Part shown: positions 1-64,000 of the stretch, in pieces
Position numbering within the stretch: the stretch's first letter is position 1
How the letters are laid out: every line of letters begins with the position of its first letter
Source of the DNA: an uncultured Clostridia bacterium
Lineage (GTDB): Bacteria > Bacillota > Clostridia > Oscillospirales > Acutalibacteraceae
DNA: 64,000 nucleotides
Assembly (NCBI GenBank): GCA_947598155.1
Contig: CANQFC010000004.1
Span: forward strand, 1 to 64,000
Direction: 5' to 3'
The notes under the pieces: generated by a model
What the model was told of the DNA's origin: nothing
What the model saw: the letters and a program-made list of their open reading frames with translations, nothing else
Databases searched by the model: none
Program-made: the position numbers and the translations under genes

Positions 1-73
1 ATATATCAAATAATCAAAAGACCTACATACACGACAAATAATAATCTCTAAACAAAATTGATTAGTAGTTGTC

Positions 74-128
74 GAGTGGGAATAATTTGCGAAGTCTGAA
101 AACCCGCAAAATACTGGGTTTCTGAGCG
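74..128. other. putative left attachment region (attL) of the IME
   Basis: A segment beginning GAGTGGGAATAATTT at 74 recurs as GAGTGGGAGTGATTT at 12395. The resemblance continues for about 50 bases in the same order, for example CCCGCAAAATACTGGG here against CCCGTAAAATAAGG on the right. The two copies bracket the integrase-mobilization-defence block and are the best candidates for its ends. They are imperfect, so the exact crossover is not resolved. The reading is inference. Confidence 0.45.
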
Positions 129-140
129 CTAAAACCCCAA

Positions 141-162
141 TTTGATAGCAAAATGATAGCAG
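141..162 (+). repeat. integrase arm-type repeats, left end
   Basis: Two copies of the heptamer GATAGCA lie in tandem here, inside TTTGATAGCA and AAATGATAGCA. Related copies sit at the other end (12259-12295). Tandem short repeats just inside both ends are typical of arm sites bound by the N-terminal domain of Tn916-family tyrosine integrases. The binding role is inferred. Confidence 0.5.
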
Positions 163-231
163 GCTGAAAAACGCATTTATTGTGCGTTCTCTGCGGTTTT
201 CGGGTACAATTAAATTATCTTAATAAATTCT

Positions 232-272
232 AAAAAGGCATTACTGACTTTTGCAGTCAGTAATGCCTTTTT
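232..272. terminator. bidirectional intrinsic terminator
   Basis: The perfect 17-bp stem AAAAAGGCATTACTGAC (232-248) pairs with 256-272 around a 7-base loop, with a T-run on both strands. It ends the leftward gene whose stop is at 277. Two relatives of this hairpin occur at 19.17 and 21.94 kb. Confidence 0.85.
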
Positions 273-276
273 GCGT

Positions 277-933
277 TTATTTACTTAAAGTACAGAATGT
301 ATTTCCGAGTTGATTAGTTTGGATATATCGTTGCGTATGACTACCGCTGACACTTCCTATACTCATAGATTTCATAGCAGAATCTAAAAGACCTAATGCA
401 ATTAGTCTATCGGCTTGATATACAGGACATTGTGAGGTATCAGAAACTTGTTTGTTATAAACAGCGAATAACAACTTGATATCGGAAACGAACATACGTG
501 AAGTTACTTCTGATAGTTCACAGAAGGTATCCCAATTTATTTGTTGTTCCACATAAGCTCTATAAAAGCGTGCTAATATTTCTGACTTTTTCAAATCAAC
601 ATTTGAGTTTAATGTTATTAGCACACGCCCCAATTCATCTTCTGCAAATTTGGGATTGCTATAAAGATGTTCTTTATATTTTTGTAGTTTAGCAGGAGTG
701 ATCGATTTCTCGTTGAATGTATTGATAAATTTAATTGTTTGTTTCAATAGGTTTCTATCATGTAAATTCTGAGCAGTTTTACCTATTCCAACTAAAACAC
801 TAACGATAGGCACACTTTTGAAAACACCGTCATCTAAAAGGCTATCAATACCCAATTCAGCCATATCGATGCAAGCATCGCTTAAGGTTGAATCAAACAA
901 TGTTGTTTCAAATGCAGGAACTATTTTATCCAT
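277..933 (-). CDS. uncharacterised IME protein of 218 aa
   Basis: I do not recognise a named domain. The protein is soluble and mixed alpha-helical. It has a hydrophobic, Gly-containing stretch near residues 35-52 (ending GIGKTAQNL) followed by a basic helix (DRNLLKQTIKF), and no membrane span or signal peptide. The start has a GAAAGGAT ribosome binding site. It lies 15 bases behind the XRE regulator on the same strand, so the two are almost certainly co-transcribed, and it is followed by a strong terminator. The pairing with a regulator at the element end suggests a role in element control, immunity or host fitness, but the sequence does not show which. Confidence 0.75.
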   Translation of the reverse strand: MDKIVPAFETTLFDSTLSDACIDMAELGIDSLLDDGVFKSVPIVSVLVGIGKTAQNLHDRNLLKQTIKFINTFNEKSITPAKLQKYKEHLYSNPKFAEDELGRVLITLNSNVDLKKSEILARFYRAYVEQQINWDTFCELSEVTSRMFVSDIKLLFAVYNKQVSDTSQCPVYQADRLIALGLLDSAMKSMSIGSVSGSHTQRYIQTNQLGNTFCTLSK

Positions 934-948
934 AATTTATCCTTTCGA

Positions 949-1392
949 TTATTTTTGAGGATAGTTATAACGCCAATTATCGTATTCCTCTCTAGAAATT
1001 TCGCCGTTCTTCAGCTTATCAGCTTGTTCTTTCCAAGCAGAGAACATCTCAAACATCGTTATGTAATTTGTACCCATACCCTTATCTAAATGTAGACAAA
1101 CCTCTCCGTCTAATTCCGTAATTTTAAGACCGTATAAATCTTCAAGAGTAAATAAAGTGTGCATTAAGCCGTTATAGCTGTCAATGTCAGGTACGGTTAA
1201 AGCACTTGCGGATATATCGAATACTTCAGCAAGGTTGTTAGTAAGGTCTGCTTTAGGCGTTCTTGAGCCGGATTCGTACTGCGCCATACGGATGTCTGCG
1301 GTTTTCTCCGGAAAACCGACTTGCATACCAAGATATTTTTGAGTCATTCCTCTTAAATTTCTAAAGAATCTTATTCTTTCACCGATAGCCAT
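949..1392 (-). CDS. XRE-family helix-turn-helix regulator
   Basis: The 147-residue protein has an N-terminal Cro/CI-type HTH at about residues 5-60 (IGERIRFFRNLRGMTQKYLG, then YESGSRTPKADL) and a C-terminal region of about 80 residues rich in acidic and aromatic residues. The start follows GAGAGGAG at good spacing. It is divergent from the excisionase-integrase operon, and the 260 bases between hold promoters for both directions. It is therefore a plausible repressor of element excision and of its own transcription. It is first in a two-gene leftward operon with the unknown 218-aa protein. The HTH assignment is secure and the target is inferred. Confidence 0.9.
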   Translation of the reverse strand: MAIGERIRFFRNLRGMTQKYLGMQVGFPEKTADIRMAQYESGSRTPKADLTNNLAEVFDISASALTVPDIDSYNGLMHTLFTLEDLYGLKITELDGEVCLHLDKGMGTNYITMFEMFSAWKEQADKLKNGEISREEYDNWRYNYPQK

Positions 1393-1422
1393 AAAATTGC
1401 TCCTCTCGTTATTCTAAAATAG

Positions 1423-1452
1423 AGTATAGCATAATAAGTTAATCGTTGTCAA
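1423..1452 (-). promoter_or_regulatory. sigma-A promoter for the XRE regulator
   Basis: On the minus strand TTGACA (1452-1447) is separated by 18 bases from TATACT (1428-1423), about 30 bases upstream of the XRE start codon. Confidence 0.75.
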
Positions 1453-1494
1453 GACAACCAAAGCAAAAAAAGTAAATATTTTCTCGAAAACCAC

Positions 1495-1523
1495 TTGACT
1501 TTACGGAATTTGTTTAGTATAAT
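1495..1523 (+). promoter_or_regulatory. sigma-A promoter for excisionase-integrase operon
   Basis: TTGACT (1495-1500) and TATAAT (1518-1523) are separated by exactly 17 bases. The transcript would have a leader of about 145 bases before the excisionase start. That leader contains short GC-rich complementary segments around 1570-1635, but I could not assign them to a known RNA. Confidence 0.8.
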
Positions 1524-1673
1524 AGTTAAGCAAATAGCGTTAAGTCTATTTCTAACAACTGAATAACCGTCATATGTCACGGTAATGGCATATCCGCTCG
1601 GGCAAATCGGAATGCGGTCAGAAAGTTCTCCGACACTAAATAATTGTAAAAAATGAAAGAAAGGATGATGAAA

Positions 1674-1871
1674 ATGGCAGACAAAATGTTTTTGCGTGTT
1701 GAAGATGTTGCGGAAGAAATGGGAGTTTCCATATCCTATGCCTACAAGCTTATACGCAAGTTAAATAAAGAATTAAAGGCAACCGGATGTATAACAATAC
1801 CCGGCAGGATTGACCGAAAATTCTTCCACGAAAAATTTTATTCAACTAAAACAACAGAAAGGAAAGATTAA
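1674..1871 (+). CDS. xis: excisionase-like HTH protein
   Basis: This small basic protein (65 residues from the ATG at 1674) has a MerR/excisionase-type HTH at the N-terminus (LRVEDVAEEMGVSISYAYKLI). It directly precedes the integrase, with one base between its stop and the integrase start. Such proteins act as recombination directionality factors that bend DNA at the element ends during excision. I chose 1674 rather than the upstream ATGs at 1653, 1665 and 1668 because AAAGG lies 9 bases before it. The family call rests on HTH pattern and position. Confidence 0.8.
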   Translation: MADKMFLRVEDVAEEMGVSISYAYKLIRKLNKELKATGCITIPGRIDRKFFHEKFYSTKTTERKD

Positions 1872-1872
1872 A

Positions 1873-2952
1873 ATGGGAGCATTCAAAAATGAGAAGAACG
1901 GCACTTGGTATGTGCAGTTTCGATATACGGACTGGCGAGGCGAACGACAGCAAAAATTAAAGCGAGGGTTCGCAACAAAACGAGAAGCACAGGAATGGGA
2001 ACGAGAGTTTTTGATGCAAAAGCAGGCTGATGTAACGATGAGCTTTGAAAGCTTTGCAGAACTTTATGAGAAGGATGTAAAGCCAAGGCTCAAAGAAAAC
2101 ACATGGCTTACAAAGGAAAGCATTATTGAGAAGAAAATCCTGCCTTATTTTGCAAAGCGCAGACTGTGCGATATTACGGCAAAGGATGTCATCGAATGGC
2201 AGAATGAAATCAGAGAACTTACCGATAAGAGCGGCAAGAAGTATTCTCAAACCTATCTGAAAACCGTTCACAATCAGTTAAGCGCTCTGTTTAACCATGC
2301 CGTACGCTATTACGGCTTGAAATCCAATCCTGCAGCAATCGCTGGAAATATGGGAACGGAGGAACGAAAAGAAATGCAATTCTGGACTTTGGAAGAATAC
2401 AAGAAATTTTCCGAAGCAATGATGGACAAAACCATTTCTTTTTACGCTTTTGAAATGCTTTATTGGTGCGGTATCCGTGAGGGCGAAATGCTTGCCTTAA
2501 CGCCTAAAGATTTTGACTTCAAAGCGGAAACGGTCACGATTAACAAATCGTATCAGCGTTTAAAAGGCAGAGATGTTATCACTACGCCTAAGACAAAGAA
2601 AAGCAACCGCACAATTAAAATGCCGAAATTCCTTTGTGAAGAAATGCAGGAATATCTCGTTATGTTTTACGGTGCCGGAGAAAACGACAGAATTTTTCCC
2701 GTTTCAAAGAGCTATATGCATCACGAAATGGACAGAGGTGCAAAAGAAGCAGGCGTCAAGCGTATAAGAATACACGATTTAAGACATTCGCATGTTTCGC
2801 TTTTAATAGAAATGGGATTTACAGCCTTAGCCATTGCGGACAGACTCGGACACGAAAGCATTGAAGTTACTTACCGATATGCACACTTGTTCCCCTCAAA
2901 GCAAACCGAAATGGCAAATAAATTGGATGACTTGGGAAAAGGAGATTTTTAG
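1873..2952 (+). CDS. int: tyrosine recombinase (integrase)
   Basis: This 359-residue site-specific recombinase catalyses integration and excision of the element. An N-terminal arm-binding domain (residues 1-50, GTWYVQFRYTDWRG) precedes an SAM-like core-binding domain (about 55-155) and the catalytic domain. The catalytic Arg is in GIREGE, the His-x-x-Arg in HDLRHSH, the second His in LGHES, and the nucleophilic Tyr in VTYRYAHL. All are present, so the enzyme looks active. The start at 1873 follows AAAGGAAAG; a longer reading frame from 1810 would overlap the excisionase and lacks support. It resembles Tn916/ICE-type integrases of Firmicutes. Confidence 0.96.
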   Translation: MGAFKNEKNGTWYVQFRYTDWRGERQQKLKRGFATKREAQEWEREFLMQKQADVTMSFESFAELYEKDVKPRLKENTWLTKESIIEKKILPYFAKRRLCDITAKDVIEWQNEIRELTDKSGKKYSQTYLKTVHNQLSALFNHAVRYYGLKSNPAAIAGNMGTEERKEMQFWTLEEYKKFSEAMMDKTISFYAFEMLYWCGIREGEMLALTPKDFDFKAETVTINKSYQRLKGRDVITTPKTKKSNRTIKMPKFLCEEMQEYLVMFYGAGENDRIFPVSKSYMHHEMDRGAKEAGVKRIRIHDLRHSHVSLLIEMGFTALAIADRLGHESIEVTYRYAHLFPSKQTEMANKLDDLGKGDF

Positions 2953-2953
2953 G

Positions 2954-3289
2954 ATGTCAGCAAAAAACAGAGACGAACACAACCGATGGAGAAATATAAC
3001 CGTAGGTTTTCGAGTATCGCCCGAAGAAAACGAACTACTGAACAGGGCTGTAGCCTTATCAGGTTTACCGAAACAAGAATACTGCTACCAAAAATGTATG
3101 AACAGAGATGTCGTTGTTCAGGGTAATCCGAGAGTGTATAAAGCACTCAAAAATGAACTTGCCGCCGTGCTTCAAGAGTTACAGAGAATTGAATCCGGTA
3201 GCGATGTGAATGATGAGTTACTTAATATTATTGAACTTATTACCGATATTCTCGGCGGTCTGAAAGGAGAGGACAATAATGGAGAATAA
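2954..3289 (+). CDS. MobC-like mobilization accessory protein
   Basis: The 111-residue protein has a ribbon-helix-helix-like N-terminal half (ITVGFRVSPEENELLNRAVA, then LSGLPKQEY) and a helical C-terminal half. This is the layout of plasmid mobilization relaxosome proteins that bind oriT DNA and assist the relaxase. It starts one base after the integrase stop with GGAG upstream, and its end overlaps the next gene by 11 bases. The role in mobilization is inferred from family resemblance and from the relaxase 1.4 kb downstream. Confidence 0.75.
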   Translation: MSAKNRDEHNRWRNITVGFRVSPEENELLNRAVALSGLPKQEYCYQKCMNRDVVVQGNPRVYKALKNELAAVLQELQRIESGSDVNDELLNIIELITDILGGLKGEDNNGE

Positions 3290-4421
3290 AAAAGAAATGA
3301 CCGCTCCAAACGTATCTGTTGGCGCAGATACGGAGCAGTCAATCCAAAAATGTATTGATATTAGTATAAACGATAACGATGAAAATATCAAGTGTTTTGA
3401 AGAAATGCAAAGAGAGTTGATGTTAAGCTTAGACCCGTCATATCTCAAAACAATTTCAATGAGCGAGCTATACGATGCCGTGTACCAGAGCAAACCGCCG
3501 CTGATTGACGGTCTACTATACCCCGGCACATATATTTTTGCAGGAGCGCCGAAGCTGGGCAAGAGTTTCCTTATGGCACAGCTTGCTTACCATATCAGCA
3601 CGGGTATACCGCTTTGGAATTATACCGTCCGAAAAGGAACTGTGCTGTACCTTGCTCTTGAAGATGATTATCACAGATTGCAGGAAAGGCTGTACCGAAT
3701 GTTTGGAACGGAAAGTACAGAAGATTTGTATTTTTCTGTTTCGGCTGGTCAGCTTGGAAACAGTCTCGACGAACAGCTTACAAGGTTTATGGCTGAACAC
3801 CCCGATACAAAACTGATCATCATAGACACGCTTCAAAAGGTTCGAGAGGTCGGCGGAGATAGTTACAGCTATGCAAACGATTATGAAATTATCACAAGGC
3901 TCAAAAAGTTTGCGGACAGCTGCGGGATATGTCTGTTGCTTGTTCACCACACACGCAAGCAGAATGCCGATGATAAATTTGATATGATTTCAGGCACTAA
4001 CGGATTGCTCTGCGCCGCTGACGGAGGTTTTATTCTTCGGAAAGAAAAGCGTACAAGCAATGCCGCCACGCTTGAAGTATCAGGCAGAGACCAGCCCGAC
4101 CAGAAAATTTATCTGAACCGTAATCCTGAAATGCTTGTATGGGAGCTTGAGAAAACAGAAACGGAACTGTGGAAACAACCGCCTGATCCGTTGCTTGAAA
4201 ATATCGCTGATAAAATCGCAAGAGGAAACTCAGAATGGCAAGGCACTCCCACAGAGCTTGTAGACTTTCTCGGCGTTGATATAAAAGCAAACGCTTTGAC
4301 GATGAAGCTGAATATCAATGCAGGGCGATTGTTCAATGAGTATGGAATCCGTTATCAAAACAAACGCTGTCACGATGGGCACAGGGTTAGTCTTGCGTTG
4401 GAACAGCGTGACGATGCGTGA
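3279..4421 (+). CDS. RepA-like AAA-family ATPase
   Basis: The 380-residue protein has a RecA-fold ATPase core with Walker A GAPKLGKS near residue 90, Walker B LIIIDTL near residue 185 and an arginine-rich sensor segment. It belongs to the AAA_25/RepA-type hexameric helicase group common on clostridial plasmids and IMEs. There it is thought to support replication of the excised circle or to work with mobilization. The C-terminal 110 residues look like a winged-helix module (PTELVDFLGV). It overlaps the MobC-like gene and is followed by a 246-base hairpin-rich non-coding region. Confidence 0.85.
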   Translation: MENKKEMTAPNVSVGADTEQSIQKCIDISINDNDENIKCFEEMQRELMLSLDPSYLKTISMSELYDAVYQSKPPLIDGLLYPGTYIFAGAPKLGKSFLMAQLAYHISTGIPLWNYTVRKGTVLYLALEDDYHRLQERLYRMFGTESTEDLYFSVSAGQLGNSLDEQLTRFMAEHPDTKLIIIDTLQKVREVGGDSYSYANDYEIITRLKKFADSCGICLLLVHHTRKQNADDKFDMISGTNGLLCAADGGFILRKEKRTSNAATLEVSGRDQPDQKIYLNRNPEMLVWELEKTETELWKQPPDPLLENIADKIARGNSEWQGTPTELVDFLGVDIKANALTMKLNINAGRLFNEYGIRYQNKRCHDGHRVSLALEQRDDA

Positions 4422-4508
4422 CGGTCGTGTCGGTGTTTTAGGCGGTACTCAAAACATCGTCACCATCGACACAGACCGACACGGATAAAGTTTTTGCAGG
4501 GTGCAGGT

Positions 4509-4644
4509 GGCTTTTTTCAAAAAGCCGTCCCTGCCTCTCGGAGAGCGCAAAACCTGCTTGCAGGTTGCATTTTTGATAGGCTCGCCTGTCAAAAGTGCTT
4601 TTGCGTTACTCTTGACAAGAGTAACAGAACCCCGGCTACGCCGG
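4509..4644 (+). other. hairpin cluster, candidate oriT
   Basis: Five inverted repeats are packed into 136 bases directly upstream of the relaxase gene: 4509-4526, 4551-4566 (7-bp arms, TT loop), 4571-4594 (11-bp arms with one wobble), 4605-4625 (GTTACTCTT/AAGAGTAAC around GAC) and 4632-4644. MobV relaxases nick at hairpins just upstream of their own gene, so this is the expected place for the transfer origin. Which hairpin holds the nick site cannot be read from sequence alone. The last hairpin may instead be a terminator or translational element. Confidence 0.5.
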
Positions 4645-4667
4645 ATAAGGAAAGGATGTGAGATTTT

Positions 4668-5869
4668 ATGAAAAGAACGATAAGCGCAATGGTCGGTAAA
4701 GGCTCTGTCAATCATAACAGCCGCAAGTTCAAAGCGGAAAATGTAGACGGCAGCCGAACACATCTCAATATCGACTACTGCAATGAAAACATCAAAAAGG
4801 TTTATCACGAATTGTTCGATGAGGCACTTAAAAAGTACAACGATAAACAGACAAGAGCCGACCGCAAGATAGAGAATTACTATGAAAAAATCCGTAATTC
4901 AAAGCAAGAAAGCCGTTTCACGAACTGATTTTACAGATCGGCGATAAGGAAAATATGAGCGCTGAAAGCGAAAACGGTGAGCTTGCCCGACAGATTTTAG
5001 ATGAATACTATCGTGGGTTTCAGGAAAGAAATCCTCAGTTAAAAGTGTTCTCGGCTCATCTGCATATGGACGAAGCAACACCACATTTGCATATTGATTT
5101 TGTTCCGTTCACCACCGGAAGCAAGCGAGGACTTGATACAAGAGTGTCACTCAAACAGGTGCTTGCCGCACAAGGATTTAAGGGCGGAACCCGTGGGGAT
5201 ACCGAGTGGAATCAGTGGGTCAGCGCAGAAAAATCCGCACTCGAATTTGTTATGGAACGCCACGGAATTGAGTGGGAACACAAGGGTACTCACGAAAAAC
5301 ATCTGTCTGTTTTGGATTACAAAAAGCAGGAGCGAGAAAAGGAAATCGCTGTATTGGACAACCAACTGGCCGAGAAAAAAGACGAGTTTCAAACGGTGCA
5401 AAGCCGTATTCAAAACTACGATAACGGCACGCAGGTTATTGAGGAATTGGAAAAGCGCATTGAAACCGACAGCGAATTTCAGCTGCTCGATCCACCTGCT
5501 TTAATGTCGGCAAAGTCCTATAAACAGAAATTCGTTGACCCGCTGATAAAGAAACTGAAAGATGTAATCAAAGAGGTGTTTTACCGTTATTATCACGCTC
5601 TTGATAGCTATCACCGACTTAATAATACTAACGCAAACCTTTATTGTGAGAACGATCGGCTGAGCAAAATCAACGACCGTTTGACAGATGAAAATACTAC
5701 GCTTCGTGCAGATAATAGAGATTTTAGATTGCTCCGCAAGGTGTTCGGGAGTCAGCAAATCGATGCACTGATCTCACAGGCAAAGGAGCAGGAACAGCAA
5801 CGCAAGCACACAAAACAACCGTCTAATCAGCGCACAAAGCGCATTAGAAATAATGATTTTGAAAGGTAG
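4668..5869 (+). pseudogene. MobV-family relaxase, single-base frameshift
   Basis: The gene encodes a Pre/Mob-type relaxase that would nick oriT and pilot DNA during conjugative mobilization. The N-terminal part (4668-4928) has the family signature with SRKF and an HLN motif, and the second part (from about 4912) holds the metal-binding motif HMDEATPHLH followed by coiled-coil helices to residue ~400. The two parts are in different frames. Adding one A to the AAA run at 4909-4911 restores a continuous reading (QEKPFHEL). ATG 4955 has no convincing ribosome binding site, so I treat this as one interrupted gene. A base-calling error in a homopolymer is an equally good explanation. The start has GGAAAGGATG upstream. 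Confidence 0.85.
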
Positions 5870-5878
5870 GAAAACAAA

Positions 5879-6259
5879 ATGGCAAAGACAATTTTTGAAG
5901 AAATGGGCGGCACTTACACACAAGTTGGGGATTATTATCTCCCCGATTTGAAACTGCCCGAAGAAGAAAAACAAGCGAACATCGGTGTATGGGGTATGAG
6001 GCATAAACGGTTTTTGAAAGAAAATCACCGTGTACTATATGCTAACCTGATGACTTCGGGAAAGCTTGTTGCATATCTTGATGACATTGAGCAACAGGCA
6101 ACCGCTATGTTTCTCCGGCTGGTAAAAGAACTTGCCGAAAAAGAAAATGTAACCGAAGAACTCAAATCAGCCGACCCAATGCTGTGGGTACAGAAGATGA
6201 ACAGCATTCGTAATCGTGCAACGGAAATTGTAAATGTAGAATTGATTTACACGGTATAA
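5879..6259 (+). CDS. TnpV-family transposon protein
   Basis: This 126-residue protein matches the TnpV pattern found in Tn4451-like and other clostridial mobilizable elements (N-terminal YTQVGDYYLPDL, then GMRHKRFLKENHR). The biochemical role of the family is not known. It follows the relaxase by 9 bases and is closed by an intrinsic terminator, so it is the last gene of the mobilization transcript. Confidence 0.85.
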   Translation: MAKTIFEEMGGTYTQVGDYYLPDLKLPEEEKQANIGVWGMRHKRFLKENHRVLYANLMTSGKLVAYLDDIEQQATAMFLRLVKELAEKENVTEELKSADPMLWVQKMNSIRNRATEIVNVELIYTV

Positions 6260-6265
6260 AGGATA

Positions 6266-6308
6266 CGCCGAGTGTGACTCTTTAACGAGTTGCACTTGGC
6301 GCTTTTTC
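6266..6308 (+). terminator. intrinsic terminator after tnpV
   Basis: GCCGAGTGTGACTC (from 6267) pairs imperfectly with GAGTTGCACTTGGC (to 6300) and is followed by CTTTTTCTTTT. It separates the mobilization operon from the defence cargo. Confidence 0.8.
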
Positions 6309-6491
6309 TTTTCATATAGCGGAAAATTAGAGATGTTAAACGCCTTTGTTTGCAGGCTTTGCAAGACTCAAACTTCAAGAGTTAAGGGCTTTATATTCGG
6401 TGTGCCAATTTAAGCGTTCTAATTGTCTTAAGGCGCTTTTTGCAGTATGACTATATTATACGAATTTATATGTTTTTTGTTTGATACGGTC

Positions 6492-6520
6492 TTGACAAGA
6501 ATAGTTTTATAATTTATAAT
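6492..6520 (+). promoter_or_regulatory. near-consensus sigma-A promoter of the RM-Kiwa cassette
   Basis: TTGACA (6492-6497) and TATAAT (6515-6520) are separated by 17 bases, an exact match to the Firmicutes housekeeping consensus. It lies 79 bases before the controller gene. The next 42 bases contain an operator-like inverted repeat. The preceding 6310-6490 is AT-rich and I see no gene in it. Confidence 0.9.
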
Positions 6521-6525
6521 ATAAA

Positions 6526-6562
6526 TACCGATATATCGGCGTTTATTCACTAAATATCGGTA
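6526..6562 (+). promoter_or_regulatory. operator-like inverted repeats (C-box candidate)
   Basis: TACCGATAT (6526-6534) is exactly inverted as ATATCGGTA (6554-6562). The first half also sits inside a perfect palindrome, CCGATATATCGG (6528-6539). This overlaps the predicted transcription start, just downstream of the -10 box. It is the natural binding site for the HTH controller encoded next, giving negative autoregulation. Binding itself is inferred. Confidence 0.65.
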
Positions 6563-6598
6563 ATGTTTTATAACAGATCGCTACGAGAGGTGCTATTG

Positions 6599-6796
6599 AT
6601 GGTTTCATATGATAAATTATGGAAAAAGTTGATAGACTTGAAACTGAAAAAGAAAGACTTAAAAGATATGACCGGCATCGGTTCGACAACAATGTCAAAA
6701 CTAACCAATAACGAACCGGTTTCTATGGCTGTAATGATAAAAATATGTATTGCGCTAAAATGCAATATCGGCGATGTAATGGATGTAATATTATGA
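6599..6796 (+). CDS. small Cro/C1-type HTH controller
   Basis: This 65-residue protein is nearly all HTH (SYDKLWKKLIDLKLKKKDLK, then TGIGSTTMSKL and GDVMDVIL), of the HTH_26/YozG type. I chose 6599 because GAGAGG lies 8 bases upstream; an in-frame ATG at 6563 falls inside the operator repeat. Its stop overlaps the first methyltransferase start as ATGA, so translation is coupled. Small HTH proteins at the head of restriction-modification operons usually act as controller proteins that delay nuclease expression. That role here is inferred from position and the adjacent palindromes. Confidence 0.85.
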   Translation: MVSYDKLWKKLIDLKLKKKDLKDMTGIGSTTMSKLTNNEPVSMAVMIKICIALKCNIGDVMDVIL

Positions 6797-7869
6797 ATAA
6801 AAAGAGATTAAAAGGCGTTTCCCTTTTTGCAAGCGCAGGCATAGGTGAAACTTATTTTAAAAACATAGGTATAGACATTGTCGTAGCTAATGAATTGATT
6901 GAACGTAGAGCGAATTTATACAAGGCTATTAGCCCTGAAACAGATGTAATTTGCGGCGATATTACAGACAAAAATATTTTTAATAAAATAATAGATTCGT
7001 GTCCCGAAAAAGTTGACTTTTTATTAGCTTCTCCGCCTTGTCAAGGTATGAGTGTTGCAGGTAAAAACCGTTGCCAAAAAACAATGGAGTCGGACAAACG
7101 CAACTATTTAATTACCTATGTAGTTAAAGTTATTAAATTAACTAATCCTGATTATGTGCTGATAGAAAACGTCCCTGCTCTTTTAAAATTGAAATTAATG
7201 TATGATTCAAAATATAGAACTGTTTTAGAAATACTACAATATGAGTTCGGCAACGAATACATAATTGATAGCGCTGTTGTCGATTCTGCAGATTATGGGG
7301 TTCCTCAAACAAGGCTAAGAGCTATTATAAAAATGCATAAGCCCGGCACAGTATGGAGTTGGCCTAAGAAAAAGAAAAAAGTAACGGTTGAGCAAGCTAT
7401 CGGAAATTTGCCTTCTTTAGAAGCGGGAGAAAAATCAGATATAAAGTGGCATTTTGCCCGCAAACATACAAAAGAAAACATTTTATGGATGAAGCATACT
7501 CCTACAGGAAAATCCGCTTTTTCCAACCCTGTATACTATCCTCAGAAAAAAGATGGCACAAGAATCAAAGGCTATGAATCGTCTTATCGAAGGATAAGGT
7601 GGGACGCACCTGCTCCAACAATTACCATACGAAACGACTGTATAGCTTCTCAGAGAAACGTGCATCCCGGGAGATTACTGCCTGACGGCACATATTCTGA
7701 TGCTAGAGTATTAACGCCTTTAGAATTAATGTTACTTGATTCGTTGCCTGCAAATTGGAATATCCCCGACGATACGCCTGAATTATTAATTAGACAATGC
7801 ATAGGTGAATCTATCCCGCCGTTAATGCTCAAAGAAATAGTGAGAGGTATTTATGATGAACAAGATTAA
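6793..7869 (+). CDS. DNA cytosine-C5 methyltransferase (first of a pair)
   Basis: The 358-residue enzyme methylates C5 of cytosine at the cassette's recognition site. Motif I is FASAGIGE, motif IV SPPCQG with catalytic Cys83, motif VI LIENVP, motif VIII QTRLR and motif X IGESIPP. The start at 6793 overlaps the controller stop; the upstream frame extension from 6745 lies inside the controller gene and is not real. It ends 17 bases inside the next methyltransferase gene. The two share many segments, including HTPTGKSA and VHPGRLLPDGTYSDARVLT, so they arose by duplication. The variable target-recognition region is about residues 225-290. Confidence 0.96.
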   Translation: MNKKRLKGVSLFASAGIGETYFKNIGIDIVVANELIERRANLYKAISPETDVICGDITDKNIFNKIIDSCPEKVDFLLASPPCQGMSVAGKNRCQKTMESDKRNYLITYVVKVIKLTNPDYVLIENVPALLKLKLMYDSKYRTVLEILQYEFGNEYIIDSAVVDSADYGVPQTRLRAIIKMHKPGTVWSWPKKKKKVTVEQAIGNLPSLEAGEKSDIKWHFARKHTKENILWMKHTPTGKSAFSNPVYYPQKKDGTRIKGYESSYRRIRWDAPAPTITIRNDCIASQRNVHPGRLLPDGTYSDARVLTPLELMLLDSLPANWNIPDDTPELLIRQCIGESIPPLMLKEIVRGIYDEQD

Positions 7870-8920
7870 AGCGATTTCTGTATTTTCAAGCGCAGGTATA
7901 GGCGAGTTATTATTAAAGAATACAAATGTGGAAGTCGTAGCCGCAAATGAACTTCTACCTAAACGAGCAGAATGCTATTCTCATTTTTACCCCAACACAG
8001 ATATGTACTGCGGTGATATTACATTGGAAGAAACGCAAGATTATATGGTTTCGGCAGCGCAGAAAAGCGGCGCAAAAATGTTGATAGCTACGCCGCCTTG
8101 TCAAGGATTAAGCACATTAGGAAAGAATAAAAAACAAATACACTATGAAAAAGATAAACGAAATTATCTAATTCTTTCTGCATTGAACATAATTGACCGC
8201 TGCGATTTTGATTATGTTTTGATTGAAAATGTTCCAACCTTTTTGGAAATGTATTTTCCTTATGAAAACGATTACTTCAAACTCGAAGAAATTCTTAATA
8301 AGAAGTATTCGAGCAAATATAAAATTGAAGCAAGAGTTTTGAACGCAAAAGATTATGGTATTTGTCAGTCAAGGCCGAGAGCTATAATCAAGATGTATAA
8401 ACCTGATAAAAAATGGTCTTGGCCATCCGAAGAGCAGGAAATTACCCTACGCGAAGCTATCGGATATTTACCGTCTTTGGAATCCGGCGAATCGTCTGAT
8501 ATACCTTGGCATTTCGCAAAAAAGCATAATGAACGAGCAGTCTTGGCGCTTAAACACACTCCAACCGGAAAAAGCGCTATTGCGAACGAAGTGTATTATC
8601 CTAAAAAAGAGGATGGAACAAGAATCAAGGGATTTCATAATACTTTCAAAAGGATGGATTGGGATCAGCCTTGTCCCACAAGAACAACGTTCAGCGGAAG
8701 TATGAGTTCCCACAACAACGTTCATCCGGGACGATTGTTGCCGGATGGAACATATTCTGACGCGAGGGTTCTTACTTTATTGGAAACTTTTATAGTCTCG
8801 TCAATTCCTGAAGATATTGACTTTCCAAGAGATTCTACCGATACTTTTATAAGAACTGTTATCGGCGAGTCTATTCCGCCGAAACTTATGATGAAAGTTA
8901 TAGAGAAAATTGGAAAGTAG
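7853..8920 (+). CDS. DNA cytosine-C5 methyltransferase (second of a pair)
   Basis: The 355-residue paralogue has motif I FSSAGIGE, PPCQG with catalytic Cys83, LIENVP, QSRPR and IGESIPP. It starts within the end of the first methyltransferase with GAGAGG 5 bases upstream. Two m5C methyltransferases beside one nuclease is the arrangement of systems such as HgaI, where an asymmetric site needs a separate enzyme for each strand. I infer that this cassette recognises a non-palindromic site containing cytosine on both strands. The recognition sequence cannot be read from the protein. Confidence 0.96.
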   Translation: MMNKIKAISVFSSAGIGELLLKNTNVEVVAANELLPKRAECYSHFYPNTDMYCGDITLEETQDYMVSAAQKSGAKMLIATPPCQGLSTLGKNKKQIHYEKDKRNYLILSALNIIDRCDFDYVLIENVPTFLEMYFPYENDYFKLEEILNKKYSSKYKIEARVLNAKDYGICQSRPRAIIKMYKPDKKWSWPSEEQEITLREAIGYLPSLESGESSDIPWHFAKKHNERAVLALKHTPTGKSAIANEVYYPKKEDGTRIKGFHNTFKRMDWDQPCPTRTTFSGSMSSHNNVHPGRLLPDGTYSDARVLTLLETFIVSSIPEDIDFPRDSTDTFIRTVIGESIPPKLMMKVIEKIGK

Positions 8921-8928
8921 GTGCAATT

Positions 8929-10389
8929 ATGCCGATAATGGTAGAAAGAAATAAATGGATATTATATAAGCATACCTCAAACTATGAACTAATTAAAGCC
9001 GTTGCTCTTGATGTAAAAAACAGTTGCAAGACGAATATTTCTAACACAGAACGTGAAAGAATGCAGGAACGACTTGCCGCATTGAATATGTATAAAACGA
9101 GAAATCCCAAAGAAAAACCTCTTGACTCTATCAACCATAGAATCAACACTTTAGAGTATTTTATGTTTGGATACGAAGATGATTCTGATGGCAAACGTTT
9201 TATATTTAGCCCATTAGGAAACCTATTTTTAAAGCATATAAACGACGAGGAAAAGCTGATTAAGATATTTACAACAATGCTGTACGCAATACAGTTCCAA
9301 CATCCGGCAAGCGGAACGGACAAAGAATTTCAGTTATATCCATTTAGACTGATTTTTAAATTGTTAACAGACGAGCGTTTAGATGGGAAGTTGTATAATT
9401 ACGAATATGCATTACTCATCGCTTTTGTTGATTTAATGAATGCTTCTAAGTATGAAGATTTAGTTGAAAAGATATTAGATTTAAGGAAAAAGTCCGATGA
9501 AGAAATTGAAAAGATATATAAAACGGACGAACATACATACGTAAATGCAGTTTATGAGTGGGAGTATTATACTTGTAAGTTATTATCTTCTATCGGGATT
9601 TTTGATAGGACGAAAGGAAATACCATTTGCAAGTTATATCATCCGACAAAGTCGGGCAGCCACAGCAATCCAACAGGAAGAACTGCAAGAAACGGTTATG
9701 TTTCTTTAACCAATAAAGTCAAAGATTTTGTTGTTTTGCTATTAAATAGATATTCTTATGCTCAACAACCGTTAAAGTTAGACGATCCTGAAAGGATGAC
9801 TTTGGACGTCGTAAAAGAAATATATAGCTTTTACCCGCCGGAGTTGATGAACGAAATAGGCGAAAGCGACGAGTTATCATCATTATTAGAGTTGCCGAAA
9901 CTAATTGAGGAATATTCAAACAACCCCGATAACGACACGGCTTATTTATTCGAAGAAGTTCTTGATGAAGGTTTCAGTATGTTCTATAACGTTCAAACCA
10001 AGAGAATTGGCGGCGCAGGGCATACGGATATTGAATGTTTGTATTTAACAAAGAAAAAGAAGTTTGCGGTGGAATCAAAATCCACGGCAAACAAGTTGAG
10101 CGGTATCAATATTGGTAGATTGCGAGAACATAGAGAGGAAATCGGCGGAGAATACACAATTGTAATTACGCCACGATACGTCCCTGCCGCAAAAAGAGAT
10201 ATTAAAGGTGCTCCAATTGTAATTATTTTAGCAAGTACCTTTGCCGAGTATCTATATAATCATATTTTCCACGATGTTAGAGACGTTGATTATGCAGACT
10301 TTGACGATATAATAATTGAACACCTTGGCGAGGACGTGAGCAAATTTATATCTGATATGACTATGGCTAAGTTTGCTGTTAATAGTTGA
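8929..10389 (+). CDS. PD-(D/E)XK restriction endonuclease
   Basis: The 486-residue protein lies directly behind the two methyltransferases. The C-terminal part has a nuclease signature: Asp367 in GHTDIE, then Glu382 and Lys384 in VESKS. This is the D...E-x-K constellation of PD-(D/E)XK enzymes. The N-terminal 350 residues have no motif I can name and are likely the target-recognition part. That layout, with a terminal cleavage domain and a large recognition domain, fits type IIS enzymes such as the AlwI or FokI class. The exact family is not certain. It probably cuts the unmethylated site protected by the two m5C enzymes. Confidence 0.8.
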   Translation: MPIMVERNKWILYKHTSNYELIKAVALDVKNSCKTNISNTERERMQERLAALNMYKTRNPKEKPLDSINHRINTLEYFMFGYEDDSDGKRFIFSPLGNLFLKHINDEEKLIKIFTTMLYAIQFQHPASGTDKEFQLYPFRLIFKLLTDERLDGKLYNYEYALLIAFVDLMNASKYEDLVEKILDLRKKSDEEIEKIYKTDEHTYVNAVYEWEYYTCKLLSSIGIFDRTKGNTICKLYHPTKSGSHSNPTGRTARNGYVSLTNKVKDFVVLLLNRYSYAQQPLKLDDPERMTLDVVKEIYSFYPPELMNEIGESDELSSLLELPKLIEEYSNNPDNDTAYLFEEVLDEGFSMFYNVQTKRIGGAGHTDIECLYLTKKKKFAVESKSTANKLSGINIGRLREHREEIGGEYTIVITPRYVPAAKRDIKGAPIVIILASTFAEYLYNHIFHDVRDVDYADFDDIIIEHLGEDVSKFISDMTMAKFAVNS

Positions 10390-10391
10390 TT

Positions 10392-10799
10392 ATGGCAGAC
10401 GTATTTGATAGTAAAAAACGCTCTGACATAATGAGTAAAGTCCGCTCCAATAACAATAAATCAACTGAATTAGCTCTTATAAAATTCTTTAAAGAAAATA
10501 ATATAACCGGTTGGAAACGCAATTATCCTGTAAAAGGTCATCCTGATTTTGTTTTTCTTGATAAGAAGATTGCTGTTTTTGTCGACGGTTGCTTTTGGCA
10601 CGGACACGATTGTAGAAATACTCGTCCTTCCGATAATGCTGAATATTGGCAGAAAAAACGAGAAAGAAACATTAAGCACGATAAAGAAGTTACGGCAATG
10701 TTTGAAAATCGCGGATGGACAGTTATTCGTATTTGGGAATGCGAACTAAGAAAAAAGAACAGAGAAAATCTCTTGGATAAAATTAAGAAGCGTTCTTAA
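10392..10799 (+). CDS. vsr: very-short-patch repair endonuclease (Vsr)
   Basis: The 135-residue mismatch endonuclease nicks 5' of T in T:G mismatches, which arise when 5-methylcytosine deaminates. Signature segments are RSDIMSKVRSNNNKSTE, GHPDFVF with the catalytic Asp, FVDGCFWHGHDC with the zinc/catalytic histidines, and the YWQKK motif. I chose the ATG at 10392; a TTG at 10386 is also possible. It overlaps or abuts the nuclease stop. Vsr genes accompany m5C restriction systems to limit the mutation cost of methylation, so its presence supports the C5 assignment of both methyltransferases. Confidence 0.96.
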   Translation: MADVFDSKKRSDIMSKVRSNNNKSTELALIKFFKENNITGWKRNYPVKGHPDFVFLDKKIAVFVDGCFWHGHDCRNTRPSDNAEYWQKKRERNIKHDKEVTAMFENRGWTVIRIWECELRKKNRENLLDKIKKRS

Positions 10800-10823
10800 A
10801 ATAATAACACAGGAGACGTACAT

Positions 10824-11351
10824 ATGCCAAATTTCTTACAAAAGCTGATATACAACTTATCGACGGTTGTTCCGCTATTCTTTATTTTTTCGATTGTTTG
10901 GTTTTTTCAAAAGCATACATTTTGTATTCCAATAATTGCTGTTGTTTTGGGCATAGCGATAGGTTCTATGTTTAAAGCCTCATTCGCTTATGGTAAGAGA
11001 AATATTCCACTAATTGATATAAATGTCACAAATATATCGCCTTATGATGGTTGGTTGGTCATATATATAATTACATATATGCTACCATTTGCTAGTATTA
11101 TTTTAAAAGATTTTAATGTAATTATTTGCGCTTTTATAGCAGCAGTATTAGCTTTTATAGCTCCTCTTGTTAATACTGCAATCCCTAATCCGTTACTATT
11201 TATTAAAGGGTATCATTTTTATAAGATAGGAGCCGAAAATGGGATTTCAGAATATGTGCTAATAAGCAAGAGAAAATTACGAAGGTCATCAGATATCAGG
11301 CGCGTTAAACGTATATTTGAATTTTTATTATTAGATAGCAAGGAGAAATAG
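10824..11351 (+). CDS. kwaA: four-span membrane protein, probable KwaA
   Basis: The 175-residue protein has four hydrophobic segments at about residues 11-29, 33-52, 76-93 and 97-118, then a basic C-terminal tail (ISKRKLRRSSDIRR). An extracytoplasmic loop contains NISPYDGW and leads into a span beginning LVIYIITYMLPF, a pattern I associate with KwaA, the membrane sensor of the Kiwa anti-phage system. It starts behind AGGAG, 24 bases after vsr and 3 bases before the probable KwaB gene. The identification leans on the partner gene and on topology; a generic membrane protein cannot be excluded without a profile search. Confidence 0.7.
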   Translation: MPNFLQKLIYNLSTVVPLFFIFSIVWFFQKHTFCIPIIAVVLGIAIGSMFKASFAYGKRNIPLIDINVTNISPYDGWLVIYIITYMLPFASIILKDFNVIICAFIAAVLAFIAPLVNTAIPNPLLFIKGYHFYKIGAENGISEYVLISKRKLRRSSDIRRVKRIFEFLLLDSKEK

Positions 11352-11354
11352 AAA

Positions 11355-12239
11355 TTGTTTGATAACAGTTCAATAATGATAATAAAATCTGGAGAACCAT
11401 TAGAAGTATTTAGATTAGAAGTTGATACAGATACGCAAAATTCTATATGTAGTGTTTTTTCAAATGCCGTATCAGAAATGTCTTCAGAAAAATCAAAAGT
11501 GGTTTTTGATGGTAGTTATAAACCGCTTGACGACGAATACTTAGTAATAGAAAATTTTCAACTTCCAGATGAAATAAAGGATGCAATTAGAAATCCAATA
11601 GGTGTAGCAAAATACGAAAAAGAAAATGGTTCTTTTCCGGAAATTAAGGCAATTTTTGTAGGCGAACGTATTGAGTCGAAAGATACTGAAAATTTTTCTG
11701 TTGCATTCCAAAGGTTTAAAAAAGAACAATATATTTCTACTAGAGCATTTAATTTGTTTTTTGATAACGATACTTTTCGAAGAGAGAAAAGTTATGGTAT
11801 TAGTATATCTGACAATATTGATTGTTTGTTTTCTGAAAATGAGTTGGAATTTACCTCTTTTTACTATGCAAGGCAAGTGTTCGATTTGAGTGATTACTAT
11901 CGATCAGCAACTGACCAAGAAGTTCAATCTTTCACTTCCAGCGACCGTCTATTAATAGACAATACTGATGCTTTCAAAGAAATGGCAAATACATGGATAC
12001 GCCGTAAAATAGCAATGATTAACGATTCTGAAGTATTATCAAACTATTCTGCTGCCAAGATAAAAGGATTAGCGAAATCAGTAGGAATTGATATATTAAT
12101 CGACAATAAAAAAATTGTTATACCTAATGATAAAGAAAAGGTGAAAATTATTTTGGGCTTTTTAGATGAAGAAGCGTATAAAGGCCCATTTTCGCAAAAT
12201 ACATATTTGGCAAATTCAAAACGTCAAGTAAATAAATAG
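11355..12239 (+). CDS. kwaB: DUF4868 protein, probable KwaB
   Basis: The 294-residue protein resembles the DUF4868 family, the effector of Kiwa. The support is the segment FQRFKKEQYIS near residue 120, NLFFDNDTFRRE, the hydrophobic pair ISISDNIDCLF/LEFTSFYYARQVFDL, and the characteristic C-terminus FLDEEAYKGPFSQNTYLANSK. No signal peptide or membrane span is visible. It begins at TTG 11355 with AAGGAG upstream, 3 bases after the KwaA stop. KwaB acts with membrane KwaA to stop phage DNA replication and late transcription. It is the last cargo gene before the right element end. Confidence 0.75.
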   Translation: MFDNSSIMIIKSGEPLEVFRLEVDTDTQNSICSVFSNAVSEMSSEKSKVVFDGSYKPLDDEYLVIENFQLPDEIKDAIRNPIGVAKYEKENGSFPEIKAIFVGERIESKDTENFSVAFQRFKKEQYISTRAFNLFFDNDTFRREKSYGISISDNIDCLFSENELEFTSFYYARQVFDLSDYYRSATDQEVQSFTSSDRLLIDNTDAFKEMANTWIRRKIAMINDSEVLSNYSAAKIKGLAKSVGIDILIDNKKIVIPNDKEKVKIILGFLDEEAYKGPFSQNTYLANSKRQVNK

Positions 12240-12258
12240 TATATAATTTATATTAATG

Positions 12259-12295
12259 TTGATAGCACTAAATTGATAGCTATTTGATAGCAAAA
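12259..12295 (+). repeat. integrase arm-type repeats, right end
   Basis: Three related copies, TTGATAGCA, TTGATAGCT and TTTGATAGCA, are spaced about 13 and 11 bases apart. They match the GATAGCA pair at 144-162 and mark the inner side of the element's right end. Confidence 0.5.
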
Positions 12296-12394
12296 GCAGA
12301 AATACCTCATAGAATTGAGATAATCTGTACCAAATTGAGACATATTAAGTCAAAATTCCTAAGCAAAATCAGTTAAAGTCTGTTTTGTACTTAG

Positions 12395-12456
12395 GAGTGG
12401 GAGTGATTTCACGCCCACAAAAAAGCCCGTAAAATAAGGCTTTTTGCCGATTTGGT
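12395..12456 (+). other. putative right attachment region (attR) of the IME
   Basis: GAGTGGGAGTGATTT matches the left end at 74 with two differences, and the flanking 45 bases are also similar. The core forms an imperfect palindrome, GTGGGAGTGA/TCACGCCCAC (12398-12419), that could present a recombinase core site. The upstream bases 12358-12400 resemble 18726-18792, which looks like another element end. This non-coding stretch (12240-12585) has no other gene. Confidence 0.45.
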
Positions 12457-12486
12457 GCCATTCGTGTCAACATAACGGCAATATTA

Positions 12487-12540
12487 TTTGATTACAATTA
12501 AAGCACAGCGGCAGAGATTTCCCCCCTGCCGCCGATTTTA
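12487..12540 (+). repeat. intergenic repeat copy A with terminator-like hairpin
   Basis: A GATTACAATTAAAGC lead is followed by a CGGCAG/CTGCCG hairpin and an AT-rich tail. Copies B (12943-12996) and C (25066-25122) share the lead and the GCCGCC hairpin. Confidence 0.5.
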
Positions 12541-12585
12541 TATTTAAGATTAAAAAATTTATGTTATAATATAAAAGGTGATTTT

Positions 12586-12912
12586 ATGAGTTTATTTAAA
12601 AATTTTCGCTCGAGTCATAAATCTGAGGACGACCGCTGGCGTGAGGCGGAATGTCTTGCCCGAATCAAAGAATCGGTTATACGCAAAACCGGGATTGAAA
12701 AATTCATTGAGGTTGACGACTGCACGGTAGCATTTGCCGGTTCGGAGGACGATATGAGGCTTATACTTGAAATTTCCACTATGATAGGCGGAGACGGGAA
12801 TAGATTTTTACGCGCCGACTTAGACGATAGAATTGTATGGCAGGAGGATGATTTTGACAGCACGGCGGAGTTTGAATCGGCAATTTCCGATTATCTCTCC
12901 GACCGTGTGTGA
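12586..12912 (+). CDS. uncharacterised acidic protein of 108 aa
   Basis: I do not recognise the family. The product is small, acidic and soluble, with alternating beta and alpha pattern (KFIEVDDCTVAFAG, MRLILEISTMIGG) and no transmembrane span. A good ribosome binding site (AAAAGGTG) and a TATAAT-like box at about 12564 lie upstream, and a GC-rich terminator follows at 12961. It stands alone between the IME end and the ACGX island. Confidence 0.65.
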   Translation: MSLFKNFRSSHKSEDDRWREAECLARIKESVIRKTGIEKFIEVDDCTVAFAGSEDDMRLILEISTMIGGDGNRFLRADLDDRIVWQEDDFDSTAEFESAISDYLSDRV

Positions 12913-12942
12913 CCGAGCAACGAAGATTGTCAACAATGAGTT

Positions 12943-12996
12943 GATTTACAGTTAAGGCGGAGCGGCGGCGTGGAGCAATCCTTGCCGCCGCTTTTT
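12943..12996 (+). terminator. intergenic repeat copy B with intrinsic terminator
   Basis: The lead GATTTACAGTTAAGGCGG is followed by a perfect 9-bp stem, AGCGGCGGC (12961-12969) with GCCGCCGCT (12984-12992), and TTTT. It ends the 108-aa gene. The lead and hairpin are shared with copies at 12.49 and 25.07 kb. Confidence 0.75.
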
Positions 12997-13054
12997 GCGT
13001 AGATTAAAAAGATTGTAATATAGAGTATCTTGCAAAATGATTCTATGAGAAATG

Positions 13055-13097
13055 ATAAACCCCGCAGCAAGCAGGAAAACCTTGCCACGGGGTTTAT
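13055..13097 (-). terminator. terminator after the flavin reductase gene
   Basis: ATAAACCCCG (13055-13064) pairs with CGGGGTTTAT (13088-13097), with additional inner pairing of GCAAG and CTTGC. It lies just beyond the stop of the leftward flavin reductase gene. Confidence 0.7.
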
Positions 13098-13120
13098 TGC
13101 TGTTTTTCGTTTGCGAAAGT

Positions 13121-13684
13121 TTATTTCAGTGCAAGACCGTCCTTAAACGCTTCGCCCACCCGTTCGGATACCCGGTAATAGCCGTGCGTATAGGGGTCAA
13201 AGGCGATGGCGTTCACCAACGACAAATCAAGTTTGCCGTTCGGCATAACACGCTCATCGGCTGTGACATTGACCACTTTTCCAATCACACCGCAGCCGTA
13301 TTCATTCCCCTGATACTCGATAAATTCGCACTCCAGACAAAGCGGGAATTCGTTGATGACCGGTGCGTCGACTGTCTCGGCCTTACTTGCGGTCAGCCCC
13401 GCTTTTGCCAGCTTATCCGTCACTTTTTTGCCGGATTCCACCCCGAAATAATCCGCCTCTTTCACATGGGCGGCATCGGCGATGCTCACGGTAAACGCGC
13501 CCCGCTTTTTGATGTTCTGCACGGTCTTGTGCGTTTCGGTCAGGTTGAGCGCCACGGTGTTTCGCTCCTGCATCGTTCCCCACGCGGCGTTCATCACATT
13601 TACACTGCCGTCATCGTTATAGGTTGCGACCATCAGCACCGGCATCGGGAAAATTCCTTCGGTAATGTTCAGTTTCTTTCTCAT
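13121..13684 (-). CDS. flavin reductase-like FMN-binding protein
   Basis: The 187-residue protein has the split-barrel flavin reductase fold, with PMPVLMVATYNDDGSVNVMN at the N-terminus and NLTETHKTVQNIKKRGAFTV as the FMN-phosphate region. Members reduce or bind FMN in the cytosol and often supply reducing equivalents to partner enzymes or reduce quinones and iron. It is transcribed behind the HxlR regulator with a 29-base gap. Codon use is GC-rich like the rest of the 13.1-18.7 kb island. The physiological acceptor is unknown. Confidence 0.9.
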   Translation of the reverse strand: MRKKLNITEGIFPMPVLMVATYNDDGSVNVMNAAWGTMQERNTVALNLTETHKTVQNIKKRGAFTVSIADAAHVKEADYFGVESGKKVTDKLAKAGLTASKAETVDAPVINEFPLCLECEFIEYQGNEYGCGVIGKVVNVTADERVMPNGKLDLSLVNAIAFDPYTHGYYRVSERVGEAFKDGLALK

Positions 13685-13713
13685 CGTAATTCCTCCTATA
13701 AATATTTTTTGAT

Positions 13714-14055
13714 TTACTTTGTCGTTTGAGACAAGGATGATTTATACCCCTCGCCCCACGCTTTCATGGAATCAAGAATCGGGCGCAACGATTCACCAAG
13801 CTCCGACAGCGCATACTCCACCCTCGGCGGAACTTCCGGGTACACAGTGCGGGTAATGAGGCCGTCCGCTTCCATAGACCGCAGGCTGTCCGTCAGTACC
13901 TTTTGGCTGATACCTTCCAGATTCTTTTGAAGCTCGTTGAAACGCCACGGGCGCCCCAGCAAATTTCGTATGATTAAAAGTTTCCACTTGTTCCCGATGA
14001 GCTGAACAGTAGTCGCTACGGGACATTCGGGGATGAGTTCGGCTTTTGTTTTCAT
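13714..14055 (-). CDS. HxlR-family winged-helix regulator
   Basis: The 113-residue protein carries the HxlR signature: a Cys near the N-terminus (PECPVATTVQLIGNKWKLLI), RFNELQKNLEGISQKVLTDS as the DNA-recognition helices, and the RVEYALSELG wing. HxlR/YodB/QorR relatives sense electrophiles or disulfide stress through this Cys (here Cys11). The start follows GGAGGTG. It is divergent from the ACGX peptide and directly upstream of the flavin reductase, so both directions may be under its control. Confidence 0.95.
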   Translation of the reverse strand: MKTKAELIPECPVATTVQLIGNKWKLLIIRNLLGRPWRFNELQKNLEGISQKVLTDSLRSMEADGLITRTVYPEVPPRVEYALSELGESLRPILDSMKAWGEGYKSSLSQTTK

Positions 14056-14095
14056 AAAGCACCTCCGTTACATCAGAAAAGAATATTACATTTAT

Positions 14096-14124
14096 ATTAT
14101 ACTGCAACATACTTCAGAATGCAA
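14096..14124 (-). promoter_or_regulatory. promoter of the HxlR-flavin reductase pair
   Basis: On the minus strand TTGCAT (14124-14119) is separated by 17 bases from TATAAT (14101-14096), about 40 bases before the HxlR start. Confidence 0.75.
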
Positions 14125-14202
14125 TAGTTTCGAACGGGTTCACGAAAAATTAAAAATTGATTTTGCCGTAAAACGCCCTAAACACCCAAAAGTTACAAAA
14201 AG

Positions 14203-14258
14203 GTGCGTATCCCCATAAAAAAGTGCGTACTTGTGCGGAGAAAAAATATTCGTACAAT
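14203..14258 (+). promoter_or_regulatory. promoter and GTGCGTA repeats before the ACGX peptide
   Basis: TTGTGC (14231-14236) and TACAAT (14253-14258) are separated by 16 bases, 52 bases before the peptide start. Immediately upstream GTGCGTA occurs at 14203-14209 and 14223-14229, two direct copies 20 bases apart (two helical turns). They are a possible activator or HxlR binding site. Operator function is inferred. Confidence 0.55.
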
Positions 14259-14309
14259 GATAGATACAGGAGGCAAAAAGCTCCCTGAATCCATAAGGAG
14301 GTACGAAAA

Positions 14310-14513
14310 ATGGCACTTTCTAATCTCGCCGGATGGACTGAGGACAAGGCAGCTTCCGCCTGTGGTGCAGCTTGTGGTGCGGCTGACAAGCCCGCTAAGA
14401 CCCCTACTGCTTGCGGTGCGGCTGACAAGCCGGAGGAAAAGCCGGCCGCCTGTGGCTCTGCCTGTGGCGCTGGTGACAAACCCGCCGAGGCTCCTGCTGC
14501 TTGCGGTGCCTAA
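14310..14513 (+). CDS. ACGX-repeat RiPP precursor peptide
   Basis: The 67-residue peptide has a short leader (MALSNLAGWTEDKAAS) and six Ala-Cys-Gly units separated by Ala, Lys, Pro and Glu linkers such as AADKPAKTPT and AADKPEEKPA. Each cysteine sits in ACG-A or ACG-S. This matches the ACGX-repeat peptides that accompany a dedicated radical SAM/SPASM enzyme, which lies 299 bases downstream. The likely modification is a crosslink or other change at or near the cysteines; the product is unknown. The start is preceded by AAGGAGG. A fragment of the same repeat (GAADKPE) reappears at 14626-14649 after an inserted hairpin segment, so the tail may have been cut short. Confidence 0.9.
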   Translation: MALSNLAGWTEDKAASACGAACGAADKPAKTPTACGAADKPEEKPAACGSACGAGDKPAEAPAACGA

Positions 14514-14514
14514 T

Positions 14515-14589
14515 GGGGCTCCGCGAAAAGTCGCAAGACTTTTTGGGGAGAGGAGGAGCAACGGCGTAAGCGAGCTTTTCGTGCCCCGC
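14515..14589 (+). repeat. imperfect inverted-repeat segment inside the ACGX region
   Basis: GGGGCTCCGCGAAAAG (14515-14530) is complementary to CTTTTCGTGCCCC (to 14587) and encloses a purine-rich loop containing GGGGAGAGGAGGAGC. The bases that follow (14626-14649) read as the continuation of the precursor repeat in another frame, so this looks like a small insertion into the 3' end of the peptide gene. I recall similar GGGGAGAGGAGGAGC intergenic elements in gut Firmicutes but cannot verify that here. Confidence 0.5.
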
Positions 14590-14661
14590 ACGGAAACGAG
14601 CGATACAAAGTTTGCGACGACGAGTGGCGCTGCTGACAAGCCGGAGTAAGTTTACCCCCCC

Positions 14662-14775
14662 AACCGTTCCCGGTGGGAGCGATCCTCCCGGGAACCACGG
14701 TTGCGCAAGCAACAAGGTTCCCGGGACCCGCCCGAAATCTTCGATTTCGCTGGCGGGTGGGGTTCTTATTATTTT
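14662..14775 (+). terminator. nested hairpins and terminator between precursor and maturase
   Basis: A large hairpin (AACCG at 14662 with CGGTT near 14704, and GGGAACC with GGTTCCC) is followed by a strong stem ACCCGCC-CGAAATC/GATTTCG-TGGCGGGT at 14726-14758 and a T-rich tail. A partial terminator here would keep precursor mRNA in excess over the radical SAM message, as is common in RiPP operons. Confidence 0.7.
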
Positions 14776-14812
14776 TCGGTTTGACCGATTTTACATAAAG
14801 CGAGGACTGACA

Positions 14813-15856
14813 TTGAAACAATATTTTTCTTTCCAATGGCATATCACCGACGAGTGTGATCAGCGCTGCAAACACTGTTATATTTTCTCCGGGGATAAGT
14901 GCCACGAGCTCAAAAGTATGACATGGGCGCAGATAGAGGACACCTTTTATAACTGTCTGGATTTCTGCGAGGTGTATGACCGCCTGCCCTATTTCTACCT
15001 GACCGGCGGCGACCCCATCCTGCACCCGGATTTTTGGCGGTTGCTGGCTCTATTCAAAGAACGGGGTGTCCCGTTTACCATCATGGGCAACCCGTTTCAC
15101 TTAAACGATCAGGTGTGCCGGGAGATGAAATACTACGGCTGTGAAAAGTACCAGCTTTCCCTTGACGGCCTCCATGAGACCCACGACTGGTTCCGCAAGC
15201 CCGGCTCTTTTGACTGCACGATAGAAAAGATTGGGTGTATCAACCGTTCAGGAATACGAAGCGTGATTATGACGACGGTATCCAAAACAAACCGCATGGA
15301 GGTGCCGGGGATCATCGACGCGGTGGTGGCGGCGGGAGCAAATGTATTTGCCTTTTCCCGCTATGTTCCCAGTGGCGGCGATCTGGACGCCTCCATGACG
15401 CCGCAGGAGTACCGGGAACTGCTGGCAATCTGCGATAAGAAATTCAAAGAATATGAGGCGGAGGGCGCAGAGACTTATTTCAACAAAAAAGATCACCTCT
15501 GGACGCTTTATGAGTATGAGACGGGGACTTTCAAAATCCCCGCAGACGCAAAGGAAGACATAATTTACGGCGGGTGCAACTGCGGCAACTGCCATATCAC
15601 GATCCTGCCCACCGGCGATGTGTACGCTTGCCGGCGCGTTGCGGAGAGTAAAGTCGGCAATGTATTTACCGACCGGCTGGCGGATGTGTGGGTGTGCGAA
15701 ATGGAGCAGTACCGGGAGTACGACAAATTCGTCAAATGCGGAAAATGTGAATTAAAGGCGTGGTGTCGTGGCTGTCCCGCCGTGGCAAAGGGAACAAACG
15801 GCGATTTTTACGCCGCCGACCCGCAATGTTGGAAAGAAATCAATGAGGTATTATAA
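14813..15856 (+). CDS. radical SAM/SPASM enzyme, ACGX system
   Basis: The 347-residue enzyme has the radical SAM cluster motif CDQRCKHC at residues 15-22, a TIM-barrel core (YFYLTGGDPILHPDFW) and a C-terminal SPASM domain with many cysteines (GCNCGNC, VKCGKCELKAWCRGC, DPQCW) for auxiliary [4Fe-4S] clusters. Such enzymes modify ribosomal peptides at cysteine or neighbouring residues. I chose the TTG start at 14813 because GAGG lies 7 bases upstream and the core motif then starts at the usual distance. The extension from 14612 covers the hairpin region. It is followed with no gap by the nitroreductase. The natural substrate is very likely the ACG-repeat peptide upstream. Confidence 0.93.
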   Translation: MKQYFSFQWHITDECDQRCKHCYIFSGDKCHELKSMTWAQIEDTFYNCLDFCEVYDRLPYFYLTGGDPILHPDFWRLLALFKERGVPFTIMGNPFHLNDQVCREMKYYGCEKYQLSLDGLHETHDWFRKPGSFDCTIEKIGCINRSGIRSVIMTTVSKTNRMEVPGIIDAVVAAGANVFAFSRYVPSGGDLDASMTPQEYRELLAICDKKFKEYEAEGAETYFNKKDHLWTLYEYETGTFKIPADAKEDIIYGGCNCGNCHITILPTGDVYACRRVAESKVGNVFTDRLADVWVCEMEQYREYDKFVKCGKCELKAWCRGCPAVAKGTNGDFYAADPQCWKEINEVL

Positions 15857-16444
15857 ATGAGCGAACTAAAAGAGACGATAATGCACCGTCGGGCGATTCG
15901 GCGGTTTGAAGAAAAGCAAATTGATGAAGCCGCCTTACAGGAGATATTGGAAGCAGGCTTGTATGCGCCCAGTGCCGGCGGACGGCAGGGCGTGCTATTT
16001 GTGGTCTCACAGGACAGCGAGGTAAATGAAAAACTGGGAAAAATCAAGCGAGCAAACTCCAACCCGCAAATGGCGACGGCGACAAGCTATGTATCCAAAG
16101 AACAGCCCAGCATTGCAGATGATTCCAATTTGAAAAACGCGTTTTACGATGCCCCCACTGTGATTACGCTGTTTGCGCCAAAGAATTTCCTTTTTGCTGC
16201 GGAGGACTGCGCCTGCGCCGCCGAAAACATGATGCTCATGGCCGATTTCCTCGGCGTTGGCTCCTGTTATATCGGGCAGGGCTGGACGGCATTTGCCGAC
16301 CCTTACGGGCAGGAGGTTTTACAAAGCTGGAATATCCGCACAGACTACTATGCGGTGATGCAGATTCTGCTTGGCTATCCAAAAGAGTGTGACAATCACC
16401 CGACACCGAAGCCCCGCAAAGGCGGACGGGTGTTGCGGTTTTGA
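15857..16444 (+). CDS. nitroreductase-family FMN oxidoreductase
   Basis: The 195-residue protein has the nitroreductase fold: HRRAIRRFEEKQID at the N-terminus for FMN phosphate, YAPSAGGRQG and the C-terminal VMQILLGYP. These dimeric FMN enzymes use NAD(P)H or a ferredoxin. It begins one base after the radical SAM stop and overlaps the next gene region, which encodes a flavin/ferredoxin fusion that could be its electron donor. In RiPP operons relatives catalyse dehydrogenations such as azole formation, so a role in peptide maturation is possible but not shown. Confidence 0.92.
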   Translation: MSELKETIMHRRAIRRFEEKQIDEAALQEILEAGLYAPSAGGRQGVLFVVSQDSEVNEKLGKIKRANSNPQMATATSYVSKEQPSIADDSNLKNAFYDAPTVITLFAPKNFLFAAEDCACAAENMMLMADFLGVGSCYIGQGWTAFADPYGQEVLQSWNIRTDYYAVMQILLGYPKECDNHPTPKPRKGGRVLRF

Positions 16445-16461
16445 GAATGGAGGAACAACAA

Positions 16462-17082
16462 ATGGACGCACAAACTTGTCTCAAAAAATTAGAATATGTC
16501 GGTGTACTGGCTTTTGCCACGGTGGACAAAGACGGCGCGCCGCAGATACGCAACATCTCCGCAATTCACTATGAGCCGGACAGAATGATTTTCTTCACGG
16601 CAAAGGGAAAAGCCTTCTGTGAGGAGCTTTTGACCGACGGGCGCGTGCAGGCGCTGGGCTACACCAAGTATAAAGAGATGATCCGCCTGTCCGCAAAGGC
16701 GATTCCCGTCCCGAAGGACGAGCAGGAAAAGTGGATCGACACGATTTTTGCGGAGCAACCCTATCTCTCGAACGTCTATCCCGGCGACACCCGAAAAATG
16801 GCGGGAATCGTCTTTGAAATAAAGGACGCGGAAATCGAGTATTTTAATCTCGGCGTCAACCCAATTTTTCGGGAGAGCTACACGATCGGTGCGGGAAATC
16901 TCACGCAAAAGGGATATGTCATTTCCGAAAAATGTATCGCCTGCGGAAAGTGCCTTAAAAACTGCCCTCAGCGGTGCATTGAGCCGGGGACGCCCTACCG
17001 TATCCGGCAGAATCACTGCTTACATTGCGGAAATTGCTATGAGGTTTGCCCGGTAAAGGCAGTTGTGAAAAGAGGGATATGA
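16462..17082 (+). CDS. PNPOx-like flavoprotein fused to 2[4Fe-4S] ferredoxin
   Basis: The 206-residue protein has an N-terminal pyridoxamine-phosphate-oxidase-like split barrel (about residues 1-135: GVLAFATVDKDGAPQIRNIS) fused to a C-terminal dicluster ferredoxin with CIACGKCLKNC and CLHCGNCYEVC. It is a plausible cytosolic electron carrier linking a flavin to iron-sulfur clusters. I chose 16462 because GGAGG lies 8 bases upstream; ATG 16447 is in frame but has no such site. The stop overlaps the macrodomain start. The neighbouring radical SAM enzyme and nitroreductase both need electrons, so it probably feeds one of them. Confidence 0.92.
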   Translation: MDAQTCLKKLEYVGVLAFATVDKDGAPQIRNISAIHYEPDRMIFFTAKGKAFCEELLTDGRVQALGYTKYKEMIRLSAKAIPVPKDEQEKWIDTIFAEQPYLSNVYPGDTRKMAGIVFEIKDAEIEYFNLGVNPIFRESYTIGAGNLTQKGYVISEKCIACGKCLKNCPQRCIEPGTPYRIRQNHCLHCGNCYEVCPVKAVVKRGI

Positions 17083-17855
17083 TGACACAAGACGAAAGAA
17101 GAATATATCTTATTCAAAAGTTGATTGACGAACAACCCCTCTATAAGGATTTAACCGTTCCGTCCGATGAAGCGGAACAGAAAAAGCTACTCCGCTCTCT
17201 GATGAACGTCCGCCCGCCGTACCCCATCGGCGAGGATTTTCTGACGGTGCAGGACGAATATCTGCGGGAGGAAACCGCCCGTAAAGGCGTTACGGATATT
17301 GCCGATTTGACGCCCATGGAGCCGGGAATTTATCTCTGGCAGGGCGACATCACCACGCTGAAATGCGGTGCTATTGTCAACGCCGCCAACAGTCAAATGC
17401 TGGGCTGTTTCTGCCCATGTCACGGCTGTATTGATAACGCAATTCACACTTATGCGGGCATTCAACTCCGGCTTGCCTGTGCAAAACTTATGGAAAGACA
17501 AGGACACGAGGAAGAAACGGGCAAGGCAAAGCTCACACCCGCCTACAACCTGCCCTGCGATTACATTCTCCACACCGTCGGACCTATAATACACGGCGGC
17601 GTGACGGAGAAAGACAAGATACTGCTTGCCTCCTGCTATCGCTCCTGTCTGGAACTCGCCGAGCAAAACGAAATCGGGAGCGTGGCGTTCTGCTGTATTT
17701 CCACGGGGGAATTTCATTTCCCGAATGATAAAGCGGCAGAAATCGCCGTACAGACGGTAAAGGAATACAGGCGGCAGACAAGTAGTAAAATTGAGGTGAT
17801 TTTCAATGTTTTCAAAGATACCGATTACGAAATCTACCGGGAGTTACTCGGATAA
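17079..17855 (+). CDS. zinc-type macrodomain protein (ADP-ribosyl hydrolase)
   Basis: The 258-residue protein has an N-terminal helical extension (residues 1-80) and a macrodomain. ADP-ribose-binding motifs are LWQGDITTLKCGAIVNAAN and CCISTGEFHFP; the insertion MLGCFCPCHGCIDNAIH carries the Cys/His set of the zinc-containing class. That class is encoded beside SirTM sirtuins and removes mono-ADP-ribose from the proteins they modify. Two ATG codons at 17079 and 17082 follow AGAGGGA. It overlaps the sirtuin gene by 50 bases. No GcvH-L or LplA partner, usual in SirTM operons, is present nearby. Confidence 0.93.
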   Translation: MMTQDERRIYLIQKLIDEQPLYKDLTVPSDEAEQKKLLRSLMNVRPPYPIGEDFLTVQDEYLREETARKGVTDIADLTPMEPGIYLWQGDITTLKCGAIVNAANSQMLGCFCPCHGCIDNAIHTYAGIQLRLACAKLMERQGHEEETGKAKLTPAYNLPCDYILHTVGPIIHGGVTEKDKILLASCYRSCLELAEQNEIGSVAFCCISTGEFHFPNDKAAEIAVQTVKEYRRQTSSKIEVIFNVFKDTDYEIYRELLG

Positions 17856-18675
17856 TGTAAACCGCCTTCGGGAGGCGCTGGACAAAGCGGACGCCGTTGT
17901 GGTGGGCGCAGGCGCGGGTCTTTCCACCTCGGCTGGATTTACCTATTCGGGCGACCGTTTTCGCAGATACTTTTCAGACTTTGAGAAGAAATACGGCTTT
18001 CGGGATATGTATTCCGGCGGGTTTTATCCGTATTCCTCGCCGGAGGAATTTTGGGCGTATTGGAGCCGATATATCTTCATCAACCGCTATATGGACGCGC
18101 CGAAACCCGTCTACTACGATTTGCTTGCACTGGTTCGGGATAAAGACTATTTTGTCATTACCACGAACGTAGACCACTGTTTTCAAAAAGCGGGCTTTGA
18201 CAAAAAGCGGCTTTTCTATACACAGGGCGACTATGGGCTGTTTCAATGCTCCGAGCCGTGCTGTCAGGAAACCTTTGACAACGAAGATATAATCCGACAG
18301 ATGATGGAACGGCAAAAGGATATGCGGATTCCGTCGGAGCTGTTGCCCGTCTGCCCGCATTGCGGAAAGCCTTTGACGATGAATCTTCGCTCCGACGACA
18401 AGTTTGTGGAGGACGAGGGCTGGCACGAGGCGGCTCAGCGGTACGAGAACTTCCTGCGTACACGAAAAAACGGACGGATATTGTTCTTGGAACTCGGCGT
18501 CGGGTACAACACTCCGGTCATTATTAAATACCCGTTTTGGCAGATGACTGCTGGGAACAAGGCCGCGACTTATGCCTGCATCAACTACGGCGAGGCGGTC
18601 TGCCCGACGGAAATTGAAAAACAGTCGATTTGCATTGATGCAGATATTGAAACAATCCTTTGTGCGCTGGCATAA
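17806..18675 (+). CDS. SirTM-class sirtuin (protein ADP-ribosyltransferase)
   Basis: The 289-residue sirtuin has the NAD-binding GAGAGLSTSAGF at about residues 36-47, TTNVDHCF near residue 120, and zinc ligands in CSEPCC and CPHCGK. The usual catalytic histidine (HG) is replaced: the segment reads YTQGDYG. That substitution is known in the SirTM group, which transfers ADP-ribose to a protein rather than deacetylating. The start at 17806 has GAGGTGAT upstream and lies inside the macrodomain gene. The writer and eraser are thus translationally linked. The target protein in this organism is unknown; the usual lipoylated GcvH-L is not encoded here. Confidence 0.92.
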   Translation: MFSKIPITKSTGSYSDNVNRLREALDKADAVVVGAGAGLSTSAGFTYSGDRFRRYFSDFEKKYGFRDMYSGGFYPYSSPEEFWAYWSRYIFINRYMDAPKPVYYDLLALVRDKDYFVITTNVDHCFQKAGFDKKRLFYTQGDYGLFQCSEPCCQETFDNEDIIRQMMERQKDMRIPSELLPVCPHCGKPLTMNLRSDDKFVEDEGWHEAAQRYENFLRTRKNGRILFLELGVGYNTPVIIKYPFWQMTAGNKAATYACINYGEAVCPTEIEKQSICIDADIETILCALA

Positions 18676-18800
18676 GGCGATCGTGCAAATTGTAAGTCTT
18701 AAAATGAGTAAATCCTCTTGCTTTTTTAAGCAAAATCGCTTAAAATAATTGTGTTACGAAACAGTTAATATCTGTATTGCACTTAGGCGTGGAATAAATC
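18676..18800 (+). other. possible element-end relic downstream of the island
   Basis: The stretch 18726-18800 (TTAAGCAAAATC, CAGTTAATATCTGT, CACTTAGGCGTGGAATAAATC) resembles 12355-12410 at the IME right end (CTAAGCAAAATC, CAGTTAAAGTCTGT, TACTTAGGAGTGGGAGTGATTTC). It may be a second attachment-type site, left when the GC-rich island or a related element was acquired. Confidence 0.4.
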
Positions 18801-18852
18801 AATAATCATTTTGTGGATTTTTATTTCACAGCTTTTAAAAAAGGAGCGCAAA

Positions 18853-19168
18853 GTGGATATTGTAATTAAAAAGCTATCCGCAGAGTATGCCGATGATTTT
18901 TTCGGATTTTTTGATAACGACGCTTTCTCCGACCATGACGAATGGAAATGGTGCTATTGCCTTGAAAGCCATTTGTCCGCACAGGAAAACGATAAATTGT
19001 GGGGGCAAAAGCGAAAGCGTCGAAAAAAGGCCGAAAATCTTATTCGGGCAGGTACTATGAACGGGTATCTTATCTATGATTCTTCCCGTGTTATCGGTTG
19101 GTGCAACGCCGGAGACAAATCCGACTACCGTCCAATTTGTGAAAATAAAAAATATCACACAGATATTC
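18853..19168 (+). pseudogene. truncated GNAT acetyltransferase
   Basis: From GTG 18853 (AAGGAG upstream) the sequence reads as the N-terminal half of a GNAT-family acetyltransferase: IVIKKLSAEYADDFFGFF, a Trp-rich segment (EWKWCYCLESHL), and the beta strand YLIYDSSRVIGWCNAGDKSDY. It then loses similarity at about 19165, exactly where the repeated terminator module begins. The acetyl-CoA-binding Q/R-x-x-G-x-G/A motif is missing, so the product is not functional. Truncation by an incoming element or deletion is the likely cause. Confidence 0.65.
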
Positions 19169-19214
19169 TAAAAAAGGCATTATCGGCTTTTGCGGTTGGT
19201 AATGCCTTTTGTGT
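19165..19214 (+). repeat. terminator module copy 2 (GGCATTA hairpin)
   Basis: ATTCTAAAAAAGGCATTATC begins a 45-base block that recurs at 21930-21975 with one difference, and more distantly at 232-272. It forms a long hairpin with flanking A and T runs. Here it replaces the 3' half of an acetyltransferase gene. Confidence 0.7.
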
Positions 19215-19264
19215 TTGCTTATGACCAAAAACATTCCGGTTCTTTTGAAAAAGAACCGGAATGT

Positions 19265-19582
19265 TTATTTTTCCTCTGAAATTCTTACAATAATATCATA
19301 GATCAAACGCACTTGTTTTGGGGAACAGTTTTCTAAAATTTCAGCAATATCTTTCTGCAAATACTGTCGTGTTTCTACCACCCCAGTTAATAATTCTGCT
19401 AATGAATAGTCAGTTGCAACGCAGATTTTTTCAAGCATTTCAAGGTTTGGCTTTTCATGCCCGCCCTCAATTTTACTTAAATAATTGGTGGAAACAGCTA
19501 TTTTCTCGGACAACTTTTCTTGCGTCAGTCCGGAGGCCTTGCGCGCACTTTTTATCCTTTTTCCGATGATTTTATAATCCAT
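19265..19582 (-). CDS. XRE-family HTH regulator of 105 aa
   Basis: The protein has an N-terminal Cro/CI HTH (IGKRIKSARKASGLTQEKLS, NYLSKIEGGHEKPNLEML) at about residues 5-60 and a short C-terminal helical region (IAEILENCSPKQVRLIYDII). It is a typical small clostridial regulator. It is divergent from the zinc-ribbon genes. The region between holds a strong promoter and duplicated GCTATAACTA repeats that are candidate operators. Confidence 0.92.
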   Translation of the reverse strand: MDYKIIGKRIKSARKASGLTQEKLSEKIAVSTNYLSKIEGGHEKPNLEMLEKICVATDYSLAELLTGVVETRQYLQKDIAEILENCSPKQVRLIYDIIVRISEEK

Positions 19583-19627
19583 ATTTTTAACTCCATTTAA
19601 AATTACTTATAAGTATAGAAACATTTC

Positions 19628-19688
19628 GCTATAACTACAATGTAGCTATAACTAATATATTGACTTATAGCTGAAAGTATGCTATAAT
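19628..19688 (+). promoter_or_regulatory. promoter with duplicated operator-like repeats
   Basis: GCTATAACTA occurs at 19628-19637 and 19645-19654, a 17-base periodicity. TTGACT (19660-19665) and TATAAT (19683-19688) follow with a 17-base spacer, driving the zinc-ribbon genes. The repeats are likely bound by the divergent XRE regulator. Confidence 0.65.
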
Positions 19689-19739
19689 TTTTTTGTCAAG
19701 TAATATGCGACGCTCACTTATAAGGAGGAGGAGAATTTA

Positions 19740-20032
19740 TGGCATTTTGTAAATATTGCGGCAGTCAGTTGCCGGAGGATTCAGTGTTTTGTTCCTCTTG
19801 CGGTAAACAGGTTGTTTGCGAAAATGAACATGAGCAGGGCAATGATAAGAGTCAACAAACAGAAGAACAAATTCGTGCATTACATCAACAAATTGATCAA
19901 CTGAAGTTGGCAAATCAACAAAACAACGCAAAAGACAGCCTTGGTATCATCGTTTTAAAAATCATTGGAGGACTTGCGGCGGCTTTGATACTTGCATTTA
20001 TTATTTTAAACGGGCTTTCAAACGGCTTTTGA
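19740..20032 (+). CDS. zinc-ribbon single-span membrane protein
   Basis: The protein of about 97 residues has an N-terminal four-Cys zinc ribbon (FCKYCGSQL, FCSSCGKQV), a Gln-rich coiled-coil segment (EEQIRALHQQIDQLKLA) and a C-terminal transmembrane helix (LKIIGGLAAALILAFIIL). It follows AGGAGGAG. The function of such proteins is not known. The next gene has the same N-terminal ribbon, which suggests they form one locus controlled by the divergent XRE protein. Confidence 0.85.
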
Positions 20033-20070
20033 AATTTACAGTATTTTAACGGAAAGTGAGAAATGATAAA

Positions 20071-21594
20071 ATGGCTAATTGCAAACATTGTGGACAGAAA
20101 GTTGAAAGCGGCTCCGAGTTTTGTCATAAATGCGGAAAAAAGCTCGATAATAAAAGTCGATGGAGCAGGAAAAGAAAAATCATAGTCGCTGTGTACATAG
20201 CGTTTGTTATGTTTACGCTTGTTTATGGGTTTATACCCACATTGGTACATCCACCGCAGGTGCTTCATCCGGAGTTTCCTCCTTCAAGAGGAGTTGCTTA
20301 TACCATGCTGAAGTGGTATGAAGTGCCGGTAAAAGATCTCTGCTACAGCACATTTATGCGAAAATGGTTTACAAGAGTACATACAGAAAATGTAATCCTG
20401 ATTGTTGCTGTTTACTGTGTGCTGATAGCCGTTCCGTTTGTGATTGCCGGGTTTAAAAAGCGAAAAGCAAAAGCGGCAATCGCCCGGCACTGTGAAAACG
20501 CAGAAACAGCGGCGGAGAAAACAATAACACGCATTACTGCAATCGTATTGCCTTGTGTTATCACGTTAGGCTGTGCGGTTGGAATTTTACTGCTTTCTTT
20601 GCCCGAGAGCAAAAGCACCAGCCGGAGACAAGCGACTCAACTCGAAACAGCTATATCTTCGGAAGGTGAAGTTACTTCTCGAGATTCCTTTGAAGTTTCG
20701 GATTTTTCCGATAGGGCGGAAAACGGAACAGAAGACGGAGATCAAGCGGCAAACCCACAGGCCGAATCGTCGGCTCAGGCCGGAAAAGAAACCGGTCAAA
20801 CGATGCCTGCACCAACATGGCCTGCATCCGTGCAAAAAACTCCCGGGCAGTCTCATCAAAGTACGACGGGTGTTACAGACCCCAAAAGCGCTGCAAAAGC
20901 AATCATGGATGGCTGCGTGTTCAAGGTTGTCGTGAAGAACCGCGTATATGTTCCTTTTGTATCTCCCGATATTCAAGTATTTCTTGATGAAAGCGCCGAT
21001 ATTGATGCAATCGGGTGGCGAGTCGAATGCTCGGTCAATGGACAGAAAGCGCCTTTGACTTGTTATGGAAATTCCTACTATGGTGAACGCGACTTCAGCA
21101 TTCCGCTGGAACAAGGGCACAATTTATTAAATTTTGAGCTTTTGGATTCTTACGGGAACAAAAAATCGGTGACAAAAGAGGTAATTTTTGAAGCATTGAC
21201 TCCCGAAACTCATCTCGGCGTAGGATGGGGCGTTTTTGAGTATAAGCTGGATTGGCTTTCCTATTATGACCAAATCAGCGACTTTGATTATCTGGTAGAC
21301 GAGGGGACCTTTAAAGGAAACTTTGATGAGATGAACAACGAAGAATATTACAACGAATTTCGCAATCTTAAAATTACCATAAACGGAATATCCTATACGC
21401 CCACGGTGATTGACGCGAAGCGCGGAATTAGACAAACCGGCTCAAATTCTATTTTTACTCCAATCGTTTATGAGGCAAATTATAAACATTCTGAGTTGAT
21501 TATTCCGGTTGATCCTTCTCGGACTAAAATTTATAAAGTTACCTACACCAACAAGTATGGTTTAAGTGTTAGCAAAACTGTCACTTTGTCGTGA
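20071..21594 (+). CDS. zinc-ribbon multi-span membrane protein with extracellular domain
   Basis: The protein (about 507 residues from ATG 20071; GTG 20056 is an alternative) has an N-terminal zinc ribbon (CKHCGQKV, CHKCGKKL) and three hydrophobic helices: one just after the ribbon (IIVAVYIAFVMFTLVYGF), a second at about 110-130 and a third at about 160-185. A low-complexity Ser/Gln/Pro linker (190-270) leads to a C-terminal beta-rich domain (VKNRVYVPFVSPDIQVFLDE) resembling an Ig-like fold. With three spans the C-terminal part would be outside if the ribbon is cytoplasmic. No enzymatic motif is seen. It lies 39 bases after the smaller zinc-ribbon gene. Confidence 0.8.
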   Translation: MANCKHCGQKVESGSEFCHKCGKKLDNKSRWSRKRKIIVAVYIAFVMFTLVYGFIPTLVHPPQVLHPEFPPSRGVAYTMLKWYEVPVKDLCYSTFMRKWFTRVHTENVILIVAVYCVLIAVPFVIAGFKKRKAKAAIARHCENAETAAEKTITRITAIVLPCVITLGCAVGILLLSLPESKSTSRRQATQLETAISSEGEVTSRDSFEVSDFSDRAENGTEDGDQAANPQAESSAQAGKETGQTMPAPTWPASVQKTPGQSHQSTTGVTDPKSAAKAIMDGCVFKVVVKNRVYVPFVSPDIQVFLDESADIDAIGWRVECSVNGQKAPLTCYGNSYYGERDFSIPLEQGHNLLNFELLDSYGNKKSVTKEVIFEALTPETHLGVGWGVFEYKLDWLSYYDQISDFDYLVDEGTFKGNFDEMNNEEYYNEFRNLKITINGISYTPTVIDAKRGIRQTGSNSIFTPIVYEANYKHSELIIPVDPSRTKIYKVTYTNKYGLSVSKTVTLS

Positions 21595-21762
21595 TTTGTT
21601 AGATTCAAAAGCCTAATGTCAGGAAACATATCAGTCCATTTTAGAAAAAGCTGATAAAGCACAATGCCAGGCGTTTTTCGTTACTGCATAACCGGTCAAA
21701 ATCATTCCTTTGCGATATTTGCAACACTGTTTGCATTAAAAAATCAGAGAATGAGAATAACG

Positions 21763-21793
21763 AAAACAAGCCCATATAGAAGTGCTTGTTTTT
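21763..21793 (+). terminator. terminator-like hairpin
   Basis: AAAACAAGC (21763-21771) pairs with GCTTGTTTT (21784-21792). It lies about 170 bases after the large zinc-ribbon gene and may end its transcript. Confidence 0.55.
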
Positions 21794-21889
21794 GGAACAA
21801 GCCGAATCTACAATTAAAATATGTGGGATTCTAAAAAAGAGTAGAATAGTATCAATAAAACTTAGAATTGCATTATTATAATCCCCTTT

Positions 21890-21979
21890 TTTGCGGGTAC
21901 AATTATCTAATAAAATCTAAAAATCAATAATTCTAAAAAAGGCATTATCGGCTTTTGCGGTCGGTAATGCCTTTTGTGT
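21890..21979 (+). repeat. terminator module copy 3 with GGGTACAATTA lead
   Basis: The block starts GCGGGTACAATTA, as at 200-212 near the IME left end, and continues into the AAAAAAGGCATTATCGGC hairpin (21935-21975). Sharing both lead and hairpin with the IME's left terminus suggests it is the leftover end of a related element. The whole 21,595-22,273 interval contains only hairpins and repeats; I see no gene in it. Confidence 0.6.
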
Positions 21980-22098
21980 TTTCGGTTGCTTTGCGCATCT
22001 AACTGTTTTGCAAGATATTACAAAATAGAACAAATCCCCTATCTCAACAAATTACCTTTCAAATTTTAATAAAATAATTCTGCGAGTGAAAAATTCCT

Positions 22099-22120
22099 TA
22101 TGGCAACAGTTTGGCAACGC
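22099..22120 (+). repeat. TGGCAAC direct repeats (arm-site relic)
   Basis: TATGGCAACAG and TTTGGCAACGC are tandem copies 10 bases apart. Their layout, next to an AT-rich region and a terminator, parallels the GATAGCA pairs at the IME ends. They may be arm sites of a lost integrative element. Confidence 0.4.
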
Positions 22121-22133
22121 TTTCGGATTATTT

Positions 22134-22172
22134 AAAAAGAGCTGTCGGTTTTTTAGTCCGACAGCTCTTTTT
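22134..22172. terminator. strong bidirectional terminator
   Basis: A perfect 15-bp stem AAAAAGAGCTGTCGG (22134-22148) pairs with CCGACAGCTCTTTTT (22158-22172) around a 9-base loop. Confidence 0.85.
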
Positions 22173-22273
22173 GTTGTTATATCATATTGAAATGGTGAAA
22201 AGCCTGTTCAATGTATTTTTGCTTTTCTAAAGGGCAAGGCTTTTCTCGTTTATCCGACGATACCGTATATACA

Positions 22274-23253
22274 TTAGCTCAAAATACCTTTTGCATATTG
22301 TAATATCTCATTGACAAACAATGCGTTCCACTTTTCGCTTTCTTCCCATTGGGGAGTGTGACCCGATTTCTCAAAAAGATAGAATTTTTTATACGGAGCG
22401 TCCAACTGCTCCAACCATTTCTTTGCCAAGCTTGATACGGTATTGTAATCATACTTGCCCATCGTTAAAATCACAGGAACATTAAGGCTTTTTACCTCTT
22501 TCAGAAAATCGACCTTTTCCTGACCGAGCGGCTGTGAAAGGCAGTATTCATTTGCGCTTATATAATTGAGCATCGTGAAGAAAGAGTATTCTTTGAACAT
22601 ACAAGGAATTTTGGGCAAGGTGTTTATAACGGAATTTCCGTATTTTCCATACAGAATACCGCCGAATTTGTTTAAATAATTTCTTTGTAATAACAGCTTA
22701 TCATCTTTATAAAATCCATTGATGGGAGGCCCGATTTCTTTCAATGCCTTTAATGCCCTTTTATCGTTTTTCTTTTCAGCCTGCTCAATGCAAAAGTTGT
22801 AAGATATTGTCTCATTATCGGCGGCGTTAATAACCTGCCCTATTCCGACATAAGCCAAAATATTTTCGGGGTGAATACAGGCGTACCAAACACCTAACTG
22901 CGAACCGAATGAATGCCCTACAATAATAATTTTATCCTTTTTAAATCTCTTTTTCAGATACTCAACGACACGGTGAAGGTCGTCGAGATAAAGCTTTTTG
23001 TGAGGATTTCATTTTTTGCAGTTTTGCGGCTGTAAGCAAGCCCCGCACCTCGCTGATCCCAACAGACCATTGTGCAATATTCTGCCAGCGCGGAGTTCCA
23101 TTTTATAACAAAAGGCCTGTCCGCCGCACCGCAACCGCCGTGCAGGAACAAGACAACAGGGTTAGAAAGATCCTGCGAACGAAATCGCAAATAGTAATTT
23201 GTATCGGCAATATGTATTTTCTCGGCAGAATCATATTTATAAACAAATTTCAT
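22274..23253 (-). pseudogene. alpha/beta hydrolase with single-base frameshift
   Basis: Read leftward from 23253, the gene encodes an alpha/beta-fold hydrolase of the proline iminopeptidase type. Present are the oxyanion segment VLFLHGGCGAADRPF, CWDQRGAG, the nucleophile elbow VGHSFGS, and the C-terminal Asp/His region (GKYDYN, KSGHTPQWEE). The N-terminal 85 residues are in one frame and the rest in another. Adding one A to the A5 run at 22995-22999 (T-run on the + strand) joins them as TKKLYLDDLH. Either the gene has decayed or the assembly lost a base in a homopolymer, as in the relaxase. Confidence 0.8.
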
Positions 23254-23464
23254 TAAATCGCCTCCATTGTTATTATATTAGCATAACACCAAAAGTTTTG
23301 CAACTTATTAACTTCGGATTCGGTTCCCCTCAGCTATACAAATTAAATTGATGTTAAAATCTGCGTTTTTACTATCGGTCAAAGGCGGTATTTTTATATT
23401 CCGTATGGCGTTTTTGGTCATTTTTTCTTTGCACTGAGCGTGTAATTTTTGTGCAGAATTGCCT

Positions 23465-23493
23465 TTGCAAAAAGCCTGAATTTCTTATATAAT
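23465..23493 (+). promoter_or_regulatory. sigma-A promoter for the MATE gene
   Basis: TTGCAA (23465-23470) and TATAAT (23488-23493) are separated by 17 bases. Transcription would start near 23500, only about 14 bases before a terminator hairpin. The rest of 23,254-23,464 has no gene. Confidence 0.75.
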
Positions 23494-23513
23494 ATCTAAC
23501 AGTGCGTAGCTGA

Positions 23514-23552
23514 AACGGCGTAAGTCCAACTTTGGGGCTTACGCCGTTTTTG
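23514..23552 (+). terminator. leader terminator / attenuator before the MATE gene
   Basis: AACGGCGTAAG (23514-23524) pairs perfectly with CTTACGCCGTT (23538-23548), followed by TTTTG. Because it lies between the promoter and the exporter's start, it can only be a conditional terminator or a stability hairpin. The leader before it is too short for a large aptamer. Confidence 0.65.
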
Positions 23553-23572
23553 TATTTTCAGGAGGTTATCAT

Positions 23573-25012
23573 ATGGATAAAAATCAATCTTATCTCGCAG
23601 AGGAAAATGTGGGCAGGCTCATGGGCAAATATTCCGTGCCCTGCATTATTTCACTGCTTGTCGGCGCTCTTTACAACATCGTGGATCAAATTTTTATAGC
23701 CAACGCAAGCTATCTCGGCTCATACGGGAACGCCGCCAATACCGTTGTGTTCCCCCTTACCGTAATTGCGCTTGCAATAGCCGTTATGATAGGCGACGGC
23801 TGTTGTGCATTTGTGAGCCTGAATTTGGGAAAGGGCGACAAAAGCGCCGCCTCAAACAGTATAGGGCTCTGCGTGCTGATGACCGTAATAAGCGGCGTTT
23901 TACTGTGTGCGGTGTATCTCATTTTTTCCTCGCCCGTTATTAAGTTGTTCGGCGGAACGGTAAACTCGGAAACCTTTGCGCTTTCAAAGGAATATTTCTT
24001 CTATATCTCCCTTGGCATACCGTTTTATATGTTCGGCCAAGCGATGAACCCCGTAATCCGAGCGGACGGCAGTCCTAAATTCGCAATGTTCTCTACGCTT
24101 CTCGGCGCCGTGTTAAATATCATTCTCGATCCGATTTTTATTTTCTGCTTTCACCTCGGAATGACAGGTGCGGCGGTGGCAACGGTAATCGGTCAGATTG
24201 TAACGGCCGTGCTTTCGCTCGTCTATATCCTGCATACAAAGTCCGTTAAATTATCGAAACGGGATTTTCGTTGGGACAAAAAAGTTGCGGGGCGCACTCT
24301 GTCGCTCGGCGTTTGCAGTTTTCTTTCTCAAATATCGCTGGTCGCCGCCATGGCGGCAATAAACAATATGATACGCCGATACGGCGCAAAGGACCCGATT
24401 TTCGGGCAGGAAATGTATGCCCAAATCCCTATGGCTGTTGTGGGAATAGTGATGAAGGTATTTCAGATAGTTATTTCGGTGGTAGTCGGTATGGCGGCAG
24501 GCTGTATCCCGATAGTGGGGTTCAATATGGGAGCGAACAGACACGAACGGGTCAAAAAGCTGTTCTCGCTGTTGCTCGCCTGCGAGGCGCTTGTTGGCGC
24601 AATCGCGTTTTTAATTGTAGAATTTCTGCCCCATCGGCTCATCGGCATTTTCGGCTCGGCAAACGAAAGCGTATATTATACGGACTTTGCGGTAAAGGCT
24701 TTTCGCATATATCTTTGTATGATCGTCTTTGCCTGCCTTAACAAGGCCGCTTTTATTTTTCTTCAGGCTATGGGAAAGGCCGTTGCCTCCACCCTGCTTT
24801 CAATGATACGCGAAATCGTTTTCGGAGTCGGCTTTGCCCTCCTTTTGCCCATATTTTTCGGCCTTGACGGCGTGTTGTACTCCATGCCAGTCTCCGACGC
24901 GTTGACCGCCGTCGTCTCCGCAGTTGTGATTGCCTCGTCCTATAAACAATTATCCTGCAAAAATAAAATCTTAACATCTGTTAAGTACAATGAATCTGTT
25001 TTGAAAAAATGA
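23573..25012 (+). CDS. MATE-family multidrug efflux transporter
   Basis: The 479-residue protein has the twelve hydrophobic helices of MATE/NorM exporters with the N-terminal pattern LAEENVGRLMGKYSVPCIIS, LYNIVDQIFIA and the mid-protein repeat CSFLSQISLVAAMAAINNM. Such proteins export cationic drugs or metabolites using Na+ or H+ gradients across the cytoplasmic membrane. AGGAGG lies upstream of the start. It is preceded by a promoter with a terminator in the leader, so its expression may be inducible. It stands alone as a single-gene unit. Confidence 0.95.
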   Translation: MDKNQSYLAEENVGRLMGKYSVPCIISLLVGALYNIVDQIFIANASYLGSYGNAANTVVFPLTVIALAIAVMIGDGCCAFVSLNLGKGDKSAASNSIGLCVLMTVISGVLLCAVYLIFSSPVIKLFGGTVNSETFALSKEYFFYISLGIPFYMFGQAMNPVIRADGSPKFAMFSTLLGAVLNIILDPIFIFCFHLGMTGAAVATVIGQIVTAVLSLVYILHTKSVKLSKRDFRWDKKVAGRTLSLGVCSFLSQISLVAAMAAINNMIRRYGAKDPIFGQEMYAQIPMAVVGIVMKVFQIVISVVVGMAAGCIPIVGFNMGANRHERVKKLFSLLLACEALVGAIAFLIVEFLPHRLIGIFGSANESVYYTDFAVKAFRIYLCMIVFACLNKAAFIFLQAMGKAVASTLLSMIREIVFGVGFALLLPIFFGLDGVLYSMPVSDALTAVVSAVVIASSYKQLSCKNKILTSVKYNESVLKK

Positions 25013-25065
25013 AATTACAAGTCTTAAAATCCGCAACCGAGCTGCCGAGGTCGTTTACAGCAATT

Positions 25066-25122
25066 TGATTTACAGTTAAAGCGGTTCAGCGGCAGGGAGA
25101 AATCCTTGCCGCCTGCTTTTTT
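25066..25122 (+). terminator. intergenic repeat copy C with intrinsic terminator
   Basis: The lead GATTTACAGTTAAAGCGG is followed by AGCGGCAGGG pairing with CCTTGCCGCC and seven Ts. It matches copies A and B at 12.49 and 12.95 kb, and it probably terminates the MATE transcript. Confidence 0.75.
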
Positions 25123-25224
25123 TCTAAAATTGTAACTTTTTTATGTTATATTTCAAAATGGTATTGCTATTATTCGAGATATAGAATATAATAATTATCG
25201 AGCATTGCAAATGGAGGAACGATT

Positions 25225-26295
25225 ATGGATTATATGTCTGCAAGAGAAGCCGCTGATAAATGGGGCATTTCACAAAGACGGGTTGCTGTCCTTTGCGCTG
25301 AGAACAGAATTGATAACGCAACAATTGTCGGAAATATGTGGATCATTCCTTCTACAGCTGAAAAACCGCTTGATGCAAGAAGCATTCGTTATTCAAAAAC
25401 CGATGAAAAGAAAATAAAGCCTTTTTTGAAATGGGCCGGCGGAAAAGGACAACTGCTTTCTGAAATAGAAAAATATTATCCTTTTGAAAATGGAAAAATT
25501 TCAAAATATGCAGAACCTTTTGTTGGCGGCGGTGCTGTTTTATTTGATATACTCAGCAAATATGATTTAGAAGAAGTCTATATCAGTGATACTAATGCTG
25601 AACTTATCAATACATATTGCATAATCAAGGACGATATTGATGACCTAATTGACACCCTTCACGAAATACAAGACACTTTTGTACCTATGAATACGGAAAG
25701 TCGTAAAACATATTATTTGGAAAAACGTAATCGCTTTAATGATTTAAAATTTAATGGTGATGATACAATTAACATAGAAAAGGCCGCATTGATGATTTTT
25801 CTCAACAAAACTTGTTTTAATGGCTTGTATAGAGTTAACAAAAACGGTTTATTTAATGTTCCTATGGGAGCCTACAAAAATCCGATGATTTGTGATGAAA
25901 AAAACCTCAGAGCAGTATCAGAAAAATTACAGAGAATTACTATTGTATGCGGAGATTACAGAGAATCGTCAAATTTTATTGACGAAAATACTTTTGTTTA
26001 TTTCGATCCCCCATATCGTCCGCTTTCGGAAACTTCTAATTTTACATCTTATACAGAAGAATTGTTTTGCGATGATAAACAAATTGAACTTGCAAAATTT
26101 GCGGACGATATGCACAAAAAAGGTGCAAAGATTGTCATTAGCAACTCCGATCCTAAAAATTCAAATTCAGACGATAATTTTTTTGATAATATTTACTCTG
26201 CTTACAATATACATCGTGTAGAGGCTGCTCGCATGATTAACTGTAACAGTAGGACAAGAGGGAAAATTAAAGAACTGCTTATAAGCAATTTTTAA
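25225..26295 (+). CDS. adenine-N6 DNA methyltransferase (D12/Dam class)
   Basis: The 356-residue enzyme has an N-terminal HTH-like extension of about 70 residues (MSAREAADKWGISQRRVAVL), then a D12-class methyltransferase. Motif X is LKWAGGKGQLL, motif I AEPFVGGGAVLFD and motif IV DPPYRP. D12 enzymes include Dam, DpnM and EcoRV methylases, whose sites often contain GAT. The start follows GGAGGAACG. It heads a three-gene restriction-modification operon with 16- and 1-base gaps. Composition is more AT-rich than the neighbouring MATE gene, which fits recent acquisition. The recognition site is not known. Confidence 0.95.
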   Translation: MDYMSAREAADKWGISQRRVAVLCAENRIDNATIVGNMWIIPSTAEKPLDARSIRYSKTDEKKIKPFLKWAGGKGQLLSEIEKYYPFENGKISKYAEPFVGGGAVLFDILSKYDLEEVYISDTNAELINTYCIIKDDIDDLIDTLHEIQDTFVPMNTESRKTYYLEKRNRFNDLKFNGDDTINIEKAALMIFLNKTCFNGLYRVNKNGLFNVPMGAYKNPMICDEKNLRAVSEKLQRITIVCGDYRESSNFIDENTFVYFDPPYRPLSETSNFTSYTEELFCDDKQIELAKFADDMHKKGAKIVISNSDPKNSNSDDNFFDNIYSAYNIHRVEAARMINCNSRTRGKIKELLISNF

Positions 26296-26311
26296 CAATG
26301 GGAGATTTTTT

Positions 26312-26893
26312 ATGATTAAAAACGGTAAAGGCGGCGGGAACACTAAAACAGGGCTTTTGTTTGAGGGTAAAACAGATCTGGGAACATTTCTTTCTCAGCA
26401 ACGCGGATATGCGGTTAAGCGCGAAAACGAAGAGGTTGAGTTTGAAGGGAAAAAAGATACCGTAACGGTAAGAAATGTTTATTATAAAGGTGAAAAAGTA
26501 GCGGAGCTATATAAAAAGCATGAATTTTATAATTCGCTTCTTGTTAAGCTTGAAATAAACTGGAAAGACTACATTTCAAAGCAATTGTTACCCGATGACA
26601 GCATTTTTGTAATAATTAAAAACACGGTTTATATTATCGAATGCAAGCATCAACAGGTTGCGGGATCTGTGGACGAAAAGCTGCAAACCTGCGATTTCAA
26701 AAAGAAAGAATATAAAAAATTACTGTCAAAAGCTAATCTTGACGTTGAATATATTTACCTTCTCGACGATTGGTTCAGGAGCGCAAAATATAAGGATGTA
26801 TTAGATTATATACATAGTGTAAGCTGCGATTATTATTTTGAATATATTCCATTATACAGGCTTGGTCTGCCTGTTCCTGAAAAGGAAGAATAA
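26312..26893 (+). CDS. putative restriction endonuclease of 193 aa
   Basis: The protein contains the strand-motif VYIIECKHQQVAGSVDEKL, where Glu-Cys-Lys forms the E-x-K half of a PD-(D/E)XK nuclease centre; an Asp in LLPDDSIFVII about 15 residues earlier can supply the first acidic ligand. The N-terminus GGGNTKTGLLFE is shared with other small type II nucleases. It is sandwiched between two methyltransferase genes, which strongly suggests the cognate restriction enzyme. The specific family is not recognised. Confidence 0.75.
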   Translation: MIKNGKGGGNTKTGLLFEGKTDLGTFLSQQRGYAVKRENEEVEFEGKKDTVTVRNVYYKGEKVAELYKKHEFYNSLLVKLEINWKDYISKQLLPDDSIFVIIKNTVYIIECKHQQVAGSVDEKLQTCDFKKKEYKKLLSKANLDVEYIYLLDDWFRSAKYKDVLDYIHSVSCDYYFEYIPLYRLGLPVPEKEE

Positions 26894-26894
26894 T

Positions 26895-27641
26895 ATGCCA
26901 AAGAAAATAACAAAATGGGAGCCTGAAGATTTTGAACTTGAAATGACTACGCACTGGTCGTTTCCTAAGCGTGGAGATTGGGCAACTCACGACGCTAAAT
27001 GGCGTGGTAATTGGTCACCGTATGTACCAAGAAATATCATATTGCGATATTCAAAAGAGGGCGATTTGCTTCTCGATCAATTTGCAGGTGGAGGCACAAC
27101 TCTTGTTGAGGCAAAGTTATTAAACCGTGATATAATCGGGGTTGATGTCAATGATGCGGCGCTGGAAAGATGCAGAGAAAAAACCGCATTTGATTATGCG
27201 CCGGCAAAAGGCAAGGTTTATATTAAAAAAGGCGATGCCCGACATCTTGATTTTATCCCAAATGAAAGTATAGATCTTATCTGCACTCACCCACCCTATG
27301 CAAATATTATAAAATACAGCGAGGATATTGAAACCGACCTTTCGCACCTAAAGGTAAAAGACTTTCTTGAAGAAATGAAAACGGTAGCCGCCGAGAGCTA
27401 CCGTGTATTGAAAAAGGACAAGTTTTGTGCCGTTCTAATGGGCGATACGCGTCAAAAGGGACATATGATCCCGATGTCCTTTGAGGTTATGCGAATTTTT
27501 GAAGATGCAGGTTTCAAATTAAAAGAACTTATTATCAAAGAACAGCATAACTGTAAAGCAACGGGATATTGGAAAACAAACAGCGTGAAGTATAACTTTT
27601 TATTGATTGCTCACGAGTATCTATTCGTATTTGAAAAGTGA
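26895..27641 (+). CDS. amino-group (N6/N4) DNA methyltransferase
   Basis: The 248-residue protein has a SAM-binding motif I (LLLDQFAGGGTTLVEA) at about residues 55-70, preceded by a typical SPYVPRNIILRYS segment, and catalytic motif IV CTHPPY near residue 135. The order motif I then IV, with the methylase-specific lead before motif I, is permuted relative to the common beta-class N4/N6 enzymes. The start at ATG 26895 follows AAAGGAAG; a longer frame from 26838 overlaps the nuclease gene. It probably methylates the second strand or a second base of the site recognised by this three-gene system. Adenine versus cytosine-N4 cannot be decided from sequence. Confidence 0.85.
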   Translation: MPKKITKWEPEDFELEMTTHWSFPKRGDWATHDAKWRGNWSPYVPRNIILRYSKEGDLLLDQFAGGGTTLVEAKLLNRDIIGVDVNDAALERCREKTAFDYAPAKGKVYIKKGDARHLDFIPNESIDLICTHPPYANIIKYSEDIETDLSHLKVKDFLEEMKTVAAESYRVLKKDKFCAVLMGDTRQKGHMIPMSFEVMRIFEDAGFKLKELIIKEQHNCKATGYWKTNSVKYNFLLIAHEYLFVFEK

Positions 27642-27654
27642 TTAAAAATAATTT

Positions 27655-27737
27655 CAAAATCATAAGAGGATTTGCCTCTCTGATTTTCCCAATAGGCTGT
27701 TGCCGCGCCGTTAACGGGCAAGCCCCTTATTAAACGG
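27655..27737 (-). repeat. structured intergenic motif copy 1 (minus strand)
   Basis: Read on the minus strand, GGCTTGCCCGTTAACGGC is followed by GCGGCAACAGCC. Similar strings occur at 33292-33360, 35110-35143 and perhaps 58327-58400. Each has CTTGCC, a small variable hairpin, then GCGCGGCAACAG or GCGCAGAAAG. The rest of 27,642-27,907 holds only a hairpin. Confidence 0.4.
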
Positions 27738-27744
27738 TTAAATT

Positions 27745-27774
27745 AAACGCTCTCCCGATTTTGGGAGAGCGTTT
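27745..27774. terminator. 12-bp hairpin between RM operon and ktrB-like gene
   Basis: AAACGCTCTCCC (27745-27756) pairs perfectly with GGGAGAGCGTTT (27763-27774). There is no long T-run after it, so it may be a weak terminator or a boundary hairpin. Confidence 0.5.
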
Positions 27775-27884
27775 AGCTTAATGCAGACAATATCTTTACA
27801 CAGCCTTTTTGCCGTTGCAGGGAGTGTAACAGCCTTAAATTTCAGCTATTTCACGCGTATTTTATTTTATCGCGATATTTACTA

Positions 27885-27913
27885 TTGAAAAACGTATCAA
27901 AACTTACTATAAT
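27885..27913 (+). promoter_or_regulatory. sigma-A promoter for the potassium uptake operon
   Basis: TTGAAA (27885-27890) and TATAAT (27908-27913) are separated by 17 bases. This makes the open frame upstream of 27990 untranslated leader. Confidence 0.75.
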
Positions 27914-27989
27914 ATTTACGAAAAATTCAGGAAAGGGCAGTATCGCGCAATCGGAAATTTCAAATACCGTTGTACGAAAGAATGTTATA

Positions 27990-29366
27990 ATGAAACTGCA
28001 TCGCAAAGCTAAAAAAAGAAGCTTTATTACAACATATATTATCGCGGGCGGATTTTTGTCGCTTATTATTTTGGGCGCTGTGATTCTGCATTTGCCCATA
28101 GCCTCTGCAAATGGGGCGGCCGTACCGTTTGCAGATTCGCTGTTTACATCGACAACGGCTGTCTGCGTTACGGGGCTTGTCACCGTTCCCACCTTTTCAT
28201 CATGGTCGCCGTTAGGTCAGGCGGTCATTTTGATTTTAATTCAGCTCGGCGGGTTGGGCGTTATCAGTTTTACTATTCTGTTTATGCAAATTTTAGGAAA
28301 AAAAATCGGTCTCCACGAAAAACAGCTTATAAAAGACGCCTACAATCTTGATACAAACAAAGGAATGAGCATACTTGTCAAACGGATATTCAGAGGTACG
28401 TTTGTTATTGAAACCCTCGGCGCGATTCTTTACAGCTTTATTTTTGTCCCCGAATTTGGCCCTTCGGGCATTTGGAAGAGTGTATTTAACTCCGTTTCGG
28501 CGTTTTGCAATGCGGGAATGGATATTTTAGGGCCCGACAGCCTTATGCCGTACCGCTCAAATGTTGCAATCAACCTTATTACCGCGGGGCTGATAATAAC
28601 GGGCGGTATCGGTTTTCCAATCTGGTTTATAATAACTGACAAAATCAAAGAATATTTTAAGGAAAAAACAAATCCGCGAAAACTTTTTAAAACATTGCCT
28701 ATATATGTAAAAACCGTAATTTTTGTCACGGCGGCCTTGATTTTCGCAGGGACTGCGCTAATTCTCGTACTTGAATTTACAAATGAAAGAACAATCGGTA
28801 ATTTGCCGTTCGGAGAAAAAATCCTCGCCTCTTTCTTTCAATCCGTTACAACAAGGACTGCGGGATTCTGCACTGTGCCGCAGGAAGGGCTGAGAAGATG
28901 CACGGTTATCGTCTGTTCGGTGCTTATGTTTATCGGCGGTTCGCCCTCAGGCACGGCGGGCGGCATTAAAACTACAACTTTTACCGTTCTTGTTGTGTCG
29001 CTTATTTCCGCTCTGTCCGAGAGAAACAATACCGAAATTTTTAAACGCACGCTCAATGCTGAGACAGTCAGAAAAGCTACGTCCGTTTTTTCATTGAGCT
29101 TTTTTGTAATGATTATTTCACTGACGGCGTTTTGCGCGGTTCAGCCGGGTGCGTTTGAGGACTGCCTTTATGAGGTCGTTTCGGCAATAGGCACCGTCGG
29201 CCTTTCAAGAAATTTAACGCCGAGTCTGACTTTGCCCGCTAAGCTTATAATTATAGCTACCATGTATCTCGGCAGAATAGGTCCTATCTCGCTGGCCCTG
29301 TTTTTTAATACAAAGAAGAATGTAAATCTTATACAATATCCCGAAGGGAAAATGCCCATAGGTTAA
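27990..29366 (+). CDS. ktrB: TrkH/KtrB-type potassium transporter subunit
   Basis: The 458-residue membrane protein has the four-fold M1-P-M2 architecture of the TrkH/KtrB family. P-loop selectivity-type segments include FTSTTAVCVTGL, SVSAFCNAGMD, SVTTRTAGF and VVSAIGTVGLS, and the gating region has GGSPSGTAGGIKTTT. It imports K+ coupled to Na+ or H+ at the cytoplasmic membrane. The start is set at ATG 27990 because the frame before it contains the promoter. The regulatory RCK subunit follows 12 bases downstream. KtrB is favoured over TrkH by size and by the single downstream RCK protein. Confidence 0.93.
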   Translation: MKLHRKAKKRSFITTYIIAGGFLSLIILGAVILHLPIASANGAAVPFADSLFTSTTAVCVTGLVTVPTFSSWSPLGQAVILILIQLGGLGVISFTILFMQILGKKIGLHEKQLIKDAYNLDTNKGMSILVKRIFRGTFVIETLGAILYSFIFVPEFGPSGIWKSVFNSVSAFCNAGMDILGPDSLMPYRSNVAINLITAGLIITGGIGFPIWFIITDKIKEYFKEKTNPRKLFKTLPIYVKTVIFVTAALIFAGTALILVLEFTNERTIGNLPFGEKILASFFQSVTTRTAGFCTVPQEGLRRCTVIVCSVLMFIGGSPSGTAGGIKTTTFTVLVVSLISALSERNNTEIFKRTLNAETVRKATSVFSLSFFVMIISLTAFCAVQPGAFEDCLYEVVSAIGTVGLSRNLTPSLTLPAKLIIIATMYLGRIGPISLALFFNTKKNVNLIQYPEGKMPIG

Positions 29367-29378
29367 GGAGTAAAAGCT

Positions 29379-30041
29379 ATGAAAAGAAAACAGTTTATGA
29401 TTATAGGATTAGGTCAATTCGGAAAAAGCCTTGTGTCTACCCTGCATAATTCCAATGTTGATTTACTTGTAATCGACAGGGATATTACAAAGCTTGAAGA
29501 AATCAGCGATAAAGCGTCGCAGGCGGTCTGCGCCGACGCCTCAAAACAAGAGGTGCTTGAGCAATTTGACATTGATTCTTTTGACGGAGCAATTATTACA
29601 ATCGGTCACGATATGGAGTTTTCCGTAAAAACGGTTATGCACCTCAAAGAAATGGGTATGCCGTTTATTATGGCGAAAGCTACCTCAGATTTTGAAGGCA
29701 GGATTCTCACAAAAATCGGCGCGGACAAAATAATTTTTCCCGACAGAGAAGTCGGATACAGGCTCGGCAAGGAAATAGTTTCAGGCAACTATTACGACGC
29801 TCTTGATATTTCGGATACTTACAGTATTACCGATATTGTTCTTCCGAAAAAATGGATAAACAAATCCATTATTGACCTGAATATGAGAAAATCATTCGGA
29901 ATCACCGTGGTGGGGGTTCGCCGTCAGGAAGACGTTATCGTAAACCCCACTCCCGATTTTGTCTTTAAAGACGAAGACGTGCTTATCGCGTTAGGTTCAA
30001 ATAAGCACATTGACGCAGTCAGAAAAATCAGCGAAGATTAA
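29379..30041 (+). CDS. ktrA: KtrA/TrkA-type RCK regulatory subunit
   Basis: The 220-residue cytosolic protein has an N-terminal RCK_N Rossmann domain (MIIGLGQFGKSLVSTL with the glycine motif, VIDRD) and a C-terminal RCK_C domain (IVLPKKWINKSI, ALGSNKHID). It forms the gating ring on the K+ transporter and binds ATP/ADP or NAD(H); the C-terminal domain binds c-di-AMP in Firmicutes relatives. It is in an operon with the preceding transporter gene. Confidence 0.94.
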   Translation: MKRKQFMIIGLGQFGKSLVSTLHNSNVDLLVIDRDITKLEEISDKASQAVCADASKQEVLEQFDIDSFDGAIITIGHDMEFSVKTVMHLKEMGMPFIMAKATSDFEGRILTKIGADKIIFPDREVGYRLGKEIVSGNYYDALDISDTYSITDIVLPKKWINKSIIDLNMRKSFGITVVGVRRQEDVIVNPTPDFVFKDEDVLIALGSNKHIDAVRKISED

Positions 30042-30051
30042 AAGACAAGTA

Positions 30052-30086
30052 TTGACATAAAACGGGATTTATATTAAAATAAAACT
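30052..30086 (+). promoter_or_regulatory. promoter for the DUF4234 gene
   Basis: TTGACA at 30052-30057 is followed at about 17 bases by TTAAAAT/TAAAAC-like -10 sequence. The -10 is less clear than the -35. Confidence 0.5.
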
Positions 30087-30113
30087 ATATTTTTACAGAA
30101 ATGAGGGAAAAAT

Positions 30114-30713
30114 ATGTTTTGTAAGCAATGCGGCGCGCCGCTTGAGGACGGAACGAAATTTTGCAGTAAATGCGGCGCACCTGTCAATGATTTGGGTCAA
30201 CAGGTAAAGGACGCTGCTCAAGGCGCTTTTTCAAAGGCGGAAAGCGAAGTTAAATCTGCGTTTGATGAAATCAACCGCTCGGTGCAGGGTGAGCCGGCTT
30301 ATATCCCGGGTAAAAAATTAAAGGATGACAGAGGTCTTATCTCATATATTCTTTTAAATATAATTACCTGTGGAATTTACGGTTACTATTTCCTTTACAA
30401 AATCGCGGCCGATATAAATGTTGCCTGCGAGGGCGACGGGAAACAGACGGCGGGTCTTGTGCAGTTCATTGTTCTTAACATTTTAACCTGCGGTATTTAT
30501 TCCTGGTTTTGGTACTACAACCTCGGGAACAGACTTGCGGATAACGCTCCCCGTTACGGGCTCAGTTTTTCCGAAAACGGTACAACAATTCTTTTATGGC
30601 TTATATTAGGCTCTTGGTTTTTCGGACTCGGTATATTTGTTGCAATGTATTTCATTATCAAAAACACAAACGCTATCTGCGCCGCATACAACCGTTACAA
30701 CGGCCTTAGCTGA
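30114..30713 (+). CDS. zinc-ribbon DUF4234 membrane protein
   Basis: The 199-residue protein has an N-terminal zinc ribbon (FCKQCGAPL, FCSKCGAPV), a charged helical linker, and a DUF4234 domain with three to four hydrophobic helices and the repeated pattern YILLNIITCGIYGYYFLYKI / FIVLNILTCGIYSWFWYYNL. The domain is common in Firmicutes and its function is unknown. AGGGAAAA precedes the start. It is a single-gene unit ended by the hairpin at 30,728. Confidence 0.9.
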   Translation: MFCKQCGAPLEDGTKFCSKCGAPVNDLGQQVKDAAQGAFSKAESEVKSAFDEINRSVQGEPAYIPGKKLKDDRGLISYILLNIITCGIYGYYFLYKIAADINVACEGDGKQTAGLVQFIVLNILTCGIYSWFWYYNLGNRLADNAPRYGLSFSENGTTILLWLILGSWFFGLGIFVAMYFIIKNTNAICAAYNRYNGLS

Positions 30714-30727
30714 TAAAAGTCAAAACA

Positions 30728-30759
30728 AAATCCCCCTTATTTTCAAGCGGGGATTTTTT
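30728..30759 (+). terminator. intrinsic terminator after DUF4234 gene
   Basis: AAATCCCC pairs with GGGGATTT and is followed by a run of Ts. Confidence 0.8.
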
Positions 30760-30775
30760 AACGGCGGTGTGCTTT

Positions 30776-31195
30776 ATGAAGCTGAGTAAAAAGGAGATAC
30801 AAGAGTATTTAAAGCTGATTTGCGCCTTTTGCCTTATATTGCTGATGTATGCCTTATGCACAGGCTGTCCAATCAAGCTTTTAACAGGCGTTTCGTGCGC
30901 CGGCTGCGGAATGTCCAGAGCATATTTAAGTTTACTTCATCTTAATTTTCGGGAAGCGTTTCATTTTCATCCGCTGTTTATCTGCCCTATCGTTTTTATC
31001 GCGGTTTTCATAATGACAAAATTCGGGTTTTCGCAAAAAAAAGCTAAGTCAATATACTGTATTATGCTTTTTCTCTTTATCGGCGTTTACGTTTACAGAA
31101 TGGCGAACCCGAACGACGGTATTGTGGTTTTTGAGCCGCAGAACGGGCTTATTTTTAAAACGGTAAACTTTTTTATTTCCATTGTCAAAAATTAA
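30776..31195 (+). CDS. DUF2752 membrane protein
   Basis: The protein of about 139 residues has the DUF2752 signature (CPIKLLTGVSCAGCGMSRA, then AFHFHPLFICP) and three to four hydrophobic helices. The conserved CxGCG motif is cysteine-rich and suggests metal or redox chemistry, but no function is established. I place the start at ATG 30776; GTG 30767 is in frame. Its stop runs into a terminator shared with the convergent chromate transporter. Confidence 0.88.
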   Translation: MKLSKKEIQEYLKLICAFCLILLMYALCTGCPIKLLTGVSCAGCGMSRAYLSLLHLNFREAFHFHPLFICPIVFIAVFIMTKFGFSQKKAKSIYCIMLFLFIGVYVYRMANPNDGIVVFEPQNGLIFKTVNFFISIVKN

Positions 31196-31223
31196 AGGCG
31201 CGTCTAAAGACGCGCCTTTTTTT
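31194..31223. terminator. bidirectional terminator
   Basis: AAAGGCGCGTCT (31194-31205) pairs with GACGCGCCTTT (31209-31219) around AAA, with T-runs. It serves the convergent DUF2752 and chromate transporter genes. Confidence 0.88.
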
Positions 31224-31231
31224 AGATTGTT

Positions 31232-31804
31232 TTACAGCGGCAGCTTTAATGCGTATCCGAAAATAATTCCGACGGCGGCGGATGCCGTTATTATTTTTAT
31301 CGGATGAACTTTTTTAAGTGCCAGCACCGTCATTATGACGCATACGGCCGCGGAAATGTAAAATTCAACACTGTTAAATACGGAAAGCGAAAATCCGTCC
31401 TCAAAAAATGCGGTAATCGCAAGTGAGAGAGCTGCTGAAGCTATAAGTCCTATGGCGGCGGGCCGAAGCCCCGTCATACACCCTTTTACAACCTTGTTTT
31501 TCTTGAATTTTTCATAAAATACCGCTACAAGCAGTATTATAATAAACGACGGGAGCACAACGCCGAGTGTGGCGCAGAACGCGCCGAATACCCCGCCCTT
31601 TTCCGTTCCTATGAATGTAGCCATATTTATCGCAAAAGGCCCGGGCGTGCTTTCCGAAACTGCGACGAAGTTCATAATTTCGGTATTAGTGAGCCAACCG
31701 TTTTTAAGCACTTCCGACTGAATAAGAGGAAGCATTGCGTAACCGCCGCCAAAAGTGAATAAACCTATTTCAAAAAATGTCAGGAAAAGTTTAAGATAAA
31801 TCAT
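31232..31804 (-). CDS. chromate transporter, short-chain subunit
   Basis: The 190-residue CHR-family protein begins with FFEIGLFTFGGGYAMLPLIQ and has AVSESTPGPFAINMATFIG, the two signature motifs of chromate transporters, with about six helices. It is one half of a split (short-chain) CHR transporter; the partner is encoded by the overlapping gene upstream. Members export chromate or related oxyanions, but in anaerobes the real substrate is not established. Confidence 0.93.
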   Translation of the reverse strand: MIYLKLFLTFFEIGLFTFGGGYAMLPLIQSEVLKNGWLTNTEIMNFVAVSESTPGPFAINMATFIGTEKGGVFGAFCATLGVVLPSFIIILLVAVFYEKFKKNKVVKGCMTGLRPAAIGLIASAALSLAITAFFEDGFSLSVFNSVEFYISAAVCVIMTVLALKKVHPIKIITASAAVGIIFGYALKLPL

Positions 31805-32366
31805 CGTTCGCCCTCCTGCTGATTATTATGCTTGTAACAAGTCCAAACAAGGCGCATCCGATAAGGACAAGCAAAATGCTGACGTCAAAAATCGCCGCAA
31901 ATATAAACGACGCTCCCATAACAATATATGAAACGGGATTTTTCGGCACTTGTTTGTACATTGAAACAAGCCCTTTTATTATCAACGCCAAAACGCCTGC
32001 CCGTACCCCGAAAAAGGCAAATTTAACGCCTTTATAATCATTGAAATTTTTAAGTAAATACGCTATAAACGTGATAATTATAAACGACGGCAAAACTACG
32101 CCGAACGTTGACGCGAACGCCCCCCAAAAACCTGCGACCTTAAATCCGACAAAGGTAGCCGAATTAACCGCGATAGGCCCAGGCGTACTCTCCGCTATCG
32201 CAATAATATCAAGAATATCGTCCTCCGTTATCCACTTCTTTTTATCGGCAATTTCCTTTTGAATAAGCGGTATCATAGCGTAACCGCCGCCAAAAGTGAA
32301 TGCGCCTATTTTTAAAAAGGTCACAAATAAAAGCCATATTTTATTGAGCTTTTCCCGTTTTTTCAT
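31791..32366 (-). CDS. chromate transporter, short-chain subunit (partner)
   Basis: The 191-residue paralogue carries the same motifs (FLKIGAFTFGGGYAMIPLIQ, AIAESTPGPIAVNSATFVG). I chose the start at 32366 because GGAGG lies 6 bases before it. It overlaps the downstream gene by 14 bases, and the pair would form the heterodimeric transporter. Transcription is leftward from near 32,400. Confidence 0.93.
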   Translation of the reverse strand: MKKREKLNKIWLLFVTFLKIGAFTFGGGYAMIPLIQKEIADKKKWITEDDILDIIAIAESTPGPIAVNSATFVGFKVAGFWGAFASTFGVVLPSFIIITFIAYLLKNFNDYKGVKFAFFGVRAGVLALIIKGLVSMYKQVPKNPVSYIVMGASFIFAAIFDVSILLVLIGCALFGLVTSIIISRRANDDLS

Positions 32367-32437
32367 ACGATTCCTCCGTTTTTGCAATTTTTATTATTAT
32401 ACACAATGGGAATACATAATTCAATACCGCCGCTCAC

Positions 32438-32466
32438 TTGAATAAGAAATATTTATCTGCTATAAT
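32438..32466 (+). promoter_or_regulatory. sigma-A promoter for the HAD phosphatase
   Basis: TTGAAT (32438-32443) and TATAAT (32461-32466) are separated by 17 bases. Confidence 0.7.
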
Positions 32467-32537
32467 ATAATTTAACAAGATGTTCCCGCCTTCTGAGGCA
32501 AACTCCCTATTGAACAAATACAGACAAGGAACGGCAA

Positions 32538-33224
32538 ATGTTTATGATAAAAGCGGTTTTTATTGATATTGACGATACCTTGCTTGATTTCGGCAAATGT
32601 TCCGAATACGCAATGCGCGAAAGCTATCGGGATTTCGGTATTAAATTCAGCAAATTTATGTTTCCCGTTTTCTCGGAAATAAATGCTGAGCTTTGGCGCA
32701 GACTTGAAAAGGGCGAAATTACAAAAAATGAAATTTACGGCAAACGCTGGGGTATAATTTTGGCTGAATTCGGTATTACACACATTGACGGTAACGAATT
32801 TGAGAACCGTTTTCAGAAACATATCTGCGACAGCGCCGAAAAAGTTGACGGCGCGGAGGAAATACTTAAATATTTGTCGTCAAAATATAAAATTTACGCC
32901 GCCAGCAACGGGCCTCACCAACAGCAAATCAAACGGCTGCGGTCGGCAGAGCTTTTACACTATTTTACCGATGTTTTTACCTCGGAGCTTTTGGGCTTTC
33001 AAAAACCCGACAAGGCTTTTTTTGACGCCTGTCTTTCCAAAACGGACGGCATAAAAAGCGCTGAATCCGTACTTATCGGGGATTCGCTCACCGCCGACAT
33101 TTTGGGCGGAATAAATTGCGGTATGAAAACGGTTTGGTTCAACAAAAATAACCGCGCCGCGAGTGATGATATTATCCCCGACAGAACCGTAAAAGCTTTG
33201 GACGAAATAAAAAATATAATATAG
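32538..33224 (+). CDS. HAD-family phosphatase, YjjG-like nucleotidase
   Basis: The 228-residue protein has HAD motif I FIDIDDTLLDFG with the nucleophilic Asp, motif II AASNG, motif III Lys in GFQKPDKAFF, and motif IV LIGDSLTADI. The subclass resembles YjjG/YfnB, noncanonical pyrimidine nucleotidases. AAGGAA precedes ATG 32538; a second ATG follows 6 bases later. It is a single-gene unit with its own promoter. Confidence 0.9.
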   Translation: MFMIKAVFIDIDDTLLDFGKCSEYAMRESYRDFGIKFSKFMFPVFSEINAELWRRLEKGEITKNEIYGKRWGIILAEFGITHIDGNEFENRFQKHICDSAEKVDGAEEILKYLSSKYKIYAASNGPHQQQIKRLRSAELLHYFTDVFTSELLGFQKPDKAFFDACLSKTDGIKSAESVLIGDSLTADILGGINCGMKTVWFNKNNRAASDDIIPDRTVKALDEIKNII

Positions 33225-33291
33225 CTTTATTCACAAGCATACATAAAACATAACCGTTCGCAAAAAGCAAGCTGAAATAATTTTTCAATAA

Positions 33292-33360
33292 TCGCTTGCC
33301 ACGCCAAGCGGTGGGTAAGGCGCGGCAACAGTCGCAGAAAGTAACCGAAACCCTAATCTT
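33292..33360 (+). repeat. structured intergenic motif copy 2
   Basis: CGCTTGCCACGCC is followed by an AGCGGTGGG hairpin arm, then GGCGCGGCAACAG and TCGCAGAAAGTAACC. It shares this order of short blocks with 27.7 (minus strand), 35.11 and 58.33 kb. It lies in the 363-base gap before the DUF1846 gene, upstream of that gene's promoter. Confidence 0.45.
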
Positions 33361-33400
33361 AATTTTTACGAATCTTTATTGAAAACAGTATATGATTTTC

Positions 33401-33429
33401 TTGAAATACAGCCGTATATCGTTTATAAT
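33401..33429 (+). promoter_or_regulatory. sigma-A promoter for DUF1846, with 150-base leader
   Basis: TTGAAA (33401-33406) and TATAAT (33424-33429) are separated by 17 bases. The leader that follows contains TGCGGA (about 33447) complementary to TCCGCA (about 33500), which could close a structured domain. I could not match it to a known riboswitch. Confidence 0.7.
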
Positions 33430-33587
33430 TCAATAAGGGGCTGTGTGCGGAAACATTGACGGGATATTAGAGATACTGCTCTAAGCGCCGACAGCGTCCG
33501 CAATATATATTTTGGTTCTTGACGCGTTACAGAAAAAAGAAAGACGTAAAAAACCGAGGAAAGTAACATCCAAAGAGGAGAATGAAT

Positions 33588-35072
33588 ATGGCAAAAGCAG
33601 GATTTGACAACGACAAATACCTCCGAATGCAATCGGAGCATATCAAAGAAAGGATAAACCAGTTCGGCGGTAAACTGTACCTTGAATTCGGCGGTAAAAT
33701 TTTTGACGATTATCACGCTTCAAGGGTTTTGCCGGGCTTTTTGCCCGACAGTAAGATGAAAATGCTTCTTCAGCTCAAAGACAGCGCTGAAATGATTATC
33801 GCCATCAACGCCAACGACATTGAGAAAAACAAAATAAGGGGCGATATTGGCATTACTTATGACCTTGACGTTCTCCGTCTTATGGATATATACAAGAGCT
33901 TTGGGCTTCGCATTTGCGGAGTTGTCCTCACTCAATTCGGCTCTCAGCCGGCGGCAATTAAATTTGAGGAAAAGCTTGCGGGGCTCGGCATTAAAACCTA
34001 TCGGCATTACAAAATAGAAAATTATCCGAATGATATTCAGCTAATAGTGAGCGACAAAGGCTACGGCAAAAACGATTACATAGAAACGACTCAGCCGCTT
34101 GTGGTTGTGACCGCTCCTGGCCCGGGAAGCGGCAAAATGGCGGTTTGTCTTTCTCAGCTTTACCACGAGCAAAAGCGCGGTATAGAGGCAGGATATGCAA
34201 AATTTGAGACGTTTCCCATTTGGAATCTTCCCCTCAAACACCCCGTTAACCTTGCTTATGAGGCTGCAACGACCGACCTTAACGATGTAAATATGATTGA
34301 CCCGTTCCACTTGGAGGCATACGGCAAGACGACGGTAAATTACAACAGGGACATTGAGATTTTTCCTGTACTTAATGAAATATTTGAGCGGATTTACGGC
34401 GTTTCGCCTTATAAATCGCCCACCGATATGGGGGTTAATATGGCGGGTAACTGCATTTTTGACGACGACGCGGTTAAAGAGGCGTCAAAGCAAGAGGTTA
34501 TCCGCAGGTATTACAAGGCGCTTGTCAAAAAGAAAAACGGCGACAATGTCGCAAACGAAATTTACAGTCTTGAGCTTTTAATGAAACAGCTTGAAATTAC
34601 GCCCGAATACAGAAAATGTGTTGAGCCTGCTTTAAAGAAAAGCGAGGAAACGGGCGCGCCCGCAGCCGCCATTGAGCTTTCGGACGGCACAGTTGTTTTG
34701 GGCAAGACGTCTTCACTGCTGGGAGCCTCGTCTGCCGCTCTTCTAAACGCACTTAAACACATTGCGGGTATCAGCAAAGATATTGATTTAGTTTCGCCTA
34801 TTGTTATTGAGCCCATTCAGGACCTAAAATTAAACCATCTTGGCAACAGAAATCCTCGGCTTCACACAGACGAAGTTTTAATTGCCCTCTCAATTTCAGC
34901 CGCAACAAATCCCACTGCCGAAAAGGCAATGCAGGCGCTTCAAAATCTTAAAGGCTGTGAAATGCATTCAACGGTTATTTTGGCGGACGTCGACATTCAC
35001 ACGCTCGGCAAGCTCGGCATAAATGTAACCTGCGAGCCTGCAAGGCAAAAAAAGAGCTATTACAATAAATAA
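33588..35072 (+). CDS. DUF1846 family protein
   Basis: The 494-residue cytosolic protein has the conserved DUF1846 start AGFDNDKYLRMQSEHIKERI and signature segments HASRVLPGF, VTAPGPGSGKMAVCLSQLYH and NLAYEAATTDLNDVNMIDPF. The Gly-rich GPGSGK segment looks like a nucleotide-binding loop. Structures of family members are known but the reaction is not. GAGGAG 7 bases before 33588 decides this start over ATG 33582. Long leader and own promoter indicate a monocistronic unit. Confidence 0.93.
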   Translation: MAKAGFDNDKYLRMQSEHIKERINQFGGKLYLEFGGKIFDDYHASRVLPGFLPDSKMKMLLQLKDSAEMIIAINANDIEKNKIRGDIGITYDLDVLRLMDIYKSFGLRICGVVLTQFGSQPAAIKFEEKLAGLGIKTYRHYKIENYPNDIQLIVSDKGYGKNDYIETTQPLVVVTAPGPGSGKMAVCLSQLYHEQKRGIEAGYAKFETFPIWNLPLKHPVNLAYEAATTDLNDVNMIDPFHLEAYGKTTVNYNRDIEIFPVLNEIFERIYGVSPYKSPTDMGVNMAGNCIFDDDAVKEASKQEVIRRYYKALVKKKNGDNVANEIYSLELLMKQLEITPEYRKCVEPALKKSEETGAPAAAIELSDGTVVLGKTSSLLGASSAALLNALKHIAGISKDIDLVSPIVIEPIQDLKLNHLGNRNPRLHTDEVLIALSISAATNPTAEKAMQALQNLKGCEMHSTVILADVDIHTLGKLGINVTCEPARQKKSYYNK

Positions 35073-35109
35073 TTACTAAACACAGAAAGACTTACCCATT
35101 CAATAAGTG

Positions 35110-35143
35110 ACTTGCCCCGTCATTAAACGGGCGCAGAAAGGGG
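35110..35143 (+). repeat. structured intergenic motif copy 3
   Basis: GACTTGCCCCGTCATTAAAC is followed by GGGCGCAGAAAGG, ending at the next gene's ribosome binding site. CCCCGT/ACGGGC can form the variable hairpin. It is the shortest of the four related copies. Confidence 0.4.
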
Positions 35144-35150
35144 TTTAACT

Positions 35151-37139
35151 ATGAAAAAGGCAATTTCGTTTATTCTTGCGGCGGCAATAATTCTTTCGGC
35201 GGCGTCTTTTTGCGTTTTCGGTACGGCCGAAAAAACTCCCGTAATAATTTTGCAGGGATACAGCGGTCCTACTCTTATTAACACAGATACAGGCGAACAG
35301 GTATGGGGACTTGATTTTAACAAAGTGGGCGAACGCGTTAAAGAAGAAATTCCTAATCTTTTAGCAAATGTCACTAACGAAGACGCTTTGGTTGACATAA
35401 TCGGCAGTGTTCTGCTTGAACAGCTTGAGCCTATCGCCTGCAACCCGGACGGTTCCTCAAAATACAATGTTGAATGTTATCCTCAGGGAGCAAAAAATAA
35501 CAGGCTTTCGGTTCTGCGTGAAAACGGCGGAAATTATATTCCCGAAAAGGAACTTGTCGATATTATTGCCGACAAGATAGGCGAAGAAAATGTGTTTATA
35601 TTCGTCTGCGACTGGAGAAAGGGTCAAATTGATTACGCCGATGAAATAGATAAATTCATTCAAGAGGTCAAAGAGCTTACTGGCAGTAATAAGGTCGATT
35701 TATTCGGACTCAGCCACGGCGGTCAGTGCGGCGCTTCATACCTATACTATTACGGATATAAGCAGGACGTCAGAAAAGCTATGCTTACAAGCCCTGCCAT
35801 TGGCGGAACGTCAATCGTGGGCGAGCTGTTCTGCGGAAACAGCGTCGACATAAATTATGAGACTATCGTTAAGTTCGTTGAGCAAGGTACCCAAACCGAA
35901 GAAAACTGGGAACAGCTCGTCGGAATTATAGGCATTGACCGTCTGAATCCCCTGCTTAACAGAGTTTTACAGGAATATGCTTTAGATTTTGCGAAATATT
36001 TTACCAGTCTTTGGGATTTTGTTCCGTTAGATTATTTTGAAGACGCAATGGCGCATATAGCCCTTGACCCCATTGAAAGCGCCGCTATTATTGAAAAAAC
36101 AACAGCTTATCATACCGACGCAATGGCCAATATGAGTGAGGGGCTAAAAAAAGCGCAAAAAGCGGGAACTCAAATCGGCATAATAACCTGCACAGGCGCC
36201 GAGTCGTTTGCGGGCAACGGAAACAATTCCGATTATGTTATAGACGTATATACCTCATCAGGAGCGTTATGCGCCGATATAGGTGAAAAATTTGAAAAAG
36301 GTTATAAGCCGCTCTTTAAGACCTGCTCCAACAGCAAGCATTATCATATCTCGCCTGATTTCGATATAGACGCTTCCTGCGCGTATTTACCCGACAACAC
36401 TTGGTTTGTCAAGGGTCAGTACCACGGAATGTATGTGTTTGACTCATACACACGAGGACTTGTTTTAAATTTCCTCTACGGAAATTTAAAGAATGTTTTT
36501 TCGGATCCAAGCTACCCTCAGTTTAACGCGTCGCAAAACTCCGCCGACGGACTGTATATCCGCTTTGACAACACAAGCTTTGGCTATCACACAAAAAATG
36601 ACGCTAAGCTTGTTGTTAAAAATCTTTCAGCTAACTCGGACGCAATTATTTGGAGCATAAATATAGACGGAGCGGATTTTTCGGTCGATTACAGCAGAGC
36701 GCAGAGCATTGCAAGAGGGCAAATTGCAACGTTTGATATTGCGGAAGGTAATTTTGACGAATACGAGCTTCCGTTTACGGTTACAGTTAAATATTCCCTA
36801 AAAAACAGTCAGCTTACCTACATAACTCAGAGTGTTAATTTTACTCCGCTGACTGATAATCAGGCAAGTTTGTATTCTTATCTCACAAACCCTGCTGAGG
36901 TTCTCCCCGATGTTTATGATGAACCCACTGCGCCGCCTGAGGAGACGGTAACCGAGACAGACCCTGAAACTAATCCGCCTGAGGAAGATAAAGCGCCGTC
37001 AAACGCAGAAAGCGGCAATATTCCGAATACGAACCGTGGGAGCAAAACGGCGGTTGCCGCGGCATTCGGAATGATTGTTTTGACGTCAGTTACGGCAGGC
37101 GCCGCAATTATTTTCCGCAAACGAAAAGCGACTGAATAA
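35151..37139 (+). CDS. surface-anchored LCAT-like alpha/beta hydrolase
   Basis: The 662-residue protein has a signal peptide (KKAISFILAAAIILSAASFC), a lipase/acyltransferase-like alpha/beta hydrolase domain (about 28-455) with VIILQGYSGPTL as the oxyanion segment, the nucleophile elbow GLSHGGQ near residue 187, and candidate His in KGQYHGMYVFD. A beta-rich domain (about 470-590) follows, then an acidic Pro/Thr stalk (PTAPPEETVTETDPETNPPE) and a C-terminal membrane helix with a basic tail (FRKRK). It is therefore a membrane-tethered extracellular esterase, lipase or acyltransferase. The substrate is unknown. No sortase LPxTG motif is visible. Confidence 0.88.
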   Translation: MKKAISFILAAAIILSAASFCVFGTAEKTPVIILQGYSGPTLINTDTGEQVWGLDFNKVGERVKEEIPNLLANVTNEDALVDIIGSVLLEQLEPIACNPDGSSKYNVECYPQGAKNNRLSVLRENGGNYIPEKELVDIIADKIGEENVFIFVCDWRKGQIDYADEIDKFIQEVKELTGSNKVDLFGLSHGGQCGASYLYYYGYKQDVRKAMLTSPAIGGTSIVGELFCGNSVDINYETIVKFVEQGTQTEENWEQLVGIIGIDRLNPLLNRVLQEYALDFAKYFTSLWDFVPLDYFEDAMAHIALDPIESAAIIEKTTAYHTDAMANMSEGLKKAQKAGTQIGIITCTGAESFAGNGNNSDYVIDVYTSSGALCADIGEKFEKGYKPLFKTCSNSKHYHISPDFDIDASCAYLPDNTWFVKGQYHGMYVFDSYTRGLVLNFLYGNLKNVFSDPSYPQFNASQNSADGLYIRFDNTSFGYHTKNDAKLVVKNLSANSDAIIWSINIDGADFSVDYSRAQSIARGQIATFDIAEGNFDEYELPFTVTVKYSLKNSQLTYITQSVNFTPLTDNQASLYSYLTNPAEVLPDVYDEPTAPPEETVTETDPETNPPEEDKAPSNAESGNIPNTNRGSKTAVAAAFGMIVLTSVTAGAAIIFRKRKATE

Positions 37140-37153
37140 TTTACAGATTTTAA

Positions 37154-37189
37154 AAAAAGACCGAGCAGTAAGCGCTGTTCGGTCTTTTT
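37154..37189. terminator. bidirectional terminator
   Basis: AAAAAGACCGAGCAG pairs with CTGTTCGGTCTTTTT with one wobble. It separates the convergent hydrolase and mannosidase genes. Confidence 0.85.
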
Positions 37190-37228
37190 ACTTAATAAGC
37201 TGATTTATTTGTCCTTTTTGCCGTCAAA

Positions 37229-40165
37229 TCAAATCATAATTCCGACTGTTAAAATCTCAAACGGAGAATACTCAAGCGTTGTAGCCTCACCTATTACATC
37301 TTCAAGCATATTGAGTATTTTCACTTTGCCCGAAAGCTCAATTCTCCCCCTCTTGCCGTTTTGCTCGGAAAGGCGTATAACTATCATTTTTCCGTTTTCC
37401 GACATTTTCATTGTCTGTAAGAAAAGCTCACCGAATGAATTTTCGCAGGTAAGGTCGGCTTTTACCAAGGGAATGTTATATTCATATGCTATATTGTTAA
37501 TTTCCGCCGTAACAAAATCCTTCGGATGCGGATAAATCATATAGCAAAACTCGTGACGGCCCATATCGCTTTCAATATCGGGGCGGATTGTTGAACGCAA
37601 AAGGCTGAGCGACGCTGAATTTTCGTAAAATCCAACCCCGTATTTTGACTCGTTAATTACCGCTATCCCACCGTCAGTTTCGGCCATATCGAACCACTTA
37701 TGGTGACAAACCTCAAACCGAGCCTGCTGCCAAGAGGTATTTCGGTGTGTTTCACGCTTAATAAAGCCCGCGCCTAAATCGCACACTGCCTCACGGGTAA
37801 GTACGTTGCAGTCAAACTGAGCCTTTGCAAGAACGTGCTTTTCGTGCCAGTCAACCTGGTTTTCGACTTCAATTCCCCGAGACTGGCGGAACACTCTGAT
37901 AATTCTCTTCCAAACGCTCTTTTCCGTGCCGATAACTACCTCAAACGCGGCGCACTCACTGCTTTTTTCTATCGTTTTCAGCGGTGAAATTATTCTGTAC
38001 GGCACCTCTTTTTCCTTATAATTCGGCAAAATATCCCACGCGTCATAAACTCCGGGGTTGTCCTTGTAAAGCTTTAATTTATTAAATTCGCCGTTAGTCC
38101 ACTCCCTTTTGAGCTCTCGGTCATAAAGACTTTCTATACTGCCGTCCTTATTAAATTTAATTTTGTAAAACGGCGTTGTAACGTAATCTCCGATTTCACA
38201 CCATTCGCCTGCAAAGGTACGCCACGGAATTTCACCAGAGCTTAAAGCGGCAAGATTCGGAATTACCCAATTCCCCTTAACGCCCAATCTCTCGCTGTGA
38301 CCGTTCACGTCTTCTATAAACGTCAGGTGTTCCCGCTTAAAGTTAAGTGAATTAAAATATTTCTCTCCCGTACCGATAACGCTTTCAAGGCGCGCGTCTA
38401 CTTCGTTCAGCTCTTTTACGGTATCCAGAAATACCGGGTGAATATGACTGCCCGGCAAAATATCGTGGAACTGATTTGTCAGCAAAATTTTGTAGCAATC
38501 CCTTATTTCGCCGTAAGGATATTCGGCGCCCTTTAAAAATTTAAGAGTAGATATAATTTCAGCCTCGCGGAGCTTATATTCAAGCCTGCGGTTTAATCTT
38601 TTAAGGTCGGATTTTGTTGTGAACGTGCCTCTGTGCATTTCAAGGTACAGCTCTCCGTCCCACTTTTCAAGATTTTGGTTTCCGTCAAAGTTTTTATGCA
38701 AAAACTCGCTTCCTCCCAAGTGCTCGGTTTTCGGCATTGCCGAGACTTTTGGGAATCGGTGCATAAGCTCAATCATTTCTTCTGTGACGCCGCTTCCGCC
38801 GTCGCCGTAGCCAAACATCTGAAGAGTCTGACCCCCGGTGTTTTTGTCCTGATACGCGTCCCAATTTTCCTGTACTCCGCTCGGCGCGTTCCACGTTATA
38901 AAATGAGTGGGAGGAACGCAGGCGTAAACCTCGCTTCCGTCAATTCCCCTCCAAATAAAGTTATTGTGCGGAAAACGGTTTGTATCGTTCCAAGTTGACA
39001 TTTTATTTGAAACAAAGTATTTTACTCCGCTTTTAAGAAGAATCTGCGGTAAAATCCAGCTATTGCCGAAAACATCGGGGAGCCAAGCGTTATCAACGGT
39101 TTTTCCGAACTTTTCACGGTAATAGCTCTGGCCGTAAAGGCATTGTCTTATAAGGCTTTCCGCCGAGGGAATGTTGCAGTCGGGCTCAACATACATAGCG
39201 CCGACCGGCTCAAACCTGCCGCTTGAGATTTTCTCTTTGAGCTCCTCAAAGACCTCAGGATAATACTTTTCTAGCATTTCATAGGTCTGCGGCTGAGTGT
39301 GGGTATATTTAAAATCGGGATAGCGGTCCATTAAACGGAGCTGAATAAGTACGGTGCGCAGATTTTTCTGTACCGAATGAATCCTGCGCCAATAATACGC
39401 CAAATCAAGATGAGAATGGGCTACAAGCGCTACATCGCCGCTCCCCTTATAATCGTCGTTTGCGAAAATTACGTCATTTACATATTTTCGGGCATTTTCT
39501 ATATCCTCATTTTTAACGTCGTCAAAATCAATTAAATTGAGCGCGTTGTTAAGCTCACGGTTTATGAACGCTCTGTAATCCTCGTTAAAGGATTCGCTTT
39601 TCGCTATATCGAGCAGCAGTTCCAAATCGTAAACCAAATCAAGCGCGGTATGATTTATCACCGCTAAATAAGCGCCCTCGAAAATCTGGCGGCACCCCCT
39701 TACGGAAAGGCTCTCGGGATTTCGCTCGTCATCGGGCTTTGAACGGTTATATCCCTCCATCTCAAAGTGAAGAGACGTACTGCCGTCTATGTAAGGGGTC
39801 AGCAAAATTCTTTCTCTGTTAGGGTCCACTCCGCCAACGTATTTGCCGTTGCATTTTACAATAATCTCAGCGGCGGTTTTGAGAGAAAACCAAAGCTCCC
39901 TGCCCCTGAATTTTTCGGGTACAAAAACATCCGCCTCGAAAAACGCGGTGCCGTCAGGGGTAAAATACATATCGCCTTTTTTAAGGGGCTGCCACCCCTC
40001 GGGGTAAAATTCGTAATCGTTTTCACCCGTCTGACGTGCATTTCTTACTTTTATGTTCTCTATTTCAAATTTATCTTCATATATATACCGCTTTAACCAA
40101 CCGAAGCGAAGGTCTGTCCACTCCTCGGGGCGCATACTTCTGCGGATTACTTTTATGTGTGCCAT
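37229..40165 (-). CDS. GH38 alpha-mannosidase
   Basis: The 978-residue glycosidase has an N-terminal beta domain, then the GH38 catalytic domain with zinc ligands in AHSHLDLAYYW near residue 250 and the catalytic nucleophile Asp in WLPDVFGNS near residue 362. A long C-terminal beta-sandwich region follows (FNKLKLYKDNPGVYDAWDIL). It hydrolyses alpha-mannosides with retention. No signal peptide is visible, so it acts on imported oligosaccharides. It heads a leftward group with a NifU-like protein and phosphoglucomutase, close to a GH36 enzyme, which indicates glycan catabolism. Confidence 0.95.
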   Translation of the reverse strand: MAHIKVIRRSMRPEEWTDLRFGWLKRYIYEDKFEIENIKVRNARQTGENDYEFYPEGWQPLKKGDMYFTPDGTAFFEADVFVPEKFRGRELWFSLKTAAEIIVKCNGKYVGGVDPNRERILLTPYIDGSTSLHFEMEGYNRSKPDDERNPESLSVRGCRQIFEGAYLAVINHTALDLVYDLELLLDIAKSESFNEDYRAFINRELNNALNLIDFDDVKNEDIENARKYVNDVIFANDDYKGSGDVALVAHSHLDLAYYWRRIHSVQKNLRTVLIQLRLMDRYPDFKYTHTQPQTYEMLEKYYPEVFEELKEKISSGRFEPVGAMYVEPDCNIPSAESLIRQCLYGQSYYREKFGKTVDNAWLPDVFGNSWILPQILLKSGVKYFVSNKMSTWNDTNRFPHNNFIWRGIDGSEVYACVPPTHFITWNAPSGVQENWDAYQDKNTGGQTLQMFGYGDGGSGVTEEMIELMHRFPKVSAMPKTEHLGGSEFLHKNFDGNQNLEKWDGELYLEMHRGTFTTKSDLKRLNRRLEYKLREAEIISTLKFLKGAEYPYGEIRDCYKILLTNQFHDILPGSHIHPVFLDTVKELNEVDARLESVIGTGEKYFNSLNFKREHLTFIEDVNGHSERLGVKGNWVIPNLAALSSGEIPWRTFAGEWCEIGDYVTTPFYKIKFNKDGSIESLYDRELKREWTNGEFNKLKLYKDNPGVYDAWDILPNYKEKEVPYRIISPLKTIEKSSECAAFEVVIGTEKSVWKRIIRVFRQSRGIEVENQVDWHEKHVLAKAQFDCNVLTREAVCDLGAGFIKRETHRNTSWQQARFEVCHHKWFDMAETDGGIAVINESKYGVGFYENSASLSLLRSTIRPDIESDMGRHEFCYMIYPHPKDFVTAEINNIAYEYNIPLVKADLTCENSFGELFLQTMKMSENGKMIVIRLSEQNGKRGRIELSGKVKILNMLEDVIGEATTLEYSPFEILTVGIMI

Positions 40166-40180
40166 TTGTTCTCCCTCCTG

Positions 40181-40414
40181 TTATGTATCCCAGAAAAAAG
40201 GCTTTTTGCGGACGGCCTTAATTTCGCAGTCAATACCTAAATCGCGCTTTATTTCCCCTTTTATCCAATCAATACAGCGGTCAAGAATAAGACATTTTGA
40301 ACATTCGCCCTGAAAGACGACGGTAAGAACGCCAAATTCAAACGAAACAAAATCTATCCACCCGCCGTCTCCCTGTAATTTAGGCGCCAATATATTTTTA
40401 ACGTAATTTTCCAT
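40181..40414 (-). CDS. NifU C-terminal-like small protein
   Basis: The 77-residue protein resembles the C-terminal NifU domain: KLQGDGGWIDFVSFEFGVLTVVFQG followed by the C-x-x-C motif CSKC. Stand-alone versions act as iron-sulfur cluster scaffolds or carriers. The CxxC is placed as expected and the rest is divergent. It sits between phosphoglucomutase and the GH38 gene with gaps of 3 and 15 bases, so it is co-transcribed with enzymes that need no iron-sulfur cluster. The reason for this placement is not evident. Confidence 0.75.
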   Translation of the reverse strand: MENYVKNILAPKLQGDGGWIDFVSFEFGVLTVVFQGECSKCLILDRCIDWIKGEIKRDLGIDCEIKAVRKKPFFWDT

Positions 40415-40417
40415 ACC

Positions 40418-42067
40418 TCAACACTCTGCCTCGCCTTTTAATATGCTTTGTATTTTTTTGAGCTTAGTCTCGGCCTCTGCCATATCTTTGCCCCGAACGG
40501 AATAATAAACCTTTAATTTAGGCTCCGTGCCGGATGGCCTTACGGCAGACCAGCTTCCGTCCTCAAAAACGTATTTGAGCACGTTTTCCTTTGGCAAATC
40601 CGCAACGCCCACAGAATAATCGATAAAATCCTTTACATTCTCAACACCGTCAAATAATTTTGCTCCTTTTTCACGAAGAGAAAATGTTATTTTTCCGATT
40701 TTCTCAGCACCGTCCTTGCCCTTTAAAACGAAAGTGTCAAGAGCGTCCGCGTAATATCCGTATTTTTCATAGATTTCATTGAGCGCGTCGATTAACGTTT
40801 TTCCCTGATTTTTATAGAACGACGCCATTTGGCATATAAGCATTGAAGACACAACGGCGTCTTTATCTCTTGCGTGAGTTCCGATAAGGTAGCCGTAAGA
40901 CTCCTCATAACCCAATACATAATTCTTTTCGCCCGTGTCCTCATATTTATTTATCTTTTCGCCGATATACTTAAATCCCGTTAAGGTTTCGTCAACGGAA
41001 AGCGAATAATCCTCGGCAATCTTTGCGCCAAGCTCGCCGGTAACTATCGTTTTTACGATTACGGAATTTTCTTTAAGCTCGTCTTTTTTTCGGGAAAGGA
41101 CAAAATTTACAAGCAATGCGCCCATTTGGTTGCCCGTAAGAGGAACGTATTCTCCGCCGTGCAAAACGGCAGTGCCGACCCTGTCGCAGTCCGGGTCCGT
41201 ACCGAGAACCAAATCGGCGTTTTCCCTTTTTGCCTGCTCAATGCCAAGATTTAAAGCGTCCTTTTCTTCAGGATTCGGAGAGCGCACCGTGCTGAAATTG
41301 CCGTCGGGTTTTTCCTGTTCCTTCACAACGCTAACATTCATACCTTCAAGGATTCTTCTTACGGGTATGTTGCCTGTACCGTGAAGAGGTGTATAGACAA
41401 TTTTTAACTCTGACGGTTTTTCATATAACGACTGCTTTTTCACCTCTGCCAAAAACTCGTTTAATACACCGTCTCCGATTATTGTTACATCCCCGTCTTT
41501 TACACAGCTTTCAAAATTCTTGATTTTAACAGACGCATAATCGGTCACCGCATTTATCTTCTCGGTAACTGCAAGGGCAAAACGCGGAACAAGCTGACAC
41601 CCTCTGCCGTCATAGATTTTATACCCGTTATATTCTTTGGGATTATGGCTTGCTGTTATCACAATACCTCCGTTGCATTTAAGGCGCCTTACCGCGAAAG
41701 AGAGAACGGGCGTCGGCATTAAAACGTCAAACATAAATGTTTTAATCTTATTTTCTGCGAGTACGCCTGCGGCGGTTTCGGCAAAAAAGCGTGAATTATT
41801 GCGCGAATCATAGGCAATCGCTACAAAAATATTGCCGCTGTGTTCGGAGTGCAGATAGTCGGCATAGCCCTTTGTTGCCCTCGCCACAGTGTATTTGTTC
41901 ATTCGGTTGGGGCCGGCGCCCATAACGCCTCGAAGTCCGCCGGTGCCGAAAGAAAGCTCTTTATAAAATCTGTCCTCGATTTCTTTTTCGTCCGTAACCG
42001 CGCAAAGCTCCTTAAACGTATCTTCGTCAAAAGTTTCCCACAGTTTTTTAAGCTCTTTTACCGTCAT
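40418..42067 (-). CDS. phosphoglucomutase / phosphomannomutase
   Basis: The 549-residue alpha-D-phosphohexomutase has the active-site serine loop ITASHNPKEYNGYK near residue 140, the metal loop LGTDPDCDRVG, the sugar-specificity loop GYEESYGYL and the phosphate-binding loop RPSGTEPKLK. It interconverts 1- and 6-phosphates of glucose and/or mannose in the cytosol. ATG 42067 is preceded by GAGGTG and is preferred over the in-frame GTG at 42076. It is the first gene of the leftward operon with the NifU-like protein and the mannosidase, which fits mannose processing. Confidence 0.94.
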   Translation of the reverse strand: MTVKELKKLWETFDEDTFKELCAVTDEKEIEDRFYKELSFGTGGLRGVMGAGPNRMNKYTVARATKGYADYLHSEHSGNIFVAIAYDSRNNSRFFAETAAGVLAENKIKTFMFDVLMPTPVLSFAVRRLKCNGGIVITASHNPKEYNGYKIYDGRGCQLVPRFALAVTEKINAVTDYASVKIKNFESCVKDGDVTIIGDGVLNEFLAEVKKQSLYEKPSELKIVYTPLHGTGNIPVRRILEGMNVSVVKEQEKPDGNFSTVRSPNPEEKDALNLGIEQAKRENADLVLGTDPDCDRVGTAVLHGGEYVPLTGNQMGALLVNFVLSRKKDELKENSVIVKTIVTGELGAKIAEDYSLSVDETLTGFKYIGEKINKYEDTGEKNYVLGYEESYGYLIGTHARDKDAVVSSMLICQMASFYKNQGKTLIDALNEIYEKYGYYADALDTFVLKGKDGAEKIGKITFSLREKGAKLFDGVENVKDFIDYSVGVADLPKENVLKYVFEDGSWSAVRPSGTEPKLKVYYSVRGKDMAEAETKLKKIQSILKGEAEC

Positions 42068-42269
42068 TAAATACACCTCGTTATAAAAAGTAATACAATC
42101 CTATATATTTTAATACTTTTGCATATGTTTTTCAAGAAATTTATCTAATTTTAAGTCTATTGTTAAAATAAATAAATCGAACCTTTTTTTATTGTTTGAT
42201 ATTACCATATATTTGTTATCCGTTTTTTGGTATAATTTAATATATTTAAACTTAAACGGAGATTATATT

Positions 42270-43910
42270 ATGGACAAATTTAAAATCAGCTTTGAGTATT
42301 CCGCAGACGGCGTAAATTACGCCAGCAATCAGTTTGAAACAGACCATTATTCAATGAAAACGCTCGCAAATAAAGACCATATTAAAATAATAATCCAAAC
42401 AAAAGGTCCGTCTTTGAGCAAACTCAAATTTAAAATGACTGTCCCGTTTAATTTTGACGGCAACGACCGGGTATTCCTTAACGGGTACCAATCTTGGACG
42501 GACTGCCGAGAATACTTTATAGATGAAAAAGGCGTAAATATGTCCTCAGCGCGGCTTATCCCACTGCTTTTCTCCCCTCTGGGCGCTTCCGGCGACTATA
42601 ATTTTAAAAAGTATGATCCCCGTAAGGGCGTTTTTCACGGATACTCCTACGCATATGTCAGAAACGGAGAAACAGTAAATTTCTTCGGCTCGCTTTCAGA
42701 GCGCTCCGGCTACACAATAATAAACGCCGTATGTCCCGAAAACAAAATAGTATTTGAAAAAGAGCTTGAAGGCGTTGCGGTCACGGGCGAATATGTACTT
42801 ATGGATATTGTCAATTTTAAAGGCACCATGGACGAGGTGTTTGACAAGTATTTTGAAGTATTAAAAATAGAAAAGCCAAAGGCAAAACGCGCTAACGGCT
42901 ACACCACTTGGTACAATTATTACTCTAATATAAATGAAGGCATTGTTTTAAACGACCTTGAGGCTATTTCAAAGGTCGACGCAAAAATTGACATTTTTCA
43001 GATAGACGACGGCTATCAAACCGCCGTAGGAGACTGGCTCAGCGTTGACGGCGGCAAATTCCCAAACGGAATGAAATACATAGCGGACCGCATTCACGAA
43101 AAGGGAATGTCGGCGGGGCTTTGGCTTGCGCCATTAGGCGCTCAATACCATTCAAATGTTGCCAAAGAACACCCCGAATGGCTTATCAAAGACAAATTCG
43201 GCAAGCCCGTTAAATGCGGATTTAACTGGAACGGATTTTACGCTCTGGACATTCACAACGACGGCGCGAGAGAATATATACGCGGTTTCTTTGACACGAT
43301 ATTAAACGAGTGGGGCTATGATATGGTTAAGCTCGATTTCCTTTACGCCGCGGCAATAGTACCCGCGTACAACAAGTCAAGAGGCCAGCTTATGTGCGAA
43401 GCTATGGACTTTATAAGAGAATGTGTCGGCGACAAGTTGATTCTCGGCTGCGGAGTACCGTTGGCGCCCGCTTTCGGCAAAGTTGATTATTGCAGAATCG
43501 GCGCCGATATGGGACTTGAATGGAGCAAGAAAATTGATATTCAGCGCGAGGGCGTTTCGACAAGGGCGACGCTGTGCGACACAGTGTTCCGGCGCGGGCT
43601 TGACGGAAGGGCGTTTCTTAACGACCCGGACGTTTTCCTTCTGCGTGACGACAATATGAAAATGACGTTTGAGCAGAGGAAAACGGTTGCGCTTATCAAC
43701 CGCATATTCGGCAGTCTTTTGTTTACCTCCGACAATGTAGGCGATTATGACAGTGAAAAGATGAAAACTCTGCTAAGCGTTTTCAACGGAAAAAGGCCCG
43801 AACTGATTTCATCGGAATTTGTGACAAACGATTTGTTGGAAATTCAATATTCCGACGAGAACGGCAAACAAAGGCTTTGCTTTAACGTTAAAAACGGTGA
43901 AATTTATTGA
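42270..43910 (+). CDS. GH36 alpha-galactosidase
   Basis: The 546-residue glycosidase has a beta-sandwich N-terminus (RVFLNGYQSWTD) and a TIM barrel with FQIDDGYQTAVGDWL, the nucleophile Asp in MVKLDFLYAA near residue 356 and the general acid Asp in RIGADMG near residue 413. It hydrolyses alpha-galactosides and lacks a signal peptide, so it is intracellular. ATG 42270 follows ACGGAGA; the upstream frame to 42192 covers the TATAAT-containing promoter region. It is divergent from phosphoglucomutase. Confidence 0.92.
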   Translation: MDKFKISFEYSADGVNYASNQFETDHYSMKTLANKDHIKIIIQTKGPSLSKLKFKMTVPFNFDGNDRVFLNGYQSWTDCREYFIDEKGVNMSSARLIPLLFSPLGASGDYNFKKYDPRKGVFHGYSYAYVRNGETVNFFGSLSERSGYTIINAVCPENKIVFEKELEGVAVTGEYVLMDIVNFKGTMDEVFDKYFEVLKIEKPKAKRANGYTTWYNYYSNINEGIVLNDLEAISKVDAKIDIFQIDDGYQTAVGDWLSVDGGKFPNGMKYIADRIHEKGMSAGLWLAPLGAQYHSNVAKEHPEWLIKDKFGKPVKCGFNWNGFYALDIHNDGAREYIRGFFDTILNEWGYDMVKLDFLYAAAIVPAYNKSRGQLMCEAMDFIRECVGDKLILGCGVPLAPAFGKVDYCRIGADMGLEWSKKIDIQREGVSTRATLCDTVFRRGLDGRAFLNDPDVFLLRDDNMKMTFEQRKTVALINRIFGSLLFTSDNVGDYDSEKMKTLLSVFNGKRPELISSEFVTNDLLEIQYSDENGKQRLCFNVKNGEIY

Positions 43911-43946
43911 TATTCGGGCAAACGCCTTTCCGAAAGCTGGTATGAA

Positions 43947-46217
43947 ATGTACGAACGAAAACGTTTAAATAAAGTTTTAATGACATTGCTTTTATGTTTG
44001 CTTTCCGCCGCTGTTCTTATTTTCTTTCCCCTCTTCCTTACAGGAAAGCTGGACGAAGTTACTGACAATACACTGACTCAAACGTCAAAAAAGAACGCAA
44101 GCATTATAGGGTATCAACTTGGAAATCAATGCGACACAGTTACAAAGCTTGCGGAAAAAATTGACACAAGCATAGTAAAAAAGGATGTAAAAGCGGCTGT
44201 TGAACGTCTGAACGTCGTTGATGTTACAGGCGCTCTTATCCGTTACGGCTTTGCGTCTCTTGACAGACAGTGCTATTACATATCTAAAGACAAAACGAGC
44301 GGTTATTCGACCATTCCTGAAAGCAACCATCTTCAGGACGCCGTTGACGCCGGAGGAATAACCGTTTACAGGCTTGAGCAAAGCCAAAGTATTGACAACA
44401 AGAGCGACATATTTATTATTCAGATTCCCGTTGTTAAAGACGGTGAAACTCTCGGTATTTTTTATTTTGCGTATGATATTGACGAGTTCAGAAAGATGTT
44501 AAGCTCTACCGCATTCAACGGTCAGGAACACTTCGCTATTGTCGGGAGCAACGGAGACATCATTTTAAGCTCGGTTTATGACGCTTTCGATAAAAAGAAT
44601 ATAGCGGATGTTTTCAGCATTATATCTGCAAACGGCAAAAACGCTCAAAAGGTTTACGGCAAAATTATCAATGATATGCAAAATCGCAGGTCCGGGCTTA
44701 TTCGCGCAAACAACCTTTTTAAGTCCAACGACTATTATATTTATTATTCTCCGCTTGAATTTAACGATTGGTACATTGTAGGCTACGTACCGCAAAATGT
44801 CGTTAATTTTTCAAGGAATACCGTTCTTATTTATATTTTCCTTATGTGCTTTTTCCTTATAATTGTTTTTATTCTCTTTGGGGTTTACATAGCGACGGAG
44901 GAAAATCAGAAGAAAAAAGAAATTGACCAAATGCTTTATATTGACAGCATTACAGGCGGAGCGTCTTATGCCAAATTCTGTGTAGACGCAAAAAAACTGC
45001 TCAGAAAGAGCAGAGATAATTTTGCGTTCATAATTATGGATATTGACTACTTTAAGCTCGTCAACGATTACTACGGTTACGCGCAGGGCAACAAAACGCT
45101 CAGATTTATTTATTCTCTTTGGAAAGAGCTTTTAGGCGAAAATGGCATTGTATGCAGAATTGCCGCAGACAGATTTGCCGTTTTAACGCGCTGTGATTCC
45201 AAAGAAGACGCCGAAAAGACCGTTACCGAATTCAGCCGCCGCTGTCACAAATATTATGACGGCGCGTCGACAGACTATATTCTGACGCCAAGCATCGGCA
45301 TTTATTTTGTAAAAAAAGGCGAAACCGACCTTCAGGGTATGCAGACAAAAGCCGTTATGGCTAAGTCCGTTGTTAAAGGCCACCGTGACAGGGTATTTTA
45401 CTTTTACAGCGAATCGCTTAAACAGTCTTTAAGCGAAAGAAAAGCGCTTGAAGATGAGCTTGAACTTGCCATTGAAAATAAAACTATCAAAATTTTCTTT
45501 CAGCCGCAAGTGGACGCAATTACAAGAAAAGTCTGCGGCGCAGAGGCTCTTGCTCGCTGGCAGCGCGCAAACGGCGAATTAGTCCCGCCTGATGAGTTTG
45601 TCTCCCTCGCGGAGGAAAGAGACCTTATAAAACCGCTTGACAGACTTATTCTTGAAGAAACCTGCAAATACCAGGCAAAGTGGCGGTCTCTCGGCCTGCC
45701 TCCTATAAATTTTTCGGTTAATCTTTCTCAAAAATCGCTTGCCTTTGACGGAATTTGCAATATGTGCTCCGACGCCGTAAAAAATGTTGGGGCGGATATA
45801 GACCGAATCCAGCTTGAGATTACGGAAACAGCCATTTTTAAAAATACAAAGCTGTTTATTAAAATTCTGCGCAAGCTCAAAAAAGCGGGATTTAAAATAT
45901 TACTTGATGATTTCGGAACCGGGTATTCTTCTCTTACTGTTTTGGAATCTATGCCGATAGATATTTTAAAGCTTGACAAGTCATTTATTGATAACTACGG
46001 AGATGAACGGGGAAAAGCCGTTATTGAATGCATAATAGATATGACAAAGCGGCTTAACATTGAGATTATTGCGGAGGGAGTTGAAACCGAAGACCAATAC
46101 TTATATCTTAAAGACCTAAAATGCAACATTATTCAAGGATATTTATTCGGAAAACCGATGACATTTGAAGAGTTGCAGAAAACGGTTATTAAGCAATACG
46201 AAAATTATGATGAATAA
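43947..46217 (+). CDS. membrane GGDEF-EAL protein, probable c-di-GMP phosphodiesterase
   Basis: The 756-residue protein has a membrane helix at about 10-30, an extracytoplasmic Cache-like sensor (about 40-285), a second helix at about 292-315, a GGDEF domain (about 330-485) and an EAL domain (about 500-745). The GGDEF signature is degenerate (IAADRFAV), so cyclase activity is unlikely. The EAL domain keeps GAEALARW, NLSQKSL, LEITETAI, LDDFGTGYSSL, LKLDKSFI and EGVE, so it should hydrolyse c-di-GMP. The degenerate domain may sense GTP. Its 3' end overlaps the convergent gerC-type gene by 13 bases. Confidence 0.93.
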   Translation: MYERKRLNKVLMTLLLCLLSAAVLIFFPLFLTGKLDEVTDNTLTQTSKKNASIIGYQLGNQCDTVTKLAEKIDTSIVKKDVKAAVERLNVVDVTGALIRYGFASLDRQCYYISKDKTSGYSTIPESNHLQDAVDAGGITVYRLEQSQSIDNKSDIFIIQIPVVKDGETLGIFYFAYDIDEFRKMLSSTAFNGQEHFAIVGSNGDIILSSVYDAFDKKNIADVFSIISANGKNAQKVYGKIINDMQNRRSGLIRANNLFKSNDYYIYYSPLEFNDWYIVGYVPQNVVNFSRNTVLIYIFLMCFFLIIVFILFGVYIATEENQKKKEIDQMLYIDSITGGASYAKFCVDAKKLLRKSRDNFAFIIMDIDYFKLVNDYYGYAQGNKTLRFIYSLWKELLGENGIVCRIAADRFAVLTRCDSKEDAEKTVTEFSRRCHKYYDGASTDYILTPSIGIYFVKKGETDLQGMQTKAVMAKSVVKGHRDRVFYFYSESLKQSLSERKALEDELELAIENKTIKIFFQPQVDAITRKVCGAEALARWQRANGELVPPDEFVSLAEERDLIKPLDRLILEETCKYQAKWRSLGLPPINFSVNLSQKSLAFDGICNMCSDAVKNVGADIDRIQLEITETAIFKNTKLFIKILRKLKKAGFKILLDDFGTGYSSLTVLESMPIDILKLDKSFIDNYGDERGKAVIECIIDMTKRLNIEIIAEGVETEDQYLYLKDLKCNIIQGYLFGKPMTFEELQKTVIKQYENYDE

Positions 46218-47338
46218 TCCTGCCCTATACGGCGGATGCACATTTCCACCTCAACGGCATAATGGCTTTCGGTCATTATTTCGCTGAGGTTTTTTTCCGC
46301 CGCCCTGAACTTTTCGGGATAATAGATATAAATAAGTCTTGAAAGTCCGGGAGCGTCGGCTTTTTCAACCGAGTACAGCTTTTGGCAGAGAGATTTGACA
46401 GAGTTTTCTATTTTTTCCTCAGCGTTTCTGTTTAAAGTACTGACCTCGCCTTCGGAAAGGTTGTATCCGCCTCCGCCGCTTGCCTCCGCAATATCGGCCT
46501 CAATTTTTATTTTTACATTGAAATTTGGCGTATCGGAAGAATAATCCACGCTCCGCGCAGTACTGCTTTTTATTACGCTTATCGCTGCGGGCCCATTGTC
46601 GGTATAAAAATCTATTGCGCCTTTTCTGGCGTTATTGCAGAGAAAATTTAAAGCTATTGTCTCCTCATCATCCAAATTGCAAACATATTTTCCGTTTCTG
46701 AATACTGCCGTACCGTTTGATTTTACCTCAGGTTTATCCTTTTCCTTAAAGGTTGAAACAATCGGCATATAAAACGCCTGACCTTTGCTCTCTGCGCGGT
46801 TGGCAAGCTCGCACAGAGTTATCGACGTAACCGCAATATCTTCATCCGATGTGAGGAGTATTTTTTCTATATTTCTTGAAACAACGCTCGACTCGTCAGA
46901 CGCGTTTTTAAAAAAATCCGCCGCTTTTTCCTCAACCGCGGCCACCTGCACCGTCGGGTAATTTTCAGCGTCGCGAATAAAAAAATCAAGTGCCTCGATT
47001 ATCCCCTTTTCGGCGAGATCTTTGCCGATAATAATCACTCTGTTCTGCGACAGCACGGGCGTTTTGCCGTCAAAAGAAAAGGCGCTCTTTATTGCCGAGC
47101 TTACGGTTTTGCCGTCAACTATCCGCAAATTCATTACGGGCTTGGCGGAACCGTCTGAATTTGAATAGTTTTCGGTATTTATCGTTTCCAGCGTAACGGT
47201 ATAAGTTTCGTCATCGTTTATGTCGATACCTATACCCTGAACAACCGTTCTGTTGCTTATATCGTCTTTAAACGCGTTTCTGTTCAACAGCGCTACCGTA
47301 CAAAGAAACGCAATTAAAATTATTGCTGCTTTGCGCAT
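46205..47338 (-). CDS. gerC: Ger(x)C-family spore germination protein
   Basis: The 377-residue protein is the GerC-type subunit of a germinant receptor (NRTVVQGIGIDINDDETYTV, NRVIIIGKDLAEKGI, a typical C-terminal KLYSVEKADAPGLSRLI). The N-terminal hydrophobic segment includes FLC, but the residues before the Cys fit the lipobox poorly, so lipidation is uncertain. GerC proteins sit on the outer face of the spore inner membrane. It overlaps gerB by 19 bases and ends the operon. Confidence 0.92.
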   Translation of the reverse strand: MRKAAIILIAFLCTVALLNRNAFKDDISNRTVVQGIGIDINDDETYTVTLETINTENYSNSDGSAKPVMNLRIVDGKTVSSAIKSAFSFDGKTPVLSQNRVIIIGKDLAEKGIIEALDFFIRDAENYPTVQVAAVEEKAADFFKNASDESSVVSRNIEKILLTSDEDIAVTSITLCELANRAESKGQAFYMPIVSTFKEKDKPEVKSNGTAVFRNGKYVCNLDDEETIALNFLCNNARKGAIDFYTDNGPAAISVIKSSTARSVDYSSDTPNFNVKIKIEADIAEASGGGGYNLSEGEVSTLNRNAEEKIENSVKSLCQKLYSVEKADAPGLSRLIYIYYPEKFRAAEKNLSEIMTESHYAVEVEMCIRRIGQDYSS

Positions 47339-48378
47339 TTTGCCACCCTCTCCTTAATGAGCTCCGCTATTGCTAAAATCGGCACGGATACTAAAATCAG
47401 AATAAACTTCACAAAAGATGTGTCAACAATGTTAAATCTGTCGACGTTCCCCGAAATAAACAGGCACACTGCCGCCAGCAATACACCCGAAACTGCAATT
47501 ACGGTAATTTTTTTTACCCCGAAAGCCTCTGAAATCAGCTTTGCCTGAAGGAAAATAAGCAATGAAATTTTCAAAAAAGCGCAAAGTATCCACGCGCCTG
47601 TAATTATTGCGCCGAGTCCTCTGAAAAATGAAAACTGCGCCATTGAAGCGATTGTGTAAACGGGAAAAAGCTGCATTTTATTAAATTCGCCGAGAACCGT
47701 TCCCACGAAGAAGAAGATTACCGCCGTAATGAACGTCTGAACACCCATCCATATAAAAAAGCCTTTTTTGGCGTTGCCCGTAATAAACGGGAGAGAAACG
47801 GCTATCACTGCATATTCAACCGTTCTGCCCACAGCGTTTAACGCGGTTTTCGCAACGGGTAAAACACCGTTATAAAACAGCGGCGATAAATTGAGCCAAT
47901 CTATTCTCTTTACAAGCGCCAAGCCTATAACAATAAGTGATAAAAGCACGGGAGTTACAAACAGAACAGCGCTCCTGCCTATTGACTCCAAGCCTAAATA
48001 AGCGCCGTAAGCGCAAAACAGTATTACAAGCAAAAGTAAAAATTTAACGTCCGTTTCCGGGAATATAACCGTTCCCGCAAACAGCTCCAAACGAGATAAT
48101 GTGGAAACTGAAAAGTAAAAGAAAACCGCCGTAAAAATTACCGCCTTTATTTTACCGAAAGCGCCGTTTCCTTTTTGATTGTCAACACCGTATTTTTTGT
48201 TGAGCATAAACACGGGAATGAATATAATTATGCCGAACACAAACCGAAACAGCGTTTGCAAAATCATATCGGATACGGTAATTTCTTCCGTATATTTCGG
48301 AGTATAGGTAAGCGTTGTCAAAAGGCGCGTTAAAAGCATTATTGAGTAAAACTGAAATGCCGATATTTTTGAGTTCAT
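47320..48378 (-). CDS. gerB: GerAB-type spore germination permease
   Basis: The 352-residue integral membrane protein has about ten helices and the amino-acid-permease-like pattern of GerAB/YndE proteins (ISAFQFYSIMLLTRLLTTL, FRGLGAIITGAWILCAFLKI). This subunit binds the germinant in the spore inner membrane. It overlaps gerC and shares one base with the gerA stop. Confidence 0.93.
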   Translation of the reverse strand: MNSKISAFQFYSIMLLTRLLTTLTYTPKYTEEITVSDMILQTLFRFVFGIIIFIPVFMLNKKYGVDNQKGNGAFGKIKAVIFTAVFFYFSVSTLSRLELFAGTVIFPETDVKFLLLLVILFCAYGAYLGLESIGRSAVLFVTPVLLSLIVIGLALVKRIDWLNLSPLFYNGVLPVAKTALNAVGRTVEYAVIAVSLPFITGNAKKGFFIWMGVQTFITAVIFFFVGTVLGEFNKMQLFPVYTIASMAQFSFFRGLGAIITGAWILCAFLKISLLIFLQAKLISEAFGVKKITVIAVSGVLLAAVCLFISGNVDRFNIVDTSFVKFILILVSVPILAIAELIKERVAKCAKQQ

Positions 48379-49880
48379 TATTTATCAAGCCTATCTGTCT
48401 GTAATCTTTTTTTCCCGAGCTGACGCCAATCGGCACGGAAAATCAAATCTCTCCACGCGCCCGCCTTTGTAGGCGACAGCGGAGAAGTAAACGGCACGCC
48501 GTACGGCGAAATTGATGCCATATTTAATACGACCGCCGCAAAAACAAGCATTATTCCGTAAAATCCGGAAATACCGCCGACTATTATAAGCACAACCCGC
48601 AGTAAAGATGAGGCGTCGTAAAGCGATGGAATTACAAACGAGCTTATGGCGGTAAGACCTATAACTATAAGCATCGGAGCGGCGACAAGACCCGCGCTCA
48701 CAGCGGCGTCGCCTATAACAAGCGCGCCGACTATTGAAACCGCGTTGCCGATACTTCTCGGCATTCGCAGACCAGCCTCCTTTACTATCTCAAACACCAT
48801 ATGCATTATGAGCGCCTCTATCATTACAGGCAGCGGCACAAAGCTCTCTTGAAGGCATATGTCAAAAATCATCGTTTCGGGAATTACCTCCTGGTGGAAC
48901 GTGCATACCGCAACGTAAAGTCCCGGAAGAAAAATGCCTATAAAAAACGCCGCTATTTTAAGAGTCCGTATAGCGAAAGCGTAATAAGGCTTTTTCAGGT
49001 AATCGTCAAGCGAATGAAAATACTCCGTAAAAATATGCGGTATAAAAAGAGCGTATGGCGTGCCGTCGGTTATTATGCCGATTTTCCCCTCGGAAAGCTT
49101 TGCAGTTAAAACGTCGGGGCGCTCGGTACTGCCCACTCCTGAAAACAGCGACGCTCTGCGGCTTCCGAGGAAAGGCTCAAGGTATCCGGAGCCGAGGCAT
49201 ACGTCAAGATTTGACTCCTTTAACCTCTTTTTTACCGATATGAGCGTTTCTTCATTTACTCTGTCTGATAAATACGCTATACAAATTCTTGTTTTACTTG
49301 TAGCGCCGACCTCAATAATCTCCGTTTTCAGAACGGGAGTGCGTATTCTTCTGCGTAAAAGAGCTACATTGTCCATAAAACTTTCCGAAAACCCCTCCTT
49401 TGAGCCTCTCTCCTGCGTTTCGGAATCCGGCTCTGTAACAGACCTTTTCGGAAACTTTTGAACCCCGAACAGCACCGCTCTTGAAGAGCCGTCAACAAAC
49501 ATCAAAAGGTTGCCGGACAGCATTTCGCGAATAGATGTGTTAAGCTCATTCTGAACTGACTTGTCAATACTTCCCGAAATGATATTTGAGGCGGTTTCAA
49601 GCACTTTTTCGCCGTCTAATCCGTTGTAATTACCGTGAAGAATCGGAATCATTATCTGCTCGTTTATAAGTTCATTATCACACATTCCGTCGAGCATCAC
49701 AAAGCCAAATTCAATTCCGTCCACCTCGCATTTACGGTATTTAACGTCAAACGAAGGCGTCAGCTTTGATTTCAGATATTTAATATTTTCCGAAACAGTG
49801 TCTTTTACAGGCACTTTTTCTTCGGTATCTTTATTCGGAACGGTTATTTCGTCTACTTTTTCCTTATACCAATTTTTCAC
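48378..49880 (-). CDS. gerA: GerA-family spore germination protein
   Basis: The 500-residue protein has an N-terminal soluble domain (NIKYLKSKLTPSFDVKYRK, LLMFVDGS) and a C-terminal membrane region of about five helices (YYAFAIRTLKIAAFFIGIFL, PEMIFD-like FVPLPVMIEALIMHMVFEI, AVSIVGALVIGDAAVSAGLV). It is the GerAA-type subunit whose oligomer forms the ion channel. It heads the gerA-gerB-gerC operon. A forespore (sigma-G) promoter is expected upstream, but I did not identify one clearly in the 72-base divergent gap. Confidence 0.95.
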   Translation of the reverse strand: MKNWYKEKVDEITVPNKDTEEKVPVKDTVSENIKYLKSKLTPSFDVKYRKCEVDGIEFGFVMLDGMCDNELINEQIMIPILHGNYNGLDGEKVLETASNIISGSIDKSVQNELNTSIREMLSGNLLMFVDGSSRAVLFGVQKFPKRSVTEPDSETQERGSKEGFSESFMDNVALLRRRIRTPVLKTEIIEVGATSKTRICIAYLSDRVNEETLISVKKRLKESNLDVCLGSGYLEPFLGSRRASLFSGVGSTERPDVLTAKLSEGKIGIITDGTPYALFIPHIFTEYFHSLDDYLKKPYYAFAIRTLKIAAFFIGIFLPGLYVAVCTFHQEVIPETMIFDICLQESFVPLPVMIEALIMHMVFEIVKEAGLRMPRSIGNAVSIVGALVIGDAAVSAGLVAAPMLIVIGLTAISSFVIPSLYDASSLLRVVLIIVGGISGFYGIMLVFAAVVLNMASISPYGVPFTSPLSPTKAGAWRDLIFRADWRQLGKKRLQTDRLDK

Positions 49881-49961
49881 ATTATATCACCATTCTGTTT
49901 TTTCCCCGTTTTTTTTGTAATATTCAAAGCTTTTCGGTAAAAATATCTTTGGGTGATTATT

Positions 49962-50636
49962 ATGTTCGTTACGATTATTCGCACGGTAATACTCTATGTT
50001 ATTGTAGTCTGCGTTGTCAGAATTATGGGAAAAAGGCAAATAGGCGAGCTTCAGCCGTCTGAACTGGTTATTACCTTGCTTTTATCCGAAATCATAGCTA
50101 TGCCGATGCAAGACAATGACATTCCGCTGATTTCAACGGTAATACCTGTAATGCTGCTTGTGACTCTTGAAATTATCACGTCTTCCGCAAGTATAAAAAG
50201 TCTTAAATTCAGATTTTTGGTTCAAGGCCATCCGATAATTATAATCCGTGACGGCAAATTACAGCAGAAAGAGATGAAAAAACTGCGCCTTACCATTGAT
50301 GATATTCTTGAATCCTTGAGGCAAAAAGATGTTTTTGATATTTCGCTTGTAGCTTACGGAATAATTGAGACAAACGGCAAAATGAGCGTAATGCTCAAGC
50401 CCGATTATGAAACGGTCACAAATAAAAACGCGGGAATATATGCCGAGGACAGCGGTATTCCGTGCGTTGTAATTACAGACGGACAAATAGAACGCAGCTC
50501 GTTTGAGGACTGTAATATGACAAATGAAAAGCTGAAAAATATTATTGAAAAGCAAAATATCGACGTAGAAAATACACTTCTTATGACTGTTGACAAATCG
50601 GGAAAAACCGTAGTAATAGGGAGAGATGAAAATTGA
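49962..50636 (+). CDS. DUF421 (YetF-like) membrane protein
   Basis: The protein of about 224 residues has three N-terminal helices with the family signature RIMGKRQIGELQPSELVITLLLSE, and a cytosolic C-terminal domain (GHPIIIIRDGKLQQKEMKKL, DDILESLRQKDVFDI). YetF/YrbG relatives are common in spore formers and some are sporulation- or germination-associated. ATG 49962 follows GGGTGAT. It is divergent from the gerA operon and translationally coupled to the next gene (TTGA overlap). Confidence 0.92.
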   Translation: MFVTIIRTVILYVIVVCVVRIMGKRQIGELQPSELVITLLLSEIIAMPMQDNDIPLISTVIPVMLLVTLEIITSSASIKSLKFRFLVQGHPIIIIRDGKLQQKEMKKLRLTIDDILESLRQKDVFDISLVAYGIIETNGKMSVMLKPDYETVTNKNAGIYAEDSGIPCVVITDGQIERSSFEDCNMTNEKLKNIIEKQNIDVENTLLMTVDKSGKTVVIGRDEN

Positions 50637-51013
50637 ACAGAAATATAGTTTCATTAGCCGCGCTAATACTTGTCTTTTCCATTGCGCTGTGCGGAATAAC
50701 CTCGCTTGACGCGTCTTGCAAAAAGCTTTCGGAAAAGCTGGATGAAATAAAAATCTCGGCTGAAAACAAGGACAGTGAAAATGCGGTGAGCCTTACGGAA
50801 AATGTGCTTGAAATCTGGGAAAAAGAAGACAAAAAAATTTCTCTTTTGGTAGACCACCGTGAAATAGACGAAATTGAGCAGACAATAAAAAGCCTCCCCG
50901 TACTTGCCCGTCAAGGCAATATGGAGAAGCTTGAGGAAAAATCTTCAATCGCGGCGGAAAGAGTCCGCCATATAAGGGAAAAAGAGAAAATATCAGTCAA
51001 GAATATTTTTTAA
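50633..51013 (+). CDS. DUF4363 family protein
   Basis: The 126-residue protein has an N-terminal membrane helix or signal anchor (VSLAALILVFSIALCGITSL) followed by an all-helical extracytoplasmic region rich in Lys and Glu (KKLSEKLDEIKISAENKDSE). DUF4363 proteins typically follow DUF421 genes in Clostridia. It starts at TTG 50633 overlapping the DUF421 stop. Its 3' end overlaps the convergent sialidase gene by 21 bases. The function is unknown. Confidence 0.85.
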   Translation: MNRNIVSLAALILVFSIALCGITSLDASCKKLSEKLDEIKISAENKDSENAVSLTENVLEIWEKEDKKISLLVDHREIDEIEQTIKSLPVLARQGNMEKLEEKSSIAAERVRHIREKEKISVKNIF

Positions 51014-52282
51014 AAGCTCGTCTGTATCTTTAACATTGATACGCTTTGAAATTACGCAGGTTTTGCGCTTTTGACGCCCTTTATCCGTGTTATAAACTCC
51101 GTTCTCTTTTTCTTTTGTAAAAAAAATTCCGTATGAGGACGTTACAACCGTACCGTCAGTAAGCAATACGTTTCCGCAATACCCAGTATCGGCATTCGCT
51201 ACGACAGACGTTTCGTTTTGATTTGGCAGATACGTATGGGCAAGTTTTATGCGGTACTGCCCTTCGCGAAGATTTATTATGTCGTCAAACGTGCCTACCC
51301 AAGCGACTAATCCTTCGGAATACCAACCGCGCTCACCGTTATTTGCTCTCTGCTTTTTAACCTGATTTTTGGAAAGAATTATTGAGCGAAACGTTATGTA
51401 AAGCCTGCCGTCCGGCAGATAAACCGCCTTGTGCCGTTCGCCGTTAAGGGATGTGGGCAGAAATTGCGGTTTTGACCAAGTTTCGCCCTCGTCATATGAA
51501 ACAAACAGAACGGAATTTGTGCGTTTTTTATTGGCTCTACCGATAAGACAGACCGTATCGCCCTTTCCGCCGTCGGAACGAATGGCGCAAACCTCGCAAA
51601 TGCCCGTTTTCTTTTCTGTTTTTCTGTACTTTGAAAGGTATTTTTCCGGAGTTGACCATTTCATTTTGCCGTTTTCAAAGGTTAAAACGGTTTTATAGTT
51701 AATATAGTTTCTGTCATGGAAAAGACCGAGCCATTTGTCTACGAACTTACCGTTTTCTTTAAGACGTATCAGACTTGCCATAGACACTATCGGACAAACG
51801 GGAAAATCGCTGTCTTTATCGAAAAACCGCTCAAATTCAGACCAAGTTTCGCCTCCGTCGCAGGATACGGAGCAGTTAAAGCCGAGAGGCGTCGGCGTTG
51901 ATGGCCATTTCGGATTTCCCGAAATTAAAATAAGCTTTTCGCCTCCATCGGTAAATTCAAGTTTAAAAACGGTAGGCGTTTCAAGGGAATCTTTCCAAGA
52001 GACCGGCATATTTTTAAGCCCGTCCTTATAAGTTATTCCTCCGTCGGAGCTTCTTTTCGCGATTATCGGGCCTTTGCCGTGCCCCTCGGGATAAAATATA
52101 AGAATATCGCCGTTGTTAAGCAATATGCTGTCGGGGTGCCCCAAATAAGTCTTGCTGTCATCAACCGTAAAAATTTGGTATAAACAGTCAAACCGAGGGT
52201 CAATACCCCTCGGTTTTTCCGATAAATCTATTTGAGGAATTGTATAGTACTTTGTTTCCGACGATTTAAAAAAAGAAAGCAT
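50993..52282 (-). CDS. intracellular sialidase-like BNR-repeat protein
   Basis: The 429-residue protein has a six-bladed beta-propeller pattern with Asp-box repeats (SSDGGITYKD, SCDGGETWSE, SYDEGETWSK) and segments typical of the exo-sialidase superfamily (RLYITFRS). There is no signal peptide. It is the last gene of an operon with N-acetylmannosamine catabolic genes, which favours action on an imported sialoside or a sialic-acid derivative. The catalytic Arg triad cannot be assigned with confidence from reading alone. Confidence 0.8.
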   Translation of the reverse strand: MLSFFKSSETKYYTIPQIDLSEKPRGIDPRFDCLYQIFTVDDSKTYLGHPDSILLNNGDILIFYPEGHGKGPIIAKRSSDGGITYKDGLKNMPVSWKDSLETPTVFKLEFTDGGEKLILISGNPKWPSTPTPLGFNCSVSCDGGETWSEFERFFDKDSDFPVCPIVSMASLIRLKENGKFVDKWLGLFHDRNYINYKTVLTFENGKMKWSTPEKYLSKYRKTEKKTGICEVCAIRSDGGKGDTVCLIGRANKKRTNSVLFVSYDEGETWSKPQFLPTSLNGERHKAVYLPDGRLYITFRSIILSKNQVKKQRANNGERGWYSEGLVAWVGTFDDIINLREGQYRIKLAHTYLPNQNETSVVANADTGYCGNVLLTDGTVVTSSYGIFFTKEKENGVYNTDKGRQKRKTCVISKRINVKDTDELLKNILD

Positions 52283-52296
52283 ATTGACCTCGTAAT

Positions 52297-53205
52297 TTAT
52301 TTTAGGCTTTCAAGCCTTTGCCGTGCAATATAAGCCGCTCCGAGCATACCGGCCTTGTTTTTAAGGCAGGCTTTTTCAATTTTTACACACTGGTAATTTA
52401 CGCCGACGCGGGAAATCAGTTTTTCCCTGATATGGTTTACCAAAAGATTTTCCGACATTATTCCCCCGCCAAGGACAATGAGCGGCGGATTAAAAATATA
52501 GCTCAGCGAAATGAGTCCGTTTACTATTTCATCCTCCCAATCGCCGAGAGCCTGCTTGATAAACGGGTCCTCAAGATTTTTCGGCTCAAAAATCTCCCTA
52601 CCGGATACATATCTGCCGAAATGCTCGGAAACTCTGTCCGTAAGGGCGCGGCAAGAGGCGTACGCCTCATAACATCCCTTTCTTCCGCAGGTACACAGTG
52701 CTCCGCCCGCGTGTGTAATCATATGACCGAATTCGCCGGATGCGGACTTTGCGCCTCTGAAAATATCGCGGTTAAGGTAAATGGCGCCGCCGACTCCCGT
52801 GCCGTACGTTAGGCAAAGAAAATAGTCAAAGCCCTTACCGGCTCCGAAATGAGCTTCGCCGAGCGCCGCGCAGTTAACGTCGTTGTCAACAGCAACGGGA
52901 ACGCCGAACTCCCCTTCAAAAATGCCTCTCATATCGGTATCCGAAAAGCCGGGAATATTGTCGGTTCCGTAAACGATGTAACCTTTTTCAAAGTCAACCT
53001 GACCTGCCGTGCTTATGCCGATAGCGTCAAACCTTCCTTTATATTCGGTCATTACTTTAGTAAGATTTTTTAATACTGTTTCGGCATTGGCCGCTTTGCC
53101 TTCATCAGCGGTAGGCATTTCTTTTGATTCCAAAATCTCAAAATCATCGCCGATAAGACCGTATTTAATTGCTGTGCCGCCAATGTCAAAAACCAATATT
53201 TCCAT
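52297..53205 (-). CDS. ROK-family kinase, probable N-acetylmannosamine kinase
   Basis: The 302-residue protein has the ROK phosphate loop DIGGTAIKYG, the second motif LTYGTGVGGAIYL, catalytic Asp in AVDNDVNC, and the ROK zinc site GEFGHMITH...CTCGRKGCYE. It phosphorylates a sugar at O6 using ATP. Placement 11 bases after nanE and 14 before a sialidase-like gene points to ManNAc as substrate, which is inference. Glucose or another HexNAc is possible. Confidence 0.9.
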   Translation of the reverse strand: MEILVFDIGGTAIKYGLIGDDFEILESKEMPTADEGKAANAETVLKNLTKVMTEYKGRFDAIGISTAGQVDFEKGYIVYGTDNIPGFSDTDMRGIFEGEFGVPVAVDNDVNCAALGEAHFGAGKGFDYFLCLTYGTGVGGAIYLNRDIFRGAKSASGEFGHMITHAGGALCTCGRKGCYEAYASCRALTDRVSEHFGRYVSGREIFEPKNLEDPFIKQALGDWEDEIVNGLISLSYIFNPPLIVLGGGIMSENLLVNHIREKLISRVGVNYQCVKIEKACLKNKAGMLGAAYIARQRLESLK

Positions 53206-53216
53206 ATTTTTAACTC

Positions 53217-53903
53217 CTATTTTATTGCGTCCGCAAATCTTTTTGTGATTTCCCTCGGGCGGGTAATTGCCGTACCGACAACCGCCGCGTGAACGCCGAC
53301 GCTTAAAGCGCGTTTAAGCTGTTCGGGCGTCATAATTCCACCCTCAGCGATAACGGGACAGTCAAGCTCCTTAACATAACGTTTCATAAGGCTGAAGTCG
53401 GGCAGCTCAGTGCCGTTTGTGTAAGGCGTATAACCGCTCAAAGTCGTTCCCACGATGTCGGCGCCAAGCTCACGTGCCGTTTTCCCCTCGCTGAAACAAG
53501 ACGTATCGGCCATAAAGAGTTGATTCGGAAATTTCTTCCGAATTTCTGTAAAAAAATCCTTAAAATCCATGCCGTTCGGGCGTAAACGAGCCGTTGCGTC
53601 AACCGCGATTATATCAACTCCGCACTCAATAAGCCTTTCAACCTCAAAAAGAGTAGGCGTAATATAAACGTCGGAATCGCCGTAAACCTGTTTAATAATA
53701 CCGATAATCGGCAAATCAACTGTTTTTTTAATCTCGGCAATATCCTCCACGGTGTTAGCGCGTATTCCCACAGCTCCGCCCAAATATGCCGCATATGCCA
53801 TTCGGGACATAATGTATGAGCTGTGCAGAGGTTCTTCGGGAAGAGCCTGGCAGGATACTATTAAACCGCCCTTTATTTTTTCAAGAATTTTTGCGCCTGT
53901 CAA
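53217..53903 (-). CDS. nanE: N-acetylmannosamine-6-phosphate 2-epimerase
   Basis: The 228-residue TIM-barrel enzyme converts ManNAc-6-P to GlcNAc-6-P. Signature segments are [51 protein letters not shown] and [11 protein letters not shown]. It starts at TTG 53903 behind GGAG. It is first in the leftward nanE-kinase-sialidase operon. No nanA lyase or dedicated sialic-acid transporter lies in the window, so the pathway is completed elsewhere or fed directly with ManNAc. Confidence 0.95.
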
Positions 53904-54082
53904 AATTCATTTCTCCAAACTGAAAAATACAATTTTGAATATTATATATTATTTTCTCGCTTTAATCAATATAATAATGCTAAAAAATTCCTAAAATTTA
54001 TTTTCATATGATAAATAAACAGGTTTTTTTATTAAAACAAAATATAATTTGATTTTATCTTAATAAATTTCCCGATTTACTC

Positions 54083-54111
54083 TTGTATAATTCTTTTAAA
54101 TAGTGTAAAAT
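54083..54111 (+). promoter_or_regulatory. probable promoter for the PPIase gene
   Basis: TTGTAT (54083-54088) and TAAAAT (54106-54111) are separated by 17 bases, about 40 bases before the start. The -35 match is partial. Confidence 0.5.
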
Positions 54112-54151
54112 AAGTACACTATTGTAATTTTGTTTGCAAAGGATGTTTATA

Positions 54152-55912
54152 ATGGAAAATAATAACAAATCACAGGCTGAAATCTACCGTGAGGAACGCA
54201 AAGAACGTCTTTCAAAGGCAGCAGCTAAAAATTCAAAAAAGAGACCGGGTTTTTCCAAAGCCAAAAGAATATTAGGTAAAGTAATTGCGGTCGTTTTGGC
54301 TGTTGTTCTTGTTGTAGGGGCAGTCGGCGGCATACTTAACTTTTTCGGCGCTCCGCAGAAGGTTTTAAAAGTCAAGGTGGCAGGCAATAAAGAATATTCG
54401 TTTACACTTGCGGAATTTAATTATTTTTACTATACTATATGGAATCAAATTGCAAATACGGCATATCAATATGATTATCAGTATTCACAGTACGGTATGT
54501 CGGGCGGCGGCTTAACGGCAACCGGTTACGACTATACGAAGTCCCCTGCCTCACAGGAATACAAGGACGATTACAGCAACACTACCGGTATAACTCTTGC
54601 CGACCTCGGCAAAGACTCGGCCACTTGGGCGGACGTTATGGAATTTGCCGCCATAAGCCAAATTATTCAGGTTAAATACGGCGCAAAGATGGCTAAAGAG
54701 GCCGGTTTGAGCATAACTCCCGACCAGCAGACGGAAATTGACGATATGATTAAAGATTTGAACGATACCGCTAAAGAGCAGGATTATTCGACCGGCAGAT
54801 ACCTTCGTCAGCTTTTCGGCAACGGCATAAGCGAAAAGCTTGTCCGTGAAATTGCAACGGCTCAAACTCTTGCAAACTCATATTATGAAAAGTTTTCCGA
54901 AGACAAAGAAAATTCGATAACCAAAGAGCAAATCGATGAAAAATACAATTCAAACCGCAATTCATACGATATTGTATCACTTCGCGCATATCCGTTTGCG
55001 GCGGAATACGATCAGGAGAACGCTGATGACGCCGCTAAAGACGAGGCCCGAAAAAAGGCAAAAAACAGCGCCGAAAGTTTCCTTAACGGCGCGGCAGATG
55101 AAAAGACCTTTATTGACCTTGCCGCGGCTGAACTTAAAAAGAATAAAGATACTCAGGACAACGATGCCGATGAAACGACCGCTATGAAGAACGTTTATAT
55201 GGCAAGCGTTACATCAAACATCAGCGAAGAGGCCGCTAAATGGGCATTCAGCTCGGAAACAAAGGTAGGCGACAAAAAAGTATTTGCCGCTACTGAGGAC
55301 GATTTCTTTGTTGTTATGCTTACAGCCGCTCCCCACAAGGATACCTCATCTTCGGGCAACGACGTAAGACACATCCTCTTTAAATTCCCCGAGGCGCAAA
55401 AAGACGCCGACGGCAATGAAATTCCGATTACAGACGCCCAGAAAGCAGAGGTACGAAAGAAAGCCGAACATGTTCTTGAGCTTTACAAAGCCAACCCAAC
55501 AGAAGAAAACTTTATAAACCTTACAAAAGAGCATACGGAGGACGTTGACTCCGACGGAAATCCGAACAACAACGGCCTTTACGAAGGCGTAAACGCTTCA
55601 TCGAACTATGTTGAAAACTTCCTTAATTGGTCGATAGATGAATCAAGAAAAGCGGGCGACGTCGGTATTATTGAAACCGAATACGGCTATCATATTATGT
55701 ACTATGTTAAGTCCCAAGGGGAAACGTGGGAAGAAAACATAAAGAATGAAATTCTCGCCGACGCTAACGATGAACTTACCGAAAAAATCGACAACGATTT
55801 TGTTAAAAAGGTAAATATGAACAACATTTTTCTTAAATGGGCTTTCAAACAGCAGACAAAGCACATAAACGACACTGTTCTCAGAATGACATCGGCAAAC
55901 GCCTCTAACTAA
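54152..55912 (+). CDS. membrane-anchored parvulin-type peptidyl-prolyl isomerase
   Basis: The 586-residue protein has a basic cytosolic N-terminus (RKERLSKAAAKNSKKRPGFS), one membrane helix at about 41-62 (VIAVVLAVVLVVGAVGGIL), a SurA/PrsA-like helical domain and a parvulin rotamase domain at about 404-515 (DVRHILFKFPEA, YGYHIMYYV). It assists folding of secreted proteins outside the membrane, like PrsA but with a transmembrane anchor instead of a lipid. AAAGGATG before ATG 54152 fixes the start. It is monocistronic, ending at the terminator at 55,923. Confidence 0.9.
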   Translation: MENNNKSQAEIYREERKERLSKAAAKNSKKRPGFSKAKRILGKVIAVVLAVVLVVGAVGGILNFFGAPQKVLKVKVAGNKEYSFTLAEFNYFYYTIWNQIANTAYQYDYQYSQYGMSGGGLTATGYDYTKSPASQEYKDDYSNTTGITLADLGKDSATWADVMEFAAISQIIQVKYGAKMAKEAGLSITPDQQTEIDDMIKDLNDTAKEQDYSTGRYLRQLFGNGISEKLVREIATAQTLANSYYEKFSEDKENSITKEQIDEKYNSNRNSYDIVSLRAYPFAAEYDQENADDAAKDEARKKAKNSAESFLNGAADEKTFIDLAAAELKKNKDTQDNDADETTAMKNVYMASVTSNISEEAAKWAFSSETKVGDKKVFAATEDDFFVVMLTAAPHKDTSSSGNDVRHILFKFPEAQKDADGNEIPITDAQKAEVRKKAEHVLELYKANPTEENFINLTKEHTEDVDSDGNPNNNGLYEGVNASSNYVENFLNWSIDESRKAGDVGIIETEYGYHIMYYVKSQGETWEENIKNEILADANDELTEKIDNDFVKKVNMNNIFLKWAFKQQTKHINDTVLRMTSANASN

Positions 55913-55922
55913 AAATATACAG

Positions 55923-55956
55923 TAAGCCTCCGCGCTGTCGGAGGCTTATTTTTTTC
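55923..55956 (+). terminator. intrinsic terminator after the PPIase gene
   Basis: AAGCCTCCG pairs with CGGAGGCTT around CGCTGT and is followed by ATTTTTTT. Confidence 0.88.
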
Positions 55957-55964
55957 AATAAATA

Positions 55965-55993
55965 TTGACCGTACATTATAAGTGTGTTAAAAT
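55965..55993 (+). promoter_or_regulatory. sigma-A promoter for the GPH transporter operon
   Basis: TTGACC (55965-55970) and TAAAAT (55988-55993) are separated by 17 bases. Confidence 0.75.
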
Positions 55994-56021
55994 ATTAACA
56001 TATAGTTCGAGGGGGATTTCT

Positions 56022-57695
56022 ATGGGAGAAAAAATTAAAAGGGCTATCGGCGTTGAGGGCGATTTTAAATCCGCAATACTGCCGATGATAAATTACAGCT
56101 ACGCGAATATTTTTATGGGCGGCGCGGGGTACATTATATCAATGTACTTTACTATTTTCCTCACAAACGTCGTCAATCTTTCGCTCAGACAAGCCGGAAT
56201 CGTCGTTATGATAGCTACGCTTTGGGACGCTGTCACCGACCCTGTGATGGGAATGGTAACCGACCGTACCCGTTCCAAATTCGGCAAACACAGAAGGTAT
56301 CTTTTGTGGGGTATTCCCCTGCTTCTCGTTTCGTATTCCCTTTTATGGAATTCCTACGGAATTAACGGCAAAGAAAATCCGACAGCCGCCATGGCTTATT
56401 TCATCATTGTATATATGATGTACAAAACGGCGTTTACCGTTATTTCCGTTCCGCACACTGCAATGCTCCCCGAGCTTGCGCCTGAGTACAACCTGAGAAC
56501 GCAGTATAACTCAGTAGGCTACCTTTTTAACTCCGCGGGAATGGTTCCGGCATTTGGAATCGTTGTTTTAATTTTATGGTTATTCGGTTCAAATGACGAT
56601 TTAACGTCCGCGTCAAGAAAGCCGTTTTTGATAATCGGCATTGTGCTTTCATTATTCTTTTCATCCTCCGTCTTTATGACCTTTAAAAAGACGTATGAGC
56701 CAAGTTCAAAAGATATGCAAAACGAACCGCTTGACGTTAAATATATTATCCGCGAATATATTCTTGTATTTAAGAACCGTTCGTTCCGCCAGTATTTCTT
56801 TATGAGCCTTGCTTATCAATTTTCAACCGGCTTTTATAACAACTCAAAGGTTTACTACATAAAGTACCTTGCGAATCAATACAGCAAATACGCGCTTTAC
56901 AACGCTGTTGCAGGCGTTGCCGAGGCCGGCGCGTTTCCGCTTAATTACGCCCTTACAATGAAATACGGCAAGAAAAAATGCGGAAATCTTGTAACGCCGT
57001 TAATGATTGCCGGCCTTGCAGTCGGACTTATTATGCGGCAAAGCGGCGGAAAACCGTCTTTGATTTGGGTACTTTTAATGCTTATAAGTATGATTTTGTA
57101 TCCGTTCGGAATGTCGGGGCTTGGGTTTGTTTCTACCAATATTTTCCCGGACCTCACAGACGTTGACGAGCTGATTACAGGCAGACGCCGCGAGGGCGTT
57201 ATTTCAACATTCAGCACGCTGATAAAAAAGAGCATAAGCGGCGTTATGGCGGCAATGGTCGGCTTTACTCTTCAGGGATTCGGCCTTGTTACCGGCGACG
57301 CTGTTTCACAATACGAAAAGGCCTCCGGAACCCCATTTGCGCAATCCGGCAGCGCAGTACTCGGAGTCAGAATATGCGTTGCGGTTATCCCGATAATTTC
57401 GGCTGTTATAGCGCTTTATCTGCTGAAAAAATTTAAAATGACAGGCGAAGACCACACAATGATATGCGCCGCCGTCGCGACAAAACACAAATACGGCAGC
57501 GTTACGCTGACTCCGGAAGAAATTGAGCGTTGCGAGCTTATATCGGGTCAAAAGTTTGAAAATACTTGGCTGGGTAAAGGCAACAATGCGCTTGAAGAAC
57601 ATCGGCTTGATAAAAACGAGGAAGGGAAATATATTATTCTTGTTGAAAAAGAAAATGAGAAAAAACGTCTTGCCGAATCCGAAAAAAATAAATGA
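56022..57695 (+). CDS. GPH-family (MFS) sugar transporter
   Basis: The 557-residue protein has twelve hydrophobic helices and the GPH/MelB-type signature DAVTDPVMGMVTDRTRSKFGKHRRYLLWG after helix 2. Relatives import glycosides or glucuronides with Na+ or H+. Length is greater than usual (about 460) because of a charged C-terminal tail of some 80 residues (TPEEIERCELISGQKFENTW), as found in a clostridial subgroup. ATG 56022 follows GGGGG. It is coupled to the next gene. Given the glycosidases nearby it may import mannosides, galactosides or ManNAc-type sugars, but the substrate is not readable. Confidence 0.92.
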   Translation: MGEKIKRAIGVEGDFKSAILPMINYSYANIFMGGAGYIISMYFTIFLTNVVNLSLRQAGIVVMIATLWDAVTDPVMGMVTDRTRSKFGKHRRYLLWGIPLLLVSYSLLWNSYGINGKENPTAAMAYFIIVYMMYKTAFTVISVPHTAMLPELAPEYNLRTQYNSVGYLFNSAGMVPAFGIVVLILWLFGSNDDLTSASRKPFLIIGIVLSLFFSSSVFMTFKKTYEPSSKDMQNEPLDVKYIIREYILVFKNRSFRQYFFMSLAYQFSTGFYNNSKVYYIKYLANQYSKYALYNAVAGVAEAGAFPLNYALTMKYGKKKCGNLVTPLMIAGLAVGLIMRQSGGKPSLIWVLLMLISMILYPFGMSGLGFVSTNIFPDLTDVDELITGRRREGVISTFSTLIKKSISGVMAAMVGFTLQGFGLVTGDAVSQYEKASGTPFAQSGSAVLGVRICVAVIPIISAVIALYLLKKFKMTGEDHTMICAAVATKHKYGSVTLTPEEIERCELISGQKFENTWLGKGNNALEEHRLDKNEEGKYIILVEKENEKKRLAESEKNK

Positions 57696-57709
57696 AAGGT
57701 GGAATTAAC

Positions 57710-58201
57710 GTGACCGATATTACCAAAACCGAACCCGACAAAAGACCGAGAAATGCCAAAAACATTCTGCTTGATGTTATATTTTACATTATCCAATGGA
57801 CTTGGGGTTTGCCTGTAAACCTTGTAGGCGGAATTGCGTACTTAATCTGCGTAAAAATACTGCGCCGCCGCCATCAAAAATTCGGATATTCCAACATTGT
57901 TTATCTTCCGTGGAATTCGGGAGGTCTCTCTTTGGGTCTTTTCATTTTTATAAAAGAAAATCATAAGAGTGAAAAATGGACCTATAACACACGCATACAC
58001 GAATACGGCCACACTTGGCAATGCCTGCTTTTAGGTCCGCTTTATTACATTGTAATCGCTCTCCCCTCCGCCGTATGGTGCAATTTCTTTGAGGGATACA
58101 GAAAGAAAAACAATGTTTCTTATTACAAGCTTTACTGCGAATCATGGGCAAACGCTTGGGGGCAAAAATTTTCCAAAATGAAAATGGTTGATGTAAAATA
58201 A
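57710..58201 (+). CDS. small membrane protein with HEYGH motif
   Basis: The protein of about 163 residues has two to three hydrophobic segments (DVIFYIIQWTWGLPVNLVGG, LLLGPLYYIVIALPSAVW) and the zinc-protease-like motif HEYGHTWQ (HExxH pattern), which sits just before a membrane segment. I recognise the pattern as a recurrent uncharacterised family but know no function. I chose GTG 57710 because AAAGGTGG lies 7 bases before; an ATG at 57692 overlaps the transporter stop. The coupling to a sugar transporter is noteworthy. Confidence 0.75.
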   Translation: MTDITKTEPDKRPRNAKNILLDVIFYIIQWTWGLPVNLVGGIAYLICVKILRRRHQKFGYSNIVYLPWNSGGLSLGLFIFIKENHKSEKWTYNTRIHEYGHTWQCLLLGPLYYIVIALPSAVWCNFFEGYRKKNNVSYYKLYCESWANAWGQKFSKMKMVDVK

Positions 58202-58326
58202 ATATTATCGGCAAAACAGGCGGTTCAAAAATGAATCGCGTGAAATTTTGTCTCAGCCTTTTAAGTTTATTGAATAATTCAAAAGCTGTTTTATTGTTTT
58301 CGCTTGATTTTAAGTTTTTCAAAAGG

Positions 58327-58400
58327 GATTTGCCCCCGTCAAGCGCGCGGCAAAAGGCGCGATGTAAACCGCGACGGGAAATTAGAAAGAGTACCTAATC
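58327..58400 (+). repeat. structured intergenic motif copy 4 (divergent)
   Basis: GATTTGCCCCCGTC, GCGCGCGGCAAAAGGCGCG and an AGAAAGAGTACC block occur in the same order as in the copy at 33292. It is the least similar of the four. Confidence 0.3.
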
Positions 58401-58421
58401 CCCTCCTGATTCCGAAACGAA

Positions 58422-58447
58422 ACCCGCCGCCTACAAAGGCGGCGGGT
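58422..58447 (-). terminator. terminator hairpin after pckG
   Basis: ACCCGCCGCC pairs perfectly with GGCGGCGGGT around a 6-base loop, just beyond the leftward pckG stop. Confidence 0.75.
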
Positions 58448-58467
58448 AACATCTTACCTATTATATA

Positions 58468-60258
58468 TCACTGAAGATTTGCTTTAAGGGTTGCAAGGCT
58501 TTCTTCAAGCTCTTTTGGAACTTTGTCGCCGAATTTTGCGAAAAATTCCTCAATTCCCTTAGTTTCCTCTTTCCAAAGCTCCTTGTCTACATCGAGGATT
58601 TTTTCAAGTGACTCTTCGGTAACCTCGCCCTCAAGACCCTCAAGGTTAATATCCTTAGCGTAAGGAAGATAGCCTATTGCCGTTTCCTTAGCGCCTACTT
58701 CGCCCTCACAGCGCTTGATTATCCACTCAAGGACACGAAGATTATCGCCGAATCCGGGCCACATAAAGTTGCCCTCGTCATCTTTTCTGAACCAGTTTAC
58801 ATTGAATATTTTAGGGGCTTTGTCGGGGTCAAGCGTTTTGCCTATATCAATCCAGTGCTGCCAATAGTCTGCCATATGATAACCGCAGAAAGGAAGCATC
58901 GCCATAGGATCGCGGCGAACAACTCCGACTGCGCCGGCGGCCGCCGCCGTTGTTTCGGAGGCCATTGTAGCGCCTACAAACACGCCGTGGTTCCAATCTC
59001 TTGACTGATATACAAGCGGAGCTAACTTAGCGCGCCTGCCGCCGAATACAAATGCCGAAATCGGAACGCCCTGCGGATTTTCAAACTCGGGCGAAAGGCA
59101 GGGACAATTCTCCGTAGGAGCGGTAAAACGGGAATTAGGATGCGCAAGGTTTTTGCCTTCCGCTTTCCACTCTACGCCGTTTGTTTTAATACCTGTCCAC
59201 TCCTCTGCATTGACGGGAGGATTTTTGTCAAGGCTTTCCCACCAAACGGTGTTGTTGTCAAGATTTCTCGCAACATTGGTAAAGATTGTGCCCTTTCTTG
59301 TAGCGGCAAGAGCGTTGGGATTTGATTTATCGTTCGTACCGGGAGCAACGCCGAAAAATCCGTTTTCGGGGTTGATGGCATAGAGCCTGCCGTCCTCGCC
59401 CTTACGAATCCAGGAAATATCGTCGCCTACGCACCAAACCTTATAGCCTTTCTTTCTGTATCCCTCGGGAGGAATAAGCATAGCAAGGTTTGTTTTACCG
59501 CAGGCCGACGGGAATGCGGCGCAGATATATTTAACCTCTCCCTGCGGATTTTCAATTCCGAGTATGAGCATATGCTCGGCCTGCCAGCCCTCGTTTTTGC
59601 CCTGATACGAAGCAATACGAAGCGCAAAGCACTTTTTACCGAGAAGTACGTTTCCGCCGTAAGCCGAATTGACGGAAATTATCGTATTGTCCTCGGGGAA
59701 CTGACAAATCCATCTTTTTTCGGCGTCAACATCGCATTTACAATGAAGTCCCCTGACCCAGTCGTTTGAATCGGCAGGGAAAGCGTCCATAACCTTTTTG
59801 CCTACACGGGTCATAATAGCCATATTGAGAACAACATAGATAGAATCGGTAAGCTCGATACCCACCTTTGAGAAAGGCGAACCTACGGGGCCCATTGAAT
59901 AAGGGATTACATACATGGTTCTGCCCTTATAAGAGTTCCTTGCAATATCATAAAGCATTTTATATGCCTTTTCGGGGTCCATCCAATGGTTGGTGGGGCC
60001 TGCGTCCTCTTCCTTTTTAGAGCAAATAAGCGTTCTGTCCTCAACCCTTGCAACATCGTTGGGCTTTGTTCTGTGATAATAACAGCCGGGCAAAAGCTCT
60101 TCGTTAAGTTTAATCATTTCTCCGCTTTCACAGGCCTGCCTGCGAAGCTCCTCAAGTTGTTCCTCGCTGCCGTCAATCCAAACAATGCTGTCGGGCTTGA
60201 CAAGCTCAACTTTCTCATCAATCCAATCAAGTATGCTCTTGTTTGTTGTGAGTGCCAT
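58468..60258 (-). CDS. pckG: phosphoenolpyruvate carboxykinase (GTP)
   Basis: The 596-residue enzyme interconverts oxaloacetate and PEP using GTP. Signature segments are the P-loop region FPSACGKTNLAML near residue 250, the metal/substrate segments VPYSMGPVGSPFSKVG and PENGFFGVAPGTN, and NCPCLSPEFENPQGVPISAF. Length and motifs match the GTP class, not the ATP class. In anaerobes it may run toward oxaloacetate to fix CO2 or toward gluconeogenesis. A rare complete match to family length and a single-gene unit with a terminator make this call secure. Confidence 0.97.
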   Translation of the reverse strand: MALTTNKSILDWIDEKVELVKPDSIVWIDGSEEQLEELRRQACESGEMIKLNEELLPGCYYHRTKPNDVARVEDRTLICSKKEEDAGPTNHWMDPEKAYKMLYDIARNSYKGRTMYVIPYSMGPVGSPFSKVGIELTDSIYVVLNMAIMTRVGKKVMDAFPADSNDWVRGLHCKCDVDAEKRWICQFPEDNTIISVNSAYGGNVLLGKKCFALRIASYQGKNEGWQAEHMLILGIENPQGEVKYICAAFPSACGKTNLAMLIPPEGYRKKGYKVWCVGDDISWIRKGEDGRLYAINPENGFFGVAPGTNDKSNPNALAATRKGTIFTNVARNLDNNTVWWESLDKNPPVNAEEWTGIKTNGVEWKAEGKNLAHPNSRFTAPTENCPCLSPEFENPQGVPISAFVFGGRRAKLAPLVYQSRDWNHGVFVGATMASETTAAAAGAVGVVRRDPMAMLPFCGYHMADYWQHWIDIGKTLDPDKAPKIFNVNWFRKDDEGNFMWPGFGDNLRVLEWIIKRCEGEVGAKETAIGYLPYAKDINLEGLEGEVTEESLEKILDVDKELWKEETKGIEEFFAKFGDKVPKELEESLATLKANLQ

Positions 60259-60437
60259 AAAATATTACTCCTTCAATAATATATTTATTCGGTTATCCGA
60301 AATTGTTAATACAATCAAACAGCAAGAAAAAATCCACATTCTCCGCTATTATAAATTTGAATATATTATACACATTTTGCGGTTGGTTTTCAATACCTAT
60401 TTGTGAATAATTTGTCAAAATTTATTAAGAATATACC

Positions 60438-61448
60438 TTAATTTTCGGTAATATCAGCCGTTGCCCTGCCGTTAAGAGAAAGGTCGGCTTTTACGCCGCT
60501 GAGATATTCATAATATCCTTGCGCTCCCACCATAGCCGCGTTGTCGCCGCAAAGCGATAAATCCGGTAAATAGAGCGTCCACCCGCGCTTTCGGGCCTCA
60601 TCCTCCATTCTTTTGCGCAAAACAGAATTTGCTGATACTCCGCCTGCAAGCGCGAGCGTTTTTTGGCCGTATTCGGCCATTGCGTTTACCGTTTTTTCGG
60701 CAAGGGAATCTACAACGGCTTTTATAAAAGAGGCGCCTACATCGGATATATTCAGTTCTTCCCCTTTTTGGCTTGCGTTATGGACAAGGTTTATTACTGA
60801 AGTTTTAAGCCCCGAAAAGCTGAAATCGTAAGGCGCGTTTTCAACTTTTGGGTGAGGAAACTTGTATTTATCAGCATTCCCGTTTTTTGATATTTTATCA
60901 AGATTTACTCCCCCCGGATACGGCAAGTTAAGCGTTCTTGCGGCTTTATCCATAGCCTCGCCGGCGGCGTCGTCGCGGGTTTTTCCTATAACCTCAAATT
61001 CGGTATAATCCCGTACTATGCACAAAAGTGTGTTTCCGCCCGAAACGACAAGGCACATGAACGGCGGTTTTAAATCTTTATGCGTTATGTAATTTGCGGC
61101 TATATGGGAACGAAGATGATGCACGGGCACAAGCGGCTTTCCCGAAGCGAGCGCCAGCCCCTTTGCATAGTTTACCCCTACCAAAAGGGCGCCGATAAGT
61201 CCCGGTTCGTGCGTGACCGCGACGGCCTCAATATCGGCAAGCGTGCAGTCGGCTCCGCTAAGCGCCTTATTTACCACTTGGGAAATATTTTCGGTATGCA
61301 GTCTTGAAGCAATTTCGGGTACTACTCCGCCAAATATTTTATGCTTTTCAATTTGAGTTGACACAACCGACGAGAGAACCGTTCGCCCATTCTCGACAAC
61401 AGCCGACGCGGTTTCATCGCAGGAGCTTTCTATTGACAAAATTTTCAT
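60438..61448 (-). CDS. tsaD: tRNA N6-adenosine threonylcarbamoyltransferase
   Basis: The 336-residue protein of the TsaD/Kae1/Qri7 family transfers the threonylcarbamoyl group to A37 of ANN-decoding tRNAs, with TsaB and TsaE. Motifs are ILSIESSCDETASAV, the metal-binding histidines HHLRSH, LVVSGGNTLL and LALAGGVSANSVLR. ATG 61448 follows AAGGAA; a GTG at 61463 overlapping the upstream stop is the alternative. It is directly downstream of the rimI fusion, the common clostridial arrangement, but tsaB and tsaE are not adjacent here. Confidence 0.96.
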   Translation of the reverse strand: MKILSIESSCDETASAVVENGRTVLSSVVSTQIEKHKIFGGVVPEIASRLHTENISQVVNKALSGADCTLADIEAVAVTHEPGLIGALLVGVNYAKGLALASGKPLVPVHHLRSHIAANYITHKDLKPPFMCLVVSGGNTLLCIVRDYTEFEVIGKTRDDAAGEAMDKAARTLNLPYPGGVNLDKISKNGNADKYKFPHPKVENAPYDFSFSGLKTSVINLVHNASQKGEELNISDVGASFIKAVVDSLAEKTVNAMAEYGQKTLALAGGVSANSVLRKRMEDEARKRGWTLYLPDLSLCGDNAAMVGAQGYYEYLSGVKADLSLNGRATADITEN

Positions 61449-61459
61449 AAGAATTTCCT

Positions 61460-62308
61460 TCACCGTAAAGTATAAATGTAAGCGTCTTCAGTCGGGTTTG
61501 AGTAGAAATTTTTTCTCTCGCCCTCCTTTTCAAATCCGCATTTTTCATACAGCTTTATTGCGTTTACATTTGACTTTCTGACCTCAAGAGTCACAAAATC
61601 AGATTCTTCTTCAGTTGATTTAAAGCAAAGATACGACAAAAGCTTTTCGCCGCAGCCCTTATTTCTGTATTCGGGGAAAACGGCTATATTTGTAATATAT
61701 ACCTCATTCGCTATATTGTTAGCTCCGATGTAACCGAGCACTTTTCCGTCCTGCCTCAAGACAAAAAATCGCGCGGTGGGGTTGCCAAGCTCCTCTTTAA
61801 GCTGATTTTCACTCCACGGGCTTGAAAAGCAAATTCTTTCAAGCTCGGCAACATACGGTATGTCCTCTTCTGTCATATTGCAGATTTCAGGTATTTCCAA
61901 AACTGACTGCGTTAAGGCCTCAAAGCCTTTTTCTATTAAATCGGCGCAAGCCCTGTATGCCTCTATTCCCCTGCAATACGGGTCGGGAACGGAAAGAGTG
62001 ACGGTGTTGCGCTTGCCAAGCCCGTGGATAATATCCGCGTGCGATTTGGTCATACAAACAAACAAATCCGTCGTGTTCAAGTCCTCAAAGCTCAGCCGGT
62101 GCGAGCGGTGAGAGGTTAAATCGACCCCTCTTTCCCTGCAAACTTCCACGGCTTGTGCTGTCGCCGAATCACCTGCAAACGCCGAAACCCCCGCGCTTGA
62201 CGCCTCTATTCCGTATATTTTGTTTTTTTCCAAATACGCTTTGTAAAGCGATTCCGCCATAGGGCTGCGGCAGGTATTTCCGCTGCAAACAAAAGTTACC
62301 TTTCTCAT
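61460..62308 (-). CDS. LMW phosphatase (YwlE-like) fused to RimI acetyltransferase
   Basis: The 282-residue protein is a fusion. Residues 1-140 form a low-molecular-weight phosphatase with the P-loop VCSGNTCRSPMAES and the general acid in VPDPYCRG. Thr in place of the usual Ile/Leu in the loop is the feature that makes YwlE a protein-arginine phosphatase. Residues 142-282 form a RimI-type GNAT (DIPYVAELERICFSSPWSE, ITNIAVFPEYRNKGCGEKLL, NAIKLYEKCGF) that acetylates the N-terminus of ribosomal protein S18. It overlaps the tsaD region and lies 17 bases after polA. I see no stop or frame change between the domains. Confidence 0.9.
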   Translation of the reverse strand: MRKVTFVCSGNTCRSPMAESLYKAYLEKNKIYGIEASSAGVSAFAGDSATAQAVEVCRERGVDLTSHRSHRLSFEDLNTTDLFVCMTKSHADIIHGLGKRNTVTLSVPDPYCRGIEAYRACADLIEKGFEALTQSVLEIPEICNMTEEDIPYVAELERICFSSPWSENQLKEELGNPTARFFVLRQDGKVLGYIGANNIANEVYITNIAVFPEYRNKGCGEKLLSYLCFKSTEEESDFVTLEVRKSNVNAIKLYEKCGFEKEGERKNFYSNPTEDAYIYTLR

Positions 62309-62325
62309 ATTAACCTCGCAAATAA

Positions 62326-64000
62326 TTAACCTTTAGCATCATACCAAGTTTTGCCTATGCCTACATCGGCTCTAAGCCGTACTTTCATCTTGCAGGCGTT
62401 CTCCATCTCTTCGCTGAGAATTTGCGAAGCCTTTTCAATTTCATTTTCTGGGGCCTCAACTATAAGCTCATCGTGTACCTGCAAAATAAGTCGGGATTCC
62501 ATATTTTCATCACGAAGCCTGTTATATACGCGAACCATCGCAATCTTGATTATATCCGCCGCAGTGCCCTGAATGGGCATATTCCTTGCAACTCGTTGGC
62601 CGAATGCGCGCAGCATAGCGTTTGACGACGCAAGCTCCGGCAGATAACGGCGTCTGTTTTGAAGCGTCGTAACAAACCCCTGATTTGTCGCTGTTTTCAC
62701 GATTTTTTCCATATATTCGCTTACTCCGCTGTAATGGTTAAGATACCCCTTAATATAATTGTCGGCCTCTTTCCTTGTAACGCCTATGTCCTTAGCCAAT
62801 GAAAACGCGCCTATTCCGTAAACTATGCCGAAATTTACCGCCTTTGCGCGGCTCCTCATTAAGGGCGTAACCATCTCCTGCGGAATCCCGAAAACCTGTG
62901 ACGCCGTTACAGTGTGAATGTCCGTTTCATCGTTAAAGGTTTCTATCATAACATCGTCGTCGGCAATATGGGCAAGCACTCTTAGTTCAATCTGCGAATA
63001 GTCGGCGTCGGCAAGCAGACAGCCTTTCGGGGCGATAAAAAATTTGCGCATTTCTTTGCCTATATCCTTGCGGACGGGAATATTCTGCAAATTCGGTTCC
63101 GTAGATGAAATTCTGCCCGTTCTTGTCTCGGTTTGAATAAAAGACGAGTGAATTCTTCCGTCGGCGCAGACCGCCTTTAAAAGGCCCTCGCAATATGTGG
63201 AATAAAGCTTTGTAAGCGTTCTGTACCAAAGTATTTTTTTGACTATCGGGTAATCGTTTTGAAGATTTTCGAGGATTTCGGCGTTTGTTGAGTAACCGCT
63301 TTTGGTCTTTTTGCCCGCCGGAAGCTTTAATTTTTCAAAAAGTATTACGCCAAGCTGTTTCGGGGAATTTATATTAAAATCCTCGCCCGCAAGGCTGAAA
63401 ATTTCAGAACGGACTGCATCAATATCCTTTTTAATTTTTTCGCTGAAAACAGCGATGCCGTCTGTATCTACCAGCACGCCGATATGCTCCATTGACGCCA
63501 AAACCTTTGCAAGAGGCATCTCTATTTCATATAGCAATTCCTTTTGCCCATTGGCCGCGATTTTGGAGGTCAAAATCGGCTCGGCGGCCCTTAAAACGGC
63601 GCAATTACGCGCAAAATTACTGTCACAGCTGACAGCGGGCGCGGGAATATGGTACTCGCCGCACAGCCTTAACGCCGAATAATCCGGTGCAGAAGGATTT
63701 AATATATACCCGGCAAGAGAAGTGTCAAGCGCAACGGCTCGAACATCAATATTATTTAAAAATCCGAATCTGTAAAGGCGCTTTGAATCGTCTGTTATTT
63801 TTTCAATACTTTCGTCTGACAATACAGATGAAATAAATCTTAATCCGTCAGAATCACCGGCAGATAAACGGTAAACGACATTGGAGTTTAAAAAGTAAAA
63901 ATCCGGCGCCGAAAGGTTGCAAAAATCCGCTGTAAAATAAAATTTACCAGAGCTTTTGATTTGAGCGAGCATTTCGCCTTTGTCAAAGTCTTCCGAAAAC
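62326..64000 (-). CDS. polA: DNA polymerase I, C-terminal part (runs off the window)
   Basis: The open frame continues past the right edge, so the N-terminus is missing. Visible are the inactive-looking 3'-5' exonuclease-like domain (about the first 180 residues, without the DxE motif) and the complete polymerase domain: motif A DADYSQIELRVLAHI, motif B RSRAKAVNFGIVYG and motif C QVHDELIVE. It repairs gaps and processes Okazaki fragments. The apparent loss of proofreading residues is usual in Firmicutes Pol I. It is followed by the phosphatase-RimI fusion gene 17 bases later. Confidence 0.96.
   Translation of the reverse strand, partial: FSEDFDKGEMLAQIKSSGKFYFTADFCNLSAPDFYFLNSNVVYRLSAGDSDGLRFISSVLSDESIEKITDDSKRLYRFGFLNNIDVRAVALDTSLAGYILNPSAPDYSALRLCGEYHIPAPAVSCDSNFARNCAVLRAAEPILTSKIAANGQKELLYEIEMPLAKVLASMEHIGVLVDTDGIAVFSEKIKKDIDAVRSEIFSLAGEDFNINSPKQLGVILFEKLKLPAGKKTKSGYSTNAEILENLQNDYPIVKKILWYRTLTKLYSTYCEGLLKAVCADGRIHSSFIQTETRTGRISSTEPNLQNIPVRKDIGKEMRKFFIAPKGCLLADADYSQIELRVLAHIADDDVMIETFNDETDIHTVTASQVFGIPQEMVTPLMRSRAKAVNFGIVYGIGAFSLAKDIGVTRKEADNYIKGYLNHYSGVSEYMEKIVKTATNQGFVTTLQNRRRYLPELASSNAMLRAFGQRVARNMPIQGTAADIIKIAMVRVYNRLRDENMESRLILQVHDELIVEAPENEIEKASQILSEEMENACKMKVRLRADVGIGKTWYDAKG

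Follow-up and report, generated by a model that had tools for sequence, protein, structure and literature searches.

An ACGX peptide operon joined to a SirTM/zinc macrodomain pair, and the peptide as a possible target of ADP-ribosylation

Why should the genes for a small Cys-rich peptide and its maturing enzyme stand in one operon with a pair of enzymes that are predicted to add and remove ADP-ribose? The question is raised by a locus in an uncultured Clostridia bacterium (contig CANQFC010000004.1), of which a stretch of 64,000 nucleotides, here called the window, was analysed. In many gut bacteria, genes of the ACGX peptide system adjoin the pair formed by a class M sirtuin (SirTM) and a zinc macrodomain, which points to the peptide as a possible target so far overlooked. 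Lone SirTM/macrodomain pairs are already known; our paper searches found nothing on a link between ACGX and SirTM and no paper on the ACGX system, and the names of its models (TIGR04340/TIGR04341) make no mention of SirTM/macrodomain linkage.

In our judgement the ACGX module and the SirTM/macrodomain pair are very probably functionally coupled. That the two form a single operon for redox stress, with the matured Cys peptide in place of lipoyl-GcvH-L as the target of SirTM, is a hypothesis that we regard as quite possible, if short of probable. If true, it would give the ACGX radical SAM family its first functional setting and link peptide maturation to reversible ADP-ribosylation. The conserved operon supplies a small, easily made candidate target of SirTM along with its maturing enzyme.

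The operon and its members

The features of the locus, in window coordinates, are:

13121..13684, minus strand: flavin reductase-like gene (PF01613), downstream of the HxlR gene, its membership doubtful
13714..14055, minus strand: HxlR-type repressor gene with one Cys, C11 (PF01638), divergent from the operon
14191..14208, plus strand: left operator box, AGTTACAAAAAGGTGCGT (box words and scoring)
14219..14234, plus strand: right operator box, AAAAGTGCGTACTTGT (box words and scoring)
14310..14513, plus strand: ACGX-repeat precursor peptide, 67 aa, six ACG units (TIGR04341, 67.8 bits, cut-off 28)
14515..14625, plus strand: repeat element at the C-terminal end of the peptide gene (second genomic copy, 78% identical)
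14813..15856, plus strand: radical SAM/SPASM enzyme of the ACGX system, TTG start (TIGR04340, 587 bits, cut-off 400)
15857..16444, plus strand: nitroreductase-family flavoenzyme (PF00881)
16447..17082, plus strand: PNPOx domain fused to a two-cluster ferredoxin domain (PF01243 and Fer4 models)
17082..17855, plus strand: zinc macrodomain, predicted ADP-ribosyl hydrolase (NF003163, 371 bits, cut-off 272)
17806..18675, plus strand: SirTM, predicted ADP-ribosyltransferase (5A3A, 251 bits; N121, Q140, R195)

The six genes from peptide to SirTM occupy 14310-18675 on one strand, and from the radical SAM gene onward the successive spacings are 0, 2-17, -1 and -50 bases; the content, common orientation and tight packing given in the initial annotation are confirmed by these spacings and the profile matches. 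The PNPOx-ferredoxin protein, with two 4Fe-4S motifs, starts at 16447 or at 16462, where the ribosome site looks better by eye. The locus had been taken to begin at 14203, which belongs to an open reading frame in another frame; the peptide starts at 14310. Between the peptide and radical SAM genes there are 299 bases. An attenuating terminator in this gap was considered and not adopted, just a weak stem being present at 14776; the whole window has 13 terminator-like sites, with 6.4 expected. The flavin reductase-like gene has a match in only 3 of 84 loci among the matches listed, in varying position.

The radical SAM and peptide genes adjoin, as in an ACGX system, and score far above their cut-offs. 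The window's peptide has an insertion at its end, which counts against the peptide as SirTM target; the repeat element at 14515..14625 is absent from L041 and L037. By sequence, the nearest solved relatives of the radical SAM enzyme are the maturases SkfB (6EFN), 5WGG and 5V1Q, of which we take the last two to be CteB and SuiB. They have the radical SAM and SPASM architecture in common with it, but the similarity is weak (36-54 bits), and no peptidase or exporter gene has a fixed position in the neighbour clusters inspected.

The SirTM protein is matched at 251 bits by the S. pyogenes protein 5A3A, and its match to Pfam SIR2 (21.8 bits) falls under the cut-off of 24. Class M sirtuins are defined, in Rack 2015 (PMC4518038), by the replacement of the catalytic HG motif with QG; here Q140-G141 is invariant in 11 aligned rows. 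The residues N121, Q140 and R195 are equivalent to Asn118, Gln137 and Arg192 of SpySirTM, the motif GVGx[NT]TP takes the form GVGYNTP, and the gene is linked to that of the macrodomain by an overlap of 50 bases. The macrodomain, in its turn, has the Cx4HxC loop (C109/H114/C116), the NAAN motif (N100-N103) and the Dx3H motif (D118/H122), all invariant in 10 rows, and with regard to its N-terminal extension, the alignment with 8RSI starts at residue 1. A macrodomain-free form of the system was considered and rejected: seven ACGX loci have SirTM with no adjoining macrodomain, yet 7/7 of their genomes match a macrodomain (partially in the L042 genome).

Regulators of the HxlR/DUF24 type with an N-terminal Cys are known for Cys sensing, and the repressor combines an HxlR fold (PF01638) with such a residue: C11 is kept in 57 of 57 aligned rows, the window's row among them. 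Among the matches listed, a divergent HxlR gene is found in 61 of the 62 loci whose upstream sequence spans 2 kb or more, and the operator boxes are present in 72 of the 73 regions scored, by box models built from words picked after the sequences had been viewed (word counts are independent of that choice) and with scores set against 300 kb of shuffled sequence in which base composition alone was preserved. Both frequencies count for the peptide as SirTM target. The right box overlaps a possible -35 element at 14231-14236, followed by a possible -10 at 14253-14258, both read by eye; the pair was not among the promoters listed by a scan of the window.

Linkage and co-occurrence

The named loci are the best 80 of 549 relatives, and many of the listed ones are MAGs titled 'Lapin' (which we read as rabbit), so that rows are not independent and some bins may be mixed. 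Among these matches, 52 ACGX loci have 4.5 kb or more of downstream sequence (the other 32 of the 84 are left out of the count), and in 34 of them SirTM is encoded on the same strand; nine gene orders occur. Butyrivibrio sp. INlla14 (L071) and Ruminococcus bromii YE282 (L113) are examples of hosts with a linked locus. The remaining 18, unlinked ACGX genomes among the matches listed have SirTM elsewhere in 13 cases and no SirTM in five. The 34 linked loci, the nine gene orders and the 13 unlinked copies count for the peptide as SirTM target; the five genomes that lack SirTM, with peptides of ordinary appearance, count against it.

In a sample of the class (391 genomes, 400 having been asked for), SirTM occurs in 16/16 ACGX genomes and in 53/375 others (p 2e-13, kinship ignored), and 13 of the 16 have ACGX and SirTM in one stretch. 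The 16 include four with lower-scoring radical SAM matches (G341, G450, G460 and G491, 496-528 bits), and the peptides of G341 and G460 have a different leader. With kinship likewise ignored, the contrast is 4/4 against 4/14 within the order (p 0.023), has a p value of 8e-8 at the genus level, and is not significant within the family (2/5 against 30/195, p 0.18). A further ACGX genome of the family, G017, has a contig that ends about 320 bases beyond the macrodomain reading frame, so that SirTM is not visible. The check proposed in the initial annotation, whether ACGX radical SAM genes occur together with those for SirTM and zinc macrodomain, is thus strongly positive for the class but not significant in the own family, and the latter counts against the peptide as target.

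Chance neighbourhood is ruled out by the linkage and co-occurrence counts. So is a single old fusion that was simply inherited, since the SirTM tree (102 rows) forces at least eight changes of linkage, with 18 in the best tree; the tree was made by a quick method with SH-aLRT support only, is unrooted, has a meeting pair of long branches, and does not distinguish gains from losses. Co-occurrence in the class and the repeated changes of linkage both count for the peptide as SirTM target. Of the 69 genomes with SirTM in the class sample, 53 lack an ACGX radical SAM gene, so that SirTM must also have other targets; this counts against the peptide.

The peptide as a candidate target of SirTM

The expectation of GcvH-L and LplA in SirTM operons was too narrow, since Rack 2015 (PMC4518038) and Ariza 2024 (PMC11490716) describe pairs that have neither. 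The absence of both from the present operon stands as claimed and extends to the whole own genome (2.14 Mb, completeness 99.7), which has no GCV_H and no LplA-B_cat match; a simple SirTM substrate of this kind elsewhere in the genome is thereby ruled out. Among the matches listed, 40 of the 44 genomes with linked loci have no GcvH match. In the class sample two of the 16 ACGX genomes have one, G491 and, weakly, G450, which counts against the peptide as target.

The nearest solved macrodomain is MorMacro (8RSI) of Methanobrevibacter oralis, which comes from a minimal pair and is unable to demodify GcvH-L. Two arginines of the positive patch by which SauMacro docks GcvH-L (Arg175/176 in our own count, the comparison covering the SauMacro residues) are replaced by H-G here, and are Arg in 0 of 10 rows. 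Because GcvH is absent and these arginines are lost, the peptide or the ferredoxin fusion becomes more plausible as SirTM target. Zinc macrodomains reportedly cleave Cys-linked ADP-ribose, and this, together with the lack of GcvH/LplA and docking arginines and the kinship to MorMacro, counts for the peptide.

In PMC4518038 and PMC11490716, the extended SirTM operon, which belongs to Staphylococcaceae and Lactobacillales, contains GcvH-L, Zn-Macro, SirTM, LplA2, OYE and LLM. The window's operon resembles it in the overlapping SirTM/zinc macrodomain pair, the adjoining oxidoreductases, a probable link to oxidative stress, and a small product that resembles a carrier and has a dedicated modifying enzyme. 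It differs in that GcvH-L, LplA, OYE and LLM, as well as the docking arginines, are missing, and in that ACGX peptide, radical SAM enzyme, nitroreductase and PNPOx-ferredoxin stand in instead. With the minimal pair of M. oralis it shares the lack of GcvH-L and the closest macrodomain structure, but here the pair follows an HxlR operator and the genes for the ACGX peptide and its radical SAM enzyme.

Gene content, linkage, co-occurrence, operator words, catalytic residues and the lack of GcvH and LplA are seen in the sequences; for the trigger, the peptide chemistry, the acceptor and the effect, we infer the following. The Cys-containing HxlR repressor would control a stress operon and be inactivated, probably by thiol oxidation or electrophiles. 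The Cys-rich peptide would then be made and, to judge by the gene families, matured by the radical SAM/SPASM enzyme, perhaps through sulfur-to-carbon cross-links. Oxidoreductases of the flavin, NAD(P)H or Fe-S type would be produced as well, along with a switch based on reversible ADP-ribosylation. The matured peptide would most likely be an intracellular sulfur carrier that handles redox changes or electrophiles. SirTM would make it inactive by ADP-ribosylation on Cys or on Asp/Glu of the repeat unit, and the zinc macrodomain would release the ADP-ribosylated peptide. The peptide would then be the counterpart of lipoyl-GcvH-L in the staphylococcal/streptococcal operon, the radical SAM enzyme that of LplA2, and the nitroreductase and PNPOx-ferredoxin those of OYE/LLM. 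We propose only tentatively, and with some doubt, that SirTM has, in the ACGX peptide matured by the radical SAM enzyme, a physiological substrate other than lipoyl-GcvH-L, ADP-ribosylated perhaps on Cys sulfur, and that peptide maturation and reversible ADP-ribosylation would then act as one redox switch.

Other readings of the linkage

The two modules could instead share a stress regulon only, as the initial annotation had also considered, with HxlR inducing independent arms, one of Cys peptide and oxidoreductases and one of SirTM and macrodomain, and with the SirTM target elsewhere; we find this somewhat unlikely. The HxlR gene and the operator fit such a regulon, for the two-box operator precedes nearly all ACGX operons read as well as some SirTM operons that lack ACGX, identical words lying ahead of 14 of 56 SirTM loci with no radical SAM gene. 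Each module is also found alone, which disfavours strict dependence, and in L163 the radical SAM gene is lost while PNPOx-ferredoxin, macrodomain and SirTM are retained, a case that counts against the peptide as target. The linkage is, however, far tighter than a regulon needs and is kept across the different gene orders. Moreover, among the SirTM loci that lie elsewhere in ACGX genomes (n = 18), both boxes are strong only in L240, and a common HxlR regulon would therefore not explain the co-occurrence there.

If the PNPOx-ferredoxin protein were the target or partner of SirTM, the ACGX module would have joined an HxlR-PNPOx-macrodomain-SirTM operon by virtue of the same redox chemistry. In the class sample, 25 genomes have a PNPOx gene close to SirTM, and in 17 of these it lies at a SirTM locus that lacks the radical SAM gene; this company in the absence of ACGX counts against the peptide. 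Yet many SirTM loci of the class sample have no PNPOx nearby, and PNPOx-ferredoxin is absent in 10 of the 34 linked loci among the matches listed (QOR-Macro-SirTM in six, NTR-Macro-SirTM in three, NTR-NTR-Macro-SirTM in one), so that this reading appears unlikely.

Another reading makes the ACGX product an antimicrobial or signal peptide for export, whose producer is protected or regulated by the redox genes and SirTM/macrodomain. Among the matches listed, 75 of 81 peptides open with the leader-like motif M[AG]L..W and the repeat number varies from 2 to 14 (n = 81), in agreement with such a role, but it is very improbable, as the inspected neighbour clusters have no recurrent peptidase or exporter family at a fixed operon position and the regulator and partner enzymes are of redox type. 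Some loci contain ABC and two-component genes, with no constant distance or strand.

The window operon and its predicted enzymes

The initial annotation described a peptide, a radical SAM/SPASM enzyme (rSAM), a nitroreductase, a PNPOx-ferredoxin protein, a zinc macrodomain and a class M sirtuin (SirTM) in one orientation. Family models and nearest structures agree with this for all six, which lie on the plus strand:

Genes of the window operon and the adjoining regulator
13714-14055, minus strand: HxlR gene, upstream of the ACGX peptide
14310-14513, plus strand: ACGX-repeat peptide (TIGR04341, 67.8 bits, cut-off 28)
14813-15856, plus strand: rSAM (TIGR04340, 587 bits, cut-off 400)
15857-16444, plus strand: nitroreductase (Pfam nitroreductase match)
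end at 17082, plus strand: PNPOx protein with two 4Fe-4S motifs (Pfam PNPOx_N and Fer4)
17082-17855, plus strand: zinc macrodomain (NF003163, 371 bits, cut-off 272; Pfam Macro)
17806-18675, plus strand: SirTM (Pfam SIR2 below cut-off; 5A3A, 251 bits)

The nearest solved relative of the window SirTM, 5A3A, is SpySirTM, which according to a passage in Rack 2015 (PMC4518038) needs Asn118, Gln137 and Arg192. The counterparts N121, Q140 and R195 are kept in 11 aligned SirTMs, across which the GVGxNTP motif is also held, its Val being only nearly invariant. The nearest solved relative of the macrodomain is 8RSI (281 bits), which is MorMacro, from a minimal SirTM/macrodomain pair without GcvH-L (Ariza 2024, PMC11490716), and the NAAN, Dx3H and Cx4HxC zinc-loop motifs are all found in the window protein. 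Activity is predicted for SirTM and macrodomain alike. Arg175/176 of SauMacro, named within the modelled GcvH-L interface in Ariza 2024 (PMC11490716), correspond to H and G in the window macrodomain and to Arg in none of 10 relatives (numbering counted by hand).

The ACGX peptide is readable in 81 of 85 loci (the window and 84 others), with a leader M[AG]L..W in 75 and with 2 to 14 CG units, most often 6. A rough pattern finds a paired CG module at the C-terminus of 67 peptides, the window's not among them. The C-terminal end of the window gene carries a 111-base repeat (14515-14625), a second copy of which, 78% identical, lies elsewhere in its own genome (G000:C4:222319-222426). Like this repeat, a stretch between peptide and rSAM at about 14700-14767, with hairpin-like inverted repeats (by eye), is missing from two other loci, L041 and L037.

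Linkage and co-occurrence of the ACGX system and SirTM

One genome per species was scanned with five aligned rSAMs, and the best 80 of 549 relatives, with four own-family loci added, gave 84 ACGX loci; linkage counts rest on the 52 with at least 4.5 kb downstream. In 34 of the 52, a SirTM gene lies no more than 8 kb away on the same strand, and 32 of these have the macrodomain too. A nitroreductase is found in 30 and a zinc-type quinone oxidoreductase in 18, with at least one of the two in 47; PNPOx-ferredoxin occurs in 35. When these genes, macrodomain and SirTM are counted, the 34 linked loci display nine gene orders; in L112, and also in L096, which is not among the 52, the macrodomain comes after SirTM. 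The nitroreductase behind rSAM is of two unlike kinds at the same place, with about 80% (e.g., L033, L062) or about 40% (e.g., L044, L065) identity to the window's. Seven loci (L042, L048, L056, L060, L067, L084, L107) have ACGX and SirTM without an adjoining macrodomain, and each of their genomes has a macrodomain match.

The co-occurrence check proposed in the initial annotation came out positive in class Clostridia and fell short of significance in the family. Among 391 genomes of the class, with rSAM accepted up to E = 1e-100, SirTM occurs in 16/16 rSAM genomes versus 53/375 others, and by genus in 10/10 versus 37/213, figures that are inflated by kinship. Within the order, the counts are 4/4 versus 4/14 (p 0.023), and within the family 2/5 versus 30/195 (p 0.18, not significant). 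In 13 of the 16 genomes, rSAM and SirTM lie in one stretch; this is not so in G511, G491 and G527, the contig of the last stopping behind the oxidoreductase. For the unlinked ACGX loci, SirTM is found elsewhere in 13 of 18 genomes, and none was found in G185, G043, G585, G588 and G592; this search took in 26 genomes overall, 19 of them with SirTM. In a tree of 102 SirTMs (47 linked; root not inferred), linkage state changes at least eight times on well-supported branches.

Enzyme pair and peptide family are already known, and their conserved union was not found described in the open-licence PMC literature: no paper on the link was found there, which does not prove absence, and none of the titles listed for the ACGX model names was on this subject.

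The operator and the HxlR regulator

Two boxes, AGTTACAAAAAGGTnnnT and AAAAGTGCGTACTTGT, are conserved in the region between ACGX peptide and HxlR gene. Counted on either strand, the word AAGTACGCAC occurs in 61 of the 68 regions shorter than 420 bases among 73 read, and the boxes are spaced by 27-28 bases in 60 of the 73 and by 8 in 12. In the window's own genome, this locus is the sole zero-mismatch site for the right box, with 10 sites at up to two mismatches versus 6 for a reversed control. Of the 62 ACGX loci whose upstream sequence extends for 2 kb or more, 61 have a divergent HxlR gene there, and the single Cys of the window HxlR is kept in 57/57 aligned rows. Regulators of this type can sense thiol stress.

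Strong boxes, defined by a score of at least 16 (300 kb of shuffled sequence of the same base composition topped out at 11.7), lie upstream of 14 of 56 SirTM-sample loci without rSAM:

SirTM loci with strong boxes and without rSAM
L163, L169, L178, L182, L185, L192, L193
L198, L200, L202, L206, L207, L225, L227

Scores of at least 16 occur in L191 and L216 too, at other places. Among 18 SirTM loci from ACGX genomes without evident link, both boxes are strong in L240 only, and in L238 the left box alone reaches 17. L240 has a DUF1848 gene between operator copy and SirTM/macrodomain pair; in L234, one of the 18, a second rSAM gene fragment adjoins SirTM. In L163 (8178-11172), an ACGX locus lacking rSAM, a short frame for an ACGX peptide and what is left of a nitroreductase gene precede PNPOx-ferredoxin, macrodomain and SirTM genes that look intact, and both boxes are present.

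The acceptor of ADP-ribose

GcvH-L and LplA had been reported absent from the locus, and this is borne out: copies were sought throughout the genome (2.14 Mb, completeness 99.7), and neither GCV_H nor LplA-B_cat gave a match anywhere. The accompanying premise, that known SirTM operons carry both, is too narrow, since passages of Rack 2015 (PMC4518038) and Ariza 2024 (PMC11490716) already describe pairs without GcvH-L. In the latter, GcvH-L demodification is beyond MorMacro, and the targets of GcvH-L-free pairs are stated to be unknown. In the class sample, a GcvH match is rarer with SirTM (6/69 genomes) than without (111/322), is present in 2 of 16 ACGX genomes (G491, clear; G450, 29 bits) and adjoins SirTM only in G579. 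There (G579:C1:3399777-3402059), the open frame of the GcvH-like match, 284 aa, exceeds the domain length. In 40 of the 44 genomes where an ACGX locus is linked to SirTM, GcvH is missing.

The window operon closely parallels the extended SirTM operon of Staphylococcaceae and Lactobacillales, with which it has writer (SirTM) and eraser (zinc macrodomain) in common: the ACGX peptide would stand for the carrier GcvH-L, rSAM for the carrier modifier LplA2, and nitroreductase and PNPOx-ferredoxin for the oxidoreductases OYE and LLM. In the model put forward in parts of Ariza 2024 (PMC11490716) and Rack 2015 (PMC4518038), ADP-ribosylation withholds the lipoyl carrier from oxidant scavenging; it is proposed, as the likeliest reading, that SirTM likewise keeps the matured ACGX peptide out of it. 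A Cys-rich acceptor would fit the cleavage of Cys-linked ADP-ribose of which zinc macrodomains are reported capable (Ariza 2024, PMC11490716).

The peptide as target is disfavoured by the 53 of 69 SirTM genomes in the class sample without ACGX rSAM, by the five of 18 unlinked ACGX genomes without SirTM, where the peptides look ordinary, and by L163, which lost rSAM yet keeps PNPOx-ferredoxin, macrodomain and SirTM. It is disfavoured also by PNPOx genes near SirTM where rSAM is missing; that PNPOx-ferredoxin is itself the SirTM target is a serious rival. Another serious rival is a shared regulon, in which peptide module and SirTM/macrodomain pair have no direct contact.

Two further gene families recur at up to 1.5 kb from macrodomain or SirTM genes, namely DUF1848 (L071, L078, L104, L173, L174, L181, L222) and DUF5131 (L039, L063, L113, L116, L165, L169, L218, L223, L225). 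At 8929-10799, the window has a 486-aa ORF followed by a second, which we take to resemble a Vsr-type mismatch endonuclease; the two are perhaps part of a restriction locus.
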